DNA from: Bacteroidota bacterium
Lineage (GTDB): Bacteria > Bacteroidota > Ignavibacteria > Palsa-1295
DNA: 64,000 nt
Reading direction: 5' to 3'
NCBI GenBank assembly: GCA_021324735.1
Contig: JAJPIO010000007.1
Location: forward strand, 124,001-188,000
Of the stretch, positions 1 through 64,000 are shown one piece after another; position 1 is the stretch's first letter, and every line of letters starts with the position of its first letter. A program made the translations under genes and the position numbers. Under the pieces are notes generated by a model. It did no database searches, had not been told where the DNA came from, and saw nothing but the letters and a program-made list of their open reading frames with translations.

Positions 1-639
1 CCGCTCCAAACCTTCTCGGGCCAGCGAGGCTAATTCCGGAGTTGCTGCCGTTAGTAAGATCCGCTCCATCCCTTCTGGTGGTCGTACTAAAAAGACCTGG
101 CAAATGTCAGCCATTTCCGGCACAAGCATATTCAGCGATTCTTTTAAGGCAGCTTTATAGTCTATCGATTCGCCGAATCGCTTTCCTACCTCGACCAGCA
201 GTTGCCAACGCCGAATATTCTGATAGCGCTCGCTGATATCCATGGTCACACCGCGCATGGCGATGGGAACGCCGTCATTATCTCGTACCAGTGTTATGGT
301 CGCCTCGATAGGCATTGTCCGGCCATCGCCGGTAATAACACGGTGTTGGATCGTTGCCCGATCCCCCGATCGGAAGAAATTGCCCACCTGATGACGGAAG
401 TAATCAGTATCATCCGGATGGACCATTCTTTCCCAGGTATCCATACGAAGTAACTCATCGCGAGAGTAACGAAGGATCCGTTCTGCGCTATCACTCAGGA
501 ATGTGAAATGCGACGATCGAAGGTCAGGCGTAAGAGCAGTCTCCCACACGATAGCAGGTATATCGCGTCCCAAATGAGAAAGCCACTCCTCGGATGGGAG
601 TGCGTCGCGTTCGATCATAGGTTCGGATGCTATCTTCAT
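1..639 (-). CDS. PAS/GAF sensor protein (C-terminal part beyond left edge)
   Basis: The minus strand stays open from an ATG at 639 to the window edge (213 codons), so the 3' part of the gene is missing. Residues about 20-140 read as a PAS_3 fold followed by a PAC segment: the text runs through a W-E-x-M-V-H-P-D-D motif and ends in G-V-x-M-D-I-S-E-R, both typical of such sensors. From about residue 145 a GAF-like region begins (LLVEVGKRFGESIDY, then M-A-D-I-C-Q-V-F). There is no signal peptide or membrane segment, so a cytosolic sensor is expected. PAS plus GAF usually precedes a histidine kinase, a PP2C phosphatase (RsbU type) or a GGDEF output, but the output domain lies outside the window and cannot be named. 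Confidence is high for the domains and nil for the output. Confidence 0.8.
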   Translation of the reverse strand, partial: MKIASEPMIERDALPSEEWLSHLGRDIPAIVWETALTPDLRSSHFTFLSDSAERILRYSRDELLRMDTWERMVHPDDTDYFRHQVGNFFRSGDRATIQHRVITGDGRTMPIEATITLVRDNDGVPIAMRGVTMDISERYQNIRRWQLLVEVGKRFGESIDYKAALKESLNMLVPEMADICQVFLVRPPEGMERILLTAATPELASLAREGLER

Positions 640-773
640 GGGACGACAAGCCCAGACAAGATAGATTAGTACAGTTAGGCAACCAGGAGATGTCCCTTGC
701 TAACCACGAAGTCCGCGCTGTGGTTTGTGAATTGCTGAGCTTCCTACAGCAAAACGAGGACGATCAGGACACG

Positions 774-1247
774 TTACACGCGGTCTTTTAAACGATATAC
801 AAACTTTAGCCCACTCCACTTTTCATCAACCGCACATACTTTCACATCCACAAGTCCATTAGCTAGCCCGATCTCACGAATACGGTCTTCGGTAAGATCC
901 GTTGGTTCACCCGAAGATTTTTTAGGCCAGGAGATCCAGAGCATTCCATTCGATTTGAGACGTTTGGAGAGGACCGGGAATACATTTCGTAATGCGAGTG
1001 AACTCGTACCGAAAAATTGGATGAAATCGTATGAATCTTGATCTAACTCGGTATCAAATTCGGTGGTACCAAGCAGCATATCGAATCCAGCCGGTGCTTC
1101 GATAATTGCCCGAACAGCTCCCTGCTTCAGTCCTAATTTATCGGCAAGCGACCGAGTAGAATAGCCCGCACTCGAACGGGTCGGTGGCGAAGCCCTCTTG
1201 ACAGCCTTTGCCAAATCGTTTGGCCGCTTCTTCGAATTCTTACTCAT
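774..1247 (-). CDS. DUF3052 family protein
   Basis: This 157-residue protein matches the DUF3052 pattern. A short basic linker (residues 1-28) is followed by a Y-S-x-R-S-L-A-D-K-L-G-L-K opening, a central D-F-I-Q-F-F block, and a late W-I-S-W-P-K-K with P-T-D-L-T-E-D and V-D-V-K-V-C-A-V-D-E-K-W-S-G-L. The last blocks are the family signature. Function is unknown; the fold resembles a degenerate Rossmann/methyltransferase core, which is inference. It is divergent from the KGG-type stress protein at 1339, and a 15-bp palindrome sits 4 bp upstream of its start. The other strand carries only a weak 33-codon reading frame into its 3' end. Confidence 0.75.
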   Translation of the reverse strand: MSKNSKKRPNDLAKAVKRASPPTRSSAGYSTRSLADKLGLKQGAVRAIIEAPAGFDMLLGTTEFDTELDQDSYDFIQFFGTSSLALRNVFPVLSKRLKSNGMLWISWPKKSSGEPTDLTEDRIREIGLANGLVDVKVCAVDEKWSGLKFVYRLKDRV

Positions 1248-1250
1248 ACT

Positions 1251-1265
1251 ATTACAGTCTGTAAT
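1251..1265. promoter_or_regulatory. 15-bp palindrome between divergent genes
   Basis: ATTACAG-T-CTGTAAT is a perfect 7-bp inverted repeat around one base. It begins 4 bp upstream of the DUF3052 start and lies 73 bp upstream of the 1339 gene. Position and symmetry suit a repressor operator, but no regulator is identified. Confidence 0.35.
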
Positions 1266-1338
1266 ACAACGCGGAAGAACGGCCCGGCCGTTCTGGTTCA
1301 GAGTTTGCTCAACCTCCTGATATATTTAGGAGAGAATT

Positions 1339-1650
1339 ATGGCACGTGGAGATAAATCGAGCTATACGAGCAAACAAAAGCGTCAAGCTCATCATATTGA
1401 GGAAGGTTACGAAAAGCGGGGCGTCTCGAAAGATGAAGCCGAACGCCGGGCATACGCGACCGTCAACAAAGAAGATAAAGGCGGCAAAAAGAGCGGCTCC
1501 GGTCGTGGCAAGAAGAAGGACACCAGCTCATCGCGTAAAGGTGGGCATAAAGGCGGTTCTTCGAGCCATAAGCCAGGACCAAAGAAAGGCTCCCGTAAGG
1601 CAAAAGAAGCCGGACGCAAAGGCGGAAAAGCCGCTCATCATAAATCTTAA
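1339..1650 (+). CDS. Basic KGG/GKK-repeat stress-type protein
   Basis: A 103-residue, very basic protein. Residues 1-45 (MARGDKSSYTSKQKRQAHHI, then E-G-Y-E-K-R-G-V-S-K-D-E-A-E-R-R-A-Y-A-T-V-N) match the conserved N-terminus of small proteins often labelled plasmid stabilization or ChaB-like. The rest is low-complexity K/G/S/H with GGKK, KGG and GRKGGKA motifs as in KGG-repeat stress proteins and histone H1-like tails. AGGAGAG at 1329-1335 is a good ribosome binding site for the ATG at 1339. DNA or RNA binding is likely from charge alone. Neither a plasmid role nor a partner toxin is supported by the surroundings. Confidence 0.7.
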   Translation: MARGDKSSYTSKQKRQAHHIEEGYEKRGVSKDEAERRAYATVNKEDKGGKKSGSGRGKKKDTSSSRKGGHKGGSSSHKPGPKKGSRKAKEAGRKGGKAAHHKS

Positions 1651-1685
1651 TTACGAAGCCTCAAGCAGTGTAATTGGGAAGCCTC

Positions 1686-2402
1686 TTACGAGCCCATCTC
1701 GACGATCGCGTTAATTGCAGCGTGAAGTTCCGAAAGACTCGTGACTTGCGGCACGCGAACGTCGGGACTCGGCTCGTTATAGCAATTATACCAAATAGCC
1801 TGAATACCGGCATTTCGTGCACCGATAATATCGTTATTCCACGAATCGCCGACCATTAACGCTTGCTGTGGTGCGCTCTTCACCCGCTCGAGGGCGATCT
1901 GAAAGATCCGCTCGTCCGGTTTGGTACAGCCTGCTTCCTCCGAAATTGTGACCGAATCCACTAACGGAGCAAGGCCGCATTGCTCGAGTTTTTGCGTTTG
2001 TTCTGCGACAAGATTATTTGTAACGACGCCCACGGTGATTCCACGGTTTCGCAATGCCTCGAGTACCATTGTGGCGCCAGGAGTTGCCCGCCACGATGCT
2101 TCATATTGCGCCCGATACCATCCACCGACGGTAAGACTTTCCTCCGGACTAAGACTCATACCATAGATTCCAAGCAGCGTTGCAAAACGCTTTGCACGTG
2201 CGTTATCAATACTGAGTGAACCGGCGAGGACGTCGATATGGATCTCGTTCAGAATGCGAAGGTTGTGCGCTTCTATTTCATCCAGCGGCACCATGCTGAG
2301 ATGCGAAGGGTACTTCTGTTGAAGGGCTGCTAAAGCACTACGAGAGCTGTAGCGATGATCGAAGAGCGTGTCATCGACATCAAAAAGAACGGCCTTCAGC
2401 AT
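1686..2402 (-). CDS. HAD-superfamily hydrolase (YjjG/haloacid dehalogenase-like)
   Basis: This 238-residue protein has all HAD motifs: DVDDTL at 8-13 (nucleophile D8, acid D10), T128-N-N in motif II, K161 in a T-K-P-D-E-R-I-F segment, and G-D-S-W-N-N-D at 185-191 with Mg-binding D186 and D191. The helical cap between residues 20 and 95 is of subfamily I type. The T-K-P-D and G-D-S-x-x-N-D spacing resembles YjjG-type nucleotidases, but the substrate cannot be read from sequence. It is the last gene of a minus-strand run thyX-GT2-nth-HAD and starts 3 bp after the nth stop, so it is probably co-transcribed. A house-cleaning role against modified nucleotides would fit thyX and nth, as inference. 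Confidence 0.85.
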   Translation of the reverse strand: MLKAVLFDVDDTLFDHRYSSRSALAALQQKYPSHLSMVPLDEIEAHNLRILNEIHIDVLAGSLSIDNARAKRFATLLGIYGMSLSPEESLTVGGWYRAQYEASWRATPGATMVLEALRNRGITVGVVTNNLVAEQTQKLEQCGLAPLVDSVTISEEAGCTKPDERIFQIALERVKSAPQQALMVGDSWNNDIIGARNAGIQAIWYNCYNEPSPDVRVPQVTSLSELHAAINAIVEMGS

Positions 2403-2405
2403 GCG

Positions 2406-3173
2406 CTAAATACTCCCCGGCATACCAGCTGATGGACAATATTCCGCAACGGCACACTGCGAACATTTCGGCTTCTGAGCAATACAGATATTACGGCCGT
2501 GAAGAATAAGCTCGTGCGCTGTTAATGTCCATTGAGACGGCTTCGCCAGTTTCATCAAGTCCTGCTCGATCTTTTCAGGCTCGGAATGCTCTGTAAGCCC
2601 CAGTCTTCCCGAAAGCCGCGTAACGTGTGTATCGACAGCTATACCTTCCGCTTTGCCAAAGGCATCACCAAGCACTACGTTAGCAGTCTTGCGGCCGACC
2701 CCTCGAAGCGTCGTAAGCTCTTCCATGGTATCGGGCACGTGACCGCCAAACTTCTCCATGATATCACTGGCCATCGACTTAAGCGATTTCGCTTTCTGTC
2801 GATAAAAACCAGTTGACTTTATTACTTCCTCGATCTCTGCAGGCTCGGCATTGGCAAGTGCTTTTGCACTGGGGAAGGCCTTACGAAAATCGGGCATCAC
2901 CATATTCACCCGCTTATCGGTACATTGTGCGGAAAGGATCGTCGCGGCAACTAATTCGTAAGGATTATTAAATTCAAGCGCACATTTAGCATCGGGATAC
3001 TCTTTATGCAGCGCCTTAAAAATTTTCTGAAAGCGTTCTTTCCGCTCTTCGAACGATTCGCCCTTCGGTAACTTACGTGGCTCCTTTGCGCCATCACGTG
3101 GTAAGCTTTCTTTGGTAGCTGTTTTCGTAGTCGTCTTCGAAGACGCTTTAGACGTTGTCGTTTTCTTCGCCAT
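2406..3173 (-). CDS. nth: Endonuclease III, DNA glycosylase/AP lyase
   Basis: Base-excision repair enzyme that removes oxidised pyrimidines and cleaves abasic sites. The helix-hairpin-helix L-R-G-V-G-R-K-T-A-N at 156-165 carries the catalytic lysine K162, and V-D-T-H-V-T-R-L supplies the catalytic aspartate D181. The C-terminal [4Fe-4S] cluster site is present as C230-X6-C237-X2-C240-X5-C246. A 40-residue K/T/S-rich N-terminal tail precedes the usual core and makes the protein longer than the about 210 residues of E. coli Nth; it may be a DNA-binding extension. The start overlaps the 3' end of the upstream glycosyltransferase by 26 bp, which suggests translational coupling. The family assignment is firm. 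Confidence 0.95.
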   Translation of the reverse strand: MAKKTTTSKASSKTTTKTATKESLPRDGAKEPRKLPKGESFEERKERFQKIFKALHKEYPDAKCALEFNNPYELVAATILSAQCTDKRVNMVMPDFRKAFPSAKALANAEPAEIEEVIKSTGFYRQKAKSLKSMASDIMEKFGGHVPDTMEELTTLRGVGRKTANVVLGDAFGKAEGIAVDTHVTRLSGRLGLTEHSEPEKIEQDLMKLAKPSQWTLTAHELILHGRNICIAQKPKCSQCAVAEYCPSAGMPGSI

Positions 3174-3861
3174 TGCTTATTCCACGAAACTTTCGAATTC
3201 CCTCCAACCCCTCGCGTTCGACGATCGCACAAAGCGAGTCCGGTTCGAGCCGATTATACCGATACGTTGGTGCATCCATCTTATGAATTATTGCTCCCGA
3301 AGCCGTAGCTCGCGAGAAGAAATCGTTATCATCGCCGTACGGAACATTGCGAAAGCCATGTAAGCGTTCCGCAAGCTCTCGTTTAATGCAAAACGTCCCA
3401 CCGACAACGCATTCGGAGATCGGAATTTGCCTGGTCGGATCAAACTTATCGGCGACCATATCCGGCCCAATTACTTCCACGCCTCCATGCAACAATTCAA
3501 CATCGGGATGTTCCCGTAAATACGCCGCCCGAATATCCAGATGATCGGCACGATATTCATCGTCTGAATCGAGAAACGTGAAATATTTTCCTTGGCCCAT
3601 CGAAATTCCAAGGTTTCGAGCCAGAGCCAATCCCCGGTTTTTCGAGTAATGATACCGTATGCGCGCATCCTCACGCGCGTATACATCTATCCAGTCATAC
3701 GAACCATCGATCGATCCATCGTCAATGATAATGAGCTCCCACTCGGTAAGCGTCTGAGCAAGAACGCTGTCGATCGCCTTGGTGACAAGATGATGGCGAT
3801 TGAACGTCGGAATGATAACCGAAAAGAACGGCTCTGTTGGCAGGCCAATATCGAGGATCAT
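3148..3861 (-). CDS. Family 2 glycosyltransferase
   Basis: A 237-residue GT-A fold enzyme. It shows F-S-V-I-I-P-T-F-N-R near residue 13, E-L-I-I-I-D-D-G-S around 42-50, a helix with N-R-G-L-A-x-A-R-N-L-G, and the metal/nucleotide-sugar motif F-L-D-S-D-D-E. The later G-G-T-F-C-I-K-R-E and Y-G-D-D-N-D-F-F-S-R blocks are typical acceptor-side elements of GT2 enzymes. No membrane segment is present, so it is probably a soluble enzyme acting at the inner face of the membrane. Its start shares ATGA with the thyX stop (4-bp overlap), and its end overlaps nth by 26 bp. Donor and acceptor are unknown. It is unusual to find it embedded between nucleotide and DNA-repair genes. Confidence 0.9.
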   Translation of the reverse strand: MILDIGLPTEPFFSVIIPTFNRHHLVTKAIDSVLAQTLTEWELIIIDDGSIDGSYDWIDVYAREDARIRYHYSKNRGLALARNLGISMGQGKYFTFLDSDDEYRADHLDIRAAYLREHPDVELLHGGVEVIGPDMVADKFDPTRQIPISECVVGGTFCIKRELAERLHGFRNVPYGDDNDFFSRATASGAIIHKMDAPTYRYNRLEPDSLCAIVEREGLEGIRKFRGISNGEENDNV

Positions 3862-4718
3862 GCCTCTTTCAGCAAACCCATACGAAGCAGCTTACGGCGA
3901 AATTCTTCCGATTCACGCTTCGTGAATTGTGGCGACGGAGCCGGCACCGCACCGGCAAAACACTCTACGGTGATCGGCTGGGAGATCATGTTGGCGAGCA
4001 ACTCTACTTCTCTTCTCGAGAGCGATACTGCTTCTAACCAGTAATCTTCAAATGCCTCGAAGGATCGAGGGAAATACTGCCTCGCCAGGTCAAATATCGC
4101 TGTAGCATACACTCGGATCTCGTACTGTGCGGTCTCTTCCATTCTTAATTGAAGGAATCGAAACCAGTTAAGGAGATTGCCAGTAACGACGAAGGTCGAG
4201 TAATGCGAGACCGGCATATTGAGTCTTGCAAGTTCGCGAGCGACATTATGCTCTTGAATGAGCGTGTTATAGCTTTCCTCGAACTCCCGTTGCTCTTCGG
4301 CCCACTGAACCACAAAAGAAGCCGCTTCCGGATGAAGCTCGCCAGACCCCTGATGATTGCTTTTCGCCTGATACGATACGCGGCTTTTTTCCGGTGTATA
4401 ATACAATGGGTCGAGTTGCTTATAGCGTCCGGATTCCTCGTTGTAACTGAAAGTCCGATGCCTGAACCACTCGCGGATGACCATGATCGGCGCACGCACT
4501 TCGAACTTCATCACACTGCCCTCAAATGGCGTCGTGTGCTTGTGGCGCAAAAGGAAGCGAATCAGCGTCGTACGCTGGTCCTCGCTGCGAGCAGCTGCTC
4601 CGGTCGAGATGCGTGCATCGGTGTCGGGCGAGGAATCATCGCCCATGACATCGAGCATCTTTACATAGCCATTATCGAGGACTTCGCGATAGAATTCTTT
4701 CGTGGGATCGAGTGACAT
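3858..4718 (-). CDS. thyX: Flavin-dependent thymidylate synthase
   Basis: Makes dTMP from dUMP using methylene-tetrahydrofolate with FAD and NADPH. The ThyX signature R-H-R-x-x-S-x-N-x-x-S-x-R is complete at residues 86-98 (R86, H87, R88, S91, N93, S96, R98). Residues 59-66 (H-K-H-T-T-P-F-E) and the L-R-M-E-E-T-A-Q-Y-E-I-R region are also conserved. At 286 residues it is somewhat longer than the 210-250 typical of the family, mostly through the C-terminal 40 residues. It heads a four-gene operon. No ThyA or folate genes lie in the window, so whether ThyX is the only thymidylate synthase cannot be judged here. Confidence 0.95.
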   Translation of the reverse strand: MSLDPTKEFYREVLDNGYVKMLDVMGDDSSPDTDARISTGAAARSEDQRTTLIRFLLRHKHTTPFEGSVMKFEVRAPIMVIREWFRHRTFSYNEESGRYKQLDPLYYTPEKSRVSYQAKSNHQGSGELHPEAASFVVQWAEEQREFEESYNTLIQEHNVARELARLNMPVSHYSTFVVTGNLLNWFRFLQLRMEETAQYEIRVYATAIFDLARQYFPRSFEAFEDYWLEAVSLSRREVELLANMISQPITVECFAGAVPAPSPQFTKRESEEFRRKLLRMGLLKEA

Positions 4719-4780
4719 GGAGCAAGACGAAAATCAATGTGAAAAAACCAACATAATCGGGTTTGAAAATGTGGCATCTA

Positions 4781-5350
4781 TTACGCTCGACTGAACATTT
4801 TTCGTTCGATCGCGAGGTATACTTCGGCAATAAAGTAACCTACGGCAATTCCTATCACCGCTCCTCCGGCTATATCGCTGGGGTAGTGCACACCTTCATA
4901 TACACGCCCTATGCTTATGAGGAATGCTGCCAGGAACAGCCAACGAACGCTCTTGCTTTTGCGAAAAACGATTACAAAGAACATAGCGATGGCGAAATTA
5001 TTAAGAGCATGGTTCGAAGGAAAGCTGGGGTCTCCGCGACCTCCGACAGGAAGCCGTATCCATGACACTACATGTTCACCATTCGATATCTCTTTACATG
5101 GCCGTTCACGGTTCACGAGTGGTTTCAACACATAATGGCCCAGCGAATCGGTGGCGGAAACAAGCAATAAGGCGGCTATTACAATTCGAACACCTCGCCA
5201 TCGGAATCTATAAATAAGGAAGAGTCCGCCAACAACATACACCGCGAACCAGCAGTGGACATTGGTAAGGACGTCCATCGCTCCATCCATAAATGATGAA
5301 GCGAGCGTACGGTTAAAAAAATAGAGAATACTAAGGTCTATACCGTACAT
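4781..5350 (-). CDS. PAP2-family membrane phosphatase
   Basis: A 189-residue integral membrane protein with about five to six hydrophobic segments. The three phosphatase motifs are present: K-P-L-V-N-R-E-R-P (KX6RP type), P-S-F-P-S-N-H (PSGH with Gly replaced by Asn), and G-R-V-Y-E-G-V-H-Y-P-S-D (R, H and D retained; the usual Ser before Arg is Gly). This points to undecaprenyl-pyrophosphate, phosphatidate or lipid-A phosphatase activity. Which lipid is used cannot be told. The ATG follows directly after the mlaF stop (TAGATG), so it is the last gene of the mlaE-DinB-mlaF operon. The context suggests a role in envelope lipid turnover. Confidence 0.88.
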   Translation of the reverse strand: MYGIDLSILYFFNRTLASSFMDGAMDVLTNVHCWFAVYVVGGLFLIYRFRWRGVRIVIAALLLVSATDSLGHYVLKPLVNRERPCKEISNGEHVVSWIRLPVGGRGDPSFPSNHALNNFAIAMFFVIVFRKSKSVRWLFLAAFLISIGRVYEGVHYPSDIAGGAVIGIAVGYFIAEVYLAIERKMFSRA

Positions 5351-6085
5351 CTATGCGAGTAAACGATAACGTTCAAGAAACTGCCTATTGATGGGATCAT
5401 TAGAGCGCGTTAAGTCCTCGGGTCGTCCATCGAAGTAAACCTTTCCCTGATGGAGAAAAACAACTCGCTTTGCAATACGCTCTACGGTAAACATATCGTG
5501 CGTCACGATAATACTGGTGACGTGCAGTTTCGCAGTTAGATCTTCAATAAGCGCATCGATCTGGTCGCTGGTAACAGGATCGAGGCCCGTTGTTGGCTCA
5601 TCATAAAACATGTATCGTGGTTCGGTGGCGAGCGACCGAGCAAGGGCAACGCGCTTCCTCATTCCGCCCGAAAGGTCCGCCGGCATCACTTTCTCGATTC
5701 CGCGAAGTCCGACCAGCGCCAATTTTTCCAGTGTAATTCGCGCGAGCTTTTCTTTATCCCGTTCTCCATTCTCCCGAAGGCCGAGAGTAACATTTTCCAG
5801 AACGGTCATGGAGTCGAACAGCGCCGAGCCTTGAAATAGAAATCCAATATTACGACGAACACGGTAGATATCCTTTTCTTTCGCCTCGGCCATATTGATC
5901 CCATCGACGACGACAGCTCCTCTATCGGGCCGGAGAAGGCCGATGATATGCTTCAGGAGGACGCTTTTACCGCAGCCGCTCTGACCTATGATCGCAACGG
6001 TCTCGCCATCTGCAATAGTAAGATCAATGCCCCGGAGGACATCATTGCCATCGAACGACTTATAAAGATTGCGAATCTCGATCAC
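5351..6085 (-). CDS. mlaF: ABC transporter ATPase, MlaF type
   Basis: ATPase of the MCE/Mla phospholipid transport system at the inner membrane. In a 244-residue single ABC domain, Walker A is G-Q-S-G-C-G-K-S (about 34-41), the signature is L-S-G-G-M-R-K-R-V-A-L-A-R, and Walker B is Y-M-F-Y-D-E-P-T-T-G-L-D. An A-loop tyrosine/phenylalanine near residue 10 and a switch histidine (V-T-H-D) are present. The S-G-G-M-R-K-R form of the signature is characteristic of MlaF-like proteins. Its start overlaps the DinB stop by 4 bp and the permease lies just before that. No mlaD (MCE-domain) gene is adjacent, so the substrate-binding part must be elsewhere or absent. Confidence 0.9.
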   Translation of the reverse strand: MIEIRNLYKSFDGNDVLRGIDLTIADGETVAIIGQSGCGKSVLLKHIIGLLRPDRGAVVVDGINMAEAKEKDIYRVRRNIGFLFQGSALFDSMTVLENVTLGLRENGERDKEKLARITLEKLALVGLRGIEKVMPADLSGGMRKRVALARSLATEPRYMFYDEPTTGLDPVTSDQIDALIEDLTAKLHVTSIIVTHDMFTVERIAKRVVFLHQGKVYFDGRPEDLTRSNDPINRQFLERYRLLA

Positions 6086-6576
6086 TCTACCGTTCGGAAA
6101 TAATTTATGAGATCGGTATTAGGCGGCTTCACTCCCAGCGAGCGTATGAATGCAACCACTTGCCCTCGATGGTGTGTCGAGTGGTTGACCACATGTTGCA
6201 TCTGATCGATCAAGGGCTGGGAAAACCTCTCACCTTTCAGATTCAGGTAGGACAATTGATCGTTTAACGTAGCATCACTAATGCTACTTAAAAATTCGGA
6301 GCGGACTTTTTCCAAGCCTGACCATTGCGAGCGAAGTTCTTCAAGGCTGGGTATTTCTTTGGACGTTGCGAACTGTTGAGGGACCACTCCCCTCCATCGC
6401 TCAAGCCAGATCCGGTCGGCACCGTAGACGTGGATAAGCGTCTCAAAGATCGTATGATGTCCCGAACCGAATTCCTGATGGAGTTGCTCGCTACTAAGGT
6501 GACTGCACGCATCGAGCACTAAGTGATTTGCCCATTCTGTATAAGCAAGAAGACGTGTAATATCGTGACGAGTCAT
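6082..6576 (-). CDS. DinB-family metal-binding protein
   Basis: A 164-residue four-helix-bundle protein. It opens with the DinB-typical L-L-A-Y-T-E-W-A-N segment. Candidate metal ligands are the histidine in L-I-H-V-Y-G-A-D (about residue 48) and the pair in V-V-N-H-S-T-H-H-R-G-Q-V (about 130-134). This family includes bacillithiol- and mycothiol-dependent transferases, and thiol chemistry would be a reasonable guess. The gene sits between mlaE and mlaF, with 7 bp to the permease and a 4-bp overlap with the ATPase, so its product is made together with the transporter. A link to lipid transport is not known for this family and is only suggested by position. Confidence 0.85.
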   Translation of the reverse strand: MTRHDITRLLAYTEWANHLVLDACSHLSSEQLHQEFGSGHHTIFETLIHVYGADRIWLERWRGVVPQQFATSKEIPSLEELRSQWSGLEKVRSEFLSSISDATLNDQLSYLNLKGERFSQPLIDQMQHVVNHSTHHRGQVVAFIRSLGVKPPNTDLINYFRTVE

Positions 6577-6583
6577 ATGGCGA

Positions 6584-7357
6584 TCAGAAGATAACAGTCC
6601 AAAGGGTATAGTCGAGAATAAGGATCATCGCACTCGATAAGACGAACGCTCGAATCGTGGCGTTACCAACGCCTTGCGCACCACCGGTCGTTTCAAACCC
6701 GACCTTCACACCGATCAAAGCGGTAACAGCTCCAAAAAAGACAGCCTTTACTAAACCACCGAGCACGTCCTTGACAAAAAAGAACCGCTGCACGGATTCG
6801 AAGAATACCTTACTGCTGACGTCCAAATAAAAATTGCTGACCAGGAATGCTCCGACAAGAGCAATTATGTTAGCGAAAATGACGAGGATCGGCAGCATTA
6901 CAACAGCGGCAGAAATTCGCGGCAAGGCGAGATATCGGATCGGACTGATCGCCATACTTTCGAGTGCATCGATCTGTTCCGTGACCTTCATCGTACCGAT
7001 CTCCGCAGCGATCGAAGCTCCTACTCTGCCGGCGATGATCAGGGCCGTTAAGACGGGGCCTAATTCAATAAAGATAGCTCGGCTTACTGCCGCCCCGATA
7101 AAGCTATAAGGGATCATCCCTTTGAACTGATACGCCGCTTGCCAGGCACTCACCATGCCGGTAAATAATCCGATAATGAGAACGAGCGGCAAGGAATCCG
7201 AGCCAATGTGTTCCATTTGTTCGAGCACAAGCCGCCGGTCCCGAGGAATAGAACTGGTATACGAAGCAGTGCGAAACGCAAGGATAGAAGCCGAGCCAAA
7301 TTCCGCGAACATTCGCCGAGTGCTGCGGCCCACTCTGGTTATAATGTGTAAGGCCAT
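6584..7357 (-). CDS. mlaE: ABC transporter permease, MlaE type
   Basis: Membrane component of the Mla phospholipid transporter. The 257 residues hold about five to six hydrophobic helices. Family hallmarks are seen in order: P-L-V-L-I-I-G-L-F-T-G-M-V, E-L-G-P-V-L-T-A-L-I-I-A-G-R-V-G, A-A-E-I-G-T-M-K-V-T-E-Q-I-D-A-L, and the late G-F-E-T-T-G-G-A-Q-G-V-G. The E-I-G-T-M-x-V-x-E-Q-I-D-A-L motif is the contact region for MlaF. It starts directly after the stop of the upstream lipoprotein-like gene. Together with MlaF it would form the inner-membrane pump, with direction of transport unresolved. Confidence 0.92.
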   Translation of the reverse strand: MALHIITRVGRSTRRMFAEFGSASILAFRTASYTSSIPRDRRLVLEQMEHIGSDSLPLVLIIGLFTGMVSAWQAAYQFKGMIPYSFIGAAVSRAIFIELGPVLTALIIAGRVGASIAAEIGTMKVTEQIDALESMAISPIRYLALPRISAAVVMLPILVIFANIIALVGAFLVSNFYLDVSSKVFFESVQRFFFVKDVLGGLVKAVFFGAVTALIGVKVGFETTGGAQGVGNATIRAFVLSSAMILILDYTLWTVIF

Positions 7358-7783
7358 TCAGGGCGTGTTCATCTGCGATTCCGCACGCAGCATAAGGTGG
7401 TGCAAACTATCCACTATGGAAGTACCAAGAACGGGTGCGTCGATATTAGGCCACGTCATTTCATGATGGACAGTTCCATTATCGACGAGAATGCCGGTCG
7501 TAAGCTCTCCGGTCGCATGTAATTCAATGGCCGCTATCGATTCCAGGCTATCTCGCAGCAGTGCTTGCATTTCAGATACGATCTTTCGATCAACCTGCAG
7601 CCTCCAGCATCTTGATTCTGTATCGCCGGGCATCTCAATGACCTTCATCCCCATGCCCCTGCTATTTACCGAATAACTTTCTTTAATACCCGTGAGTCCG
7701 CCAGAGCGAAACAACGTTACCGTAAAGTTGTGCGATGCACAACCGTACATAGCGATAACGAGAAGCAGGGTGAGCCGGTGCAT
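7358..7783 (-). CDS. Small secreted protein, possible lipoprotein, upstream of mlaE
   Basis: A 141-residue protein that I do not recognise. The N-terminus (M-H-R-L-T-L-L-L-V-I-A-M-Y-G-C) is a short signal sequence ending in a cysteine. The residues before it (A-M-Y-G-C) are a weak lipobox, so it may be a lipoprotein or simply exported. The remainder is mixed alpha/beta with no recognised motif. It abuts mlaE without spacing, so it is probably expressed with the Mla-like operon, and a periplasmic partner role is possible. The 50 bp before it separate it from the GNAT gene. Confidence 0.65.
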   Translation of the reverse strand: MHRLTLLLVIAMYGCASHNFTVTLFRSGGLTGIKESYSVNSRGMGMKVIEMPGDTESRCWRLQVDRKIVSEMQALLRDSLESIAAIELHATGELTTGILVDNGTVHHEMTWPNIDAPVLGTSIVDSLHHLMLRAESQMNTP

Positions 7784-7833
7784 TCTTAGCGTACAAATTT
7801 ACAGCAACCGGCAAAACCGTACATGAATAAGCT

Positions 7834-8646
7834 TCAATCCCTCTCATGAAGCGCCTGGGACTCCGAATGCGTTTCAAAACCAAGGGAATGGTAGAGGCGT
7901 ATGGCATCGCCAGTTCGGGAGGCCACAATGATCTGCGGCAAGCCGGGATATTCCTCACAACCATGCATGGAAGCATGATATACCAGCTTTGCTCCTACCC
8001 CCTGCCGCCTAAATTGAGGTCGAACGGCAACTTCCTGAAACCGGCATAAGTCATCACCTGAAAAGAATCCGAGGCTTCCGGCAAATTCGCCCTTCACATA
8101 CGCCGCATACCAATGGCCGAGTCCTTTAATTACCAATGTGCGATGATGGGCGATCCGATTCTGTGCATATTCCCTGTAGGTGTCGGCTTCCTTCTCTAAA
8201 GCGAAACATTCGATATTGGTATCGGTCACATGTTGCCATGCTTCATCGTCATTGCCCGCAAGATCTCGAAGCTCAATATTCGAATTGACGTATTGCGGTG
8301 CGGAGAGCTTGTTAAGTGTGATCACATCGAACGAACTAAATTTCATTCGATCGGTCGCGAAGGCTTCGCGGGCAGCTTCATCCAATTTGCCTTCATCCCA
8401 CACGAGTATTCTGGCCGGCGTATATTGATACGGCTTCAATTCTTTCTCGTATACGGATCTCCAGCGTTCGACATCTTCCATTCGCGGAGCCGTCTTAAGA
8501 ACGAGAATATGTCCCCATCGCCAATAGGGATTAGCGGGTGTGCGGATGACGATCGCATCGCCAATATCCTTCAGCTCGGAGTGCTCTCGCCAAAAAATGA
8601 ACTCACTGCGAAGGAAGAGTGACTTGGGTTTCCAAATCGTACTCAT
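7834..8646 (-). CDS. GNAT-family N-acetyltransferase
   Basis: A 270-residue protein with a GNAT domain in the C-terminal half. The acetyl-CoA binding motif A reads E-V-A-V-R-P-Q-F-R-R-Q-G-V-G-A-K-L-V at about 215-232, and the Y-H-S-L-G-F-E motif B region follows near the end. The N-terminal half (residues 1-120) is a separate domain with W-R-W-G-H-I-L-V-L and may be a second, degenerate GNAT fold, as in tandem-GNAT enzymes. Acceptor unknown. It may head the transcription unit that runs through mlaE to PAP2, with a 50-bp gap to the next gene. Confidence 0.85.
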   Translation of the reverse strand: MSTIWKPKSLFLRSEFIFWREHSELKDIGDAIVIRTPANPYWRWGHILVLKTAPRMEDVERWRSVYEKELKPYQYTPARILVWDEGKLDEAAREAFATDRMKFSSFDVITLNKLSAPQYVNSNIELRDLAGNDDEAWQHVTDTNIECFALEKEADTYREYAQNRIAHHRTLVIKGLGHWYAAYVKGEFAGSLGFFSGDDLCRFQEVAVRPQFRRQGVGAKLVYHASMHGCEEYPGLPQIIVASRTGDAIRLYHSLGFETHSESQALHERD

Positions 8647-8694
8647 GATGGAGAATTAACGGATTTGAGAGAGATTCGTGCGTTGCATTAATCA

Positions 8695-9360
8695 ATGGTC
8701 AACCTCTTGTTCATCAAAAAAGGACATTCTTTACCCTTCCACAAAATTAAGGTAGGTTTCATTGTCATAATTGCATTTTGCAGCATGGCAGCTGTTTCCA
8801 ATTCGGCAACAGCAAAGTCGTGGATCGCACTTACCAAGCACGATGGAATTCCTGTCGTTGGTAAGCGCACTTCCACCGCTAAGTCTGGCATTGTAAAGCG
8901 CTCCGGTGTGCAGCTTACTACGAAGCAGGCCGCATTTGTATCTAATTTCGGGAAATACTTGAAGTCCGTTGGCGAATCCGCCGTAGTAACGTCGGGTGCT
9001 CGCTCGCCGCAGCATCAACTGGGCATTATCAAGGCACGAGTGAAATCGCTCGGTGTCACGCGTAAATTTCCGGAGTTAAAACATGCGACCGCTCAACGGT
9101 CGAATACGTGGCTGCGGGCATGGGAATTTCTGCGGGCACGGCACGTACCAGTAAATGCACCCAGCAGTGCCGGAGGTGAAGCAGCCACTTCGAACCATAT
9201 TAAAGGTCTTGCCGTCGATGTGATCGGTCGGTCATTGGATCATATTGCATCGCTGGTACGCAGTTTTGCCAGTTCGAGCTTTGCACACAAAGCGCCGCTT
9301 CTTGTCGCCAGCATTGCCCGCGAGCCAGGATGTGTGCATATTAACCTCTTGCCCCGATAG
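8695..9360 (+). CDS. M15-type (VanY/DD-carboxypeptidase-like) metallopeptidase
   Basis: A probable peptidoglycan peptidase of 221 residues. A hydrophobic segment at 20-38 would act as signal sequence or anchor. V-V-T-S-G-A-R-S-P at 97-105 matches the arginine motif of the family, S-N-H-x-x-G-L-A-V-D at 166-175 gives zinc ligands H168 and D175, and E-P-G-C-V-H-I at 210-216 gives catalytic E210 and ligand H215. These are the residues expected for a Hedgehog/VanY zinc site. Substrate is likely peptide stems of the cell wall. A later ATG at residue 31 exists, but it would remove most of the signal sequence. A hairpin terminator follows at 9408. Confidence 0.75.
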   Translation: MVNLLFIKKGHSLPFHKIKVGFIVIIAFCSMAAVSNSATAKSWIALTKHDGIPVVGKRTSTAKSGIVKRSGVQLTTKQAAFVSNFGKYLKSVGESAVVTSGARSPQHQLGIIKARVKSLGVTRKFPELKHATAQRSNTWLRAWEFLRARHVPVNAPSSAGGEAATSNHIKGLAVDVIGRSLDHIASLVRSFASSSFAHKAPLLVASIAREPGCVHINLLPR

Positions 9361-9407
9361 TCTGAAGGCGAAACCCGACCCTATCAGCCGAAGTTAGGAC
9401 GAACGCA

Positions 9408-9440
9408 ACGGGCGGCACATTATTGGCCGCCCGTTTCGCC
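9408..9440 (+). terminator. Rho-independent terminator
   Basis: ACGGGCGGC (9408-9416) pairs perfectly with GCCGCCCGT (9426-9434) around a 9-nt loop, followed by a T-rich but interrupted tail. It lies between the M15 peptidase and the YfhO gene. Confidence 0.6.
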
Positions 9441-9457
9441 CATCTTTTCTGATTTCG

Positions 9458-12184
9458 ATGGCTACTCAAACAAAAGCACCCCAGCCCAGAGCAACCGCAA
9501 CCAAGCAAAAAGCACCGAGCCTTGCCTCCATTCGCCAGGGTCAAAGCAATGGCATGAATTCTATGGCAAGCTTCATCCCCGAAAAATGGCGGGATACGGT
9601 TGCGATCGTGGGCATTCTCGTCGCACTGCTCTTCTTCTTCCGCGGTGTTCTCGATTCGACGCACACCTTTAACGCGGGTGATAATGTCGCATTCGATGCA
9701 CTCCGTCCGTTCCTCGATCAAGCCAAAGCGCAAGGTTACTCGATGCCGCAGTGGATCCCGAATATCTTCTGCGGAATGCCGGCCTTCTCGGCATTAGTGA
9801 TCACCGGTGCCCGAGTGTACGACTTAGTGCATGAGATCTTTACTGCAATACAAAACGCTGCTGCATCGCTCTCCCCGAACCAGGATGCAATGGTGCATAT
9901 CTGGCACTATTTCATCTTTGGCATCGGCATGTATTTGCTTATGCGAGTAACACGTAACGCTTCGCGGCTTGTCTCGTTTTTTGCCGCATTCAGTGCGGTG
10001 TTCTCGACCTGGATCATTACCTACATAATGATCGGTCACAATACGAAGATCTATGCGATCATGGCGATGCCCTATATCTTCATGGGCATTGAAAAACTGC
10101 GAACGCCGAAGCTATCCTGGCAGGCCACGGTCTTTTGGTGTGCTGTACTCGCGGCCGCATTCCATCTGCTGCTCGAGTCGATCCACATGCAGATGATCTT
10201 CTACATCTTTCTTGCGGTCCTGATATACTATGTTACGTCGCTCGTTCTCGAACTTACGCGAAAGAGCGATCAGCCGAAGTCCCACACCATTATTCCGCTC
10301 GTTCGATCTGGTGTCTTGGCGCTGGTCATGGCCGGAATTGCCTTTGCTATGTCCGCGGACCGGTATATGGCTTCGCTTGCCTATGAGCCGTACTCGATTC
10401 GCGGTCAGGCGCCCATACAGGACGTGCAAAACCAGGCCGCCGAAAATAAGATGTCGGTGAGTCATGCTACCACCTCGAGCGGTGGCCTCGATTGGGGCTA
10501 TGCTACTGCATGGTCGTTCTCACCGCAAGAGGTGATCACGTTTATTATTCCTGGTTGGTATGGCTTCGGCAAAATGCATTTGGAAGGTGAAGATCCGGAT
10601 GCTCGGGAAATGACCTATTGGGGCCAGATGGGTAATACCGATGCGGCAAACTATACTGGCATCGTGGTGCTCATGTTGGGATTGGTAGGCATATTTGCGC
10701 TTTGGAAGCGCGATAGGTTAGTGCCACCGCTTGCTATTATTACCATTTTTGCCATTCTCTTATCGTTCGGTGGTAACTGGCCCATACTGTTCCGCCCGAT
10801 GTTCAATTTCTTCCCGAGCTTCAATAAGTTTCGAGCGCCAATGATGGCCCTTGTGCTTATGCAGCTTGCCTTCCCTATCCTTGCCGCGCTGATGTTTCAA
10901 GAGATCATTCGGGTGTGGAAGTTGCATGATTCAAAGGAAGATTCGCGCCTGCTAAAATATTTTAAATATGCACTGTATGTCTCAGGTGCATTTCTCGTAA
11001 TTTCTATCATTTTTCGTGGGGCGATTACCAGCAGCATTGTAAGCGGTATCAGCTCAAGCAAATACTTAGGCCGTATTCCACAAGAGATAAAAGAATATAT
11101 CGCGTCTGTTGGGGCGAATGATGCTTTGGTCGGCGCACTGCTCGTTACGGCAGCTTCCCTTTTGGTCTTCTTCCTGCTCAAACGAAAAATTTCGCCGGTT
11201 GTCGTCGGCATTGGATTATTGCTTTTAACGGTGATCGATCTCTGGCGCGTTGATAATCGTCCGATGGAGATTATTTCAAAAGATCAATACTCGAGCAATT
11301 TCCAGGAGCATGACTACATTCAATTTATAAAGCAGGATAATTCACTGTATCGAGTGAGCGATCTTACCGATCCTAATCCATCGAACATTCTCGTTAGCTA
11401 TGGCTTGCAAACTCCGGGTGGTTATCATGCCGCTAAAATGCGCGAATTCCAGGATGTGGTTGACGAGACCGGCAATATGAATGGCAACGGCATTTTCAAT
11501 CCCTTCATGTGGAATCTACTCAATACAAAGTACATCATTGCCAATGGAGCGTTGGTCGAAGACCGTAGCCGCTTCAATCCTGTCTTTGTATCGAAAGAGC
11601 CTGCACAATCGCAGAATGGCAAGCAAGGCCAGCCAACGGTTGTCTGGGAAAATCCGCAATCATTGCCTCGCGCATTCTTTGCCTATCGCTACGAAGTAAA
11701 ACCGAAGCTCGATATATTGCACGCGATGCACGATGGCACATTCAATCCACGCGATGTTGTGTACCTCGATGAGGCCCCGAAAGATATGCCGGCGCTTGCA
11801 ACGAATCCCCTTGATACAGCAACTGAAAAGCTGACGATGGATTATAAGATGGAGGACATTACGATCCATACACAGACGAACGGCAATCGCCTGCTCTTTA
11901 TGTCGGACACGTGGTATCCCGATTGGAGCGCAACGATCGATGGCAAGCCTACTCCAATCTATCGCGCTGATTATGCCTTTCGAGCTATTGCAGTACCACA
12001 AGGCACGCATACGATCCAGCTTAGCTATTACGATGGAAAGTATGTTACGGGTCGTGCGATCTCGCTTACAACGAATATCCTTGCCTTAATTGGATTCGCG
12101 GTTGGTATTACGAGCTTTACCTATTCTAAAAAGAAGAAAAAGAACCAGGATTCGCAAGATTCAAAGGATGGAAAGATCGATTGA
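9458..12184 (+). CDS. YfhO-family large membrane protein
   Basis: A 908-residue polytopic membrane protein. About a dozen hydrophobic helices span residues 45-620, with another near 885. The C-terminal extracytoplasmic domain contains the family block around S-D-T-W-Y-P-D-W and Y-R-A-D-Y-A-F-R-A-I-x-V-P-x-G. YfhO proteins are GT-C-like membrane proteins implicated in glycosylation of lipoteichoic acid or other surface glycans in Firmicutes; the acceptor in this lineage is unknown. The last 17 residues are K-rich followed by N/Q/D/S/K. The DNA there (12147-12200) is a GGATT/AAGGAT word array like those seen between genes, so the tail may be an acquired extension. Confidence 0.88.
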   Translation: MATQTKAPQPRATATKQKAPSLASIRQGQSNGMNSMASFIPEKWRDTVAIVGILVALLFFFRGVLDSTHTFNAGDNVAFDALRPFLDQAKAQGYSMPQWIPNIFCGMPAFSALVITGARVYDLVHEIFTAIQNAAASLSPNQDAMVHIWHYFIFGIGMYLLMRVTRNASRLVSFFAAFSAVFSTWIITYIMIGHNTKIYAIMAMPYIFMGIEKLRTPKLSWQATVFWCAVLAAAFHLLLESIHMQMIFYIFLAVLIYYVTSLVLELTRKSDQPKSHTIIPLVRSGVLALVMAGIAFAMSADRYMASLAYEPYSIRGQAPIQDVQNQAAENKMSVSHATTSSGGLDWGYATAWSFSPQEVITFIIPGWYGFGKMHLEGEDPDAREMTYWGQMGNTDAANYTGIVVLMLGLVGIFALWKRDRLVPPLAIITIFAILLSFGGNWPILFRPMFNFFPSFNKFRAPMMALVLMQLAFPILAALMFQEIIRVWKLHDSKEDSRLLKYFKYALYVSGAFLVISIIFRGAITSSIVSGISSSKYLGRIPQEIKEYIASVGANDALVGALLVTAASLLVFFLLKRKISPVVVGIGLLLLTVIDLWRVDNRPMEIISKDQYSSNFQEHDYIQFIKQDNSLYRVSDLTDPNPSNILVSYGLQTPGGYHAAKMREFQDVVDETGNMNGNGIFNPFMWNLLNTKYIIANGALVEDRSRFNPVFVSKEPAQSQNGKQGQPTVVWENPQSLPRAFFAYRYEVKPKLDILHAMHDGTFNPRDVVYLDEAPKDMPALATNPLDTATEKLTMDYKMEDITIHTQTNGNRLLFMSDTWYPDWSATIDGKPTPIYRADYAFRAIAVPQGTHTIQLSYYDGKYVTGRAISLTTNILALIGFAVGITSFTYSKKKKKNQDSQDSKDGKID

Positions 12185-12190
12185 CAAGGA

Positions 12191-12994
12191 TTGAGAAGAT
12201 CATTTCCAGATCGGCTTGCGAAACAATCCATTTATACGGCAGCCATTGCCGCAGTTTTGCTTGCGGGTTGTAAGCGACATTCCTTGCCAGCCAATTACTA
12301 CGAGGCTCCCCATAGCTTGCATGTAATTCCGGCTGGTACATATGATGCCATTTTTACGTGCTATGCCAGCCTCGGCGATGCCATCCACAAAAACGGCGGG
12401 GATTCTATTGATAGAGCTTATTTAGTGCAAACTTCTTTTTACAAGGATGGGAGTCGAGTTAAAGGAATTCCTGCTGGCGTGAAGGTTACTGTAAATGGCG
12501 AAACGCTCACGCATGGAATCAACGAGCGCGTTCATGTCGAACTTCCAACTCCGGTCACGTGGCGAGTCGAAGGAGACGATCATTATCCGTCTATCAACCA
12601 TACTATCGCATCCGGACAGCCGATAGACTTTGTCGGTCCTTCATCCAATGATACCATAAGTATGTCGAAAGGCTTCGATGTACGATATAATGCACCCGGC
12701 ATTGATTCGGTCCAGTTTCATCTTACGTACTTCGCGGATGTCGTGAAAAGACACGACACAAGTAGTACTATTACTCGCGGTGGTCAATCGAGTTATAATG
12801 TTGTTGCGAATACCGGCCATTATACGATCCCGCCAATGGCCGTTAGATACGATCAATATCGATCGTTTACCCCAAAGCGACTCATAGTTCAAATCTCTTG
12901 GGGGCATGGAGATACTGTTCACAATGAGGACAAAGTGTACGGCTTCATCGCGGAATGCAATCGCACTCGGTGGTTTGATCTAAACCGTAATTGA
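12191..12994 (+). CDS. Lipoprotein, paralogue of the 14282 gene product
   Basis: A 267-residue lipoprotein: signal segment then A-V-L-L-A-G-C, cysteine at about residue 27. I do not recognise the domain. Its last 60 residues (S-F-T-P-K-R-L-I-V-Q-I-S-W-G-H-G-D, then V-Y-G-F-I-A-E-C-N-R-T) align closely with the end of the lipoprotein at 14282, so the two are paralogues. The start codon is TTG. AAGGA lies directly against it, which is too close for a normal ribosome site, so the true start could differ by a few codons. It follows yfhO by 6 bp. The gene is framed by GGATTA-type word arrays on both sides. Confidence 0.7.
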   Translation: MRRSFPDRLAKQSIYTAAIAAVLLAGCKRHSLPANYYEAPHSLHVIPAGTYDAIFTCYASLGDAIHKNGGDSIDRAYLVQTSFYKDGSRVKGIPAGVKVTVNGETLTHGINERVHVELPTPVTWRVEGDDHYPSINHTIASGQPIDFVGPSSNDTISMSKGFDVRYNAPGIDSVQFHLTYFADVVKRHDTSSTITRGGQSSYNVVANTGHYTIPPMAVRYDQYRSFTPKRLIVQISWGHGDTVHNEDKVYGFIAECNRTRWFDLNRN

Positions 12995-13038
12995 CTGGAT
13001 TGGCCAGATTATCTTTGATTATAAATGTAAACTAGATC

Positions 13039-13121
13039 GATTAAAAGGATTACAGGATTATCTCTCCTTTGAATCTTTAAAAATCAATCCCGTTAATCCA
13101 TCCAATCCCGTGAATCCCGGT
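13039..13121. repeat. GGATTA/AATCCC low-complexity word array
   Basis: Between convergent genes, the sequence first shows GGATTA-type words (GATTAAAAGGATTACAGGAT) and then the complementary type (AATCCCGTTAATCC, CCAATCCCGTGAATCCC). The two halves are roughly inverted and could pair. The same vocabulary appears at 12147-12200 and 42738-42770. Confidence 0.5.
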
Positions 13122-13130
13122 TCTGGATTC

Positions 13131-13535
13131 TTATAGCATTAGCCCCAATACAACCCCGATCGTCGCAAACTGCACGACATGATATCCGGCATCGACAAGC
13201 CACAATTTCAAACTTCGATTACCGAAGAGATAATTAATGCCAAAGCTTGTCGCTGCAATGCCGAATCCAAGCATAATTCCTCGCCGTACAGCGTGCTGAA
13301 GGCCTGGATTCGGCCCCAATAAACGAGCAACCACATACGCTGCAATGAACGCCAGCAGGTATGAAACAATAAACACAAATGCAGGGTGATGCCCTTTTTT
13401 ATCGATCCGGCCTATTAAACCCGATTCTCGCCCCCAGATCCTACCCAGGACGTTTTGCGAATACCAGACACCACCAACAAGGAAGGTTGTTAGCGCGGCT
13501 AACGCCACAGCCATTAGATTAACGTTAGTAACCAT
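13131..13535 (-). CDS. DUF1761-family small membrane protein
   Basis: A 134-residue protein with four hydrophobic helices. The N-terminus has the DUF1761 pattern: a first helix followed by G-G-V-W-Y-S and L-G-R-I-W-G, then a basic stretch, then a helix starting at F-I-V-S-Y-L-L-A-F. The C-terminal H-V-V-Q-F-A-T-I-G-V-V-L-G is also family-like. Function is unknown; members are inner-membrane proteins. A TATATTTG box on the minus strand (13587-13594) lies 51 bp upstream of the ATG. Confidence 0.78.
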   Translation of the reverse strand: MVTNVNLMAVALAALTTFLVGGVWYSQNVLGRIWGRESGLIGRIDKKGHHPAFVFIVSYLLAFIAAYVVARLLGPNPGLQHAVRRGIMLGFGIAATSFGINYLFGNRSLKLWLVDAGYHVVQFATIGVVLGLML

Positions 13536-13586
13536 ATAGAGAAGAAGTTAAGCCCAACACGTCTCTTTTTCACACACCTCAGTCTG

Positions 13587-13594
13587 CAAATATA
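13587..13594 (-). promoter_or_regulatory. Bacteroidota-type -7 box (TATATTTG)
   Basis: CAAATATA on the plus strand reads TATATTTG towards the DUF1761 gene. It matches the TAnnTTTG consensus and lies 51 bp before the ATG. No clear -33 TTG was found. Confidence 0.5.
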
Positions 13595-13768
13595 CTATTG
13601 TTATAAGGTAAAGTGCTCTTTTTTTACCGCCTAAAAAATGAAAAAGGTTAAACCGGAAATGGAGTAACAAAGGAAGCCTACGGTAGTATTGTAATGAACA
13701 ATCACAATCGTGTGACTGCGGTCCGCCCGGTCATGCAGACAATCTAAGATTTACAACCAAGAAAAACT

Positions 13769-14194
13769 ATGAAGAAACTCGTAATGGTAATACTCGCAGT
13801 CGGTGCGCTTACGTTTGGCGCGTTTGCAGCCATGGCACACCGCTCGCCCGAAGAAATGATGCAAAAGCGCCTCGACCACATGAAGACTGCGCTTAATCTC
13901 TCGGATGCACAAGTGAACCAAATTAAAGCGATCTACCAGCAAAACACAGCGACATTCAAAGCTGACCGCGATGCAGTAAAAGCAGCAGCGAAAGGCTCGG
14001 ATGCCAAGAAGGCCGCATTCCAAAAAATGCGTACGGACATGCAAGGTGTTCAGGCTCAGGTAAAGAATATCCTTACGCCGGAACAGCAGCAAAAATGGGA
14101 AGCGGAACGCGCAAAGCATGAAGGCCATGAAGGTCACGGACATTGGGGCAAAAAAGGCGAGGGCAACAACGAAGCGGCTCCCTCTAATAAATAA
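13769..14194 (+). CDS. Spy/CpxP-like periplasmic protein
   Basis: A 141-residue exported helical protein. A signal peptide (MKKLVMVILAVGALTFGAFA) is followed by a long amphipathic helix hairpin with L-N-L-S-D-A-Q-V-N-Q-I-K and a second L-T-P-E-Q-Q-Q-K-W motif, the LTxxQ signature of Spy/CpxP. Such proteins act as periplasmic chaperones or metal-stress sensors. The C-terminal 25 residues are rich in H, E, G and K (H-E-G-H-E-G-H-G-H), a plausible metal-binding tail. It is monocistronic: a strong terminator follows 25 bp after the stop. Confidence 0.82.
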   Translation: MKKLVMVILAVGALTFGAFAAMAHRSPEEMMQKRLDHMKTALNLSDAQVNQIKAIYQQNTATFKADRDAVKAAAKGSDAKKAAFQKMRTDMQGVQAQVKNILTPEQQQKWEAERAKHEGHEGHGHWGKKGEGNNEAAPSNK

Positions 14195-14218
14195 GGTAAA
14201 AAATTATCCTAATGGATC

Positions 14219-14250
14219 AAGGCCGAGTTCTGAAACTCGGCCTTTTCTTT
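14219..14250 (+). terminator. Rho-independent terminator
   Basis: AAGGCCGAGTT (14219-14229) and AACTCGGCCTT (14234-14244) form a perfect 11-bp stem with a CTGA loop, then TTTTCTTTT. It ends the Spy/CpxP-like transcript. Confidence 0.9.
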
Positions 14251-14255
14251 TGCCG

Positions 14256-14263
14256 TACTTTTG
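14256..14263 (+). promoter_or_regulatory. -7 box (TACTTTTG)
   Basis: TACTTTTG fits TAnnTTTG and lies directly after the terminator, 19 bp before the ATG at 14282. A TTG start at 14261 would fall inside this box, so the ATG is preferred. Confidence 0.45.
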
Positions 14264-14281
14264 TCCCATTACGTCTTAGTT

Positions 14282-15106
14282 ATGCGACGCAGTCTCTATC
14301 TGGCCCTAATTGTCGTTCTCGCGGGATGCAAGATTCCCACGGCACCGGATGCACCGCGGTTTAACTCTATTTTTTATACTGGCTACTCGGATTTTTATTT
14401 GTTGCAAGGACCATTGCCCGGAGATCGATACGATGCAGTTTTCTGGTCCGAACAAATGATAGATGATTATCGAGGTTTTTCAGGGCAAGACACAACGGCC
14501 GTCAGCTATAGGTCTGGAGCAAATTTTTACAATACGCTTGGCGATCAAATTGCTCACCCGTCGGATTCCTTACGAGTTGCGATCAACGGTGACACCATCA
14601 GGCGAATCCCCTCTCGATACTTCGATAGCTATGATACTTCTCTCAACCTGGCCTTTCCACAATCGGTCCAGTGGACGTTTACTGGTAATTCCTATTTCCC
14701 TTCGTGCACTCATTCCGTAAAATCCGAACCATCCATCAGTATTATCTCTCCTCGGCCACTGGATACCCTGAGTGTTTCTTCTCCCTGCTGGCTACAGTAT
14801 TCAATACTGGGCACTGACAACGCGACCATTACAAAAATGTTTTGGGGCATCGGTCGACGCAAGGTTAACGATAGCATTGTAGTGGATAGCTTCGCTGTTA
14901 TTCAACGACAATCTGCCCTCTCCGCCGTTGACTCTTTTCCTATATTACCATTCAGAGCCGATCAGCAGGAATATATAAGCTTTACGCCTAAATCCCTCGA
15001 CGTCACTATTGCCTGGGCCATTGGCGATTCCGTTCACGTAGGCAAGGCTATTTATGGATTTGTAACGGAAAGTGAAAGAACAACTGAATACTTTCTGAAG
15101 CCATAG
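14282..15106 (+). CDS. Lipoprotein, paralogue of the 12191 gene product
   Basis: From the ATG at 14282 this is a 274-residue lipoprotein: a short signal then V-V-L-A-G-C with cysteine near residue 17. The domain is not recognised. The C-terminal 60 residues (S-F-T-P-K-S-L-D-V-T-I-A-W-A-I-G-D, then Y-G-F-V-T-E-S-E-R-T) match the lipoprotein at 12191, which makes them a paralogous pair 1.3 kb apart. Here it begins a tight three-gene unit with an outer-membrane-like protein (4 bp gap) and an S41 peptidase lipoprotein. A shared surface or periplasmic function is likely. Confidence 0.72.
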   Translation: MRRSLYLALIVVLAGCKIPTAPDAPRFNSIFYTGYSDFYLLQGPLPGDRYDAVFWSEQMIDDYRGFSGQDTTAVSYRSGANFYNTLGDQIAHPSDSLRVAINGDTIRRIPSRYFDSYDTSLNLAFPQSVQWTFTGNSYFPSCTHSVKSEPSISIISPRPLDTLSVSSPCWLQYSILGTDNATITKMFWGIGRRKVNDSIVVDSFAVIQRQSALSAVDSFPILPFRADQQEYISFTPKSLDVTIAWAIGDSVHVGKAIYGFVTESERTTEYFLKP

Positions 15107-15110
15107 AATC

Positions 15111-15914
15111 ATGCGCTGGGTCGTCTTCCTCATAATCTTTTTTACCCTCTCACAGCGTGTAGGGGCGCAAGGATTCACTTCCGATTCTATCCGGCATTTC
15201 CGGCTCGAATTTACCTTCGGAGGAGGGAGTATTGCCAGTTATGATAACTTCGGATCGCCGTTGCCTTACTCGGGAATAACACTCCCTGTTGGAGGTGCGG
15301 TAGAGTATGTAACCCCAACGGTTCGCCATTCTCTGGAACTTACCAGCATTACCTCTTTGGCTAATGCTGCCCCACTCCACAATCAATATAGTAGTGAAAT
15401 AGAGTACGCGTTTGAAGATCTGCGCTATCGATTTTCACATTACCTCCGAGATATTGGCACCACCGGTATTCAGGTTAGTATCGGTGGCGAGTGGGAGAAT
15501 TCCTTATTCGCTCGCGCGTATGATTACTCCGGTGACTTCTCCTCCGGCAGCGGTTCAGGCGAAGCCAGTTCTTCTCTCGCTGCAGCGGCAGATCTCAGCT
15601 ATCAGTTAGGCGACGATCATCTATTCAGAGTATCACTTTCGTTACCGATCGTAGCCGTGGTACTGCGTCCGGCATATGGATATGTCAACGGAGACGCGTC
15701 ATTCTTCCAGGTCCCGTTCGATGTTCGCATCGAGCCTATCGGTGTAATGTGGAGCTGGCGGTTCGGACTTGACTATGATTACATCCTTTCAAAGTATTTA
15801 GTACTTGGCCTTCACTATCACGAGTTGTATTACAAGTATCCCTTCTTTATTTGGAAAGGAATAGGTGCTGAGAGCGATGCTCTGCTAAACCTTGCATGGA
15901 GGTTTGACCTATGA
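15111..15914 (+). CDS. Predicted outer-membrane beta-barrel protein
   Basis: A 267-residue exported protein with a signal peptide cleaved after V-G-A-Q (about residue 20). The mature part is made of alternating hydrophobic/polar strands with many aromatic and glycine residues and finishes in A-W-R-F-D-L, a C-terminal pattern common in outer-membrane barrels. No specific family is recognised. A Ser/Gly-rich insertion (F-S-S-G-S-G-S-G-E) near residue 145 looks like an external loop. It is sandwiched between two lipoprotein genes and overlaps the S41 peptidase gene by 4 bp, so the three products are probably made together. Confidence 0.68.
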   Translation: MRWVVFLIIFFTLSQRVGAQGFTSDSIRHFRLEFTFGGGSIASYDNFGSPLPYSGITLPVGGAVEYVTPTVRHSLELTSITSLANAAPLHNQYSSEIEYAFEDLRYRFSHYLRDIGTTGIQVSIGGEWENSLFARAYDYSGDFSSGSGSGEASSSLAAAADLSYQLGDDHLFRVSLSLPIVAVVLRPAYGYVNGDASFFQVPFDVRIEPIGVMWSWRFGLDYDYILSKYLVLGLHYHELYYKYPFFIWKGIGAESDALLNLAWRFDL

Positions 15915-16924
15915 GAAGATTTTTTCTCGCGTCGTTCGTAGTGATCTTCTCTGGCTGCGCAGAGCAACTGGTCGCACCTAAGATCGATAATTCGCCTCGA
16001 GCTATTTTCGATGAACTGTGGCGCGAATTCGACAACCGGTATGCTACTTTTGCCGAACGCCATGTGGACTGGCAAGCATTGCACGATAAGTATGCGAGCC
16101 TCGTGACGGACAACATGCCCGACAGCATGTTGCTTAAAGCGTGCGATTCTCTCCTTGCACCGCTCCGAGATGGCCATGTAGGCATTGACAACGGATATCA
16201 AGGCTATCGATATATCCATGATGATAGTACTCGATCATATGATGTACACACTGTCAGCCGTTATTATCTGGGCGAAACGGCACACCAGACTTCAGACGGC
16301 TCTATAACCTATGGCCGCATTCACGATTCGATCGGTTATATAAATATTTCCACCTTCGATATTCCGTATCAGGAAGAATGGCAGCCCATCGTAGATGAAG
16401 CCTTGAATTCGATATGGGATACCAAAGCGCTGATCGTCGATCTTCGAGAGAACCTGGGTGGCACTGCAACAGCGGTAGAAACAATAGGAGCCCGATTCAT
16501 GCCTACGGCAACTATTATCGGCTATACTCAAGAACGCTATGACGCCGATCTTTCGCATTTAAGTGCACCGTCACCATTTTATTCTGCAACGGCTCGTCAA
16601 CCACTTTGGACAAAACCCATCGTCATCCTGACGAGCCGAACGACGATGAGTGCAGCAGAATGGTGTACCATGTCCGCTCGAATACTCCCTAACGTTACGG
16701 TCATCGGCGATACAACGCAGGGAGCGTTCTCTTCGAGGCTCGACCGGGAGCTCTCGAACGGCTGGCATTATTCGATGTCCTTCATGCGAGTGAGCGATGC
16801 CAATCATGTATGCCACGAAGGCATCGGTCTAATTCCAGATATCGAGGTCTACGTTCGGCAAAACCAACGCGTCTATAGTGTCGACACGATCCTGGATCGA
16901 GCGTTACAGTTCATTGAACATTAA
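15911..16924 (+). CDS. S41-family (tail-specific) peptidase lipoprotein
   Basis: A 337-residue protein with a lipobox-like signal (V-I-F-S-G-C, cysteine at about 16). Residues 28-95 form the N-terminal helical region (F-D-E-L-W-R-E-F-D-N-R-Y-A), followed by an S41 core. I-V-D-L-R-E-N-L-G-G matches the conserved D-x-R-x-N-x-G-G strand. T-S-R-T-T-M-S-A-A-E-W carries the likely catalytic serine, and G-I-G-L-I-P-D-I-E-V matches the late G-x-G-x-x-P-D motif. No clear PDZ domain is seen, as in tricorn-core/C-terminal-processing relatives of short type. It would act in the periplasm or on the cell surface. A perfect 15-bp terminator follows. Confidence 0.85.
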   Translation: MRRFFLASFVVIFSGCAEQLVAPKIDNSPRAIFDELWREFDNRYATFAERHVDWQALHDKYASLVTDNMPDSMLLKACDSLLAPLRDGHVGIDNGYQGYRYIHDDSTRSYDVHTVSRYYLGETAHQTSDGSITYGRIHDSIGYINISTFDIPYQEEWQPIVDEALNSIWDTKALIVDLRENLGGTATAVETIGARFMPTATIIGYTQERYDADLSHLSAPSPFYSATARQPLWTKPIVILTSRTTMSAAEWCTMSARILPNVTVIGDTTQGAFSSRLDRELSNGWHYSMSFMRVSDANHVCHEGIGLIPDIEVYVRQNQRVYSVDTILDRALQFIEH

Positions 16925-16926
16925 AA

Positions 16927-16960
16927 AATCAGAAGGCCGGGATCACCCGGCCTTCTGATT
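16927..16960. terminator. Bidirectional Rho-independent terminator
   Basis: A perfect 15-bp stem (AATCAGAAGGCCGGG with its complement) and an ATCA loop, flanked by A-runs on the left and a T-run on the right, lies between the convergent S41 and leucine dehydrogenase genes. It can serve both. Confidence 0.92.
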
Positions 16961-16979
16961 AAACCTTTTTTCAAAGAGC

Positions 16980-18212
16980 TTATCGCTTCCAGCTCTCGCC
17001 AAAGCGTCCGCTGAACTCGGACTTCGAAGCATAAATACGCTTCGTAGCACCGATCGCGCGAATACGCTCTTCAGCAACGTGGTTCGATGCTTCGACCGTC
17101 GTGATATCACGCTCTTGCGCGAGAAGCAGGACCTTCTTCAGAACATCATAAATGCCTTCTGCCTGCTTGAGGGCTCGAGCCTGCGAGTAGCCTTCGAGCT
17201 CGTTCGCAACGTTGATGAGGCCGCCAGCATTGATCACGTAATCAGGCGCGAAAAGAATGCCGCGATTCTTCAACTCGTGTGCATGGCGCTCTTCGTCCGC
17301 GAGCTGATTGTTCGACGGACCTGCAACGATCGAGCACTTTAGCTGTGGGATCGTCTGATCGTTGATGATCGCACCAAGTGCTGCCGGAGCAAAAATATCG
17401 CAATCAACGCTGTAGACTTTCTCCGGATCGATGACGGTCGCACCGGTCGCTTTAGCAAGGGCATTCGCTTTATCGGCATAGATATCGCTCACCATTACTT
17501 TCGCGCCTTCTTTTGCGAGGTGCTCCGCAAGCGTCCATGCAACGTGGCCGGCGCCCTGGATCATCACTCGCTTACCGGCGAGAGAATCCGAGCCGTACTT
17601 CACTGCTGCACAGGCCTTGATACCCACATAGGTACCGAGTGCTGTAACGGGCGAAGGATCGCCGGAGCCACCAAGTTCAACCGGAATACCGGTCACGTAC
17701 TTCGTCTCGCTGCGGATCCAGACCATCTCGTTAAGCGAGGTACCGACATCTTCCGCGGTGATATAACGTCCGCCGAGTCCTTCGACGAAGCGGCCGAATG
17801 CGCGAAATTTCTCTTCGGTCTTATCCGTGCGCGGGTCGCCGATGATGACGGCTTTACCACCACCGAGATTAAGACCGGCAACCGCCGCCTTATAGGTCAT
17901 GCCGCGTGAGAGCCGGAGTACATCGTTGAGCGCATCGTAGTCGCTCGCGTAGGTCCACATGCGGGTACCGCCTAAGGCCGGACCGAGTGTGGTGTTGTGA
18001 ATTCCAATAATTGCTTTCAGGCCCGATTTCTTATCGTGGCAGATGACCACTTGCTCGTGGTCACGTTCGCCGACGAGGTCGAACAGCTCTCGGTGGGCGG
18101 TAGTCGATTCGTAGTGCACAGTCCCGGTGGTCACGCTATCTTTACCATTTTTATTGTGGCCATTCGTCTTCGGGAGGATGGTTTTGCTGATAGGGGTTGT
18201 CAATTCGGCCAT
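16980..18212 (-). CDS. Leucine/branched-chain amino acid dehydrogenase
   Basis: NAD-dependent oxidative deamination of branched-chain amino acids, first step of their degradation or of branched fatty-acid precursor supply. The Glu/Leu/Phe/Val dehydrogenase signature is clear: G-P-A-L-G-G-T-R-M at 77-85, M-T-Y-K-A-A with K108, and G-L-N-L-G-G-G-K with catalytic K120. The NAD Rossmann loop reads I-Q-G-A-G-H-V-A-W. At 410 residues it is about 45 longer than Bacillus LeuDH, mostly because of a 35-residue polar N-terminal extension (T-N-G-H-N-K-N-G-K). Leu versus Phe or Val preference cannot be settled from sequence. It is monocistronic. Confidence 0.92.
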   Translation of the reverse strand: MAELTTPISKTILPKTNGHNKNGKDSVTTGTVHYESTTAHRELFDLVGERDHEQVVICHDKKSGLKAIIGIHNTTLGPALGGTRMWTYASDYDALNDVLRLSRGMTYKAAVAGLNLGGGKAVIIGDPRTDKTEEKFRAFGRFVEGLGGRYITAEDVGTSLNEMVWIRSETKYVTGIPVELGGSGDPSPVTALGTYVGIKACAAVKYGSDSLAGKRVMIQGAGHVAWTLAEHLAKEGAKVMVSDIYADKANALAKATGATVIDPEKVYSVDCDIFAPAALGAIINDQTIPQLKCSIVAGPSNNQLADEERHAHELKNRGILFAPDYVINAGGLINVANELEGYSQARALKQAEGIYDVLKKVLLLAQERDITTVEASNHVAEERIRAIGATKRIYASKSEFSGRFGESWKR

Positions 18213-18511
18213 TGATGTCTTTGCTTTCCCTTTTCACCTTTTCAAATGCAGTCGCCACTTCAAAAGGCTTTGGGGGCGAGGTTTTAATTAATGGCAAGCT
18301 CACATATTCATGCTGCTCACCGCTTTGGTTTTTACCCGGTTTAGCGGGATTTTGGAGGAATTTCGATAAAGCACGACCGTCTCCCTATCGATATTCCCGA
18401 CGGACAGCCGAGGCAGCCCATCTTTTCCGCGCGCTTAAACGAGAGACCGAATTCCCCCGTTCCGTTTCCCGAAAGCCCATTATTTCGGAGGTTCTCGGTC
18501 TCGAAATATGG
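18213..18511. other. Intergenic stretch, nothing recognised
   Basis: About 300 bp between divergent leucine dehydrogenase and the LamG lipoprotein. No reading frame with coding character, no clear terminator or RNA fold was found. The only recognisable element is the -7 box at its right end. Confidence 0.4.
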
Positions 18512-18519
18512 TATATTTG
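18512..18519 (+). promoter_or_regulatory. -7 box (TATATTTG)
   Basis: Exact TAnnTTTG match 33 bp before the ATG of the LamG lipoprotein, in an otherwise featureless intergenic region. Confidence 0.55.
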
Positions 18520-18551
18520 CACTTCTGACTAGTCCCATAACCTGTCGCAAT

Positions 18552-19583
18552 ATGAAAACGCTGCTTGCTGCTTTTTGTGTGGTCATCCTCGTTGCCGGTT
18601 GCAAGAATTCCATGGGCCCATCGTCGAATTCGAATCCTACTACTGGTACGATCTCGGGTGTAATAAAAGATGCGAAAACGAATCTACCCATCGCTTATCC
18701 TAAAGCGGCCCTTTTTATTAGCATCGATACGCCTCGAATAGTGACAGGAGACGCCGGTGGCAATTATCATTTTGATACGGTGCCGCCTGGCACTTATATG
18801 GTCGCCGGAGGGGCTGATAACTATGTTACGGGCTTGGACACCATTACGATCCGAGCTGGAGCGAACACCACTGCCAACTTTGCGCTGCAGTTGGATACTT
18901 CTTCCACTCCTCCACCGCCTCCATTTACTGCTGATACTTTGGTCGCGCTTTACCGCTTTAGTGGCACTGCCATCGACTCCAGCGGCAACGGGCACAACGG
19001 CACGCTGCACGGCGGCACATTCGTAGCCGACCGATTCGGCAACCCCGCCAGTGCTTTGCAATTCAACGGCACCAGCGGTTATGTTTCCATCCCCGATGCT
19101 GCCGATCTGAACTTTGGTAAGTCTTCTAATTTCTCGATTTGCTTTTGGGCTCAAGGCGGTTCCAACTCTGCTATTGGCAGCTACATCGTGCATAAAGGTA
19201 CTACGGCTAATAATGTATTTACTGGATATGAAATCACATATAATTATCCAGCAATTACCGGATATGTTGGTACAACCTATGGTGAGGCCTACAATAATTC
19301 TGGATCCATTGGTACTGATGGTCGATGGCATTTCATCGTTGAAACGTTCGATCGTTCGGGTGGTATTTCGTTCTATTTCGATGGTATTTGGAATAACAGC
19401 TTTACTAATAATAGCCCTCAAACTGCGATGCAGGGCAACCTGAATAATACCGCGCCCTTGCTCATCGGCGGTAATGGACTTACCTCCACTGCATTCAAAG
19501 GTACGCTCGACGATATCCGTATCTATCGCGGATCGCTCACGCAGGACGAGATCACGAAGCTGTACCATGAGAACGGCTGGTAA
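18552..19583 (+). CDS. LamG-domain lipoprotein with carboxypeptidase-regulatory-like domain
   Basis: A 343-residue lipoprotein (signal then V-I-L-V-A-G-C, cysteine about residue 17). Residues 32-115 form a carboxypeptidase-regulatory-like/CnaB beta sandwich (G-T-I-S-G-V-I-K-D-A and D-T-V-P-P-G-T-Y). A short proline linker (T-P-P-P-P-P) leads to a concanavalin A-like LamG_3 domain at about 130-340: L-Q-F-N-G-T-S-G-Y-V, W-H-F-I-V-E-T-F-D and G-T-L-D-D-I-R-I-Y-R-G are its markers. LamG_3 domains bind glycans or act as surface adhesion modules. It stands alone with its own TATATTTG promoter. Confidence 0.88.
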   Translation: MKTLLAAFCVVILVAGCKNSMGPSSNSNPTTGTISGVIKDAKTNLPIAYPKAALFISIDTPRIVTGDAGGNYHFDTVPPGTYMVAGGADNYVTGLDTITIRAGANTTANFALQLDTSSTPPPPPFTADTLVALYRFSGTAIDSSGNGHNGTLHGGTFVADRFGNPASALQFNGTSGYVSIPDAADLNFGKSSNFSICFWAQGGSNSAIGSYIVHKGTTANNVFTGYEITYNYPAITGYVGTTYGEAYNNSGSIGTDGRWHFIVETFDRSGGISFYFDGIWNNSFTNNSPQTAMQGNLNNTAPLLIGGNGLTSTAFKGTLDDIRIYRGSLTQDEITKLYHENGW

Positions 19584-19711
19584 TAGTTGATAGCGTAGAA
19601 CGGAGAGTGTTCGTTACTCCCGCTTTCATTGATCTTTATCTTACTTCGATTTTGTTTTTTACGTTGTAATTTAATGAACTCCGTCGTTTGAAGTTCTGCC
19701 TATTTCCAGTC

Positions 19712-20413
19712 CTATTCTAATTGCATCTCCTCATACGGATCGTATACCCGCCAAACGGCTGTAGCATAGGCGCTCAAAATTCCGATTGCCCCGCGAGCGA
19801 AAGATAATTCTCGAATATCGTTTCGCATCTCTTGCGAGTAGATGACCACGGTGAGTCCGTGCCGCACTTGTAATTCCAGAAAAGCTTTGGCCAACATGGA
19901 CTTTGTGTAACGTGAAAGCGTGGCGAACTCGAACGAGTTGAGTACGATAATCTCGTATTCCTTTTCCTTGATCTCCGATTCCAACAGTGTGCTGGTGAGC
20001 GTTGAGGTAGGGCAATTCAACACACGAAGATTCGTTGGAAGCGACGCTGATTCATCTAAGGACTCCTCACTTGATCTCAGATATTTTTTCAAGCGATGCG
20101 GCACCTTCATCCTGGCCTGGACCATTCCATGGACCAATGACGATTGAAGCAGTTCGGCACTTGCATACGTATTGATGAGGAGTAATTTCTTCGCCGGAAA
20201 TTTATTGGCAAGATGGATGGACATGGCACTTGCATTCTCTACGGCGTGGACAATGTCGCGGTCCAGAATGATGGTGAAGCCATCGCTTTTCGCTTCGATC
20301 CTGCCGCACCAGCCCGACCACCCGCAAAGATGTTCTCGTGGGGGTGCTTCGGGAAGTGTAAAAACTTCGTCGAGAGGCAGCGATTTAATAGCTGCGAGAT
20401 TGACAGATTTCAT
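19712..20413 (-). CDS. RecA-fold protein lacking a Walker A motif
   Basis: I do not recognise a named family. The 233 residues from the ATG at 20413 resemble the RecA/KaiC/DnaB core: a strand G-F-T-I-I-L-D followed by a helix with A-M-S-I-H-L-A-N, then K-L-L-L-I-N-T-Y-A-S, later E-I-I-V-L-N-S-F-E-F (Walker B position) and L-T-V-V-I-Y-S-Q-E. Where a P-loop G-x-x-x-x-G-K-T should be, the sequence is D-R-D-I-V-H-A-V-E-N, with no glycine or lysine, and the Walker B acid is replaced by Asn/Ser. ATP hydrolysis is therefore unlikely. An upstream TTG (20440) is possible but less likely. A 16-bp palindrome (20533) lies between this gene and the XRE gene. Confidence 0.6.
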   Translation of the reverse strand: MKSVNLAAIKSLPLDEVFTLPEAPPREHLCGWSGWCGRIEAKSDGFTIILDRDIVHAVENASAMSIHLANKFPAKKLLLINTYASAELLQSSLVHGMVQARMKVPHRLKKYLRSSEESLDESASLPTNLRVLNCPTSTLTSTLLESEIKEKEYEIIVLNSFEFATLSRYTKSMLAKAFLELQVRHGLTVVIYSQEMRNDIRELSFARGAIGILSAYATAVWRVYDPYEEMQLE

Positions 20414-20532
20414 AACGGTTATCAATAGGTGCCCTACCAAGCACCGTTAATAACGACGCTATAAATCAAAAAAGTTCAAGCTGTTTTAAATATTTTTGAC
20501 AAATGGCTCAATTTGATGGATTGAGGTAATAA

Positions 20533-20548
20533 AACACTTTTAAGTGTT
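20533..20548. promoter_or_regulatory. Putative XRE operator, copy 1
   Basis: AACACTT-TT-AAGTGTT is a perfect 7-bp inverted repeat, 18 bp past the XRE stop and about 120 bp upstream of the RecA-like start. It matches the site at 20843 at 13 of 16 positions. It may also act as a weak terminator for the XRE gene. Confidence 0.45.
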
Positions 20549-20565
20549 AAGTGGCAGCGACCAAT

Positions 20566-20802
20566 TCAAGATTTTCTTTTGCTCCAACGGTAGGCACGTG
20601 GGATGAGAAGCGCGAAAGGCTCAATTCCTAAGATAATAGCCAAGCGGTTTAAAGTGTCAACCGTAATATTCTTCTCTCCCCGCTCAATAGCGCCTAAATA
20701 ATTCAAATGCACTCTTGCCTTTTGGCAGAATTCTTCTCTTGAGTATCCTTGGAGTGTTCGAAACCCTTGAACATTCTGCCCTATAACTTCGCGAAGTTCC
20801 AT
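20566..20802 (-). CDS. XRE-family helix-turn-helix regulator
   Basis: A 78-residue protein that is essentially one HTH_3 domain. Residues 5-65 read I-G-Q-N-V-Q-G-F-R, then S-R-E-E-F-C-Q-K-A (helix 2), L-N-Y-L-G-A-I-E-R-G-E (recognition helix) and L-N-R-L-A-I-I-L-G-I. The short basic tail (R-A-Y-R-W-S-K-R-K-S) has no second domain. It is probably a DNA-binding autoregulator. Two similar 16-bp palindromes flank the gene, one in the intergenic region shared with the divergent operon at 20959 and one upstream of the RecA-like gene. Confidence 0.88.
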   Translation of the reverse strand: MELREVIGQNVQGFRTLQGYSREEFCQKARVHLNYLGAIERGEKNITVDTLNRLAIILGIEPFALLIPRAYRWSKRKS

Positions 20803-20842
20803 AAAGAAACTTATGAATCATATCGCGCCACGATAAAGATGT

Positions 20843-20858
20843 AACATTTATAAGTGTC
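20843..20858. promoter_or_regulatory. Putative XRE operator, copy 2
   Basis: AACATTTATAAGTGTC is an imperfect inverted repeat that matches the 20533 palindrome at 13 of 16 bases. It lies 41 bp upstream of the XRE start and 15 bp upstream of the TATATTTG box of the divergent operon, a position that could control both. Confidence 0.42.
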
Positions 20859-20873
20859 ATCCAAAAACTTTCG

Positions 20874-20881
20874 TATATTTG
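20874..20881 (+). promoter_or_regulatory. -7 box (TATATTTG)
   Basis: Exact TAnnTTTG match 78 bp before the ATG at 20959, just downstream of the putative operator at 20843. Confidence 0.5.
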
Positions 20882-20958
20882 AAAGTCCTTAACGGATTCT
20901 TTATAACGTGTCAACTTTAGTTCAATTGTCCAAATTCTAAAACAGAAAGGCCCTGCTC

Positions 20959-21987
20959 ATGAAAAAGCACTGGTTCCATGTGTTACTGTTACTTATTATT
21001 GCAGCACCGCTTCACGCTCAACTTCCATCTACGCCACCTCCACGCGGAATGATGCATCCCTCGGTGGTTAGTCGTCATTTTGCATTGACGATTCCACTTC
21101 CATTGCGCACCCCTCTTTATCCACCTCTCCAAAGCTCTATGCCGCTGGATGTAATGCTTGGCTATATATACTTCGACAGTATTGTACGCTCAGTAGACCT
21201 ACTACATGGTCAGTTCGACTCTGCGGCTGTTTTCGCGACCAACTCCGACACGTTGCGTAACGGCCTGAAGTATTTGTACAAAATGTCGGACTGGGATCCC
21301 ATTACTTTGTTTGAATACAAAGAAAATGCGCCCATAATGAGCGGGTTAAATAGCGGCCCATATAAAAACTGTTCACCAAGTGCATTCATAGCAAAATTTC
21401 TTTCCCTCTATGAGCGGTTGGTGCCAGACTCTGGAGCTTCACTCACATATATCACCAAATCTGATGTGATCGCTCATGTAACAGTGCAAGACACCTTTAA
21501 CGTGGTAGACTATCGCGGCGATACTATTGTACGGGTTCACTGCCTAATTGACGATCCGATAAAGGGAAACAATTTACTTCCATGCCTGACGTACAACACG
21601 CGAACACATACTGGCTCGGGCTCGACACCTTCCGTACAAACTGCTGTTGGCGATTGTCTGGATTTTGCCTATAGTTACTCAGCAGAATCTAGAATTCGAG
21701 AGAATGGCATAATAACAGCTCATCGATTTCCACACTGGATTACTCCAGGTAATGACTATATCGTTTTTCTCGATTATCAATATGTGGGTTCGGATTCAAC
21801 CGGCAAATGGGTGACCTTAATGCCAATACTTGAACCGAATAATTCTACGGTCTTAAGTATGTATCCGGTCTCCAACGGTACCATCTACGATCCAAGCGAT
21901 GATTTTCATTTCGGTAAAAATCTATCGGTAGCAGCCTTTAAGGCAGCACTGCGTTCAAAGATTCAAACAATCCTTTCAGCACAATGA
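20959..21987 (+). CDS. Secreted protein of unknown function
   Basis: A 342-residue exported protein with a signal peptide ending near L-H-A-Q (residue 21), then a proline-rich stretch. No family is recognised. The body is mixed, with cysteines at the N-C-S-P, H-C-L-I-D-D, L-P-C-L-T and G-D-C-L-D segments, so disulfides are possible. It lacks a T9SS sorting domain and a lipobox. The gene ends 3 bp before the metalloprotease gene and looks more AT-rich than its neighbours, as does the protease. Co-expression suggests a partner, substrate or inhibitor of the protease; this is inference only. Confidence 0.6.
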   Translation: MKKHWFHVLLLLIIAAPLHAQLPSTPPPRGMMHPSVVSRHFALTIPLPLRTPLYPPLQSSMPLDVMLGYIYFDSIVRSVDLLHGQFDSAAVFATNSDTLRNGLKYLYKMSDWDPITLFEYKENAPIMSGLNSGPYKNCSPSAFIAKFLSLYERLVPDSGASLTYITKSDVIAHVTVQDTFNVVDYRGDTIVRVHCLIDDPIKGNNLLPCLTYNTRTHTGSGSTPSVQTAVGDCLDFAYSYSAESRIRENGIITAHRFPHWITPGNDYIVFLDYQYVGSDSTGKWVTLMPILEPNNSTVLSMYPVSNGTIYDPSDDFHFGKNLSVAAFKAALRSKIQTILSAQ

Positions 21988-21990
21988 GGT

Positions 21991-23397
21991 ATGACCATGA
22001 AAAGAATATTTCTATTCGTGGTGCTTTATTGTGCCACAGTGCTATCGTCCGCTCGATCGCAAGGATACTCGTTTAGAGACACCGAGTGTGCGTGTAAAAA
22101 ATTTCCCTATTACTTTTGTGCGGTCGAGGGCGGTCAACAAAAATTGGTAGTCTCTTGTGAAGCTGATCCAGACAATCCACAAGACCCATCGTTACATGCT
22201 TCCATTCTTGGCCCTGTTGTGGCTGTACGCGATGCCAGTCCGTTTACATGTATCACTTTAGATCGTCCCGATGACTCGCCAGACGGTAAATGGCCTGGTT
22301 TCGGATATATCTGGAATGGCAATGCTTGGGTGCCAGGAATGAATTTAGATGACCAGTTTTGGCCGAATGATCCTACCACCTATGATATCGGAACAACCTT
22401 TGAACCTACGCCGTGGTCTCAAAGCTATCTGACGGACATGTGGAAAAATCAGTTGGGGGCGGCATTCTATCAGTATAGTGAGACCTTTCCGCCTCAACAA
22501 TTACCACCATGCGTCGCGAATGACACAACGTGTTGTGTCCGCGTATACTTTGATACTGATGCATTTGATTTCGTGACCAATGGCTATGATCCAGATTCGG
22601 TTGCGGGTTTTACACCGGCAATTCAGGATATGACAGGAAATGATTGCCGAATACATTGTCAAGACCTGCGCATCTGGGTTAATGTTACGGACGAATTCTT
22701 CTATGGCACCAGTACCATCGACCCACAAAATCCACCGAAGGAGTTGAAACGAGACCTTGTCGTAAATGGTGGTGGTTCTGGTGGTATTCCCCTACACGAA
22801 ATAAATGTCGGGCAATGGTATGACTGGAATTCTAATACATGGGATAACACCGATGTCAACGTATGGTCTGCCGCGAATTACGATTGGCTTACGTTTATAC
22901 GTCATGAGATGGGACATATCTTAGGTCTTCCACATAGGTTTGATCGAGGCCTTCATGGTGAATATTGTGGGTCTGAAGATAAAAACTCTATCATGGACCC
23001 TATTCCATTGGCACCGACTACGAATCAAGTCAGCTTTGGAAGTGATGATCAATGTTGGATCCGAAAATTATATTGTCCGCAGATCAATCCTGGCTGCCCG
23101 CAATCCAGTGTAATGAACGAAGATCCTAGATTACATTTTTCACTCGAGCAAAGCGAACCGAATCCAGCTTCTACTTTTGCTAAGATCGAATTCACGACCG
23201 ATCTAACAACGCCGATTACACTTGAAATGACAGATGTCCTTGGTCGCCATGTCGCGACGTGGATAAACGATCGCGTGTTAGATGCAGGTCACTATAATAT
23301 CAATGCCGACATATCAAAGTTACCTTCAGGCAAATACATCTATTCACTCCGAGCCGGAGTAGTTGTTATTTCCAAAATTATGACCATTGTGAGATAG
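21991..23397 (+). CDS. Secreted metzincin metalloprotease with T9SS sorting domain
   Basis: A 468-residue secreted protease. After a signal peptide (to about A-R-S-Q, residue 24) comes a Cys-rich region, then a metzincin zinc site H-E-M-G-H-I-L-G-L-P-H with H305, E306, H309 and H315. The Met-turn follows as N-S-I-M-D-P with M335. This is closest to matrixin-like (M10/M43-type) proteases. Residues about 385-468 are a T9SS type-A C-terminal domain (S-E-P-N-P-A-S, V-L-G-R-H-V and S-G-K-Y-I-Y-S-L). The product should be exported by Sec and then by T9SS to the surface or medium. It forms an operon with the secreted protein upstream. Confidence 0.88.
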   Translation: MTMKRIFLFVVLYCATVLSSARSQGYSFRDTECACKKFPYYFCAVEGGQQKLVVSCEADPDNPQDPSLHASILGPVVAVRDASPFTCITLDRPDDSPDGKWPGFGYIWNGNAWVPGMNLDDQFWPNDPTTYDIGTTFEPTPWSQSYLTDMWKNQLGAAFYQYSETFPPQQLPPCVANDTTCCVRVYFDTDAFDFVTNGYDPDSVAGFTPAIQDMTGNDCRIHCQDLRIWVNVTDEFFYGTSTIDPQNPPKELKRDLVVNGGGSGGIPLHEINVGQWYDWNSNTWDNTDVNVWSAANYDWLTFIRHEMGHILGLPHRFDRGLHGEYCGSEDKNSIMDPIPLAPTTNQVSFGSDDQCWIRKLYCPQINPGCPQSSVMNEDPRLHFSLEQSEPNPASTFAKIEFTTDLTTPITLEMTDVLGRHVATWINDRVLDAGHYNINADISKLPSGKYIYSLRAGVVVISKIMTIVR

Positions 23398-23456
23398 GAG
23401 GTCGATTTGGTTGCCGCTAAATAATAGCGTATATAGCCTCCTCTGTCGCCAGAAAT

Positions 23457-23500
23457 AAAAGCATGTCGGCCAGTCATTTCCGCTGGCGACATGCTTTTTT
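23457..23500. terminator. Bidirectional terminator
   Basis: GCATGTCGGCCAG (23461-23473) pairs with CTGGCGACATGC (23483-23494) with one bulged G, flanked by AAAA and TTTTTT. It separates the convergent protease and kinase genes and overlaps the kinase stop codon. Confidence 0.88.
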
Positions 23501-24311
23501 AATTAGCACATAGCGTTCGTGCTATCTCGAGGGCGGTTCGGACAGGAGCGCGCTCCTCCAAGGGATGCAACTGAAACTCGCGGAGCAATTCGCTGAGGTG
23601 TAGCATCATGAGCCGGTGCTTCGCGACCGAGCCGGATAGATAGAGATTTCCGCGCGCGAGTCCGGCTTGGCGCGCCGCGTCTCGTACTAACTTAGCCAAT
23701 TCTTCGCCAGCCGAGCGGAGGATCGTTAGTGCCAGTTCGGACTTCTCTTCACTCTGGATGGCATCATCGAACACAGAACGTGCAAGTGAAGCGAACTCGC
23801 CATTCACCACACTCCACTTGCCACTCTCTGCGGCTTGCTTACCGATCCACCAGCCGCTGCCTTCATCCGAATTAGGCGGGCCGTATCCGCCGGCGCGGTG
23901 GACCTTGCCTTCTTCATCACGTGCGAACGCGACCGAACCGGTACCCGAGATCAGGAGAATGCCCGGCGCATGCTCGCCCAGCGCCGACCGTAGCGCGAGC
24001 GTTGCGTCACCCTCCAGATGAATATGTGCGAAAGCAAACTCCGGCAACGCGCGTAGCGCCGTTTCGAGGGAGTTCTGGTCTTCCGTTCGGCTGAGCCCCG
24101 CAAGGCCGATAGCAATAGCGAGCACCGGCTCGGAGGATTGGGAAAGCAAATGCTCGCGATGTAAGAGACTGCGAAGGGTAGCCGCCGATGCGGCAAAATC
24201 GTTATTGCGAACTTTGATGGAGGAGGGCCACTCGTAATACACCGGCGCGTTCGAGTCGCGAGCTACCAGTGCCCGCGTGCGCGTGCCACCGCCTTCTATG
24301 CCGATCATCAC
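23499..24311 (-). CDS. BadF/BadG/BcrA-type ATPase, N-acetylglucosamine-kinase-like
   Basis: A 270-residue ASKHA-fold kinase. The phosphate-1 loop G-I-E-G-G-G-T-R-T-R lies at 4-13. E-G-D-A-T-L-A-L near 95-102 supplies the catalytic acid, and L-I-S-G-T-G-S-V-A-F-A followed by G-G-Y-G-P and D-E-G-S-G-W-W-I-G are the nucleotide and sugar-binding blocks of the N-acetylglucosamine kinase group. The adenosine loop Y-L-S-G-S-V-A is at about 228. It likely phosphorylates an amino sugar from recycled peptidoglycan or environmental glycans. No transporter or deaminase is adjacent, so the pathway is open. Confidence 0.85.
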   Translation of the reverse strand: MMIGIEGGGTRTRALVARDSNAPVYYEWPSSIKVRNNDFAASAATLRSLLHREHLLSQSSEPVLAIAIGLAGLSRTEDQNSLETALRALPEFAFAHIHLEGDATLALRSALGEHAPGILLISGTGSVAFARDEEGKVHRAGGYGPPNSDEGSGWWIGKQAAESGKWSVVNGEFASLARSVFDDAIQSEEKSELALTILRSAGEELAKLVRDAARQAGLARGNLYLSGSVAKHRLMMLHLSELLREFQLHPLEERAPVRTALEIARTLCAN

Positions 24312-24359
24312 ACGAGTAGAACCAGAGAGGACCGGGAGTAGACTCCCGGCCCAAGCGTA

Positions 24360-27185
24360 CTATTGTACTCGTGTTGCGGTGATGTAAGAATTTGTACTCA
24401 GTACGAGATTATTAGTACCGGAACCTCCGACACGGGCACACTTAAGTTGCAATGTTCCCGAATTAGACCCAGTCACAACAATACCTTTAACATAGACGAA
24501 TGTCTCTTGCGCATTTCCATTCTCAATTGATATTGTATTACTGCTTGTACCGGAAGCGCTTACAATGCTACCATCATATACGTTATTAATACCATAAGCT
24601 GAACTTACACCGAATTTTATCGTCGAGCCACTAGGTACTGTGAATGCTATCGCGGGCTTCAAACCATATTGGTTGGGATCAGAAAAACAAAGGAAGCCCT
24701 CAAAAATATATGTTGCACTTGAAGTAATAGACAGCGATAAATGAGTATCATTCGTTAGCGAACTACTAGTATAGTTCTGATCGGCAGTTTTTTTGACAAA
24801 CGATATTGAACCAGTGCCACCACTTGGTGTCGACCATCCTAATGCCACCGCATACGGTCCGCTGCCTGAGACCGCTGTTGCCGTAAGCACCTGATTAGCA
24901 CTGGGCTGCGATGTTGGAAGCGTATAGTTTATCGTCGTTGTGCCTTGTGCACCAGCGGCTATTGAAGAAGTACCGGCGCCAGAACCTCGCAAAGTGACTT
25001 GACCGAGATTTATATTGCCGGAAGAGAAATTCCCAGAAGCATCGCGCTCAACGAGCGTGGATGCCGTGTTTGTACTGGTTGCCGCACTTACGGCTACTTC
25101 TGCCGCATGTACGTTCGCCGCAGTCGAACCACCTACTGAACTTACGACCGTACTGCCCTGCGTGCCAGTCACATCTCCTAAAAGATTGCCGCTGAAATTA
25201 GTAGCGCTTCCTGCGGTCGTTGCGGTGGAGGCGTTGCCATTCAAAGTGGCCGTTATTGTACCAGCGGAGAAATTACCGGAAGCATCGCGCTCGACGAGCG
25301 TTGAAGCCGTGTTTGTACTGGTTGCCGCACTTACGGCTACTTCTGCCGCATGAACGTTCGCCGCAGTCGAACCACCTACTGAACTTACGACTGTATTGCC
25401 TTGAGTGCCGGTGACATCACCGGATAGAGCTCCTGTAAATCCTGCGGAAGTACCAGTAGTGTTAGCACTATTATTCGGGATATCAGCAGCAACAAGCGAT
25501 CGGAAACTGGGCGGCGCCGCAGCGCCACTTACCGGACCAGCATAGACGGTGTTCGTATTCTCATTCGCTTTCGAGATAGTAATAATGCCACTCGTTGTGA
25601 TCGGCGAACCGGAAACTGAAAATTCTGACGGAGCAGAGACCGAAACACTGGTGACCGTACCTGAACCGGGCAGTGAGACCCAACTTGCGTTAGAGCCATT
25701 CGTCTCGAGAAATTTTCCGTTGTTACCCGATTGATCCGGCAGCAAGTTGTTAAGCGCCCCGCTCTGGGAGTTTGCACCAGTGCCGCCATTGCTGATCGCG
25801 AGAGTGCCACTAAGCGTGACCGTGCCCGAAGAAGTGATCGGTCCTCCGGTAGCCGTAAGCCCTGTTGAGCCACCGCTAATATCGACCGAAGTAACAGTAC
25901 CAGCACTCGGCAGCGTTTGCCAGGTGGCAGCAGTCCCATTGGTCATAAGCACCTTGCCGCTATTTCCACCCTGAGTGGGAAGAATATTTGTAAGAGCTGC
26001 CGACGGTGTGTTTGCACCAGTGCCGCCATTGCTGATCGCGAGAGTGCCACTAAGCGTGACCGTGCCCGAAGAAGTGATCGGTCCTCCGGTTGCGGTAAGC
26101 CCTGTTGAGCCACCGCTAATATCGATCGAAGTAACAGTGCCAGCACTCGGCAATTGTTGCCAGGTTGCAGCATTCCCATTGGTCATAAGCACCTTGCCGT
26201 TATTTCCAACCTGAGTTGGGAGAATATTTGTCAATGCTGCTGACGCAGTATTTGCACCAGTGCCGCCATTGGTGATCGCGAGAGTGCCACTAAGCGTTAT
26301 CGTCCCCGAAGAAGTGATCGGTCCGCCGGTAGCGGTAAGTCCTGTTGAGCCACCGCTAATATCGACCGAAGTAACAGTACCGGCACTCGGCAGCGGTTGC
26401 CACGTCGCAGCAGTCCCATCGGTCATAAGAACCTTGCCGCTATTTCCGGCCTGGGCTGGGAGAAAATTTGCTGGCGCCGCCCACTTCGGATCGCCAGAAG
26501 CGTCGATGGTCAGCACCTGACCGGTCGAGCCACTGCTTCCGTTTGCCGTGAGTGTCCCGATAAGCGCAATACCCCCCATTGCCGAAAGAGGACCTGCAGA
26601 GGTGATGCTTCCCGAACCAGTCGTAAAAACACTGCCGGAAGTACTGATATTATCACCGGCCGCGAGAGGTGTAAGTGTATGCGTCATTGCATTGCGCGAC
26701 CACACACTTAAGAAGCCGCTTGCTCCCACGATATTATCGACGTAGAGCGTACCAAAATGATGAGATGCGTCACCAAGATCGAGCAGGCCATTAGTATTCG
26801 GACCTACGGTTTGTGCAACGGTGATGGGGAAAGGCATCGTGAGAGGTATCGTCGCAAAACCAAGACCGACCTTACCGTACTTCTGCGCAACGAAATTCGA
26901 AGGCACCCAGGCGACTCCATCCCACACGACCGATTGGCCCGTATCGTTACCAGCATCCACAAAACCTGCCGGGACTGTTCCACCTGGTGCAAGCGGTAGC
27001 TGATAGGTATAGGCGGCGCTCATGCCCGAGGGTGGCTGCATGGTTATCGTTTTGCCAGATGAATCCTGAAGCACAAGCGAACTTCCACCGAGTGGAGCTC
27101 CTTGAGCGTGAGCGAATTCAGTATATTGGGAGGACAGCAAAAGGAAAAAGCACACTATGCCAAGCGTGCGCAAGGTATTCATCAT
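24360..27185 (-). CDS. Repeat-rich secreted tail-fibre-like surface protein
   Basis: A 941-residue secreted protein with a signal peptide ending near F-A-H-A-Q (residue 28). The central part consists of two kinds of long internal repeats. Three copies of an 80-residue unit share G-T-V-T-S-V-D-I-S-G-G and L-A-I-S-N-G-G-T-G-A-N, and two copies of an 81-residue unit share G-D-V-T-G-T-Q-G and A-S-T-L-V-E-R-D-A-S-G-N-F. Both types resemble phage tail-fibre and trimeric surface-fibre repeats. The C-terminal 150 residues are a non-repeated beta domain; no T9SS signal is seen. It stands alone, with no phage genes near it, so a host surface protein is preferred. Confidence 0.8.
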   Translation of the reverse strand: MMNTLRTLGIVCFFLLLSSQYTEFAHAQGAPLGGSSLVLQDSSGKTITMQPPSGMSAAYTYQLPLAPGGTVPAGFVDAGNDTGQSVVWDGVAWVPSNFVAQKYGKVGLGFATIPLTMPFPITVAQTVGPNTNGLLDLGDASHHFGTLYVDNIVGASGFLSVWSRNAMTHTLTPLAAGDNISTSGSVFTTGSGSITSAGPLSAMGGIALIGTLTANGSSGSTGQVLTIDASGDPKWAAPANFLPAQAGNSGKVLMTDGTAATWQPLPSAGTVTSVDISGGSTGLTATGGPITSSGTITLSGTLAITNGGTGANTASAALTNILPTQVGNNGKVLMTNGNAATWQQLPSAGTVTSIDISGGSTGLTATGGPITSSGTVTLSGTLAISNGGTGANTPSAALTNILPTQGGNSGKVLMTNGTAATWQTLPSAGTVTSVDISGGSTGLTATGGPITSSGTVTLSGTLAISNGGTGANSQSGALNNLLPDQSGNNGKFLETNGSNASWVSLPGSGTVTSVSVSAPSEFSVSGSPITTSGIITISKANENTNTVYAGPVSGAAAPPSFRSLVAADIPNNSANTTGTSAGFTGALSGDVTGTQGNTVVSSVGGSTAANVHAAEVAVSAATSTNTASTLVERDASGNFSAGTITATLNGNASTATTAGSATNFSGNLLGDVTGTQGSTVVSSVGGSTAANVHAAEVAVSAATSTNTASTLVERDASGNFSSGNINLGQVTLRGSGAGTSSIAAGAQGTTTINYTLPTSQPSANQVLTATAVSGSGPYAVALGWSTPSGGTGSISFVKKTADQNYTSSSLTNDTHLSLSITSSATYIFEGFLCFSDPNQYGLKPAIAFTVPSGSTIKFGVSSAYGINNVYDGSIVSASGTSSNTISIENGNAQETFVYVKGIVVTGSNSGTLQLKCARVGGSGTNNLVLSTNSYITATRVQ
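25020..25425 (-). repeat. 243-bp coding tandem repeat, two copies
   Basis: Two nearly identical 243-bp units inside the fibre-like gene; for example GTTGCCGCACTTACGGCTAC starts at 25078 and again at 25321. The copies differ at few positions, which suggests recent duplication or gene conversion. Confidence 0.85.
25780..26460 (-). repeat. 240-bp coding tandem repeat, about three copies
   Basis: Blocks such as GTGCCGCCATTG recur exactly 240 bp apart (ending near 25800, 26040 and 26280), encoding 80-residue units of the fibre-like protein. Divergence is low and many changes keep the codon frame. Confidence 0.88.
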
Positions 27186-27360
27186 ATTCGTTAATCGTTT
27201 TGAGCTCGCTGGGACGGGCCAGCGAAGAACATTAGGTAACCTCCCCTAAAAGGACGTCAAGACCGAGTATCGCGCTCGGGGGAAAAGGACTTTAACCAAG
27301 CATCGCAACGATTCCTATACAAAGGCCCCTAAAAGAGCGGCGAGAGGAAGGACGGACACA

Positions 27361-27368
27361 CAAAAATA
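27361..27368 (-). promoter_or_regulatory. Possible -7 box (TATTTTTG) for the fibre-like gene
   Basis: CAAAAATA on the plus strand reads TATTTTTG towards the gene at 24360-27185, 175 bp upstream of its ATG. If used it implies a long leader. No -33 element is clear. Confidence 0.28.
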
Positions 27369-27453
27369 ATGAAAAGTCGGGTGGGTCATTTAATTTTTCC
27401 CTTTGGGCTAAGGCTGCAGCGCAACCAGCGGCCCTTGTTTTGGGGTTTAGGGC

Positions 27454-27497
27454 ATAGCGTATAGGGTTTTAGTAACTCCCCTATACCCACACGCTAT
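27454..27497. repeat. Inverted repeat / hairpin upstream of the SDR gene
   Basis: ATAGCGT-ATAGGG (27454-27466) pairs with CCCTAT (27479-27484) and ACGCTAT (27491-27497), with a 6-nt bulge on one side. It is built of GTATAGGG/TTTAGGG words and ends 21 bp before the SDR start. The rest of the 27186-27518 intergenic region shows nothing else recognisable. Confidence 0.5.
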
Positions 27498-27518
27498 ATA
27501 ACGGAGATCGCCCAACGC

Positions 27519-28268
27519 ATGAAGCAATGGAAGAGAGTGATCGTGGTCGGCGCATCGGCTGGAATCGGCAAGGCGCTGGCGGAAGCATTATTGAAGGAGG
27601 GCTCCTCGGTGGCGCTCGTATCGCGCAATGAGGGTGCGATGAATGCCATAGCTCACCGGTACCCCGGCAAAGCCCTTGTGTTTCCGCACGACGTTCGCCA
27701 CTATGAGGAAGTCCCCGCGCTGTTTCAACGCATCGCGCACGACCTGGGCGGACTCGACCTCATTATATACGCCGCCGGCATCATGCGCGAATATGAGCCG
27801 CACGAATACAATTTTACGAAAGACCGCGAGACGATCGAAGTCAATACGCTCGGCGCGTTTGCATGGTTGGATGAAACCGCGAAACGCTTCGAGCAGGTGA
27901 AAGGCGGCACGATCATCGGCATTTCTTCGATCGCCGGTGAACGCGGCCGCAGCGGCAACGTACCGTATTTCGCGTCTAAGGCTGCGCTCACGACGTATCT
28001 CGAATCGCTTCGCAATCGCTTATCGAAGTACAAAGTGAAAGTGGTTACGATAAAGCCGGGCTTTGTCGATACGGCAATGTTACTCAACGCGGACGGTTCT
28101 CGCAAATCATTCATTCCGTGGCTGATCTCGCCGGAGCGAGCGGCGCAACTCATACTTCGCGCGGCAAGTCGCGGCAAGAACACCGCATACATTCCGGGGC
28201 GCTGGCGCTTCGTTTCGATGGTCATGCACCTTATGCCATCATTTATTTTTAGAAGGCTATCTTTCTAA
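27519..28268 (+). CDS. Short-chain dehydrogenase, DprE2-like
   Basis: A 249-residue SDR enzyme. The cofactor loop G-A-S-A-G-I-G-K lies at 11-18, A-A-G-I-M is the NAG-type motif, the catalytic serine is in G-I-S-S-I-A-G, and the catalytic pair is Y-F-A-S-K. The C-terminus has the hydrophobic P-S-F-I-F-R-R-L-S-F tail common in DprE2-type proteins. DprE2 reduces the keto intermediate made by DprE1 in decaprenyl-phospho-arabinose synthesis of mycobacteria. A DprE1-like FAD oxidase gene starts 3 bp downstream, so a two-step polyprenyl-sugar epimerisation is a good guess, with a different sugar possible. Confidence 0.82.
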   Translation: MKQWKRVIVVGASAGIGKALAEALLKEGSSVALVSRNEGAMNAIAHRYPGKALVFPHDVRHYEEVPALFQRIAHDLGGLDLIIYAAGIMREYEPHEYNFTKDRETIEVNTLGAFAWLDETAKRFEQVKGGTIIGISSIAGERGRSGNVPYFASKAALTTYLESLRNRLSKYKVKVVTIKPGFVDTAMLLNADGSRKSFIPWLISPERAAQLILRAASRGKNTAYIPGRWRFVSMVMHLMPSFIFRRLSF

Positions 28269-28271
28269 TTC

Positions 28272-29825
28272 ATGGTGGACGCCGTGGACGATTACAGCGA
28301 GTCTCAACCGGTTGAAAATGTGAGCCTTCACAATTCAGATGAAGGCCCTTCTTCAAAGAACGGGCAAAATATTCATTCTTCACTCACCAATCACCACTCA
28401 TCACTTACCGCTCACCATTCCCTCCTCCCTCACGATCGTCTCGAGCCGCTGAAAGGCTGGGGCGGTGCGGTCGGTGCTGCAGCGTATGTTTATCGCCCGT
28501 CGACGCTCGAACAGTTAAAAGAATGTTTTGAACTTGCGAAGCGCACCGGTAAGCACGTCACACTGCGTGGCGCCGGACGCAGCTATGGCGATGCATCATT
28601 AGGCCGCGAGAATATCGTCATCGAGTTAACGCGCATGAACCGGATTCTCGCGTGGGATGCGAAGACGGGTATTATCACGTGCGAGCCGGGCGTCACGATC
28701 GAGCAGTTGTGGCGTTTTGCGATCGAAGATGGCTACTGGCCGCCCGTGGTGTCCGGTACGATGTATCCGACGCTTGGCGGAGTGCTTGGCGCGAACATCC
28801 ACGGTAAAAATAATTTTAAGGCCGGACCGATCGGCGAGCATGTTCTCTCGTTCGATTTTCTCACTCCGAGTGGCGAGGAATTACATGTCGAGCATGGCAG
28901 TGATCTTTTTTATTCGATCGTCGGCAGCTTCGGAATGCTCGGCGCCTTTACAAAGATCACGCTGAAGCTAAAGAAAGTATATTCCGGAGATCTCGATGTA
29001 AAGGTCTTCAACCCGGCCAATCTGCATGAGCTGTTCGAAGTCTTCGAGCGGCAGTTGCCTCAGTCCGATTATCTCGTCGGCTGGATCGATGCGTTTGCGA
29101 GCGGCAATAGCTTCGGACGCTCGATAGTACATCAAGCGAATTATCTGGCTCTCGGCATCGATCCCATACCGGCCAAAACATTGCGCGTCGCATATCAGGA
29201 CCTACCGGATATGATCCTTGGCCTTGTCCCGAAGTCGATCATGTGGATGTTCTTGCGGCCGTTTACAAATCAACTGGGCTTTAAGTTGATCAACTGGGCG
29301 AAGTATGTGTCGAGTAGGTTTAGTCCGAAAACTGAATTTCGGCAGGCGCACGCAGCGTTCGCATTTTTACTCGATTATGTTCCAAACTGGAAGCGTTCGT
29401 ACGGCGAGGGCGGACTAATTCAATTTCAGTCGTTCATTCCAAAGGAGACTGCGGAAGCGACCTTTCGCAAACAACTTGAACTGTGCCAGCGAGAACAGTT
29501 AGTGCCACTACTCGCTGTATTCAAGCGCCACCGCCCAGACCAATTTCTGCTTACTCATGCAGTCGATGGCTATTCGCTCGCGCTCGATTTCAAAGTAACG
29601 GAAAGTAACCGGAAAAATCTTTGGGCGCTTACCTCAAAGCTTACAGAGATAGTACTCGCTGCAGGTGGACGCTTTTATATGGCGAAGGATGCTACACTCA
29701 CACCGGATGCATTCCGTCAATATCTTGGCGAGGAGACGCTCTCTAAATTTCGCGAATTGAAGCACAGGTTCGATCTGGATGGAATACTGGAGAGCGAGCT
29801 TTCGAAGAGATTGGAAATTCGTTAA
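28272..29825 (+). CDS. FAD-binding oxidoreductase, DprE1-like
   Basis: A 517-residue vanillyl-alcohol-oxidase-type flavoenzyme. The PCMH FAD domain shows Y-R-P-S-T-L-E-Q-L at about 75, R-G-A-G-R-S-Y-G-D-A at about 99-108, and G-G-V-L-G-A-N-I-H-G-K-N. These match DprE1 closely, and the DprE2-like SDR gene is immediately upstream. The first 60 residues are unlike DprE1: a polar stretch with S-S-L-T-N-H-H-S-S-L-T-A-H-H-S. The DNA there (28372-28434) is a CACTCATCAC-type word array, so the true enzyme probably begins near the W-G-G-A-V segment at about residue 63 and the extension looks inserted. No inhibitor-target cysteine position was assigned. Confidence 0.82.
   Translation: MVDAVDDYSESQPVENVSLHNSDEGPSSKNGQNIHSSLTNHHSSLTAHHSLLPHDRLEPLKGWGGAVGAAAYVYRPSTLEQLKECFELAKRTGKHVTLRGAGRSYGDASLGRENIVIELTRMNRILAWDAKTGIITCEPGVTIEQLWRFAIEDGYWPPVVSGTMYPTLGGVLGANIHGKNNFKAGPIGEHVLSFDFLTPSGEELHVEHGSDLFYSIVGSFGMLGAFTKITLKLKKVYSGDLDVKVFNPANLHELFEVFERQLPQSDYLVGWIDAFASGNSFGRSIVHQANYLALGIDPIPAKTLRVAYQDLPDMILGLVPKSIMWMFLRPFTNQLGFKLINWAKYVSSRFSPKTEFRQAHAAFAFLLDYVPNWKRSYGEGGLIQFQSFIPKETAEATFRKQLELCQREQLVPLLAVFKRHRPDQFLLTHAVDGYSLALDFKVTESNRKNLWALTSKLTEIVLAAGGRFYMAKDATLTPDAFRQYLGEETLSKFRELKHRFDLDGILESELSKRLEIR
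28372..28434 (+). repeat. CACTCA/ATCACC word array read in frame
   Basis: A 63-bp run of CACTCA, CACTCATCAC and CTCACCATTCC words inside the 5' part of the DprE1-like gene. Related words occur between genes at 41561-41585. Confidence 0.6.
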
Positions 29826-29838
29826 GGGAATAATAGAT

Positions 29839-30777
29839 TTAGGCCGAAGCATTTGGCAAAAGACACATAAGATTCGCCTCCGTATTTCCCTTCGTTCGTG
29901 CGATCACTTCCTCTGCCGTCGTTCGTTTCGCATTTTTTCCCTTCTCATCAACAGCGTAAAAGGTTAGAGCGGCCTGCTCGATCAGCCACAGCGTTTCCTT
30001 TGCACCATTCGGATGCCGTTCATCGAGTCCTTTCGGCCAAAATTCTGTGAAAAGAATTTTTAGTTTGGAGGATGCAAGAAATGCTTTCGCACCACGAAGA
30101 ACATCAAGCTCCGAGCCTTGCACATCCATAATGATCGCATCGGGAGCAGGATGCCCGGCGGCGATCAAGCTATCGATAGACACAACGGGGACACGAATGC
30201 CTTCGCGATCGGCAACATTTCGCAGTTGATGATCACCTGAATTTGTAGAGCTGAGAGATAACGTCGCACTGCCCGGCTCCGCTGCTACTGCCATCGCCAA
30301 CACTTCGACATTCACGATCGCATTTTCAGTTATTGTTCGCCTAAGCAGTTCGACATTTCTCGGTTCCGGTTCGAATGCAAATACCTTTCCGGTAGGACCA
30401 ACACAATCGGAAGCGACAAGTACGTAATACCCGAGATTAGCGCCGATATTGTATACTACCATTTCTGGTTTCAGCTTCTCTTTCACCAGTGAGGTTTCGT
30501 ACGGCTCGTATTCCTGATACATCAGTATCTGATGTGCTACCCCGCCATCCTCGGCACGCACGTACATGTGCTTGCCGTTCAAACTTGGCACTGTCACTCG
30601 CTGCAATCCGGTGATCCCTAATTTTGGCAGCGCTTTATGGAGGCGATATGCGAGTTTATGATGGAGATCGTTCAGCCACGGTGCGCGATCGTAGCCTTTG
30701 CCGGTGGTGGCAACTAAAAGCGACCGTAGAGACCGAAACAAGATCGGTTCGGAGCTTACTGTTGATTCTTCACTCAC
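29839..30777 (-). CDS. FkbM-family methyltransferase
   Basis: A 312-residue SAM-dependent methyltransferase. The core runs from about 100 to 260: V-V-Y-N-I-G-A-N-L-G-Y-Y (SAM loop), F-A-F-E-P-E-P-R-N-V-E, and I-I-M-D-V-Q-G-S-E-L-D-V-L-R-G-A are the FkbM signature blocks. The family methylates hydroxyl groups of glycans or polyketides, so O-methylation of a surface glycan is likely given the DprE-like neighbours. It is convergent with the DprE1-like gene and ends 13 bp from its stop. The start codon is GTG. Its upstream region carries a 67-bp tandem repeat. Confidence 0.87.
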   Translation of the reverse strand: MSEESTVSSEPILFRSLRSLLVATTGKGYDRAPWLNDLHHKLAYRLHKALPKLGITGLQRVTVPSLNGKHMYVRAEDGGVAHQILMYQEYEPYETSLVKEKLKPEMVVYNIGANLGYYVLVASDCVGPTGKVFAFEPEPRNVELLRRTITENAIVNVEVLAMAVAAEPGSATLSLSSTNSGDHQLRNVADREGIRVPVVSIDSLIAAGHPAPDAIIMDVQGSELDVLRGAKAFLASSKLKILFTEFWPKGLDERHPNGAKETLWLIEQAALTFYAVDEKGKNAKRTTAEEVIARTKGNTEANLMCLLPNASA

Positions 30778-30802
30778 AATACTAGAATGCTTCCTAATAG
30801 CT

Positions 30803-30951
30803 CTGTCGTCCTCCGGACTATCGCAGAATTCTTCGCTTCTATTCCAGCCTAAAGGGCTTCGCTATGCATCTGTTGTCCTTCGGACTGTCGGATATTCTTC
30901 ATCTCTATTCCAGCCCTAAAGGGCTTCGCTATCCATCTGTCGTCCTCCGGG
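30803..30951. repeat. 67-bp tandem repeat with two small hairpins per unit
   Basis: Units begin CTGTCGTCCTCCGGAC at 30803, CTGTTGTCCTTCGGAC at 30870 and a truncated CTGTCGTCCTCCGG at 30937, an exact 67-bp period. Each full unit holds GTCC-TYC-GGAC and a CCTAAAGGGCTTCGCTAT segment able to form short hairpins. Confidence 0.85.
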
Positions 30952-30987
30952 CTCCACCACAACTATTAATTCTTAATTCGTAATTAT

Positions 30988-33096
30988 TCATTCTTCAGCG
31001 ATCACCCAGCCCTCGGCAAGCGAGCGATCGACCAGTCCATCTATGAATCTGCTTGGCTTGGAAAGAACGATGCCAGCCTCACGGTCGTAAAGATTCGTCG
31101 GGTACGTAATGATGAGATGCTCTTTTGCTCGTGTTGCAGCAACATACATGAGGCGCCGCTCTTCTTCCAATTCTTCCGGATCGCGAGCGGCATGGACGGA
31201 GGGGAAGCGGCCATCGAGGCAATTCGTAATGATAACCGTATTCCACTCCAGACCTTTAGCCGAATGGATCGTGCTAAGTGTCAGCAACTCGTCGTCGCGT
31301 GCGCCTTCTTCCATATCAGAAAGCGACTCGGTCGGCGGATCGAGCGAAAGATCGGCAAGGAGCGGATTCAGCGAGCGGTATCGCTCCGTAATCAACTGAA
31401 ACGTCTCGATGTCCTTCTCGCGCTTCTGGTAATCATCATACTTCTTGCGAAGTATCGGTTTATAATACTCGATCAGATGCTCGACCTTCTCAGGCGGCGT
31501 CATTTTGTCGCTCGAGACAAACTTCAGGATGCTGAACAAACCTTCGACCGATGCGCCAACGCGGGTATCGGGTATTGGATATCGAGTATCGGAGGAGGGC
31601 TCGCTTCCTTCCGCCTGGGCTTCCGCCTCGGCGGCAGCACGTCGCAGGCCCGATTGCAATACTCCTTCCACAATTCGCTCCGCCGTCTTCGGTCCTACTC
31701 CATCATGCAACAGCAGAATGCGGTACCAGCTTACGGCATCTTTCGGGTTCTGCACCACTCGAAGCATCGCGGTGAGATCTTTCACGTGCGACGTTTCGAT
31801 AAACTTCATGCCGCCGAATTTCTGGAATGGGATGTTCGCTCGCTGAAGCTCCAGTTCGAGATCGAACGACATATACCCGGAGCGGAAGAGAACAGCAATA
31901 TCCTTAAGGCTAACGCCCAACTCCCGATATTCGAGGATCTTCTCTACAACATACCGAGATTGCTGTGCTTCATTTTCAGCGCAAACAATTTGAGGTATTT
32001 CACCACTCGCGTTGCGTGTATACAGCTCCTTCTCGTACCGACGCGAAGCCAGCGAGATCACGTGGTTGGTAAGCGTCAGTATCGGTTGGGTCGAGCGGAA
32101 GTTCTCTTCGAGTGGAATGATCGCAGCGCCCGGATACTGCTTCGGAAAATCGAAAATATTTTCTACTTCTGCTCCTCGAAAGCGATAGATCGACTGCGCA
32201 TCATCACCAACAACCATAACGTTGGCTCGTGCTCGTCCTTCATCCGAGAGAGACGGCGAACTGAGGAGTTCTACGATACGCGCCTGTAAGCGATTAACGT
32301 CCTGATATTCATCGACCATCACGTAGCGATATTTCTTCGCCAGCGTCTCGCGTACCTTCTCATTCGTCTCGAGCAGAAGGACAAGATTCGTAAGGAGGTC
32401 GTCGTAGTCCATGGTGTTGGACCTCCGCTTGTAGGCATGATACGCCTCCGACAAACGCAGGATCTCTCCCAGGTCCTCGATGAAGTGCGGGAAATCGGTT
32501 TCAACGACGTCTTCCACGGTCGTCATACGATTGACCGCCAGCGAGATCATCGCACCAAGCGTGGTCTTACGCGGGAATCGACGTCGTGCGGTAGCCAATC
32601 CCATTTGCGTGCGCAGAAGATTGATCGAATCATGCGCGTCGCCCTGATCTAAGATCGAAAAGTCATTCGTAAAGCCGATAAGGTTTGCATATTTGCGAAG
32701 CGTAAGATTAGCGAACGAATGGAATGTACCGCCAGCGACATTCTCTGCTTTACTATCATGCAGTAAAGCCGCGGCTCGCCGGAGCATTTCCTGAGCGGCT
32801 CGGCGTGTAAAGGTAAGAAGGAGGATCGACTGCGGATCGACGCCCTGCTCCACCAATCGGGCGACACGGTAGGTCAGCGTTCGCGTTTTGCCGGTACCGG
32901 CACCAGCGATCACGAGCGCCGGGCCATTCGTATGCTTTACGGCCTCGAATTGAGCTGCATTCAGTTCTTTCTCATACTTGACTTTAAAGCGCGATTCATC
33001 ACCATAGGCAAGATCGGTCGTACGCTTCAGCACGAAACGCTTCGGCGATGGTACGATGGCATGATTCTCGGCGATTATGGGCACCTCATTCGGCAT
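30988..33096 (-). CDS. UvrD/PcrA-type superfamily 1 DNA helicase
   Basis: A 702-residue 3'-5' DNA helicase. The N-terminus has a 40-residue tail, then L-N-A-A-Q-F-E-A-V (Q motif), Walker A A-G-A-G-T-G-K-T (64-71), L-T-F-T-R-R-A-A, G-T-F-H-S, the Walker B V-D-E-Y-Q-D, and G-D-D-A-Q-S-I-Y-R-F-R-G-A. The C-terminal half shows T-I-H-S-A-K-G-L-E-W and E-E-R-R-L-M-Y-V-A-A-T-R-A. It acts in repair or replication restart. Between motifs IV and V a short segment (about 497-515, S-D-T-R-Y-P-I-P-D-T-R) is unlike helicases and is encoded by a GGTATCG word array at 31562-31592. It is divergent from the lipoprotein at 33188. Confidence 0.93.
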   Translation of the reverse strand: MPNEVPIIAENHAIVPSPKRFVLKRTTDLAYGDESRFKVKYEKELNAAQFEAVKHTNGPALVIAGAGTGKTRTLTYRVARLVEQGVDPQSILLLTFTRRAAQEMLRRAAALLHDSKAENVAGGTFHSFANLTLRKYANLIGFTNDFSILDQGDAHDSINLLRTQMGLATARRRFPRKTTLGAMISLAVNRMTTVEDVVETDFPHFIEDLGEILRLSEAYHAYKRRSNTMDYDDLLTNLVLLLETNEKVRETLAKKYRYVMVDEYQDVNRLQARIVELLSSPSLSDEGRARANVMVVGDDAQSIYRFRGAEVENIFDFPKQYPGAAIIPLEENFRSTQPILTLTNHVISLASRRYEKELYTRNASGEIPQIVCAENEAQQSRYVVEKILEYRELGVSLKDIAVLFRSGYMSFDLELELQRANIPFQKFGGMKFIETSHVKDLTAMLRVVQNPKDAVSWYRILLLHDGVGPKTAERIVEGVLQSGLRRAAAEAEAQAEGSEPSSDTRYPIPDTRVGASVEGLFSILKFVSSDKMTPPEKVEHLIEYYKPILRKKYDDYQKREKDIETFQLITERYRSLNPLLADLSLDPPTESLSDMEEGARDDELLTLSTIHSAKGLEWNTVIITNCLDGRFPSVHAARDPEELEEERRLMYVAATRAKEHLIITYPTNLYDREAGIVLSKPSRFIDGLVDRSLAEGWVIAEE
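31562..31592. repeat. GGTATCGGGTATTGG word array inside the helicase gene
   Basis: The plus-strand words GGGTATCGGGTATTGGATAT and CGAGTATCGG form a low-complexity run that adds about ten in-frame codons (S-D-T-R-Y-P-I-P-D-T-R). Words of this kind are typical of intergenic arrays, not of helicase domains. Confidence 0.6.
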
Positions 33097-33154
33097 GAGA
33101 AGGACAACCTGCGTACCCTATGCGCGGTTTCCCTTCTATGGGAAACAAAGTTCG

Positions 33155-33162
33155 TATATTTG
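33155..33162 (+). promoter_or_regulatory. -7 box (TATATTTG)
   Basis: Exact TAnnTTTG match 26 bp upstream of the ATG at 33188. It shows that the longer open frame from 33077 is not the real start. Confidence 0.55.
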
Positions 33163-33187
33163 CCTTCGTCGTCTTATAAATGCAGCT

Positions 33188-34168
33188 ATGAAGCCATTCA
33201 GGATGCGCGTTGTCCGGTTGTTGTGTGCACTCTTTTTAAGTACACTGTTTGGTAGTTGTAGCTCTCCTGTTTCAACGCAGGAAAATATTGCTAATCCCTT
33301 CGGGTCGTTGGAAGGCGAATACGGTTTTATTCTAAATGGTAAGACGTTCGACAGTGGAACACCTTCCATAAATCAAGGTACTGCCAGCGTAACCCCAGCC
33401 TTGTATCAAGGGACGAATACCATTCAGCTTTCCGTCGGCCTTTTCTTTGAATTTACAGACGGGACCTTCGGCAGCATTCATGTATACGTCCCCTTAACAG
33501 GTCCCCATACAAAGTCGATGGCGATCTCGAGCTACCAACAGGATTCGGTTGGTTCGGCGTTGATCAGTTATGATTCTGTTGGATTTAACTGGTATCAATC
33601 CGTAGGAGGGACCGTTACCCTCACTAAATTCGATACGATCAACAATCTCGTTTCCGGTACTTTCTCCTTCGACGCATCGTCGCCTTCCAATTCTAACACC
33701 GTTCATATCACTTCAGGGTACTTCAATGACATTCCTATTGGTGAGGGATCGTACGGACAGGGAAACGTATCAGCAACGGTTAATGATAGTGCGTTCTCAA
33801 CCGATAATGTCGGTCGTGAAATGTTAAACGGCTATTTAAATCGGGGTCGTCTCCATCTTTGGGCCTACGGTGAGACCGTGCAGCGTGGTTCATTTGATAT
33901 TCAAGGAATACCTCTTACCATTGGAACGTACACCATAAAGGGTCCTCAGAATTATAGCGATAGCACCATTTCTTTTGTGTACCACGGTGACAGCTTTCAA
34001 ATTTCCACTGTCGATTCGAGATCGGTGGGCCAACTGACTATCTCAGCTCTCGATATTCACAATCGGCGTATTTCCGGCACCTTCCAATTTTCTGGCACTG
34101 ATACATTAGGCAATCACGTCACGATCGCTTCGGGCGAGATCAATAACATGCAGTGGGAGCCGTACTAA
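33188..34168 (+). CDS. Lipoprotein with two DUF6252-like repeats
   Basis: From the ATG at 33188 the protein has 326 residues and a signal ending in L-F-G-S-C (cysteine about 24). Two related beta-rich halves are visible. Each ends with a similar segment: T-L-T-K-F-D-T-I-N-N-L-V-S-G-T-F-S-F and L-T-I-S-A-L-D-I-H-N-R-R-I-S-G-T-F-Q-F. The same pattern occurs once in the lipoprotein at 44796 (F-D-T-V-K-K-Q-I-S-G-Q-F), as in DUF6252 proteins of Bacteroidota. Function is unknown; it is probably anchored in the outer or inner membrane facing the periplasm. A hairpin follows at 34199. Confidence 0.75.
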   Translation: MKPFRMRVVRLLCALFLSTLFGSCSSPVSTQENIANPFGSLEGEYGFILNGKTFDSGTPSINQGTASVTPALYQGTNTIQLSVGLFFEFTDGTFGSIHVYVPLTGPHTKSMAISSYQQDSVGSALISYDSVGFNWYQSVGGTVTLTKFDTINNLVSGTFSFDASSPSNSNTVHITSGYFNDIPIGEGSYGQGNVSATVNDSAFSTDNVGREMLNGYLNRGRLHLWAYGETVQRGSFDIQGIPLTIGTYTIKGPQNYSDSTISFVYHGDSFQISTVDSRSVGQLTISALDIHNRRISGTFQFSGTDTLGNHVTIASGEINNMQWEPY

Positions 34169-34198
34169 AATAGCGTTGCTGCTCCTATAAATATTAAA

Positions 34199-34229
34199 AT
34201 CCCTTCCTCGAGATCTTCAAGGAAGGGAT
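34199..34229. terminator. Hairpin between convergent genes
   Basis: ATCCCTTCCT (34199-34208) and AGGAAGGGAT (34220-34229) form a perfect 10-bp stem with an 11-nt loop. The T-run is short, so it is a probable but not classical terminator. Confidence 0.6.
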
Positions 34230-34260
34230 ATTTGCGATTGTGAGAGAATTAAGGCGTAGG

Positions 34261-35712
34261 TTAAAATTGTAGGGCGTTTGTGAACGGATTTGCTGCGGCA
34301 TCACGAGTGCCGAGCGGTTGTAGTCCCCACCGCTTTTCGATGAACGCGAGAATGCTGACCGTTTCGTACTGCGTGTGATCGACGTAGCCCTTCTTTGCAA
34401 ACGGAGAAATAATGATACCCGGTACACGACTACCCGGTCCCCATTTATCGATGACCGGCGGAGCAACGTGATCCCAGAATCCCCCATGCTCGTCATAGGT
34501 AATGATCACGACGCAGTCATTCCAGATCGGGCTTGCTTTAATAGCATTGACGAGACTCACGAGGTGATTTTCACCAGTAATGACATCGGTGTATCCCGGA
34601 TGCTCGTTGTTGATACCGTATGGTTTTACAAACGAGACCGCCGGAAGTGTGCCGTTGGAGAGCGCCGTCATAAAATCGGTCTCGTCCTTTAAGTATTTGT
34701 TGCGAACGGAATCCGGTCCTCCACCGTACTTTGCAAAGTAATTGAAAGCCTGATGATGGTATTGGAAGAGACTGCTATCGTTATGGCTGGCGTGACCCGA
34801 GAGAATATTATTCCAGCCACCGGAATACCAAGCCCACGAAATTCCTTTTGCATCGAGACGGTCGCCGATCGTCGGCATCGTCTGCAATGGTAAAAGATTC
34901 GCGGCCGCGGTTGGCGCATGCGGATTGGGCGTCGGCTGTAGTGTATTAATACCGTAATAATCCGGGCTGACGGCACCATCTATAATGTTGCCATTCGACT
35001 GTATTCCTTTCGCGACCAAACTGCTCGGTGCATTTTGAAACATCGGCGCGGCCGCGGAGACCATATAAATATGATTGAGGAATGAGCCGCCGAACGCACT
35101 GTGAAAGAAATTGTCGCAGAGCGTATACTGCTGCACGATCGGGAACATCGGAAGTTGCGCCGTATGATAATAGCCCATGACAAGGCCCTTCGCATTCGAA
35201 TAGGCTACAAACTTGTCCATTTTGCCACCATCGATCTGTGCCATCTCCTGATAATAGCGATGGACCAGGTCTTCCGTCTCCTGGCTGGCCGGCTTCATCG
35301 AGTCAATGTCGAAATATTTATCGACCAGCGATGGCTGCGGGGAGAACGATGCATCATTCCAGGGTAATGTTGTATAGGGTTTGCCGGTCGCCGTATCGAT
35401 CTGAGTGTATTCGGACGCCGTAGCATTTGATAGACCGTTGGCGCCCGGGAATTCTCCGTAGAGATTATCGAAGCTGTGGTTTTCCATGTAGATCACAATC
35501 ACGTGACCAACTTTGGAAATACCAGTGGGAGCTGCTGTGGTGGTGGAAGAGCTGTCCTTGCATCCTGTGAGCGCCCCAGCGGCGACGATCGGTGCAAGCA
35601 AACCAAGCCCTGCGCGTGTAATAATGTTTGGGATTTGCATGAAAACGTTGATACAAAATAGTAGAGCAAGAGCCAACCCAGAGAGTTGGCGCGAGTTAGC
35701 TGACATCTTCAT
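34261..35712 (-). CDS. Phosphoesterase (phospholipase C/acid phosphatase family)
   Basis: A 483-residue secreted enzyme of the PF04185 family. The long N-terminus includes a signal/anchor segment and then A-L-T-G-C, a possible lipobox at about residue 51. The metal site blocks are clear: V-I-Y-M-E-N-H-S-F-D-N-L-Y-G with E77 and N78, H-T-A-Q-L-P-M-F, N-E-H-P-G, and Y-D-E-H-G-G-F-W-D-H-V-A-P-P. Members hydrolyse phospholipids or phosphomonoesters (phospholipase C, AcpA). The phospholipase versus phosphatase choice is not settled by sequence. It stands alone, convergent with the 33188 lipoprotein. Confidence 0.88.
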   Translation of the reverse strand: MKMSANSRQLSGLALALLFCINVFMQIPNIITRAGLGLLAPIVAAGALTGCKDSSSTTTAAPTGISKVGHVIVIYMENHSFDNLYGEFPGANGLSNATASEYTQIDTATGKPYTTLPWNDASFSPQPSLVDKYFDIDSMKPASQETEDLVHRYYQEMAQIDGGKMDKFVAYSNAKGLVMGYYHTAQLPMFPIVQQYTLCDNFFHSAFGGSFLNHIYMVSAAAPMFQNAPSSLVAKGIQSNGNIIDGAVSPDYYGINTLQPTPNPHAPTAAANLLPLQTMPTIGDRLDAKGISWAWYSGGWNNILSGHASHNDSSLFQYHHQAFNYFAKYGGGPDSVRNKYLKDETDFMTALSNGTLPAVSFVKPYGINNEHPGYTDVITGENHLVSLVNAIKASPIWNDCVVIITYDEHGGFWDHVAPPVIDKWGPGSRVPGIIISPFAKKGYVDHTQYETVSILAFIEKRWGLQPLGTRDAAANPFTNALQF

Positions 35713-35819
35713 GCAAAATTCGAGGTTACATTATACGATATGATAATCCCTGTATTACGAACTATAAACAGGCGGTTATCAATTCTTTACGTGCGACTGT
35801 AGCATATTTATAAATTGTT

Positions 35820-36785
35820 ATGCCTCGAATCGCTATCCTCGGCTGCGGATTGATCGGTGAAACCCATGCCGAGTGCCTCGCCCAGTTAGGCAATCCCCCC
35901 GTCCTCTTTGCAGATACCTTTCTTCATCGAGCCCAAAAACTTGCCGACAAGTATTCTGCACACGCTACCGACGACCCTTTCTCTGCACTCACTCGGTTGG
36001 ATATCGACGCGGTTTATATCTGCACGTATCATGACACACACGCACCGTTTGCGATCGAAGCGGCAGTGAATCGCAAACACATCTTTCTCGAAAAACCAAT
36101 GGCGCTTATAGAGAAGGATTGCCGCAACATTGCAAGCGCCGTCGCAAAAAGCGGGGTGCGGTGCGTGACAGGATTTAAGCTGCACTATTATTCGCTGGCG
36201 CGCAAAGCGAAAGAGCTGATCGGAACGCCGATCGCACTTACCGCTCGCGTGATCGACAAGCGTTGGCCGGATGATAGCTGGGCGAACGATCCGATAAAAG
36301 GTGGCGGTAACGTATTATCGCAGGGGTGCCATGCCGTCGAGATGCTGAATTATCTTGCAGGCGCCAAGCCCGTTCGAATATTTGCGGAAGGGGGCAACCT
36401 TCATCATTCCGGGCTCGATATCGTCGACACGATGGCAGCCACGATCGCCTATGATAATGGCGCCGTCGCCTCCCTCTTCATTGGCGATGTCGGACTAACA
36501 GAACACAACGGTAAGTTCTCTTTTCAGGCAATGAATGGCAATGAAACGGTACATCTCTATCGCCGGCTAACGCGCATGAGCTATTTCGATGGCGAAAATG
36601 ACAATCGTTTTGATGGCGAAGAAGATGGCTTCCTGAATGAGAACCGCGAATTTCTAACCGCGATACAAGAGAACAAAAGACCGGAAACAAGTGAGATGGA
36701 TGGTTTGAGAACACAAATGATCTTGCTCCGAGGGATCGAAGCTATGAAGACCGGACAACCGCAATCGCTTATTGATCTGCCCTAA
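35820..36785 (+). CDS. Gfo/Idh/MocA-family oxidoreductase
   Basis: A 321-residue NAD(P)-dependent sugar or inositol oxidoreductase. The Rossmann loop is L-G-C-G-L-I-G (7-13), F-L-E-K-P-M-A at about 92-98 holds the conserved lysine, and G-G-G-N-V-L-S-Q-G-C-H-A-V-E-M-L carries the catalytic histidine. The family acts on sugars, cyclitols or their nucleotide forms, and the substrate here is unknown. Neighbours are a small membrane protein in the opposite direction, then the FG-GAP protein. No signal peptide, so it is cytosolic. Confidence 0.87.
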   Translation: MPRIAILGCGLIGETHAECLAQLGNPPVLFADTFLHRAQKLADKYSAHATDDPFSALTRLDIDAVYICTYHDTHAPFAIEAAVNRKHIFLEKPMALIEKDCRNIASAVAKSGVRCVTGFKLHYYSLARKAKELIGTPIALTARVIDKRWPDDSWANDPIKGGGNVLSQGCHAVEMLNYLAGAKPVRIFAEGGNLHHSGLDIVDTMAATIAYDNGAVASLFIGDVGLTEHNGKFSFQAMNGNETVHLYRRLTRMSYFDGENDNRFDGEEDGFLNENREFLTAIQENKRPETSEMDGLRTQMILLRGIEAMKTGQPQSLIDLP

Positions 36786-37028
36786 TTACGGCCCAGCCGC
36801 TACGTGAAGATCGAGATTTAGAAAATGCGCTGCAAGAACGAGTATTACAAACACGATCATCGTTAATGCCACCTCGGCAACGATCCCTTTCAGCGGCCTC
36901 TTTGAGAGGAGCCACAGTTTCAGCCAAATCCGTTCGTACCACCGTGGTGCTTGAATCTCCGGAAGAGGCTCGCGCTCCATCCCATGCAGAAGGTCGTTCG
37001 AAAGCGTCATAGATTCGTCCTCCGTCAT
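36786..37028 (-). CDS. Small single-pass membrane protein
   Basis: An 80-residue protein with one transmembrane helix at about 48-70 (I-V-A-E-V-A-L-T-M-I-V-F-V-I-L-V-L-A-A-H). The N-terminal 45 residues are polar with W-Y-E-R-I-W-L-K-L-W, an amphipathic segment. Its stop lies directly next to the stop of the Gfo/Idh/MocA gene, with no spacing. No family is recognised. Coding is plausible from composition, but the gene is small and unsupported by homology. Confidence 0.5.
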   Translation of the reverse strand: MTEDESMTLSNDLLHGMEREPLPEIQAPRWYERIWLKLWLLSKRPLKGIVAEVALTMIVFVILVLAAHFLNLDLHVAAGP

Positions 37029-37097
37029 TTGAACTTACTTGGAATACAGATAGAATCCCGGCACGGGCCGTTGATGGAAATGCGTTAGATTTGTGAT

Positions 37098-39842
37098 ATG
37101 ACGTCGTCTTCTTTCCCCGGTGAGTGGCGCGATTACCGTTGCGATGATTCGCGCGCCGGTGTGCAGATAATGCCTGCGCGAAGCGGCCCACTGAAAGCGC
37201 GATGGTCCATACGAATAGGCGGCAGTTATCAGGAGGTCTATCCTGTACCTGATGCTTCCGGCGATCTCCTTATGGCTGATGGTGGTGGCATTCAACGTCT
37301 GAGTGCGAACGGTGATTTTCGCTGGCGTACCAAACCGTTCGGCGCGCACTGGATACGCGGCGCATACGACCTCGATGATGATGGAGAGCTTGAGATCCTG
37401 ACCAGTAACGGCAGAGAGATTCTCATTCTCTCTGCAGTCACCGGCGAAATTCTTTTCCGCGATGTGGTCGGGCCGCCACATTCGTATGGGACGTATGCCC
37501 CGATGTTCCAGGTGCACAGCTTCAATGGTCGTGGCATGCAGATACTTGTCCCCTGCTTCTCGAGCAAGGAAGTGTTGATGTATGATTGTTCCGGAGGTGC
37601 ACCCAACACCCGCGTACTTCATCGCCTATGGATGGATGACAGCTATCATCCATCCATAGCCATCGCCGATGTGAACCACGATGGCACCGATGAGATCGTG
37701 ATCGCACGCCTGGGTGGTGTGTACGGTTTCGATCCTCGCTCTGGAAAGATGGTATCACAGACGCTATGGCAATCCGACGAGCAGCGGCGCCGCAATTACG
37801 GTCACTTCGAGTTAGTTGATGTTAATAATGATGGCAATCTCGAAGCAGTGATATTAAGCGATAAGGTCTCACGTCACATAGCGGTGCTTGGCAATGATGG
37901 TCACGGCAACTTTTACCCTTTGTGGGATCGGCTCATCGAGCACATCTATCCCGCAGATACGACCGAGCTTCGCTACACCTCGAATTCGATTCGCGATTTC
38001 GATGGCAATGGAAAGATGGAGATCGCTGTCAGCATTTTTAACGATGAGAAAGACGGCACGTGGCATACGGAATTACTACGTGCTGAAACGGGCGAAAACA
38101 TTCTGGATCTTCCAGACCACTATTTACGAGGAGTGCAGGATGTAAACGGTGACGGTCTGCCCGATTTATGCCTGAGCCACGAAAATTCGCGGGACGTAAA
38201 AGCGTACAGCACAACCTCGGTTTACTCTCCGACGGCGGGAAAAGAATTATGGAGCATGGAGAACGCTCGCTTTCTCGAACGCGCCGTTTATCCAGCCTCT
38301 CACTTCTCCGAGTTCAAACCCGATGTATTCGCAACACACGAGATATGGAGCGGAGGGTTCGTTAGTGATCGGGGAGTCTTAGTTGATTCAAAAGGACTGG
38401 GTCTCTCACTCCTCAATGAGGATCTGCAACTCTCATCGTTTGGATTTACTTCTGAGCAGCCTTATCGAGTTGCATTGATGGAGCACGATCGCATTCTTGT
38501 TTCACAAGCAAATGGCGAACTGCTTCAGGTTACAAAAAGCGGCACTCAGCACTTTCTTTCCTGCGGATATCACTTAACTACCGAAGCCCATATCGCAGCG
38601 CGGCCAGGTTTACAGCCGACGGTCTTTATCGAAAATGGTAAGCATTATCTTGCCTGCCCGGACTTTTCCGGCGCCATCAGTATTTACGAAAATCGCGGAA
38701 TGGAAGAACCCGAGCTTGTTGCGACGATCCATGGCCGCTCACGGATCGGATATGATGGTATCTTCCACGCCGCAAGCGTGATCCAGACCGAAGCGGGAGC
38801 ACGGATAGTCATTGTTGATGATAAGAACGAAAAGCATGCTCGATTATCACTGTACACGAGCGATGGCGTTCGAACACATACGTTCGAGTTTCCGGATATG
38901 CCGCCAAGTCAGCTTGGTAATCGTATTGGCTGCTATGATTGGCTTTACTTCGAACATTCACGCGGCGAAGCATTGATGGCGAGTTTTTATCAATCGCCCT
39001 CGATGAATAGCGAGTGTTCGCTCGCGTTCTTAATAGAGTCCGGCGCAATTCTATGGCGCAACGAGCGAATTGGAGTTGGCGAATATGGTCGAGGGGTTGG
39101 CCCCTGGGGCACAACGGCATTAATGCATGCTAAGAATGATGACGAGAAAAATCCCATCGCCATTTTTTGTGCAAAGGATACGCTCTGCTATCTCGATCTC
39201 GAGACAGGCGAGTTCGTCGGCATTCCTAAATTGCTTACCGATTACACTGCGGACGCCATGCGCGCTGCAAATAAATTAAAAGAGCAAAGCCTTTCAACAA
39301 CCTCTTCTATCGAAGATCCCTTTACGGCCTACGGCACTCCAATACTTAATAATGACGACCTGATCGTCGGTGGCTGCTTCGGAGGTTTTGGAGTACTTGA
39401 GGCTTCACCGTATTCACATGTTGAAAAGAAAGAAGCGCGCTGGTGGAAAGTCGGCTCGTTTGGTGACGTGCTCTATCGCCTTCCCGGAATTGCCGACATT
39501 GACGGCGATGGCAAGCTCGAACTCGGGCAAGGCCATGCCGATGGCTTCTTCCGTGTGTATGATTATGAGACCGGAAGCCTGCGATGCGAGTTCGACCTTA
39601 ACGCTATCTCAACCGATGTGCTGGCAGTGGGCGCCAACAATGGCGAGCGGATGGAATTCGTTTTTGGTACGAATGACGGAAGGCTAATAACCGTTGGCTA
39701 CAACGGCAAAACGATCGCCATTTTAAACGAGCTGGATATTGGTGCTGCACTTGGTTCACCCATCGCTGCAGACCTTGATGGCGATGGCAATTCCGAGATC
39801 ATCGTCGCAACTGCCTCCGGTGATCTCCTAAGCTTTGCTTAA
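37098..39842 (+). CDS. FG-GAP/VCBS-type beta-propeller protein without signal peptide
   Basis: A 914-residue protein with at least seven calcium-loop motifs of D-x-[DN]-x-D-G type, among them D-L-D-D-D-G-E-L-E, D-V-N-H-D-G-T-D-E, D-V-N-N-D-G-N-L-E, D-F-D-G-N-G-K-M-E, D-V-N-G-D-G-L-P-D, D-I-D-G-D-G-K-L-E and D-L-D-G-D-G-N-S-E. They are spread over the N-terminal 350 and C-terminal 150 residues with a less repetitive middle. Such propellers are normally secreted and bind ligands or other proteins. Here the ATG-proximal sequence is polar and no signal peptide or lipobox is visible. TAGATTTG at 37086 lies 4 bp before the ATG, which would mean a nearly leaderless mRNA. Confidence 0.8.
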   Translation: MTSSSFPGEWRDYRCDDSRAGVQIMPARSGPLKARWSIRIGGSYQEVYPVPDASGDLLMADGGGIQRLSANGDFRWRTKPFGAHWIRGAYDLDDDGELEILTSNGREILILSAVTGEILFRDVVGPPHSYGTYAPMFQVHSFNGRGMQILVPCFSSKEVLMYDCSGGAPNTRVLHRLWMDDSYHPSIAIADVNHDGTDEIVIARLGGVYGFDPRSGKMVSQTLWQSDEQRRRNYGHFELVDVNNDGNLEAVILSDKVSRHIAVLGNDGHGNFYPLWDRLIEHIYPADTTELRYTSNSIRDFDGNGKMEIAVSIFNDEKDGTWHTELLRAETGENILDLPDHYLRGVQDVNGDGLPDLCLSHENSRDVKAYSTTSVYSPTAGKELWSMENARFLERAVYPASHFSEFKPDVFATHEIWSGGFVSDRGVLVDSKGLGLSLLNEDLQLSSFGFTSEQPYRVALMEHDRILVSQANGELLQVTKSGTQHFLSCGYHLTTEAHIAARPGLQPTVFIENGKHYLACPDFSGAISIYENRGMEEPELVATIHGRSRIGYDGIFHAASVIQTEAGARIVIVDDKNEKHARLSLYTSDGVRTHTFEFPDMPPSQLGNRIGCYDWLYFEHSRGEALMASFYQSPSMNSECSLAFLIESGAILWRNERIGVGEYGRGVGPWGTTALMHAKNDDEKNPIAIFCAKDTLCYLDLETGEFVGIPKLLTDYTADAMRAANKLKEQSLSTTSSIEDPFTAYGTPILNNDDLIVGGCFGGFGVLEASPYSHVEKKEARWWKVGSFGDVLYRLPGIADIDGDGKLELGQGHADGFFRVYDYETGSLRCEFDLNAISTDVLAVGANNGERMEFVFGTNDGRLITVGYNGKTIAILNELDIGAALGSPIAADLDGDGNSEIIVATASGDLLSFA

Positions 39843-39854
39843 AAATCGCTTCTC

Positions 39855-41153
39855 TTAAATATCTTTTGCCAGGCGGATACCACTAAACTGCCAACGCGAC
39901 TCGGGTGGAAAGAAATTGCGGTACGTTGAGCGAATGTGATCTCGTGGCGTTGCACATGATCCGCCCCGAAGTACCATCTGATTGGACATAAACTTACCGT
40001 TATATTCACCGAGCGCTCCTTCTACCGGCTTGTACCGTGGATACGGCAAGTATGCGCTGCGAGTCCATTCCCACACATCACCAAACATTTGCCGAAGACC
40101 GTTTCCATCGGCGTCAGGAATAGGATGGAAGTTCGCATCATCCAGGAAATTACCTTCTAAATTATCTTCTGTGGAAATCGTGTGCGCCCCATGTTCCCAT
40201 TCGAATTCCGTTGCCAACCGGACACCAGCCCATGTGGCATAGGCATCCGCCTCGTAATGACTAATGTGTGTAACCGGCTCGGAGTCTTCGACGGGGCGGA
40301 ATCCTTGCAACGTCATGTGCCACCATTCGCCGTCGTGCTGTTCCCAATATTTCGGCGCGAGCCAGCTCTCTTCTTCGCACTTCGCAAATCCATCCGATAG
40401 CCATAGTGCTGAGTTCTGATACCCGCCATCGTGCATAAATTCTTTGTATTCCCGATTCGTCACAAGCCGATCCGACAACGCGAATGATTCGAGGTATTGT
40501 CGATGCCGAGGTCCCTCGTTATCGAAATAGAATTCTTCGTTCTTTGCACCGATCTCCACGATACCTTCATCGAATTCGATCCATCGTAATGATGGAATAG
40601 GAGAACGTTCGATAGTTCGCGAGCGATAAATGGGTCGAAGCGGGTTCATTGCAAGCACGGTCTTAACATCGGTCACGATCAATTCCTGATGCTGCTGCTC
40701 GTGATTGAGTCCGAGTATGAAAATGGGTAATGCTTGCTTCATTGTAGCATCACCGGCATTCAGAAGGAAGTGCTCGATCGCTTCTTCAACATATCGCCGG
40801 TAATCTTTTACCTCTTCTACGGTCGGACGGGACATAAGTCCCCGTTCCGGACGTGGCGTTCGATCACCGATTGTGTTATAGTAAGAATTGAAGAGATACG
40901 CGTACTTATCGTGAAATATGCGGTACCGTTTATCGAAAGCACTCAGTACAAATTGTTCGAAGAACCAGCTCACATGAGCGAGTTGCCACTTCACCGGACT
41001 GCATTCCATCGCAGTCTGTACCACGCAGTCTTCACTGGTGAGTGGTTCACAGAGCCACTCTGTCGTTCGACGCACCGTTCGGAATCTCTCTAGAAGATCC
41101 TCACGATCTTCCGTCCCTGGCTTTTTCTTCGATGAAATCTCAACCTCTATCAT
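39855..41153 (-). CDS. egtB: Ergothioneine biosynthesis protein EgtB (sulfoxide synthase)
   Basis: An iron-dependent enzyme that joins a cysteine-containing thiol to trimethylhistidine. The 432-residue protein has the EgtB layout: an N-terminal DinB-like metal domain with H60 (Q-L-A-H-V-S-W-F-F-E) and H151/H155 (L-N-H-E-Q-Q-H-Q-E-L), then a C-terminal FGE-sulfatase domain. The last shows W-A-G-V-R-L-A-T-E-F-E-W-E-H, G-D-V-W-E-W-T and L-R-G-G-S. The three histidines match those known to bind iron in EgtB. The histidine methyltransferase EgtD is not in the window, so the pathway cannot be confirmed. Related selenoneine or sulfur-transfer enzymes of this family are an alternative. Confidence 0.85.
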   Translation of the reverse strand: MIEVEISSKKKPGTEDREDLLERFRTVRRTTEWLCEPLTSEDCVVQTAMECSPVKWQLAHVSWFFEQFVLSAFDKRYRIFHDKYAYLFNSYYNTIGDRTPRPERGLMSRPTVEEVKDYRRYVEEAIEHFLLNAGDATMKQALPIFILGLNHEQQHQELIVTDVKTVLAMNPLRPIYRSRTIERSPIPSLRWIEFDEGIVEIGAKNEEFYFDNEGPRHRQYLESFALSDRLVTNREYKEFMHDGGYQNSALWLSDGFAKCEEESWLAPKYWEQHDGEWWHMTLQGFRPVEDSEPVTHISHYEADAYATWAGVRLATEFEWEHGAHTISTEDNLEGNFLDDANFHPIPDADGNGLRQMFGDVWEWTRSAYLPYPRYKPVEGALGEYNGKFMSNQMVLRGGSCATPRDHIRSTYRNFFPPESRWQFSGIRLAKDI

Positions 41154-41300
41154 ATTCTTACGTCAATCGTAAAGTCTTTCCTGCCTTCGAATATACGGCC
41201 AATTCCTCGCGAGGTTTTGACAGCTATTTTTCTTCGCTACCATCAAATCCATAAGAAACGCTCAAATTGGCACGCGCTTGGAAGCTAATAGAGACATACG

Positions 41301-41516
41301 AGATCACTCGGTTCTTCGGGACTCGTTTTGAAATAGGGAATCTATACATCGGATCTCATGGTCGATTAGAGCTTGACTAATCATCGGCTCGAAGACCCCG
41401 ATCCATTGCGATTCAGGGCTTGTAAAGCAATTACTGTTTTGCCTTCATGTAGTTCTCTTTAGAAGCGAGTGATCTAACGAAAAGAGAGACTGTCGAGAGA
41501 CGGGCTCTCTTTTTCG
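41301..41516 (+). ncRNA. Candidate structured ncRNA, 6S-like
   Basis: A 503-bp stretch between egtB and mltG has no gene but a strong fold. AGATCACTCG (41301-41310) pairs with CGAGTGATCT (41466-41475), followed inward by a G/G mismatch and TTCT/AGAA. Inside, GAATC/GATTC, GGATC/GATCC, GGTC/GACC and the perfect hairpin GATTAG-loop-CTAATC stack into one rod with a large internal loop. A terminator follows directly (41479-41516). A closed rod of about 175 nt with a central bubble is the shape of 6S RNA. The strand is chosen by the T-run but the terminator is usable both ways. No clear TAnnTTTG box was seen upstream. Confidence 0.45.
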
Positions 41517-41520
41517 TTTT
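41479..41520 (+). terminator. Rho-independent terminator after the candidate ncRNA
   Basis: CGAAAAGAGAG (41479-41489) pairs with CTCTCTTTTTCG (41505-41516) with one bulge; loop of about 15 nt, T-rich tail TTTTCGTTTT. The opposite strand also shows a usable T-run. Confidence 0.75.
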
Positions 41521-41560
41521 GATAACCGACCAATGAGCACCGCGATCGTCTACTATTCTT

Positions 41561-41585
41561 CCATTACTCATTACTCATCCACTAT
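41561..41585. repeat. ATTACTCATCC word array
   Basis: CCATTACTCATTACTCATCC and an adjoining ACTATAC are of the same low-complexity type as the array at 28372-28434. The remaining bases from 41521 to 41656 show nothing else recognisable. Confidence 0.4.
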
Positions 41586-41656
41586 ACAGCTTTTCTCATT
41601 TTGAAAAGGCCCGCCGCTTGAAGCGCTGTACGCCATAGGGTTTACATCCCAAAGCC

Positions 41657-42730
41657 ATGAAGCGGATCTATCATAAAGTTCGAGAGACGTCACATCACCG
41701 TTATTTCTGGTGGATCGTTATTCCATCGTTAGTGCTGGTAACGGCGCTCTACTCACTTTTCTTTTTGCGAAATCCTGATATCAGCAGGGTCAATCCAGCT
41801 ACCTCAAAGGAAACGATGCTCGTGATCCCACCAAACGCGAGCATGGCACAAATTGCCGACTCCTTAAAGCAAGGTGGTTTTATCCGTTCGGAAATCACAT
41901 TCCGAGCGGCTGCAAAGCTGATACGGGCTGGTCACCAGATACACGGTGGTACCTTTCAAATACACCGCGGTCTAACGAACCTGCAACTCATTCGCGATAT
42001 TATCGGCACGAAATATCAGATCGTTTTTGAGCTTGGAATCCCCGAGGGATTTCGATTGAAGGATATCGCGGAAGCGGCCGACGCCAATCTGGGGGTCAGT
42101 AAATACGATTTTATTCAAGCGGCCGGCGATACGGCGTACATTCATTGGTTAGGATTACCAGAAGAAGCACAAACGGCTGAGGGTTATCTATATCCAGATA
42201 ATTATAAGTGGTTGTATCCGCTCAATGGGCGCACGCTCGTACAAGCGCTCGTGACACGATTTAGACAAGTCGTGCCGGACACACTGTTTCGTACCGCGGA
42301 AGCCCGAGGGCTCACGCCGTATCAGGTTTTAACGTTTGCTTCGATCGTCGAGGGAGAAACAAAGAACGACACCGAGAAGTATTTGATCGCCGGTGTATAC
42401 GAAAATCGATACCATATTGGTATGCGTCTACAGGCAGACCCAACAGTACAATACGGGTTGCAGCTCGACCGGCCGATCACACACGCCGATATACTGAAGC
42501 CGACACCATATAACACTTATCTGAAAACAGGCTTGCCGCCGAGCCCCATCAATAATCCGAACTTCGCTTCGATCTATGCCGCGGTCTATCCGACACAAAG
42601 CGACTACCTCTACTTCGTAGCAAAACGGAATGGCACGCGCACGCACTACTTCAGTCCAACGTACGCTGGTCAGCTAGCTAACATCAAGAAGGAAGAGCAG
42701 AACATTGCTGGCGGTGTGCGAGAGCGTTAA
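41657..42730 (+). CDS. mltG: Endolytic peptidoglycan transglycosylase MltG
   Basis: Membrane-bound lytic transglycosylase that releases nascent glycan strands. The 357 residues begin with a single anchor helix at about 18-36. The YceG fold follows with P-P-N-A-S (LysM-like region) and E-G-F-R-L-K-D-I-A. The catalytic glutamate lies in F-A-S-I-V-E-G-E at E232. L-Q-A-D-P-T-V-Q-Y-G-L, Y-N-T-Y-L and G-L-P-P-S-P-I-N-N-P complete the family pattern. It stands alone in orientation after the ncRNA and is followed by a repeat-rich gap. Confidence 0.93.
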   Translation: MKRIYHKVRETSHHRYFWWIVIPSLVLVTALYSLFFLRNPDISRVNPATSKETMLVIPPNASMAQIADSLKQGGFIRSEITFRAAAKLIRAGHQIHGGTFQIHRGLTNLQLIRDIIGTKYQIVFELGIPEGFRLKDIAEAADANLGVSKYDFIQAAGDTAYIHWLGLPEEAQTAEGYLYPDNYKWLYPLNGRTLVQALVTRFRQVVPDTLFRTAEARGLTPYQVLTFASIVEGETKNDTEKYLIAGVYENRYHIGMRLQADPTVQYGLQLDRPITHADILKPTPYNTYLKTGLPPSPINNPNFASIYAAVYPTQSDYLYFVAKRNGTRTHYFSPTYAGQLANIKKEEQNIAGGVRER

Positions 42731-42737
42731 GCAGAAC

Positions 42738-42770
42738 CCGGATTACGCGGATGAAATGGATTACGCGGAG
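42738..42770. repeat. GGATTACGCGGA word array
   Basis: GGATTACGCGGATGAAATGG followed by ATTACGCGGAG, that is, two near copies of GGATTACGCGGA, directly after the mltG stop. Confidence 0.5.
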
Positions 42771-42773
42771 AAC

Positions 42774-42940
42774 GTGTACTCGACTCCGTGTACTCGCGAT
42801 CTCCGATCGCGAGAGCCCACAAGGTTACCACAGTATTGGAGTGTGGTACTCCCCACGCACCGGCGATCCGGAGATCACCGGTACACGCCTGACCAGGCGT
42901 GTACTCGTCCCCGTGTGTACTCGCGATCTCTGATCGCGAG
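42774..42940. repeat. REP/BIME-like hairpin cluster
   Basis: Four hairpins lie in 167 bp. CTCGCGATC-TCC-GATCGCGAG (42793-42813) and CTCGCGATC-TCT-GATCGCGAG (42920-42940) are nearly identical, each preceded by GTGTACTCG words. Between them are CCGGCGATC-CGGA-GATCACCGG (42860-42881, one mismatch) and the perfect GTACACGCCT-GACC-AGGCGTGTAC (42881-42904). Direct copies with palindromic cores are the layout of REP/BIME elements. Confidence 0.8.
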
Positions 42941-42966
42941 CCCCGGCTAATCTGACCCTTTGCGTC

Positions 42967-43434
42967 TTAATATGTTACCGTGATGGTCTTCGCGGCGGCA
43001 TTGAGTGTAACACCGTAATTGGTTAGCGGCGATGGCGCCGGTCCGGAGAGTACGTTACCGTGCAGATCGAATCGGGTACCGTGACATGCACAGTAGATAA
43101 TTCCTCCACTTGGCGGATTGACCTGACACCCCTGATGAGTGCACAGCATTGAAAGCGCTGTATACGTTGAGGCATTTTGCCGAATGACCAGGATCGGCGT
43201 TCCATCCGGATTTACATTGCTATCGACCAGGAATTGTCCGTCCGAGGTAAGGGAGGCAACGTTGATCGTTGTCGTACCGTGGGTAACATTTGGCCCCGTG
43301 ATGGAGGCACAGCTGGCAAGGATTTCGCCAAGCATTCCGGCGAGCGTCACAGCGCTAAGTGCGACACCCGTCTGTTTTAAGAACTCGCGACGGCCTACCG
43401 GCGTCGTAAGGGAAAAGACCTTTGGCTCTTTCAT
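42967..43434 (-). CDS. Rieske [2Fe-2S] protein, Tat lipoprotein
   Basis: From the ATG at 43434 (155 residues) the N-terminus has a twin-arginine signal, G-R-R-E-F-L-K (R15, R16), and a lipobox L-A-S-C with C42. Such a protein would be folded with its cluster in the cytoplasm, exported by Tat and anchored by lipid. The Rieske site is C98-T-H100-Q-G-C103 and C115-A-C117-H118, giving two Cys and two His ligands and the two disulfide cysteines. An upstream GTG or ATG would remove the twin-arginine from the N-terminus, so 43434 is preferred. No cytochrome b or oxidase gene is adjacent. It may be the electron carrier of an unlinked complex. Confidence 0.87.
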   Translation of the reverse strand: MKEPKVFSLTTPVGRREFLKQTGVALSAVTLAGMLGEILASCASITGPNVTHGTTTINVASLTSDGQFLVDSNVNPDGTPILVIRQNASTYTALSMLCTHQGCQVNPPSGGIIYCACHGTRFDLHGNVLSGPAPSPLTNYGVTLNAAAKTITVTY

Positions 43435-43619
43435 ATTCGTTCGCTTTATTACATTCTTTTGATTTTCTGATAACTGTCTTATACAGACACTATCTTCTAT
43501 CAAATGGAACTCCAAAGGCCTACGGGCGCCACATGACAAATGATTAACACGACCGAATACCGCCTTTAAGACACGACAGTATCCATGTAACTGTCATCAT
43601 TTTCTTCGTAAGATTCTAA

Positions 43620-44015
43620 ATGGCAAAGATCAACAAATCGGAAGAAGAGTGGAAAGAAGAGCTTACGCCTGAGCAATATCACGTTATGCGAGAGAAAGGC
43701 ACCGAGCGGCCGTTTACCGGCAAGTACGAAGCGTTCTGGGAAGAAGGTGTCTATAAATGCGGAGCGTGCGGCGCGCCGTTATTCGAAAGCGAAACGAAGT
43801 TCGATGCCGGCTGCGGATGGCCAAGCTTCTATGCTCCCAAAGCTAACGCTCAGATCGAGGAGCACGATGACCGCACTTACGGTATGCGCCGCGTCGAAGT
43901 GACGTGCGCCAATTGTGGCGCTCATTTGGGTCACGTCTTTGATGACGGTCCTGCACCAACCGGACTGCGCTATTGCATCAATTCGGCCTCGCTTAACTTC
44001 GAGCCTAAAAAGTAA
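43620..44015 (+). CDS. msrB: Peptide methionine-R-sulfoxide reductase
   Basis: Repairs methionine-R-sulfoxide in proteins. The 131-residue protein has the zinc-binding C47-x-x-C50 and C96-x-x-C99 pairs, the G-C-G-W-P-S-F block at 64-70, and the catalytic C119 in R-Y-C-I-N-S-A-S-L. No signal peptide, so it is cytosolic. It is monocistronic and convergent with the lipoprotein at 44031 with only 15 bp between stops. No msrA neighbour. Confidence 0.95.
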
Positions 44016-44030
44016 TTTGAACGAAGAGAA

Positions 44031-44720
44031 TTAGTATTGGACGGAGACTAGGCGCCGAATATGCTCACCTCCCATTTTACCATCATCCATGGTAGGCAGA
44101 TCGTCTTCTTTTACGATCAATCCAAGGTCGGGTGAGACATCGAGCATAACAGTGGGATTAAGTATCTCGATCTGTCCGTTCGATTCTGATTCCGTTGCCG
44201 TTATATCGATCTTTACCCGCTTTGTCGGGAAAATTTGGGTGCCAGCGGTAAGAATATGGATACCCGCACCCGACATGTTTAAGATCTCATATAAATGTTG
44301 GCCACCGATCGTCGTATCATAGCGCCAGGTCGATGTCGATTGAGAGCCGCATGGAATAGTGATCCAGCCAAAGGGAGGAACGACATTCCCGTTATTATCG
44401 AGTACGCTTAGATCACCATTTGGCTCCAGAGCATAATACGCGAAGTCATTGGAATACGGATACGCGGAGCCAATTGCAATAACGTTGGTCTTGCCCGCAA
44501 CTATCAGATGCGTTGCCAGCACGCTATCGGTCACGGTATCCCGCCACATTATGGTGTTTGTGGGATCGATATCATACTCTTCATAGATGAGTCGGCTACC
44601 TGGCCTTAGGTTGAAAAAAATTGAGTTGGCGCCACCGGAACCAGGCGAAGTAGGCGTTTTACAACTATTGAATAGCGGTAATAAAGAGACAACTGCACAC
44701 ACTACGAGAAGCTTTTTCAT
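44031..44720 (-). CDS. Lipoprotein of unknown function
   Basis: From the ATG at 44720 this is a 229-residue lipoprotein with a signal ending in L-F-N-S-C (cysteine about residue 20), then a Thr/Ser/Pro linker and a beta-rich domain. No family is recognised. The upstream TATATTTG at 44751 lies inside the longer open frame that starts at 44789, so the shorter start is supported. It follows the DUF6252-type lipoprotein and apt on the same strand, but a terminator hairpin lies between. Confidence 0.7.
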   Translation of the reverse strand: MKKLLVVCAVVSLLPLFNSCKTPTSPGSGGANSIFFNLRPGSRLIYEEYDIDPTNTIMWRDTVTDSVLATHLIVAGKTNVIAIGSAYPYSNDFAYYALEPNGDLSVLDNNGNVVPPFGWITIPCGSQSTSTWRYDTTIGGQHLYEILNMSGAGIHILTAGTQIFPTKRVKIDITATESESNGQIEILNPTVMLDVSPDLGLIVKEDDLPTMDDGKMGGEHIRRLVSVQY

Positions 44721-44743
44721 GGGACATTCTATATAAAGATAAA

Positions 44744-44771
44744 CCGCAGGCAAATATAACACTGCCTGCGG
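44744..44771 (-). terminator. Terminator hairpin with nested -7 box
   Basis: CCGCAGGCA (44744-44752) pairs with TGCCTGCGG (44763-44771) over a 10-nt loop. Read on the minus strand it is followed by TTTATCTTTATA and would end the 44796-45305 gene. Confidence 0.65.
44751..44758 (-). promoter_or_regulatory. -7 box (TATATTTG) inside the hairpin
   Basis: CAAATATA on the plus strand reads TATATTTG towards the 44031-44720 gene, 30 bp before its ATG. Six of its bases lie in the loop of the preceding terminator and the rest in the stem. Confidence 0.5.
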
Positions 44772-44795
44772 TCTTCTAATGAAAAACAAGAAGTC

Positions 44796-45305
44796 TTAGT
44801 CCCAGGAAACCTGGTAAAATGAGCCGTTGGTCACAGTAACGGTGTCCGTTAACGTATGCGCTTTTCGGCCCACAAAATGGAATTGCCCGCTGATCTGCTT
44901 TTTGACGGTATCGAATTGAGTAATTGTTATGGTACCGGTAAGCGGATTATTAAGCGTCGGTATGGTGATCCACGCCTTACTGGTATCGAGAACTCCCTGC
45001 GAATAGCCGGCAATATCACCCGAGAGGACTAACGTGTCAGTCCGTAACGAAGGATGCATGATTTCGAGAGTGATCTCTGTAACATCCGGCGAAACACCAA
45101 TCACCGTTACAACCCCGGAGTTGCTACGCTTTGCAGTGGCACCACCTGATACCCCCGGAATCACGGTCGATGACCAGGCTTGTCCGTTCACCGTTGCGGT
45201 CATGCTGCCAGCAGTTGTAGTGGTCCCATTAGGACTGGTAGAGGCTTTGCAGCCCACAAAAAAAGCAACAGCAGTGAGGAAGACTAAAGCACGATAGATT
45301 TTCAT
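44796..45305 (-). CDS. DUF6252-like lipoprotein
   Basis: From the ATG at 45305 this is a 169-residue lipoprotein (signal, then F-F-V-G-C, cysteine about 17, and a Thr-rich linker). The domain holds V-N-G-Q-A-W and ends I-T-Q-F-D-T-V-K-K-Q-I-S-G-Q-F-H-F, then V-T-N-G-S-F, the pattern of DUF6252 proteins and of the two halves of the lipoprotein at 33188. A GTG at 45341 would lengthen it without improving the signal. It lies 51 bp after the apt stop and may be co-transcribed with it. Confidence 0.78.
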   Translation of the reverse strand: MKIYRALVFLTAVAFFVGCKASTSPNGTTTTAGSMTATVNGQAWSSTVIPGVSGGATAKRSNSGVVTVIGVSPDVTEITLEIMHPSLRTDTLVLSGDIAGYSQGVLDTSKAWITIPTLNNPLTGTITITQFDTVKKQISGQFHFVGRKAHTLTDTVTVTNGSFYQVSWD

Positions 45306-45356
45306 AGTGTTCTTTCCGATGATCAATGGCTGAGATGCCACAAGAATCAGTCCGGT

Positions 45357-45923
45357 TTAATTGTAGGTAATAAGCGATAGGATATCCTCGTGAGCGAGTG
45401 CAAGCCGGCCATGCAGGAAACCAAGCTCAACCAGGAAGGTAAATCCTTCAACCGTGCCGCCTAAACGTTCTACCAACCGTTTTGCGGCGTTCGCAGTACC
45501 ACCCGTGGCAAGCAGATCGTCCACAACGATGACCCGATCGCCGGTGGAAATGGCGTCTTCATGCATTTCAACGGTGTTCGTACCGTATTCGAGATCATAT
45601 TCTTCATGGATGGTTTTATAGGGCAGCTTACCCATCTTGCGGACCGGCACAAAGGGCAACCCAAGTTCGTACGCGAGCGGCATCCCAAATACAAACCCTC
45701 GCGATTCGATACCTACGATCGCGGTCGGCTTGCGAGGGAGAACGAACTCTGCAAAACGATCGATGATTTCGCGCATCGCTTTCGGACTTGAAAGGACCGG
45801 TGTGATATCCTTGAACATAATGCCAGGACGAGGGAAATCCGGGACGTCACGAATGAGCTGTTCGGCGGTCAGTAACATGCCGTCCGTTAATACCTCGCTC
45901 TTTTTTGTGTCTGTTGTATCCAT
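45357..45923 (-). CDS. apt: Adenine phosphoribosyltransferase
   Basis: Purine salvage: adenine plus PRPP to AMP. The 188-residue protein has the type-I PRTase PRPP loop V-V-D-D-L-L-A-T-G-G-T at about 132-142, F-P-x-P-G-I-x-F-K-D-I-T-P near 30-43 (adenine-binding region) and G-I-E-S-R-G-F-V-F-G. About 18 N-terminal residues are polar and extra compared with E. coli Apt. Cytosolic. The putative promoter of the divergent flavoprotein gene overlaps its first codons. Confidence 0.94.
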   Translation of the reverse strand: MDTTDTKKSEVLTDGMLLTAEQLIRDVPDFPRPGIMFKDITPVLSSPKAMREIIDRFAEFVLPRKPTAIVGIESRGFVFGMPLAYELGLPFVPVRKMGKLPYKTIHEEYDLEYGTNTVEMHEDAISTGDRVIVVDDLLATGGTANAAKRLVERLGGTVEGFTFLVELGFLHGRLALAHEDILSLITYN

Positions 45924-45936
45924 AGACGTAGATTTG
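45904..45936 (+). promoter_or_regulatory. Promoter with -33 TTTG and -7 TAGATTTG
   Basis: TTTG at 45904-45907 and TAGATTTG at 45929-45936 are separated by 21 bp, a good fit to the Bacteroidota TTG/TAnnTTTG promoter. It points to the flavoprotein gene at 46001 and overlaps the start of apt. Confidence 0.55.
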
Positions 45937-46000
45937 CATCTAATAGGAAGGTAGTAACTGTTAACGACGAGCGATAATTGCCGTTCGCCTTTTTGTCATC

Positions 46001-46723
46001 ATGGAGAATAAACGATTAAATATCCTATCCAGCGAAGAAATTGCTCGCGGTACACGCGCTTTCCATTTATCCAAACCTGCCGGTTTTGAATATGTGGCCG
46101 GACAAACGATCGATCTCTATCTCATCGACCCAAAGGATATGGACGAATCGGGGCCCGTTCGCACGTTCTCTCTTGTCAGCGCACCGTATGAGCCGGATCT
46201 CGAGTTTGCCACCCGCATGCGCGATTCTTCGTTTAAACAATGGCTAAAAGCTGCTCCGGCCAATGCTGAACTCACCTGGGATGGCCCGTATGGCTCTTTT
46301 ACGCTTCATAAAAATGCATCGAAGCCGGCAGTGTTTTTAGCGGGCGGGATCGGCATCACGCCGTTTATGAGTATGATCAAACAATGGGCGCATGATAAGC
46401 TCGGGCATGAGATTTTTCTCTTCCACTCGAATCACACACCGGAAGATGCGCCGTTCTTTCAACAGCTTTTAGAGCTTGCTCACACGAATCCCAAACTCCA
46501 TTTTATTCCGACCATGACGGACATGGATACGTCTTCCGCAGAATGGAATGGCGAGCGCGGTTTTATCGATAAGGCAATGCTCGGGCGATATCTCACGAAT
46601 CTCTCAACGCCCATCTATTACATAGCTGGTCCGCCGCAGATGGTCGCAGCAATGCGCACGATGCTGATCGAAGCCGGAATTGATGAGGATAATATCCGCT
46701 TCGAGGAATTCCCGGGATACTGA
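46001..46723 (+). CDS. FAD/NAD(P)-binding oxidoreductase (ferredoxin reductase-like)
   Basis: A 240-residue FNR-type flavoprotein. The FAD site R-T-F-S-L-V-S-A-P is at about 55-63, and the NAD(P) domain has A-G-G-I-G-I-T-P-F at 110-118 and I-A-G-P-P-Q-M-V near residue 210. There is no [2Fe-2S] or cytochrome domain and no signal, so it is a stand-alone cytosolic reductase. Partners may be a flavodoxin, ferredoxin or Rieske-type protein; the Rieske gene 3 kb away is exported by Tat and so is not an obvious direct partner. Confident on fold, open on partner. Confidence 0.88.
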   Translation: MENKRLNILSSEEIARGTRAFHLSKPAGFEYVAGQTIDLYLIDPKDMDESGPVRTFSLVSAPYEPDLEFATRMRDSSFKQWLKAAPANAELTWDGPYGSFTLHKNASKPAVFLAGGIGITPFMSMIKQWAHDKLGHEIFLFHSNHTPEDAPFFQQLLELAHTNPKLHFIPTMTDMDTSSAEWNGERGFIDKAMLGRYLTNLSTPIYYIAGPPQMVAAMRTMLIEAGIDEDNIRFEEFPGY

Positions 46724-46743
46724 GCGAGCTGCGATCTCGGGCT

Positions 46744-46902
46744 TCAATGTCCGCGATCCGAAAACTGGGCTGGTACAGGGCGCTTGTTCCCTTGCGAGGC
46801 TTCCATCGCCGTCTTCTTCCTTTTGGCCGCCCGGCCAATAGCAATGACGATTATTGCCAGCACAATTACCGCGATAACGATGAGTATGCCTGTTCCTTCC
46901 AT
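46744..46902 (-). CDS. 52-residue single-pass membrane protein
   Basis: The minus strand codes for a small protein starting MEGTGILIVIAVIVLAI, a transmembrane helix over residues 4-22, then a basic stretch (G-R-A-A-K-R-K-K) and a polar tail ending D-R-G-H. GGAG lies 7 bp before the ATG at 46902. The positive-inside charge pattern supports an in-out orientation with the tail in the cytoplasm. Function unknown. It is convergent with the flavoprotein gene, 20 bp between stops. The rest of the 46724-47057 intergenic stretch shows no further feature. Confidence 0.55.
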   Translation of the reverse strand: MEGTGILIVIAVIVLAIIVIAIGRAAKRKKTAMEASQGNKRPVPAQFSDRGH

Positions 46903-47057
46903 AGAATCTCCAGGAATAGAAACACTACAGAAAGTCTGCCATATTCTGCCATATATTGAGGTTGGCGCTTAAAAGCCGGCTGCAACCTGATAGATCGCGA
47001 CTGCGTTAACTTTGGGCACTTCGGAGTTGAGTACCGCAGGTCCCAAACGGTTGAGCA

Positions 47058-50000
47058 ATGTATCTCTTTTTCAGAGCCCCAGTAGTAAAACTCGCGCTTA
47101 TTCTGGCGATTCTGTTCGTTCGCTCGTCAGTATCGGGGCAAACCGCATCTTCTTACTTTGAACAACCGATCACCTCTCTCAAAAGCACTTCCTCTCTAAA
47201 ATTCATCGAGAATAGGGGCCAGTTTGCCGATCAATTTGGTCGAGCAATGCCGGAAGTTCGCTACATGCTTGAAGCGAACGGCATGAAGTTCTATTTTACG
47301 AAGAACTCGGTACACTATGTTTTCACGAAAGGCTATGGCAAGATCGATCGCGAACATCATGTGCTGGATTCCCTGTCCTTCTATCGAGTCGATGCTCATT
47401 TTATTGGTTCGAACGCAAAAGTTGAAATTACTGCAACCGATACAACAGCGGATTACACGAACTACTACCTCGCTCAGTGTCCCGATGGCATTACGCATGT
47501 GCCGGGATTCCAGCGAATCATCTATCACAATCTCTATCCGCACATTGACCTGATATTCTATACCTCGGCAAAAGATGGTCACAATCTCGAATATGATTTT
47601 ATCATACATCCCGGTGGTGACGTTCGCAAGATCCGAATCGGATACGATCATGCAACATCACTTGGCATCGAAGGCGATGGATCATTCCGGCTTGCGTCGC
47701 CATTCGGCCATGTGACCGACCTAGAACCGACGGCGTATCAAGAGCGGCGAGACGTTCGAACTTCGGTGAATTGTGATTTCTATCTGGTGGGCAATGAATT
47801 GCGCTTTAGAACAAATAGATATAACCGAAGATATGACCTGATCATAGACCCCGAGCGGCTATGGGGAACATACTTTGGAAGTAGCGGGACAAATAACTCG
47901 ACCTCGATAACAGATCTTGCAATAGACCGAGTCGGCGACATTGACATCGTTGGCAAAACGGCATGTGCAACTAACATTGCAACCACGGGGGCTTATCAGA
48001 CAACTTTTGCTGGTTTGTATTATGATGGATTCATTGCTCGTTTTACCAATGACGGCAAAATACGATGGTCCACCTACTACGGAGGAACCGGTTACAATGA
48101 TCTTAACGCGGTTGCTTGTGATGCAGGCTTGGGACTTCTAATTGCAGGATCAACAACGAGCACGAGTGGAATAGCTTCCCCAGGCGCATATCAAACAACC
48201 ATCACTGCGCAATGGAACGCGATGTTACTTTCGTTCGACAGTAGCGGTTCTCGCCGCTGGGCAACCTACTATGGCACCAATGGCTCCTATGGCAAATCTG
48301 TCGCGGTCGATAGCGCTTCCAATATTATACTGTCCGCCAATGATGACTATTGGATATCGTTGGCAAAATTTTCGCCAACAGGTTCAAAGCTCTGGACGTC
48401 GACCTTTTCAGGAGATAAAAACCCTGGGACGACATTGGATGGCATGATCGGCGTGGACGCGTCGAATAATATATATGTCGGAGCATATACAATTGCAACC
48501 TCGGGAATTGCAACTCCGGGTGCTTTTCAGTCCACTTTCGGATGGTCGTGCTTCGCTAAATTTAATCCTTCCGGTTCAAAAGTGTGGGCGACATATTTTG
48601 GTGATTCTATTCCATATTCTCTCGCTAAACAGATTAACCACATTTCTGTAAGCCCGTCAGGCAACTTATACTTTGTGGGCGTAACACGTACCGCATGGCT
48701 CGCATCGCCCGGTGCGTATCAAACTTCGATCGCTGGCGATTCTGATGCGATGCTTGGCAAATTCAATACAAATGGCCAACGAATTTGGACTACCATGTAT
48801 GGTGGTTCGTATGACGATCGCCTATACGGTATTACACTAGACTCCGCTGAGAATATTTACGCATGTGGAGAAACAGAGAGTCCGATCGGAATTGCAACGA
48901 CGAACGAATATCAGACCAACCTCCTCGGTGTATACGATCCCTTTTTTATTAAATTCGATAGCAGTGGACATCGTAAATGGGGGACCTATTATGGTACCAA
49001 AGGACTGGCGTCGGCTATCGGTGTGGATCGGAAGGGATATCTCTTTATTGGTGGAACAACACAGACCACTTCTAGTGAATATGCTTCCGCAGGTGCCTTT
49101 GATACCGTCGCCTATGCCGGCAATAACGGCTTCATTGCAAAGTTTTGTGACGAACAGCCGCCGGTTCATATAACGGGATCATTGCCAAGTGGATTGATTT
49201 GTCCGAATGTACTTGACACACTTACCACGAAGGCAGGCGAGACCGCGTATCTATGGTTTGAGAACGGAGAAAATACCGCCGTTACAAATCAAAACTTTAT
49301 TTTTCGTACACCGAGCGTTCCAGGCACTTATAATTATGCCGTCAATGTGATCTGCCCGAATATGTGCCCAGCCACATCAGATACATTCCGCATTACAGTT
49401 CGCCCGGCACCACAGATCACTTTCCCTACAGTAAATACCGTTTGCCCCGGCTCATCTATTAAGTTAACGAGCAATATTACCGGCAATGGCCCATTTACGT
49501 ACTCGTGGTCGCCGGCTTTGACGCTCGATCACCCCGACTCCGCTGAACCCATCGCAACACCGGCCAAAGCAACGGTCTACAATTTAACCGTAACGGATAT
49601 TTACGGCTGCACCTCTACGAAGCCGATCACGGTCACGATGTATCCGGCTCCGAAGGTAAAGATCAACGCTGCACCGGTTGCCTGTTCCGGAACACCGTAT
49701 GCACTTACAGCTACCGGCACGAATGGCGTCTCACCCTACACTTACTCTTGGAATCCCACTACTACGCTCGACCGCAACGACTCCAGCACCGTCTTCGCTC
49801 TTCCAAAGACCAATGGCTTCTATACCGTAACTATTACTGACGCGAACGGCTGTACTTCCAAGGATTCGCTCTTCGTCATAGTACAACCACCGCCGAAGAT
49901 CGCACCCGGTCCACCGCTTTCGGTCTGTCATGGCTCATCGATCAAGATCGGAAGCACTATCAAGGGCGGCAAGCAACCTTATACGATCCAGTGGTCACCT

Positions 50001-52160
50001 GCTAACGGCTTGAGTGACCCCACACTACTACAACCTATCGCATCACCGGCATCGACAACGATGTACACGTTGCTGGTAACCGATAAGAATGGCTGCACGG
50101 CCCTCGATTCTGTGTTGGTAGCTGTCTCCGATTCTCTTAGTCCAACGGTAAGTGCATCGGGCGCGCTCACGATCTGCACTGGCGACACCGTCCGCTTAAG
50201 TGCTGGCACTGGCTATTCGAGTTATGTCTGGTCCACAGGTGAAAAGACGCCCGAGATCGCGGTGACGACAACTGGGGATTACTCAGTTCGTGTGACGAAC
50301 AGTACCGGTTGCGCCGGCACCTCGTCGTCCGTTCACGTCACGGTGCTTCCGGATAAATTACCATACGTTACACTCGAAGCTCCGACAACGACACTTTGCG
50401 GTGCCGACACTGTAACGATAACGGCAACTGGCGGATGGGCTTCCTATAGATGGAACACAGGGGACACCACCTCGTGGCTCGTCGTTTCGAAGCCCGGCAC
50501 GTATTACGTTACCGTTGCAAACTCTCGCGGCTGTACGAGTACGAGTACAGAAGTGACGTTTACATCTGATGTCAAACCGAACATTCAAGTTAGGGCCAAT
50601 GGCACAACCACCTTCTGCAGCGGCGACTCGGTAACGTTAACGGCGACAACTGGGTATCACTACACATGGTGGAATGGCGGCACAAAACTTTCAGACACGG
50701 GCGCGAACCTCGTCGTCCGAACGAGTGGTTCGTACGCTGTCACGGCAACAACGAATGGCGGGTGCGATACCACGACATCCCCTATTACGATCGCAGTAAA
50801 ACCTACACCCTCTGTAACCATCGATGGGCCATCTTCCATCTGCATCGGCACAACGGCCGGTTACAGAATCCATTCACCCAGTGGGAGTACCGTGTTGTGG
50901 CAAGTTACCCCTCCTAACCTGGGTACGATCGCATCGGGCCAGGGAACAGACAGTGTATCTATCGATTGGGGCTCGGCGGGTAGTGGTTCTCTTTCCGTTG
51001 CCGTACTGCAAGACGGCTGTACTGGCAGCGCTTCAATTCCTATCACCATCGACTCACATCTCATCCCGCTCGTAACAGCGAACGGTCCCCTTGCCTTTTG
51101 CGCTGGCGACAGCGTTACACTCGATGCCAGCGTAGGATATGCAAGTTACCAATGGTCGATCAACGGTTCACCGATCGCGAACGCGATCAATGAAAGAATA
51201 ACTGTCAGTCAAGCTGGGTCTTACTCCGTCTTTGTCACGAACAGCGATGGCTGCAACGGTACTTCGAAGAACATAGATGTCACGGTCTATCCGATTCCAG
51301 CAAAACCGGTCATCTCCCAAACCGGACAGCAACTAATCTCTACATCCGCTTCGAGCTATCAGTGGCTATTGGACGGCAATACGATTTCAGGAGCAACAAC
51401 ACAGAATTACTCTCCGACAAAGGATGGTGATTATAGCGTGATTATTACAGATGTAAATGGCTGCTCGGCAACGAGCGATGCGTTCAATTATACCAATACA
51501 AGCGGTAGCGTAACGCTTTCGCTTCCACCGGTGATCGCGCTTATTCCAAATGAAGCTGTTACTATCCCTGTCGTTTTGTCCGATCTGGCCGGACTTATTG
51601 AAGCTGCTGCGAAGACCTTCACCGGTACCGTGCGCGTAGGGACAAATCTTCTTACACCGACAACACCCTTAGGCACGCAATCCGGAAGTGATTGGCTAAT
51701 ACCCGTCAGCGGAAACATACAATCAGGCATCGATACGCTTGCAAGGCTATCATTCACCGCAGGTACCCTCGCGCCGGATTGTGGGCCGATCGTCATTGAC
51801 ACTTTCTATTTCCCGGGTAAGCCTATTCATGTGATGATGATGAATGGCACTGTATGCATCTCGGGAGTTTGCACGCCGTGGGTATCGAATACCGATACCT
51901 CTACATTTATTCACTCGATACTTCCCAATCCGTTCTCCGGTTCGTTCACAGTAGAATACCGACTTGCAGAAGACGGGCCGGCGACGCTCACTATGGAGGA
52001 CATGATCGGCCGCGAGGCGATCGAGCTTACCAGCGGTTGGAAACAGGCCGGGACTTATCGGGAAACATATACCCCAAGTGGGCTAGCGAGCGGTGTTTAT
52101 CGATTGGAATTGCGGTCTGGAAACCGCATTGTTACGAAGCGACTCGAACTTACGCGATAG
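47058..52160 (+). CDS. Giant secreted T9SS protein with SBBP propeller and Ig-like repeats
   Basis: A 1700-residue surface or secreted protein. After a signal peptide (to about residue 28) comes a DUF7948-type domain with F-I-E-N-R-G-Q-F at about 50-57 (to about 270). Residues 280-700 form SBBP-type beta-propeller repeats with recurring W-x-T-Y-Y-G and I-A-x-x-G-A-Y-Q-T. About 710-1480 are repeated PKD/Ig-like units with Y-x-W-S-P and V-T-D-x-x-G-C-T. The last 85 residues are a T9SS type-A sorting domain with I-L-P-N-P-F-S-G-S-F and S-G-V-Y-R-L-E-L. Such proteins are adhesins or scaffold components in gliding or biofilm-forming Bacteroidota. The tRNA-Ser gene follows. Confidence 0.9.
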   Translation: MYLFFRAPVVKLALILAILFVRSSVSGQTASSYFEQPITSLKSTSSLKFIENRGQFADQFGRAMPEVRYMLEANGMKFYFTKNSVHYVFTKGYGKIDREHHVLDSLSFYRVDAHFIGSNAKVEITATDTTADYTNYYLAQCPDGITHVPGFQRIIYHNLYPHIDLIFYTSAKDGHNLEYDFIIHPGGDVRKIRIGYDHATSLGIEGDGSFRLASPFGHVTDLEPTAYQERRDVRTSVNCDFYLVGNELRFRTNRYNRRYDLIIDPERLWGTYFGSSGTNNSTSITDLAIDRVGDIDIVGKTACATNIATTGAYQTTFAGLYYDGFIARFTNDGKIRWSTYYGGTGYNDLNAVACDAGLGLLIAGSTTSTSGIASPGAYQTTITAQWNAMLLSFDSSGSRRWATYYGTNGSYGKSVAVDSASNIILSANDDYWISLAKFSPTGSKLWTSTFSGDKNPGTTLDGMIGVDASNNIYVGAYTIATSGIATPGAFQSTFGWSCFAKFNPSGSKVWATYFGDSIPYSLAKQINHISVSPSGNLYFVGVTRTAWLASPGAYQTSIAGDSDAMLGKFNTNGQRIWTTMYGGSYDDRLYGITLDSAENIYACGETESPIGIATTNEYQTNLLGVYDPFFIKFDSSGHRKWGTYYGTKGLASAIGVDRKGYLFIGGTTQTTSSEYASAGAFDTVAYAGNNGFIAKFCDEQPPVHITGSLPSGLICPNVLDTLTTKAGETAYLWFENGENTAVTNQNFIFRTPSVPGTYNYAVNVICPNMCPATSDTFRITVRPAPQITFPTVNTVCPGSSIKLTSNITGNGPFTYSWSPALTLDHPDSAEPIATPAKATVYNLTVTDIYGCTSTKPITVTMYPAPKVKINAAPVACSGTPYALTATGTNGVSPYTYSWNPTTTLDRNDSSTVFALPKTNGFYTVTITDANGCTSKDSLFVIVQPPPKIAPGPPLSVCHGSSIKIGSTIKGGKQPYTIQWSPANGLSDPTLLQPIASPASTTMYTLLVTDKNGCTALDSVLVAVSDSLSPTVSASGALTICTGDTVRLSAGTGYSSYVWSTGEKTPEIAVTTTGDYSVRVTNSTGCAGTSSSVHVTVLPDKLPYVTLEAPTTTLCGADTVTITATGGWASYRWNTGDTTSWLVVSKPGTYYVTVANSRGCTSTSTEVTFTSDVKPNIQVRANGTTTFCSGDSVTLTATTGYHYTWWNGGTKLSDTGANLVVRTSGSYAVTATTNGGCDTTTSPITIAVKPTPSVTIDGPSSICIGTTAGYRIHSPSGSTVLWQVTPPNLGTIASGQGTDSVSIDWGSAGSGSLSVAVLQDGCTGSASIPITIDSHLIPLVTANGPLAFCAGDSVTLDASVGYASYQWSINGSPIANAINERITVSQAGSYSVFVTNSDGCNGTSKNIDVTVYPIPAKPVISQTGQQLISTSASSYQWLLDGNTISGATTQNYSPTKDGDYSVIITDVNGCSATSDAFNYTNTSGSVTLSLPPVIALIPNEAVTIPVVLSDLAGLIEAAAKTFTGTVRVGTNLLTPTTPLGTQSGSDWLIPVSGNIQSGIDTLARLSFTAGTLAPDCGPIVIDTFYFPGKPIHVMMMNGTVCISGVCTPWVSNTDTSTFIHSILPNPFSGSFTVEYRLAEDGPATLTMEDMIGREAIELTSGWKQAGTYRETYTPSGLASGVYRLELRSGNRIVTKRLELTR

Positions 52161-52162
52161 CT

Positions 52163-52188
52163 CGGGAACGAGCACCGAAACGCTCCCG
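52163..52188 (+). terminator. Weak hairpin after the giant T9SS gene
   Basis: CGGGA (52163-52167) and TCCCG (52184-52188) with an extra CG/CG pair after one mismatch form a weak stem, followed by TTTG. Low certainty. Confidence 0.25.
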
Positions 52189-52250
52189 TTTGCCAGACCC
52201 TGAAATTGAAGCGCGGAACGTCCGTTTCGCATTTACTTCATACTCACGCC

Positions 52251-52341
52251 GGAGAGGTGGCCGAGTGGCTGAAGGCAACGGTTTGCTAAACCGTCATAGT
52301 ATTGTAAAGTGCTATCGAGGGTTCGAATCCCTCCCTCTCCG
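52251..52341 (+). tRNA. tRNA-Ser: tRNA-Ser (anticodon GCU)
   Basis: A complete class II tRNA. The acceptor stem is GGAGAGG/CCTCTCC with discriminator G at 52341. The anticodon arm ACGGT-TTGCTAA-ACCGT gives GCU, reading AGC/AGU. The variable arm (ATAGTA...TGCTAT) forms a 6-bp stem, as expected for serine tRNA, and the T arm is GAGGG-TTCGAAT-CCCTC. The CCA end is not encoded. It lies between the giant T9SS gene and DUF3667, with its own terminator. Confidence 0.96.
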
Positions 52342-52344
52342 CAG

Positions 52345-52375
52345 AAAAAGCGACTCAAAAGAGCCGCTTTTTTAT
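52345..52375 (+). terminator. Terminator of the tRNA-Ser transcript
   Basis: AAAAAGCG-A-CTC pairs with GAG-C-CGCTTTTT around an AAAA loop, followed by TATTTATT. One A/C mismatch in the stem. Confidence 0.88.
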
Positions 52376-52435
52376 TTATTCTCTATTTTATTCTCTCGCT
52401 TAAAAATGGATCGAGTCCCCCAAAGGGATAACGAC

Positions 52436-53413
52436 CTACGTTCCGTTTTTCGGTCTTGCTCCAAACTGAAGCGTCACATGACCGGTACTGTCTGTTCGTT
52501 GGTTAACATCGAACGATCCAATTCCCCCACGCGGGAGATCGCCGGTTTGAACTCCGATCGTCCAGGCAATGACAATTGTCCCCACAATTGCAAAGGCGGC
52601 GATCGTCCAATAGGAGAATGACAATAGAGAGGTGCGCAACACTAACCACCTACCACGATCCTCATAAAACCTGCGAAGGGCCAAATAGAGATAAACATAG
52701 AAGGACAGGATAGCTAAAAAGTCTACTATTAAGAATCTTCGAAACAATAATGGAATGACAGCCGAGAGTGAGAAAACAAGAAGAGCGAATGCAAAGAAGT
52801 GAAATGAAAAGATCAAATGCTCGATATAGAGTTTATGCTGCTTCCAATAAAACAACTTTAGGAACAATGCGAATAGCGGTGTCGAAATGAGGAGAAGAAC
52901 ATACGGCGAAATCTCCGTGACGAGATGCACCATTGTTTCGGCAGCTCGATAACCAGGCTCTCCCCTTAGATCGAAGAATTGGAATTGATTTTGGCCGTGT
53001 GAACGAGCTGTTGCTGCAAAGAGCGTTTCGAACTCCTGGTTGATCACATAACCTAAAAAGAAAAATGAGACGACCGCGATCGTAATATACAGGCGCGACG
53101 GGATAAGATATTTCTTTCGTCGACCTTCGACATATTCTTTGGAGAGAAATCCCGGCTTGAACATCAGCGCCGGAAGAGTCCGAAAGAACTTCGAGTCGAA
53201 AGCGAGAAACTCGTGAAATATCTCACGAAAGTAATGACGGACGGAAAGCAAGTGCGGTTCTATTTTCTCACCGCAGTTATGACAGTAATCGCCGTTTGCG
53301 GGAGAGCCGCAATCGGGGCATACGGCTGATATTTCATGAGCAGAAGCCTCTGATACCTGCACAGAAGATTCTATTAGTTGAACAGAGTTCTCGTTTTCCA
53401 TTGAAGAAGACAT
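52436..53413 (-). CDS. DUF3667-family membrane protein with zinc ribbon
   Basis: A 325-residue membrane protein. The N-terminal zinc ribbon is C-P-D-C-G-S-P-x-x-G-D-Y-C-H-N-C-G-E at about 32-49, the family's start. It is followed by D-S-K-F-F-R-T-L-P-A-L and K-P-G-F-L-S-K-E-Y-V-E-G-R-R-K-K-Y, then about five hydrophobic helices from 108 on. DUF3667 proteins are common in Bacteroidota and their function is unknown. It is convergent with the tRNA. A short perfect 25-bp tandem repeat lies upstream. Confidence 0.86.
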   Translation of the reverse strand: MSSSMENENSVQLIESSVQVSEASAHEISAVCPDCGSPANGDYCHNCGEKIEPHLLSVRHYFREIFHEFLAFDSKFFRTLPALMFKPGFLSKEYVEGRRKKYLIPSRLYITIAVVSFFFLGYVINQEFETLFAATARSHGQNQFQFFDLRGEPGYRAAETMVHLVTEISPYVLLLISTPLFALFLKLFYWKQHKLYIEHLIFSFHFFAFALLVFSLSAVIPLLFRRFLIVDFLAILSFYVYLYLALRRFYEDRGRWLVLRTSLLSFSYWTIAAFAIVGTIVIAWTIGVQTGDLPRGGIGSFDVNQRTDSTGHVTLQFGARPKNGT

Positions 53414-53462
53414 GAAAGAGACGAAGAGCCCAACCCACCCTTATCCTTTATGGCTCCAATCC

Positions 53463-53525
53463 GACTCACCTTTTTATTGCTCCTCCTGACTCACCTTTTT
53501 ATTGCTCCTCCTGACTCATCTTTTG
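53463..53525. repeat. 25-bp tandem repeat, 2.3 copies
   Basis: GACTCACCTTTTTATTGCTC followed by CTCCT is repeated exactly at 53463 and 53488, with a partial third copy (GACTCATCTTTT) at 53513, between divergent DUF3667 and the kinase. Confidence 0.85.
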
Positions 53526-53592
53526 TGGCATTCCCTTTGTAGCGGTGAGACAGCTAACTCCATTGTGCCATACCTTGTGACTTAGGATTTCT

Positions 53593-55242
53593 ATGGGAGC
53601 ATCGGGTTCTAATGTGGTCATTATTCTGGTGCTCGTAGCGCTGGCAGCGCTTGTCGTTGCAGCCCTATGGAAACGTCGTGGCGACAGGTTTCTCTCACAA
53701 AGCAATAACCAACGCGATCTCATCTCGGAGGGGGAAAATCTTCGTCGAATATTCGAATCGATCCAGGACTACGCGATCTTTAGTTATAATCGGGATCGGA
53801 TTATTACAAGCTGGAATCCCGGCGTCCAGCGTGTTCTGGGTTACACCCAGGATGAGTTCATCGGGAAAAAGATCGATATCATCTTTGATGAGCCCGATTT
53901 GAAAGCCGGAATTCCCGCGATCGAGATCGAACGTGCGCTGGCGGATGGCTTTTCCATTACGGAAGGTATTCGCGTCCGAAAAAACGGAAGGCGGTTTTGG
54001 GGAAGTGGAATGGTCCGGCCGCTTTATAATGAGCGTGGCAAGATCGAAGGGCTTATCAAAGTATTGCAGGATCTGACGGGCAGGCGAGAACTCGAAGAAT
54101 CGCTCGAGCAAGCAAAACGAATAGCGGAAGAGGCAAATCGTGCGAAAGATGAATTTATTGCTGTCTTAAGTCACGAGTTGCGCTCTCCTCTTACACCTAT
54201 TACGATCGCTATCGACGGTTTAGAGATGGAAGTCACTACGGATAACGGGCGCATGTTTCTCGATATGATCCGTCGTAATCTTGCACTCGAACTTCGCCTC
54301 ATCGATGACTTGCTCGACGTCACACGTATCACGCGCGGCAAACTTGCAATCAAACTGGAAAATGTCGATGCGCATGTCAAAATTGCGGAAACCGTTGAGA
54401 TGTTGCGCCACGATATTGAAGAACGCCGTTTAATTCTCCGATTGCACTTGCTTGCCAGTTCCCACCATGTCCTGGCTGACCCAGCGCGGTTTCAGCAGAT
54501 CGTTTGGAATCTGCTTCGCAATGCGATTAAGTTTACACCGGAAAATGGTGTGATCACGATTTCCACAAAGAGTGAGAATGGTCAGATCGTTATCGAAGTC
54601 TGCGATACCGGTATTGGAATGGACCGTGAGACGCTGGAGCGTATCTTTCGGCCTTTTACGCAGGGCATGCCTAATATTGCACGTAAATATGGTGGTCTTG
54701 GACTGGGGCTAACGATCGCACGGGCACTTACCGAGACATTCGCAGGCAGCCTGACAGCACACAGTGAGGGACCTGGAAAAGGCACGACCTTCAAGATCGA
54801 ACTGCCACTCATCGAAAACGGAGATTACCCGGCGGCCCAGACCCACACCAACGGAAAGGCACGGCCACGCCGACGTGCTTCCCTTCTTGTAGTTGACGAT
54901 CAGGAGGACGCCCGAATCGCCTTGTGCGGACTCCTGGGGCACCGCGGTTATAAGGTCGATACGGCCGAGAACATTACGGATGCAGTAAATCTCGTCCGTA
55001 AGAATAATTACGATCTTATTCTCTGTGATATTCAGCTTCAGGGAGAGAGCGGATGGGATCTAATGACAAAGCTGCCCCGCCCCATCCCTGCGATCGCTGT
55101 AACGGCGTTAGGAACGCCCTCCAATATTGAAAGAAGTTTTCAAGCCGGTTTCCGAAACCACATCATTAAACCGTTTCGATTGAACGATCTCGACTCTGAA
55201 ATTCAGGAAGTATTGAACGAGACGCAGCCTGTGGGAGCATAA
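53593..55242 (+). CDS. Membrane-anchored hybrid histidine kinase with PAS and receiver
   Basis: A 549-residue sensor kinase. One transmembrane helix at about 8-26 is followed by a PAS domain (50-165, with N-P-G-V-Q-R-V-L-G-Y and R-K-N-G-R-R-F-W). HisKA has S-H-E-L-R-S-P-L-T-P with the phospho-acceptor H194. The HATPase part shows N-L-L-R-N-A-I-K-F-T-P and G-L-G-L-G-L-T-I-A. A C-terminal receiver domain carries V-V-D-D-Q-E-D, phospho-acceptor D479 and the conserved K526. With no separate output domain, it would relay to a histidine phosphotransferase or other regulator elsewhere. The stimulus is unknown. Confidence 0.92.
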   Translation: MGASGSNVVIILVLVALAALVVAALWKRRGDRFLSQSNNQRDLISEGENLRRIFESIQDYAIFSYNRDRIITSWNPGVQRVLGYTQDEFIGKKIDIIFDEPDLKAGIPAIEIERALADGFSITEGIRVRKNGRRFWGSGMVRPLYNERGKIEGLIKVLQDLTGRRELEESLEQAKRIAEEANRAKDEFIAVLSHELRSPLTPITIAIDGLEMEVTTDNGRMFLDMIRRNLALELRLIDDLLDVTRITRGKLAIKLENVDAHVKIAETVEMLRHDIEERRLILRLHLLASSHHVLADPARFQQIVWNLLRNAIKFTPENGVITISTKSENGQIVIEVCDTGIGMDRETLERIFRPFTQGMPNIARKYGGLGLGLTIARALTETFAGSLTAHSEGPGKGTTFKIELPLIENGDYPAAQTHTNGKARPRRRASLLVVDDQEDARIALCGLLGHRGYKVDTAENITDAVNLVRKNNYDLILCDIQLQGESGWDLMTKLPRPIPAIAVTALGTPSNIERSFQAGFRNHIIKPFRLNDLDSEIQEVLNETQPVGA

Positions 55243-55287
55243 TACTGCTCAGTTTGGCGAAGATCATCCTACCTGCCATAATCTCCG

Positions 55288-55316
55288 TTGGCACACTATT
55301 GTATTTTCGTTACAAT
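55288..55316 (+). promoter_or_regulatory. Possible sigma-70-type promoter
   Basis: TTGGCA (55288-55293) and TACAAT (55311-55316) are separated by 17 bp, each one base from the E. coli consensus. It lies 93 bp before the ATG at 55409. The match to a non-Bacteroidota consensus makes it uncertain here. Confidence 0.35.
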
Positions 55317-55408
55317 GTTCAAATGAACTATTGAAATCGATAATGTATCCGAACTCTTAATTCGGGCAGTTAATACCCCACTGTTGATTGCCCATATCGA
55401 AAAATTAT

Positions 55409-55615
55409 ATGGACAATAACAATTACGAAGATAATTCGGGCGGTAGCGGCCAGAATGACTCTCTCCACCGCCGATTGAGGCTCGCTAATGCAGCGGCAGG
55501 AATTACCCTAATGGGAAATAAGTCGAATACGAATTCCAGCGATAGCAACAAGCAGGATTCCGACGATTCTGGTCGCAACAACGGCCGCGGGCGCAAGCGG
55601 AATCATCGCCGTTGA
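55409..55615 (+). CDS. Small low-complexity protein
   Basis: A 68-residue frame from the ATG at 55409, with an N/D/S/G-rich body, a central hydrophobic patch (L-A-N-A-A-A-G-I-T-L-M) and a basic tail (G-R-G-R-K-R-N-H-R-R). No homologue recognised. There is no good ribosome binding site, but a sigma-70-like promoter lies upstream at 55288. It may be a real short gene or chance; the remaining bases of 55243-55645 show only a small hairpin at 55349-55365. Confidence 0.35.
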   Translation: MDNNNYEDNSGGSGQNDSLHRRLRLANAAAGITLMGNKSNTNSSDSNKQDSDDSGRNNGRGRKRNHRR

Positions 55616-55645
55616 TCGAAGACCGCGATCGATCATCTAACTTGA

Positions 55646-58567
55646 TCAATGGGCCTCGAACCATGTTGGCCCGATGCCGGCCTCGACTTCGATCGGTACG
55701 GCCATCGGCATTGCGGAGGACATAAGCCGCACTACCAGTTCCTTCATGTCGTCCGCCTCTTCCGGCACAACATCGAAAACAAGTTCGTCATGTACTTGCA
55801 TGATCATGATCGACCTCATCTTACGTTGCTCCATTTCACGATGAACGTTGATCATCGCAAGCTTCATCATATCGGCGGCAGTACCCTGGATCGGTGCATT
55901 GATAGCAGCGCGCTCGTCCGCAGAACGAACGGCTTGATTTGCCGCAGCAATATTGCGCATATAACGTCGGCGTCCTAAGAGCGTCTCGACGTAACCATTT
56001 TTACGCGCGAATATGACCGTGTCATCCATATACTTACGAATGAGCGGAAACGCTGCGAAATATTTTTGGATGATCTCGGAAGCTTCCTTCTGCGGAATCC
56101 CGATATTGCGCGCAAGACCAAAGGCGCCGATACCATACATGATACCGTAGTTAACGCCCTTGGCACGGCGGCGTTGCTCTTTGGTTACTTCTTCCGGCGG
56201 CACACCAAATACACCGGCAGCAGTGAGGGTATGAATATCCTCGTTATGCTGGAAAGCGCGGACGAGTGCTTCATCACGAGTTACGTGCGCCATGATACGA
56301 AGTTCGATCTGCGAATAATCGGCAGATAAAATAAGGCCGTTCTCGAATCGGGAAACGAACGCTTTGCGGATATCGCGGCCAAGCTCCGTACGGATCGGAA
56401 TGTTCTGTAAGTTCGGATCGGTCGACGAAATACGGCCGGTTGCAACAACAGCCTGATTGTAGCAGGTATGAATGCGGCCCGTCTTCGGATTCACGAGCTT
56501 TGGCAACGCATCGACGTACGTGCCGCGTAATTTCTGATACTGGCGGTATGCAAGCAAGCACTCGGCTATCGGATGCTCGTGACGCAGATCCTCAAGAACT
56601 GCGGCATTGGTTGAAAGTCCCGTCTTTGTTTTGCGACCCGATTTCAGTCCCAGCTTAACAAAGAGAATTTCCTGCAATTGTTTTGGTGAGTCGATATTGA
56701 ACGGCCCGCCAGCATAATCGTAGATCTGCCGGCACAAATTATCGGCTTCGCGCTCCATCTCTTTGCTAGCGAGCGCCAGGCGTTCGGTATCGATCTTCAC
56801 GCCATGATATTCCATTTGCGTGAGTACTTCGACAAGCGGAAATTCCACCTCTTCGCAGACCTTGCGAACGCCCACTTCATCCAACTTCGGCTCGAGCGCA
56901 TGACGAAGACGTAGAGTTACATCCGCGTCTTCCGCACCATATTCGGCCAGTTGCTTTGTCGAAGCAATAGCCATAGTTCGCCGGGCGGTGCCCTCTTTCA
57001 AGTTACCGACCACTTCGGAAAGAGCCACGGGCCGGTACTTTAAATGCTCCAGCGAGAGCGCATCCATCGAGTGGGAGCCATCGAAACGATAGATGTAGGA
57101 GGCGATCATCGTGTCGAACGAAATACCGCGGACCTTCACACCATTATGTCGCAAGAGCAAGGCATCATACTTAATGTTTTGCCCGACCTTCTTTATCTTC
57201 TCATTTTCAAGAACGGGACGAAGCACATCGAGCACTTCCCCGAGTTCAAGACCCATAGTGAGTGCATTCTCGGATGCAGCCGTTTGGGCGAAGAGCGATG
57301 TCGCATCCGCATCGGCGCCAAGCTCCGGAAGGCGAACAGGAATATAGAACGCCTCGAATGGGCGCACCGAGAACGACATCCCAATGATCTCGGCTCGATT
57401 CGCATCCTGTCCTGTCGATTCCAGATCGAGACACACCTCGTTTGCTTTCAAAAGCAGTTTTTTAAGCTCGCGAACACCTTCAATGGTGCGCACCATGACA
57501 TACGCATGTGGGGACGAACGAATATCCTGCACCTGGCCATCCACATTGATCGTAAAATCGAACGATTGAAGCTGCTCTTCTTCAGTGCGTTCTTCCGGTG
57601 GCTTTTCTTCGGGTGTGAGCGCTGCCTGCAATGCTTCCGGCGACTCGGCTTTTAACGCTTCCTCCTTCTCCTTATGGACGCGATTGGCCAGCGACTTAAA
57701 ACCAAGGTCGATCGTAAGACTTTCGAGCGCATCAAAATCAGGTAGGACGCCGTAGGCAAGATCTTCAACTTTGAGTGGCAGTTTTACATGGCAGTCGATC
57801 GTCGCAAGCTCATACGATAAAAAGGCATTCTCCTTCTCATTGGTAAGCTTATCTTTAATACCTTTTTTATCGATCTGATCGATATTCTTATACAATTCGG
57901 CCAGCGAGCCATACTTTTGTATTAATGGCGTTGCGGTCTTTTCACCAATGCCGCGTACACCCGGAATATTATCGCTCGTATCGCCAACGAGTGCAAGGTA
58001 ATCGATGATCTGCTTTGGCGAAAGACCGTATTTATTCTTAACCGCTTCGGTATCGAAGATCTCCATCGCACCGCCATCGCGCGATGGGCGCAGCAGTTTG
58101 ATGCGGTCCGTAACAAGCTGACAAAAATCCTTATCGGGTGTAACGATCAGCGACTCGATACCAGCCTCTTCGGCGGTACAAGCGAGCGTGCCGATCACAT
58201 CATCCGCCTCATAACCGGGAAGCTCGACCAAGGGAATACGAAATGCGCGCACTAACTCCTTGATCTTATCGATCTGCGGGATGAGGTCATCCGGCATGGC
58301 CTGGCGCGTGGCCTTATATGCTTCGAACTTCTCGTGTCGAAACGTCGGGTGTGGTGTGTCGAAGCAAACGGCGGCGTGGGTCGGCGTGTGATGATCCAGG
58401 AATTGGAAGATCGACGTCATAAAGCCGTAGATCGCACTGGTGTTCTCTCCTCGTGCGTTCGTAAGCGGTCGTGTGATAAAGGCGAAGTACGACCGATAGG
58501 CAAGCGCCATCGCATCGAATAAGACGATGAGTGGCTTGCCATTGCTGTCGTATTTGGGTAGTTTCAT
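55646..58567 (-). CDS. polA: DNA polymerase I
   Basis: Fills gaps in repair and removes RNA primers. The 973-residue protein has all three parts. The 5'-3' exonuclease (1-300) shows P-G-Y-E-A-D-D-V-I-G-T and G-D-T-S-D-N-I-P-G. The proofreading domain (about 350-570) keeps its acids: L-D-L-E-S-T, N-I-K-Y-D and Y-G-A-E-D-A-D. The polymerase domain shows D-Y-S-Q-I-E-L-R, R-R-R-A-K-G-V-N-Y-G and Q-V-H-D-E-L. Proofreading is therefore probably active, unlike in Taq-type enzymes. About 40 acidic residues (P-E-E-K-P-P-E-E-R-T-E-E-E-Q) link the first two domains. It lies 2 bp after the SprT-like gene. Confidence 0.97.
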   Translation of the reverse strand: MKLPKYDSNGKPLIVLFDAMALAYRSYFAFITRPLTNARGENTSAIYGFMTSIFQFLDHHTPTHAAVCFDTPHPTFRHEKFEAYKATRQAMPDDLIPQIDKIKELVRAFRIPLVELPGYEADDVIGTLACTAEEAGIESLIVTPDKDFCQLVTDRIKLLRPSRDGGAMEIFDTEAVKNKYGLSPKQIIDYLALVGDTSDNIPGVRGIGEKTATPLIQKYGSLAELYKNIDQIDKKGIKDKLTNEKENAFLSYELATIDCHVKLPLKVEDLAYGVLPDFDALESLTIDLGFKSLANRVHKEKEEALKAESPEALQAALTPEEKPPEERTEEEQLQSFDFTINVDGQVQDIRSSPHAYVMVRTIEGVRELKKLLLKANEVCLDLESTGQDANRAEIIGMSFSVRPFEAFYIPVRLPELGADADATSLFAQTAASENALTMGLELGEVLDVLRPVLENEKIKKVGQNIKYDALLLRHNGVKVRGISFDTMIASYIYRFDGSHSMDALSLEHLKYRPVALSEVVGNLKEGTARRTMAIASTKQLAEYGAEDADVTLRLRHALEPKLDEVGVRKVCEEVEFPLVEVLTQMEYHGVKIDTERLALASKEMEREADNLCRQIYDYAGGPFNIDSPKQLQEILFVKLGLKSGRKTKTGLSTNAAVLEDLRHEHPIAECLLAYRQYQKLRGTYVDALPKLVNPKTGRIHTCYNQAVVATGRISSTDPNLQNIPIRTELGRDIRKAFVSRFENGLILSADYSQIELRIMAHVTRDEALVRAFQHNEDIHTLTAAGVFGVPPEEVTKEQRRRAKGVNYGIMYGIGAFGLARNIGIPQKEASEIIQKYFAAFPLIRKYMDDTVIFARKNGYVETLLGRRRYMRNIAAANQAVRSADERAAINAPIQGTAADMMKLAMINVHREMEQRKMRSIMIMQVHDELVFDVVPEEADDMKELVVRLMSSAMPMAVPIEVEAGIGPTWFEAH

Positions 58568-58569
58568 GC

Positions 58570-59274
58570 TTAGCTTTGATTTCCGGACCTCGACGAGTCC
58601 TCACTGCCGCTCTCTTCCATCGGAAGAGAAGGCTTTATTTCTACAAACTTAAATCTTGGGTCGAACTTCCCCTTTGCAAATTTTTCGCAGCATGGGCGAC
58701 ATGCGTAGCGTAAAGCACGGCGAGTCCGATAGCGGTATTCATGCTTACAATTGGGGCAACGCACTTGCACCGGATAATGCTCCGTTAGAAAACGCTCACG
58801 CTTGGCTTTTAGCAGTGTGGTCAGCGCCGCTTTTTTGCCACTACCTCCTATATTGCGCAAGACCGTATAGAATCGAGGAGAATGGGATTGCACCACGATA
58901 TGAGCAATCTCATGAAGCAGCGTCTCCATGAACTCCGGCTCGCCATGTTCGACAGTCATTGCGAGTGAAATTCCGATCGTGTGACGAGCCTTGTTATAAT
59001 ATCCTCCAGTCGCTCTATTGCAGTAAATGATCCTGGGTTCAATGAGCAAGCCGGAAAAATGCCTCGCATTTATTTCCAAAAATGTCTTTTTCGCGAGGGC
59101 GAGAAGTTCACTTAGACGAAAGTACCAATAAAATTCGTTATCAACGTCGTGCTCAGTCAGATCACAGCCATATTTTTGAAGGGCGGAGCGATAAGAATGC
59201 AGCAAGTCGATCTCCGAGCGTTCATCGACCCGGCGCCGGGATTTCTTTTTGACCTGCTTTCGTGGAGCTTGCAA
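58570..59274 (-). CDS. SprT-like zinc metalloprotease domain protein
   Basis: A 234-residue protein with the SprT/Spartan-type zinc site H121-E122-x-x-H125 and a likely third ligand H131 (H-E-I-A-H-I-V-V-Q-S-H-S-P-R-F). A C-terminal zinc ribbon has C173, C176, C192 and C195. The 25-residue N-terminal tail is basic. In eukaryotes the family removes DNA-protein crosslinks. The bacterial role is less certain, but a DNA-linked role fits its position 2 bp upstream of polA. The start is a TTG at 59274; no ATG gives a complete domain, so the true start may be a few codons different. Confidence 0.78.
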   Translation of the reverse strand: MQAPRKQVKKKSRRRVDERSEIDLLHSYRSALQKYGCDLTEHDVDNEFYWYFRLSELLALAKKTFLEINARHFSGLLIEPRIIYCNRATGGYYNKARHTIGISLAMTVEHGEPEFMETLLHEIAHIVVQSHSPRFYTVLRNIGGSGKKAALTTLLKAKRERFLTEHYPVQVRCPNCKHEYRYRTRRALRYACRPCCEKFAKGKFDPRFKFVEIKPSLPMEESGSEDSSRSGNQS

Positions 59275-59336
59275 TCTTTTAAGGGCGTTAATGGCTTGTT
59301 ACAGAATAGTATTCTAACGACTCTCAGCATTCAGTA

Positions 59337-60404
59337 GTGCGCCGCATTCTTTTAAGCGTTCTCTTTTTAATTTGCGCGAGCCCCGTGCTTGCACAAACAG
59401 TACGCGACTATGCCGGCGAATTTTTAGAACTGGGAGTGGGCGCTCGTTCGCTTGCCTTAGGTGGCGCAGGCGCAGCCATAAGCGATGATGCAACGGCGGG
59501 CTATTGGAATCCGGCGGGACTAAACCAGCTCGGTTTTCCGATGGTCACGGCAATGCACGAGTCCCGCTTCGATGGCACCGTGCAATACAATTACGGCGCA
59601 CTGGCGTTTCCGCTCGACGCACGGTCTTCTGCCGCTGTCTCTATCCTTCATATCGGCGTGAGCGACATTCTCGATACTCGCAATGCCCTTGTTGACCTTA
59701 ACAATAACGGCCAACTCGACCAGAACGAATATCTCGATTACAATAAAGTATCGAGCTTTGGTAATTACGATTGGGTCGCGATCCTTTCCTATGCGAAGGA
59801 TATTAGTCCGCTCGCAGGAGTTCTCGCACCGGGCGTCTCTTCGAACGGCTATCAGCTTTCCTGGGGAGTCAATGCAAAGCTGATCTATCGCCGCCTCGAC
59901 CCACAAACAACGGCAACCGGCATTGGCTTCGATGTCGCAGGGCGATATAAACCGGATAATGCCTGGACCCTCGCCGCCGTTATTCAGGACATCACAACGA
60001 CGCTGTTATCCTACAGTACCGGCACTAAGGAACTGGTCTCGCCGACACTAAAGCTTGGCGCCGATTATGTATGGCTCATAACCAGCGACGGCAATCACCG
60101 GCTAATGCCGACGATCGACGCGGATCTCCGGTTCGAAAACCGTGGGCAGGACGCACAACTCTATATCGGCCCGGTTTCCGCCGATCTCCATGAAGGCCTC
60201 GAATACTCCTTTAAAGACTTGTTCTCTATTCGTACCGGCTATAATGATATGAAAATGTGGAGCGTCGGCGCCGGCATTACCATTTCAAAGCTCCATATCG
60301 ACTATGCTTATCTGAACGCCAGCGGGCAGGATCAGCTCGGCTCAACGCACCGCCTTAGCCTCTCCTTCGTGCTTACGAACCCTAAGTGGAAACGAGCACA
60401 ATAA
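59337..60404 (+). CDS. PorV/PorQ-family outer membrane protein
   Basis: A 355-residue outer membrane barrel. A signal peptide ends near V-L-A-Q (residue 20). The family N-terminus follows: D-Y-A-G-E-F-L-E-L-G-V-G-A-R-S-L-A-L-G-G-A, then Y-W-N-P-A-G-L. The C-terminus has the barrel pattern H-R-L-S-L-S-F-V-L. PorV/PorQ proteins act in T9SS as shuttles or attachment partners for cargo with C-terminal sorting domains, and three such cargo genes are in this window. A calcium-loop-like D-L-N-N-N-G-Q-L-D lies near residue 120. The start is GTG. Confidence 0.85.
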   Translation: MRRILLSVLFLICASPVLAQTVRDYAGEFLELGVGARSLALGGAGAAISDDATAGYWNPAGLNQLGFPMVTAMHESRFDGTVQYNYGALAFPLDARSSAAVSILHIGVSDILDTRNALVDLNNNGQLDQNEYLDYNKVSSFGNYDWVAILSYAKDISPLAGVLAPGVSSNGYQLSWGVNAKLIYRRLDPQTTATGIGFDVAGRYKPDNAWTLAAVIQDITTTLLSYSTGTKELVSPTLKLGADYVWLITSDGNHRLMPTIDADLRFENRGQDAQLYIGPVSADLHEGLEYSFKDLFSIRTGYNDMKMWSVGAGITISKLHIDYAYLNASGQDQLGSTHRLSLSFVLTNPKWKRAQ

Positions 60405-60565
60405 TCGACAATTAAGAATTAACCATTGACCGGTTGGAATGGAGGAAGCCGTCCTTCCATTACATCAATGTTGTATCGCCGCACCGCCGCTTATCCTGCG
60501 GACGATTTAGATGTCATGGATACATTAGCCTATTAATTGTTAGTTCTTAATTATTAATTAACGAG
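60405..60565. repeat. Intergenic AATTAAGAATTA and TTAATTA word arrays with a hairpin
   Basis: AATTAAGAATTAACC lies near 60411 and TTAATTGTTAGTTCTTAATT near the 3' end (60532-60560), with a hairpin of AATGGAGGA and TCCTTCCATT between. The middle holds GTATCGCCGCACCGCCGC and TCCTGCGGACG. No gene is seen. Confidence 0.5.
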
Positions 60566-61468
60566 TTGGTCGATTACTTCACAGTCTTAGGTGTAAAGCG
60601 GAATGCTTCGGATCAGGAGATCAAGGAAGCCTACCGACGGCTGGCGAAACAGTACCATCCCGACTCGAACCCTGGTGATGCGGATGCTGCCCGGAAAATG
60701 CAAGAGATCAACGAGGCCAAAGCGATCCTCTTCGATCCTGTCCGGCGAGAAGAGCATCGAGTCGAGCTTTCACTACGCGAGAATATTTCGACCAGTCATA
60801 TTGAAGAGCTCAGACGTGATCCACGATTCCGCACTACGAGCACGTATCGTCCTCCGAAATCACGAATGCCCCGGAGCAAGTGGGATAAGATTTGGAGAAA
60901 ATATTTTATCGGCATTGTAGCGACCGTCACCGTGGCAGCGATCGGTACTATCATTTATGAAATAGCGTCGAAACCTAAAGGCACCGGAGATCCGATCAAA
61001 GATATCATTTCTCGGTATCATCAAAATGATAGATTGCTTGTGGAGGATAGTCTCGCCGCGGTACCCGATACACTCACCTTCCCCGACGACAGTGCGCCCA
61101 AGCTCCGCCGTATGGGCGATATTCTCTTCTCGTTAGGGGAATATCGGTCGGCAGCGAAATATTACGAGATGTACCTTCGCAAAGCACCCGCAAACGACAC
61201 TGTTATCGGCAACCTTTCGTATGCGTATTTCAAGCGGGGCCGTTATGCTCAAACGCTCGAAATGCTATCGCATGAGATGCACGGCGATTCGAATTTAGTC
61301 GTTGCCTATTACAATATTGGCGAGCTTTTTTTGCGGGAAGCGAAGCCATTCGATGCACGAGATGCGTTTCTGGCTTCGATCCGTGTGGCGGACTCCATGT
61401 CATTACAGGGCCGCCACCCACCGGACGCAGCACAGCGTGCTCGTAATGAGCTAAAGCATCTGCAATAA
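60566..61468 (+). CDS. Membrane-anchored J-domain protein with TPR-like region
   Basis: A 300-residue protein beginning with a J domain (3-66) that contains the H31-P-D motif needed to stimulate Hsp70. A basic linker leads to one transmembrane helix at about 115-135 ([15 protein letters not shown]), so the J domain faces the cytoplasm and the C-terminal half the periplasm. Residues about 180-290 are helix repeats with [10 protein letters not shown] and G-R-Y-A-Q-T-L-E-M, of tetratricopeptide type. A membrane J-protein may recruit DnaK to the membrane, with TPRs binding a partner outside. Start codon is TTG. Confidence 0.82.
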
Positions 61469-61567
61469 TTAAGAATTGAGAATTAATAATTGATAGTTAT
61501 AAGCTCTTACCACGTCACATCTTTTCTTTACCACCGATCATCTTTTCTTTCTTAATTCTTAATTACC
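61469..61567. repeat. AATTAAGAATTGAGAATTAA word array
   Basis: AATTAAGAATTGAGAATTAA at 61467-61486 and TTCTTAATTCTTAATTACCG at 61549-61568 are inverse copies of the same vocabulary, flanking TTACCAC and TCTTTTC words. The second copy runs to the alr start codon. Confidence 0.5.
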
Positions 61568-62683
61568 GTGAGGCCCACCCGCGCCGAAATTAACGTTGAG
61601 CATTTTCTGAGCAACCTGCGGTTCGTACGCCGGCAGATCGGCCCTCGAGCTCGCATTATGCCGATCGTGAAGGCGAATGCCTACGGTCATGGCCTCGATA
61701 TTATCGCAAAGGCAGCGGTTAAGAGCGAGGAGATCGACGCATTTGGCGTCGCAACGGAAGAGGAAGGAGCCCGGCTTCGCCGCCTGACCAGACTGCCCAT
61801 CCTCGTCCTTACCGGCGCAGCAACGGATGAGATCGACGCCTTCCTCGAACATCAACTCGACTTTACCCTAAGCGACCGTGATACTTTAAATGCGATCGTA
61901 AGTCGCAGCCGTGCGGTAGGAATTCGCGCGCGCGTTCATCTTAAAGTTGATACGGGAATGCGACGGATGGGTGTCGAGCCGGAAGAGGCCCTCTCCTTTC
62001 TTCGAGATATCCAGGCGCAGAAACAACAGGTAGAGCTCGTCGGCCTCTCAACTCACTTTGCAACGAGCGACGAACTCGACCAAACATTTTTCCGAAAACA
62101 GCTTTCGAGATTCGAACAGGTATTATCGGAAGCCCGTGGTAGTGGAATTCGCATCCCGATCGCTCACGCAGCCAATAGCGGTGCCATTCTTCAAGCACCC
62201 AAAGAATCGTCGTTCGATATGGTGCGGCCCGGCATTATGCTCTATGGCTACGCGCCGAGCTTGGAATTACAGGATAAATTCGGAAGCGACCTTCATCCGC
62301 CATTAACGCTTGCCAGTACCGTCGTTTTAAGCAAAAGGGTAAAGCAAGGGGAAGGCGTTAGCTATAATCTTCGATGGTTTGCTGAACGCGACACACGCAT
62401 CGTTACGGTACCGATCGGTTATGGCGATGGCTATCCCCGTCTGCTGACGAATCGTGCGAGCGCACTCATACACGGTAAAGAATATCCGGTCGTCGGCACG
62501 ATCTGCATGGACCAAGTCATGCTCGATGTTGGCGATGACGATATAAAAATTGGCGACCGGGTAGAATTTATCTGTGCATCGAACAGCGGCGTTAACGCCT
62601 GGAGCCTAGCCAAAACGATCGGCACGATCCCCTACGAGATACTCACCGGCATCGCGGCCAGAGTGCCCCGAGTTGCCGTCTGA
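61568..62683 (+). CDS. alr: Alanine racemase
   Basis: Makes D-alanine for peptidoglycan. The 371-residue PLP enzyme has the cofactor lysine K35 in V-K-A-N-A-Y-G-H-G, the F-G-V-A-T-E-E-E-G-A-R-L block and the R-M-G arginine segment. G-E-G-V-S-Y carries the catalytic tyrosine of the partner subunit, and T-I-C-M-D-Q-V-M-L-D-V is present. Length and motifs are standard. The start codon is GTG (61568), after a low-complexity AT-rich leader. Confidence 0.95.
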   Translation: MRPTRAEINVEHFLSNLRFVRRQIGPRARIMPIVKANAYGHGLDIIAKAAVKSEEIDAFGVATEEEGARLRRLTRLPILVLTGAATDEIDAFLEHQLDFTLSDRDTLNAIVSRSRAVGIRARVHLKVDTGMRRMGVEPEEALSFLRDIQAQKQQVELVGLSTHFATSDELDQTFFRKQLSRFEQVLSEARGSGIRIPIAHAANSGAILQAPKESSFDMVRPGIMLYGYAPSLELQDKFGSDLHPPLTLASTVVLSKRVKQGEGVSYNLRWFAERDTRIVTVPIGYGDGYPRLLTNRASALIHGKEYPVVGTICMDQVMLDVGDDDIKIGDRVEFICASNSGVNAWSLAKTIGTIPYEILTGIAARVPRVAV

Positions 62684-62700
62684 CCGCGAGCAATTAACGT

Positions 62701-63486
62701 TTACTGGAGCACCACTTTTCGGACGATCCGCTCGCCCTGCTCCGGTTGTATCATCACAAAGTAACTACCACGGGTAAGAGTGCTCGCATCGATCGAAGAA
62801 GATTGGGAAAGATCGATCTGTTTGGTAAGTATTACCCGGCCCGCAGCATCCATCAGTTGTGCGGTGGCTGAACCGCTCATGCCGGTCGCGGAGATCTGAA
62901 AAACCCCACGCGCCGGGTTCGGCGAAACCACAACAGAGACAGTATTGGCAGGCTGATCGACGGCAGCCGGCGAAACAACGTTGACCGTATAGACCAGCGT
63001 ATTCCAGTGATCCCCGAGGTCATTCGTACCATTGAGGTTCACCGCATTGCCCGCCACATAAATATGAGCGGTGCCGGCTTTGGTCGGTGCGGTGTACTTG
63101 AAATTCCATACCGCGCTATCTCCCGTAAAGGTACGCGGTCCGTTGTGTGTTAATTCGTTATTGAATGCGAAAAGACCTGTACCGCTCGTCCCGAGCTTGG
63201 CGCCATTGTCGACGGAAATGTCGCATCCTGCCCCCGCCTCGCTCGGGTTAGCAACAGAAAGTCTAAAAATGTAACTTTGCCCAGTGACGATCTGAGTAGC
63301 TGTGGTCGTGAGCGAAATAACCGTGGCCGACGACTTTGAACCATGGCAGCCACCACCGCCACAACCCACTTTGGATTGGCCGATGATACCCGCTGAATTA
63401 GCAGCGACCTCATGAACGGAGTACGTCCCAAGAAGGAGGAGTGGCAGAACGACAAAACTAAACTTCAGAAATCGGCGCACGCGCAT
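62701..63486 (-). CDS. T9SS-sorted secreted protein with CX4CH motif (choice-of-anchor V-like)
   Basis: A 261-residue secreted protein. After a signal peptide (to about residue 30) comes S-K-V-G-C-G-G-G-G-C-H-G, that is C42-X4-C47-H48, then a beta-sandwich with G-Q-S-Y-I-F-R-L-S-V and N-P-S-E-A-G-A-G-C-D. This resembles the choice-of-anchor V group, in which a CXXCH is followed by a beta domain. The last 80 residues are a T9SS type-A sorting domain with V-S-P-N-P-A-R-G-V-F and R-G-S-Y-F-V-M-I. CX4CH is a rare heme c site, so heme binding is possible but not established. Convergent with alr. Confidence 0.82.
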   Translation of the reverse strand: MRVRRFLKFSFVVLPLLLLGTYSVHEVAANSAGIIGQSKVGCGGGGCHGSKSSATVISLTTTATQIVTGQSYIFRLSVANPSEAGAGCDISVDNGAKLGTSGTGLFAFNNELTHNGPRTFTGDSAVWNFKYTAPTKAGTAHIYVAGNAVNLNGTNDLGDHWNTLVYTVNVVSPAAVDQPANTVSVVVSPNPARGVFQISATGMSGSATAQLMDAAGRVILTKQIDLSQSSSIDASTLTRGSYFVMIQPEQGERIVRKVVLQ

Positions 63487-63694
63487 AACTATATCCTATC
63501 GAACATTCAAGATAAACAGTCACAGTAGAAAGAGGCGAACAGAATGCCGGCTACTAACCGGAATACCCACGCTATGTTTCCCTAAGAACTTTTAAACCCA
63601 AAAGGGATGCAAATTGAACTCCAGCGAGCCTTAATTATCACAAAAAATCCCTGGGTAACGTAAAGGACACTGCAAATGCGCGTTAGTTACAGCC

Positions 63695-64000
63695 TTACAC
63701 GAAGGTCAATAATTTTGCAAGTATAATAATACCCAATCCCAGCGGTACTAACGCGGCGGCGGCGGCAAAAAAGATAGAATAGGTCCGCACGAGCTCGATC
63801 TTATTCACTTCCGATAAATGATAGCTTACATGCTGGCTATCGACGTTGACACCTTCAATGATGCCCTGTTGCTTATCATACCAGCCAAAGTCAGCATTAA
63901 AGACAACAAGGGTACCGTTCTTGAGCATGACCCGTGAAATATCAGGAGCCGATGAGGTATGGATCTCACGGACGGGAATGACCGAACGGCATCCCGCTAA
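63695..64000 (-). CDS. Lipoprotein, 5' end beyond right edge
   Basis: The minus-strand frame runs without interruption through the window end, where the first residues read L-A-G-C-R-S-V-I-P-V, a clear lipobox. So the ATG at 63928 is not the start and the true gene begins to the right of the window. The visible 101 residues hold G-T-L-V-V-F-N-A-D-F-G-W-Y and L-S-E-V-N-K-I-E-L-V-R, then a C-terminal hydrophobic helix (A-A-A-L-V-P-L-G-L-G-I-I-I-L-A). The layout of a lipoprotein with a beta domain and a terminal helix is common in Bacteroidota; the function is unknown. Confidence 0.7.
   Translation of the reverse strand, partial: LAGCRSVIPVREIHTSSAPDISRVMLKNGTLVVFNADFGWYDKQQGIIEGVNVDSQHVSYHLSEVNKIELVRTYSIFFAAAAALVPLGLGIIILAKLLTFV

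Follow-up and report, generated by a model that had tools for sequence, protein, structure and literature searches.

Within the window analysed here, that is, the whole stretch of 64,000 nucleotides, an open reading frame called on the minus strand at 19712..20413 (ATG at 20413, stop codon ending at 19712) encodes a protein of 233 amino acids, just where the initial annotation, made from the letters alone, had placed a RecA-fold protein devoid of the Walker A motif. The gene is flanked by a gene for a LamG-type protein and, upstream on the same strand at 20566-20802, by a gene for an XRE/HTH_3 regulator of 78 amino acids (Pfam HTH_3, 3.5e-10). A predicted LexA (SOS) box GTGCTTGGTAGGGCACCTAT occupies positions 20425..20444 of the minus strand, with 11 nt between the box end and the ATG, and reads as a perfect GGTGC-N8-GCACC once the flanking base 20445 is counted, while after the stop codon a possible degenerate right end of a gene unit, GTTCATTAAATTACAACG, lies at 19662..19679 of the same strand (consensus GTTCATGAAGCACAAACG). 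The gene is one copy of an unnamed multi-copy family of RecA-fold proteins without an ATP site; in accordance with the original statement that no named family is known for it, searches of Pfam, PHROGs, NCBIfam and PADLOC gave no family that is matched consistently.

Predicted fold and loss of the ATP site

The AlphaFold2 model of the 233-aa protein, computed from an alignment of 25 family members, reached pLDDT 91.0 and pTM 0.86. Its comparison with the PDB by Foldseek returned 106 matches at E<=1e-3 (best 2.5e-5) with RAD51, DnaB, KaiC and RadA at the top, and VIA-align gave Z values of 14.6 to KaiC and 14.5 to DnaB. The RecA/KaiC/DnaB core, initially proposed together with a structural search as the way to check it, is upheld by this comparison, and the window protein is, as a high-confidence prediction, a core of this type. 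SulA, ImuA and MEDS are not among the structure matches listed, which is evidence in neither direction. For a long paralog AlphaFold reached no more than pLDDT 64, and this poor model was left out of the analysis.

All strings quoted in the initial annotation are present in the protein, within DRDIVHAVEN (residues 51-60), LLINTYAS (78-85) and VVIYSQE (189-195), and NSFEF (159-163) stands where the Walker B acid would be. DRDIVHAVEN occupies the P-loop position, and the loss of Walker A extends to the whole family, GxxxxGK[ST] being found in 0 of 29 family ORFs with the window copy counted (one contig-end fragment stops short of the region). The P-loop replacement comprises codons 51-58 (DRDIVHAV; 20240..20263, minus strand), for which the family consensus is [SN]RD[IV]RxN[VAT]; hhalign pairs this position with the P-loop of AAA_25, and R52 and D53 are each kept in 20 of 25 members. 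Codons 81-85 (NTYAS; 20159..20173, minus strand) form the end of strand 2, which is the catalytic Glu position of RecA-type ATPases, and here the family reads N-T-Y-A, with N81 in 24 and A84 in 23 of the 25 proteins. At the Walker B position, codons 159-163 (NSFEF; 19925..19939, minus strand) carry Asn instead of the acidic Asp, just as had been claimed, and a new Glu162 (N159 in 24/25, E162 in 25/25). The sensor strand ends with codons 193-197 (SQEMR; 19823..19837, minus strand), where S/T193 is invariant, H/Q194 is kept in 24/25 and E195 in 19/25, and codons 207-211 (RGAIG; 19781..19795, minus strand) make up a conserved R-G-x-x-G loop (R207 in 23/25, G208 and G211 in 25/25), the counterpart of RGSS in AAA_25/RepA according to hhalign. 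The former ATP pocket has thereby acquired a new conserved set (R52, D53, N81, N159, E162, S/T193 and R207-G208-x-x-G211), every residue of which is retained by the window copy. R52, D53, N81, N159, E162, S193 and R207 are the most conserved polar residues, and the model places all of them at the ends of core strands, that is, in the predicted former nucleotide pocket.

Homologues with a normal P-loop, an outcome which in the initial annotation would have reduced the gene to a decayed copy, did not turn up: the P-loop is absent family-wide and the new residues are conserved. Decay of a RecA-type ATPase copy might account for the disappearance of all ATP motifs, as well as for the C-terminal tail of long paralogs, which is missing from the window copy, but it is refuted by the absence of the P-loop from every family ORF reaching this position, by the new conserved set and by dN/dS values of 0.05-0.26, and we consider it next to impossible. 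The lowest values, 0.05-0.10, belong to recent, near-identical paralog pairs (0.06-0.10 for those of 94% identity), other close paralogs going up to 0.26; all of them come from pairs other than the window copy, whose sister is too distant for direct estimation. Such low dN/dS implies that family proteins are maintained by selection. The R-G loop is a DNA-binding motif of SF4 helicases, but since most family members are acidic, binding of nucleic acids through it is not favoured; the acidity is silent as to the identity of the partner.

Relationship to RepA-type ATPases

Profile comparison by hhalign aligned the family with AAA_25/RepA over 191 columns with a probability of 95.8 (P 7.4e-9; reversed control 0.004), and values of 2e-7 and 7e-6 were obtained after dropping the two nearest templates. 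The results for others were 0.002 for RadA, 0.05 for RecA, 0.13 for DnaB and, as E-value, 0.84 for MEDS. Of the AAA_25/RepA templates, seven originate from the same GTDB family and one from a different family within the phylum, and the nearest solved relative of these ATPases is RepA (PDB 1g8y). By profile, RepA/AAA_25 ATPases thus appear to be the closest relatives, "related" being surer than "closest" because the AAA_25 templates were more diverse than the other sets. The Pfam model PF13481 (AAA_25) does not match the window protein at E<=10 and matches 0 of 25 members, and searching the PDB sequences by profile gave nothing significant. The likeness to RepA/AAA_25 includes the RecA-type core and a full-length alignment covering the N-terminal L-x-x-L-F, the P-loop position and the RG loop. 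RepA/AAA_25 proteins are, however, hexameric replication ATPases, whereas in the family neither Walker A nor the acid of Walker B nor the catalytic Glu survives, helicase context is absent, and the arginine-finger position of RepA is not kept, so that a family protein cannot simply complement an active ring as its trans-activating subunit. Plasmid, phage and viral contigs contained no family member according to tblastn and pattern scans, and on these grounds a phage, plasmid or viral origin was rejected.

Distribution and genomic setting

Twelve of the 13 genomes of one GTDB family (Kapabacteria/Ignavibacteria-like MAGs) contain homologues, with at most nine matches per genome, and in the class-wide search 12 of 294 genomes were positive, all inside this very family. 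A draw from the phylum added weak matches only, which upon inspection proved to be ABC ATPases, a histidine kinase and one ATPase of the AAA_25 type. The window's genome harbours four copies; one congener, 98% complete, has none, which implies that the function is dispensable. Family copies are solitary genes at unrelated loci, and all-against-all BLAST of about 29 neighbourhoods disclosed no conserved partner gene, the sharing being by chance or of housekeeping genes only. The XRE regulator, which had been put forward as a functional companion, does not hold this position: it adjoins the window copy only, no other copy having an XRE neighbour, and an operon with the XRE gene was rejected as an arrangement not conserved at other copies. 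The family tree interleaves species, and the sister of the window copy, found in another congener, precedes typA.

Predicted LexA control

LexA is matched by TIGR00498 in 13 of 13 genomes (11 above cut-off), and each of the 11 full-length lexA promoters contains one site with the consensus RTGCTTTNATGRGCACCTRY a few nt downstream of the -10 element. Sites of this type read RTGC-N8-GCACCT, with half-sites RTGC and GCAC spaced by 8 bp. The 12-mer ATRGGCACCTAT, common to the upstream regions of paralogs and preceding recA in several genomes, is non-specific in the window's genome, where a separate 30-bp repeat accounts for 14 of its 19 exact sites; for this reason a 20-bp matrix was built from the 11 lexA sites alone and scanned over 250 bp upstream of genes. 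With a threshold score of >=8 it marked 19 of 25 family upstream regions versus 1 of 294 other genes from the same loci (Fisher 2e-24), the window gene scoring 17.5 and the best of the 294 other genes 14.0, while column-shuffled matrices left 0-2 copies above the 99th percentile as compared to 17 for the real one. After removal of close paralogs and with 300-bp regions, 16 of 21 family members scored versus 5 of 295 others. In approximately 6 of 25 copies the LexA box is weak or missing, and one of the four copies in the window's genome is borderline (8.1 within 300 bp, none within 250 bp). The strict palindrome occurs at six sites in the whole 3.55-Mb genome, including lexA, the window gene and a second paralog. 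An RNA leader element in place of an operator was also considered and rejected, as the window leader folds no better than shuffled sequences (z -1.3). Since the matrix trained on lexA discriminates family members from other genes to this extent, the family is a predicted member of the SOS regulon; its control by LexA is strongly predicted, and its copies would probably be induced upon DNA damage.

The window's genome contains 14 or more occurrences of the 30-bp motif, AAC-N3-ATAGGCACCTAT-N6-GTTCC, several of them before genes for secreted or repeat proteins; the motif contains the 12-mer core of the SOS box and is otherwise unlike that box.

Genes recA, dinB, ssb, recG, vsr and uvrB (uvrB being named by eye) also stand behind 12-mer or palindrome boxes, dinB in two species. 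The first four of the core functions, recA, dinB, ssb and recG, are contained in the SOS network of Bacteroidetes (PMC8565304), and the genes behind the boxes make a recognisable SOS set. With the canonical E. coli regulon (CTGT-N8-ACAG) it shares the 4-N8-4 spacing and the core of lexA, recA, dinB, ssb, recG and uvrB, whereas the half-site in this clade is RTGC/GCAC; for Bacteroidetes proper, a CTAA-N5-TTAG box and a non-canonical LexA are described (PMC8565304). A DNA methyltransferase, a Vsr endonuclease and a TcmP-like gene are located directly behind a box in a related genome or in that of the window, suggesting that restriction-modification genes may enter the SOS regulon of the clade. 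In the window's genome, a LexA-type box is also found 349 nt before sdhA at a place devoid of a pseudo-RecA gene; in a congener, such a gene lies immediately ahead of sdhA.

Gene units and ORF-less elements

Two near-identical copies have in common the promoter, the gene and about 110 bp, and nothing further. The sequence GTTCATGAAGCACAAACG, to which the right end in the window corresponds, by eye, at 12 of 18 positions and therefore weakly, recurs at 16-18 of 18 positions in ORF-less elements of related genomes. These elements, 100-190 bp in length, have a LexA-box promoter at the left and GTTCATGAAGCACAAACG at the right, precede housekeeping genes, for instance that of enolase, and have the appearance of pseudo-RecA units shortened by deletion. 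In long paralogs, a GTTCATGAAGCACAAACG-type sequence encodes the VHEAQ tail (by eye), and their variable loop comprises intergenic-type repeats (e.g. HPLTPSPCWERG, RVVSGDPAG) apparently translated in frame, on which basis the loop seems to tolerate large insertions. Upstream of typA, two species have a full gene (of two different subfamilies), two others have short elements and three have neither, which makes this region a possible insertion hot spot. Around family units no transposase, inverted terminal repeats or target duplications were found; the arrangement suggests that the family may have dispersed as single-gene units.

Discussion

With a probability of about 0.6, the gene product is a RecA-fold protein which has lost ATP binding and is produced once LexA has been cleaved after DNA damage. 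This reading is based on the predicted fold, the family-wide loss of ATP motifs, purifying selection and the statistical association with LexA boxes. LexA seated on the box just 5′ of the start codon would repress the window gene, and RecA activated on damaged DNA would bring about the release of LexA and accumulation of the family protein; from the above we infer binding by LexA and induction, an inability of the protein to bind ATP in vitro, and its association with a protein target, the identity of which can be proposed as follows. Having no ATP site and hence no means of cycling, the protein would most likely act by stoichiometric binding of a partner. In RecA-type rings and filaments, the ATP face sits at the subunit interface, and the binding face of the family protein may well be this face in its rebuilt form (R52/D53, N81, N159/E162 and R207-G208-x-x-G211), enabling it to dock onto, cap or hold the partner during the damage response. 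The candidates are a RecA-type ATPase (RecA, RadA, DnaB or AAA_25), a Y-family polymerase, as proposed for ImuA, and the division machinery, as for SulA. A RecA-type ATPase may be named only tentatively, and a partner outside these groups with the same reserve; the translesion complex of DinB and RecA appears rather unlikely, and so does FtsZ or another component of division. A possible inhibitory role against a RecA-type ATPase, offered as an example in the initial annotation, gains in plausibility from the predicted control of the family by LexA along with recA, which recalls SulA and ImuA, both listed for comparison in that annotation.

SulA has a RecA-like fold without a P-loop, and a division inhibitor of this kind, SOS-controlled, binding FtsZ and delaying division until DNA is repaired, would share with the family a P-loop-less RecA-like fold, LexA control (predicted for the family) and the small size of a stoichiometric SOS protein; SulA (PF03846) itself was not found at the family cut-off in 13 of 13 genomes of the GTDB family. 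However, the family resembles E. coli SulA neither in sequence nor by profile (hhalign E 0.6 over 11 columns, a single-sequence template being weak evidence; no Pfam match for the window protein and 25 members), which led us to reject identity with SulA, and several diverged copies per genome, longer variants and long variable tails are unlike SulA, of which FtsZ binding is a characteristic feature, so that a SulA-like function is improbable. Conversion of the ATP pocket to ligand sensing or enzymatic use, in the manner of the P-loop-less KaiC-like MEDS sensors (PF14417), agrees with the location of the most conserved polar residues, but membership in MEDS was rejected (hhalign E 0.84, no Pfam match), no output domain (kinase, HTH) is fused to the protein, and such a conversion looks still more doubtful. 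Pseudo-ATPases are also known among Rad51 paralogues: yeast Csm2-Psy3 have the RecA fold, reportedly do not bind ATP and modulate the Rad51 filament; these proteins are eukaryotic and heterodimeric. In a role closer to replication past lesions, the family protein would serve in translesion synthesis as structural partner to RecA or to DinB, the LexA-controlled polymerase. The model for this role is ImuA, a RecA homologue without Walker A and B, which may have a structural role with a polymerase (PMC6511836) and occurs in SOS regulons (PMC6511836; PMC8565304). These genomes contain no ImuA above cut-off, recA and radA being the genes that score below it with NF033429, and dinB is boxed in two species; on the other hand, no family member is matched by this NCBIfam model, for which reason identity with ImuA was rejected, the copies lie outside an imuAB-dnaE2 operon and number several per genome, and an imuB/dnaE2 neighbour was recognised at none of them (neighbourhoods read by eye). 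We therefore hold an ImuA-like part to be unlikely as well.

The box might also serve an element rather than the host, if the family were a selfish SOS-activated single-gene mobile unit whose ancestor was an ATPase of the RepA type from a plasmid or phage. The best profile match to AAA_25/RepA (P 7e-9), solitary copies at unrelated loci, the similarity of near-identical copies only over promoter, gene and about 110 bp, ORF-less elements with the same box and right end GTTCATGAAGCACAAACG before housekeeping genes, and the typA upstream region differing between species (gene, short element or neither) are all consistent with such a unit. It is at odds with the lack of a detectable transposase, inverted terminal repeats or target duplications, with the absence of the family from plasmids, phages and viral contigs, with strong purifying selection and with the box being borne by lexA and recA themselves, and the chances of this explanation seem small. 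Smaller still are those of its extension to a self-spreading transposase-free unit made of a LexA box and a RecA-fold decoy, the ORF-less derivatives of which would put typA, enolase, sucC and others under a damage-controlled promoter and lead to order-wide rewiring of the SOS response. The preferred reading remains that of a LexA-controlled RecA-fold protein acting by binding a partner.

The initial observation is borne out and goes further than first put, since the P-loop-less RecA-fold proteins form a conserved family that is predicted to be part of the SOS regulon. SOS-controlled pseudo-RecA proteins are already known as a kind, and what is unusual in this family is the copy number and the pattern of spread. 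SulA and ImuA demonstrate that a RecA-type fold deprived of ATP binding can come to serve as an SOS effector; to these the family would add another independent case, with kinship to RepA-type ATPases and not to SulA or ImuA. It belongs to a lineage whose SOS system appears to be undescribed, and comes as several diverged copies per cell. For Kapabacteria-like bacteria, this provides a ready definition of the LexA box (RTGC-N8-GCAC) together with a short list of testable DNA-damage genes.
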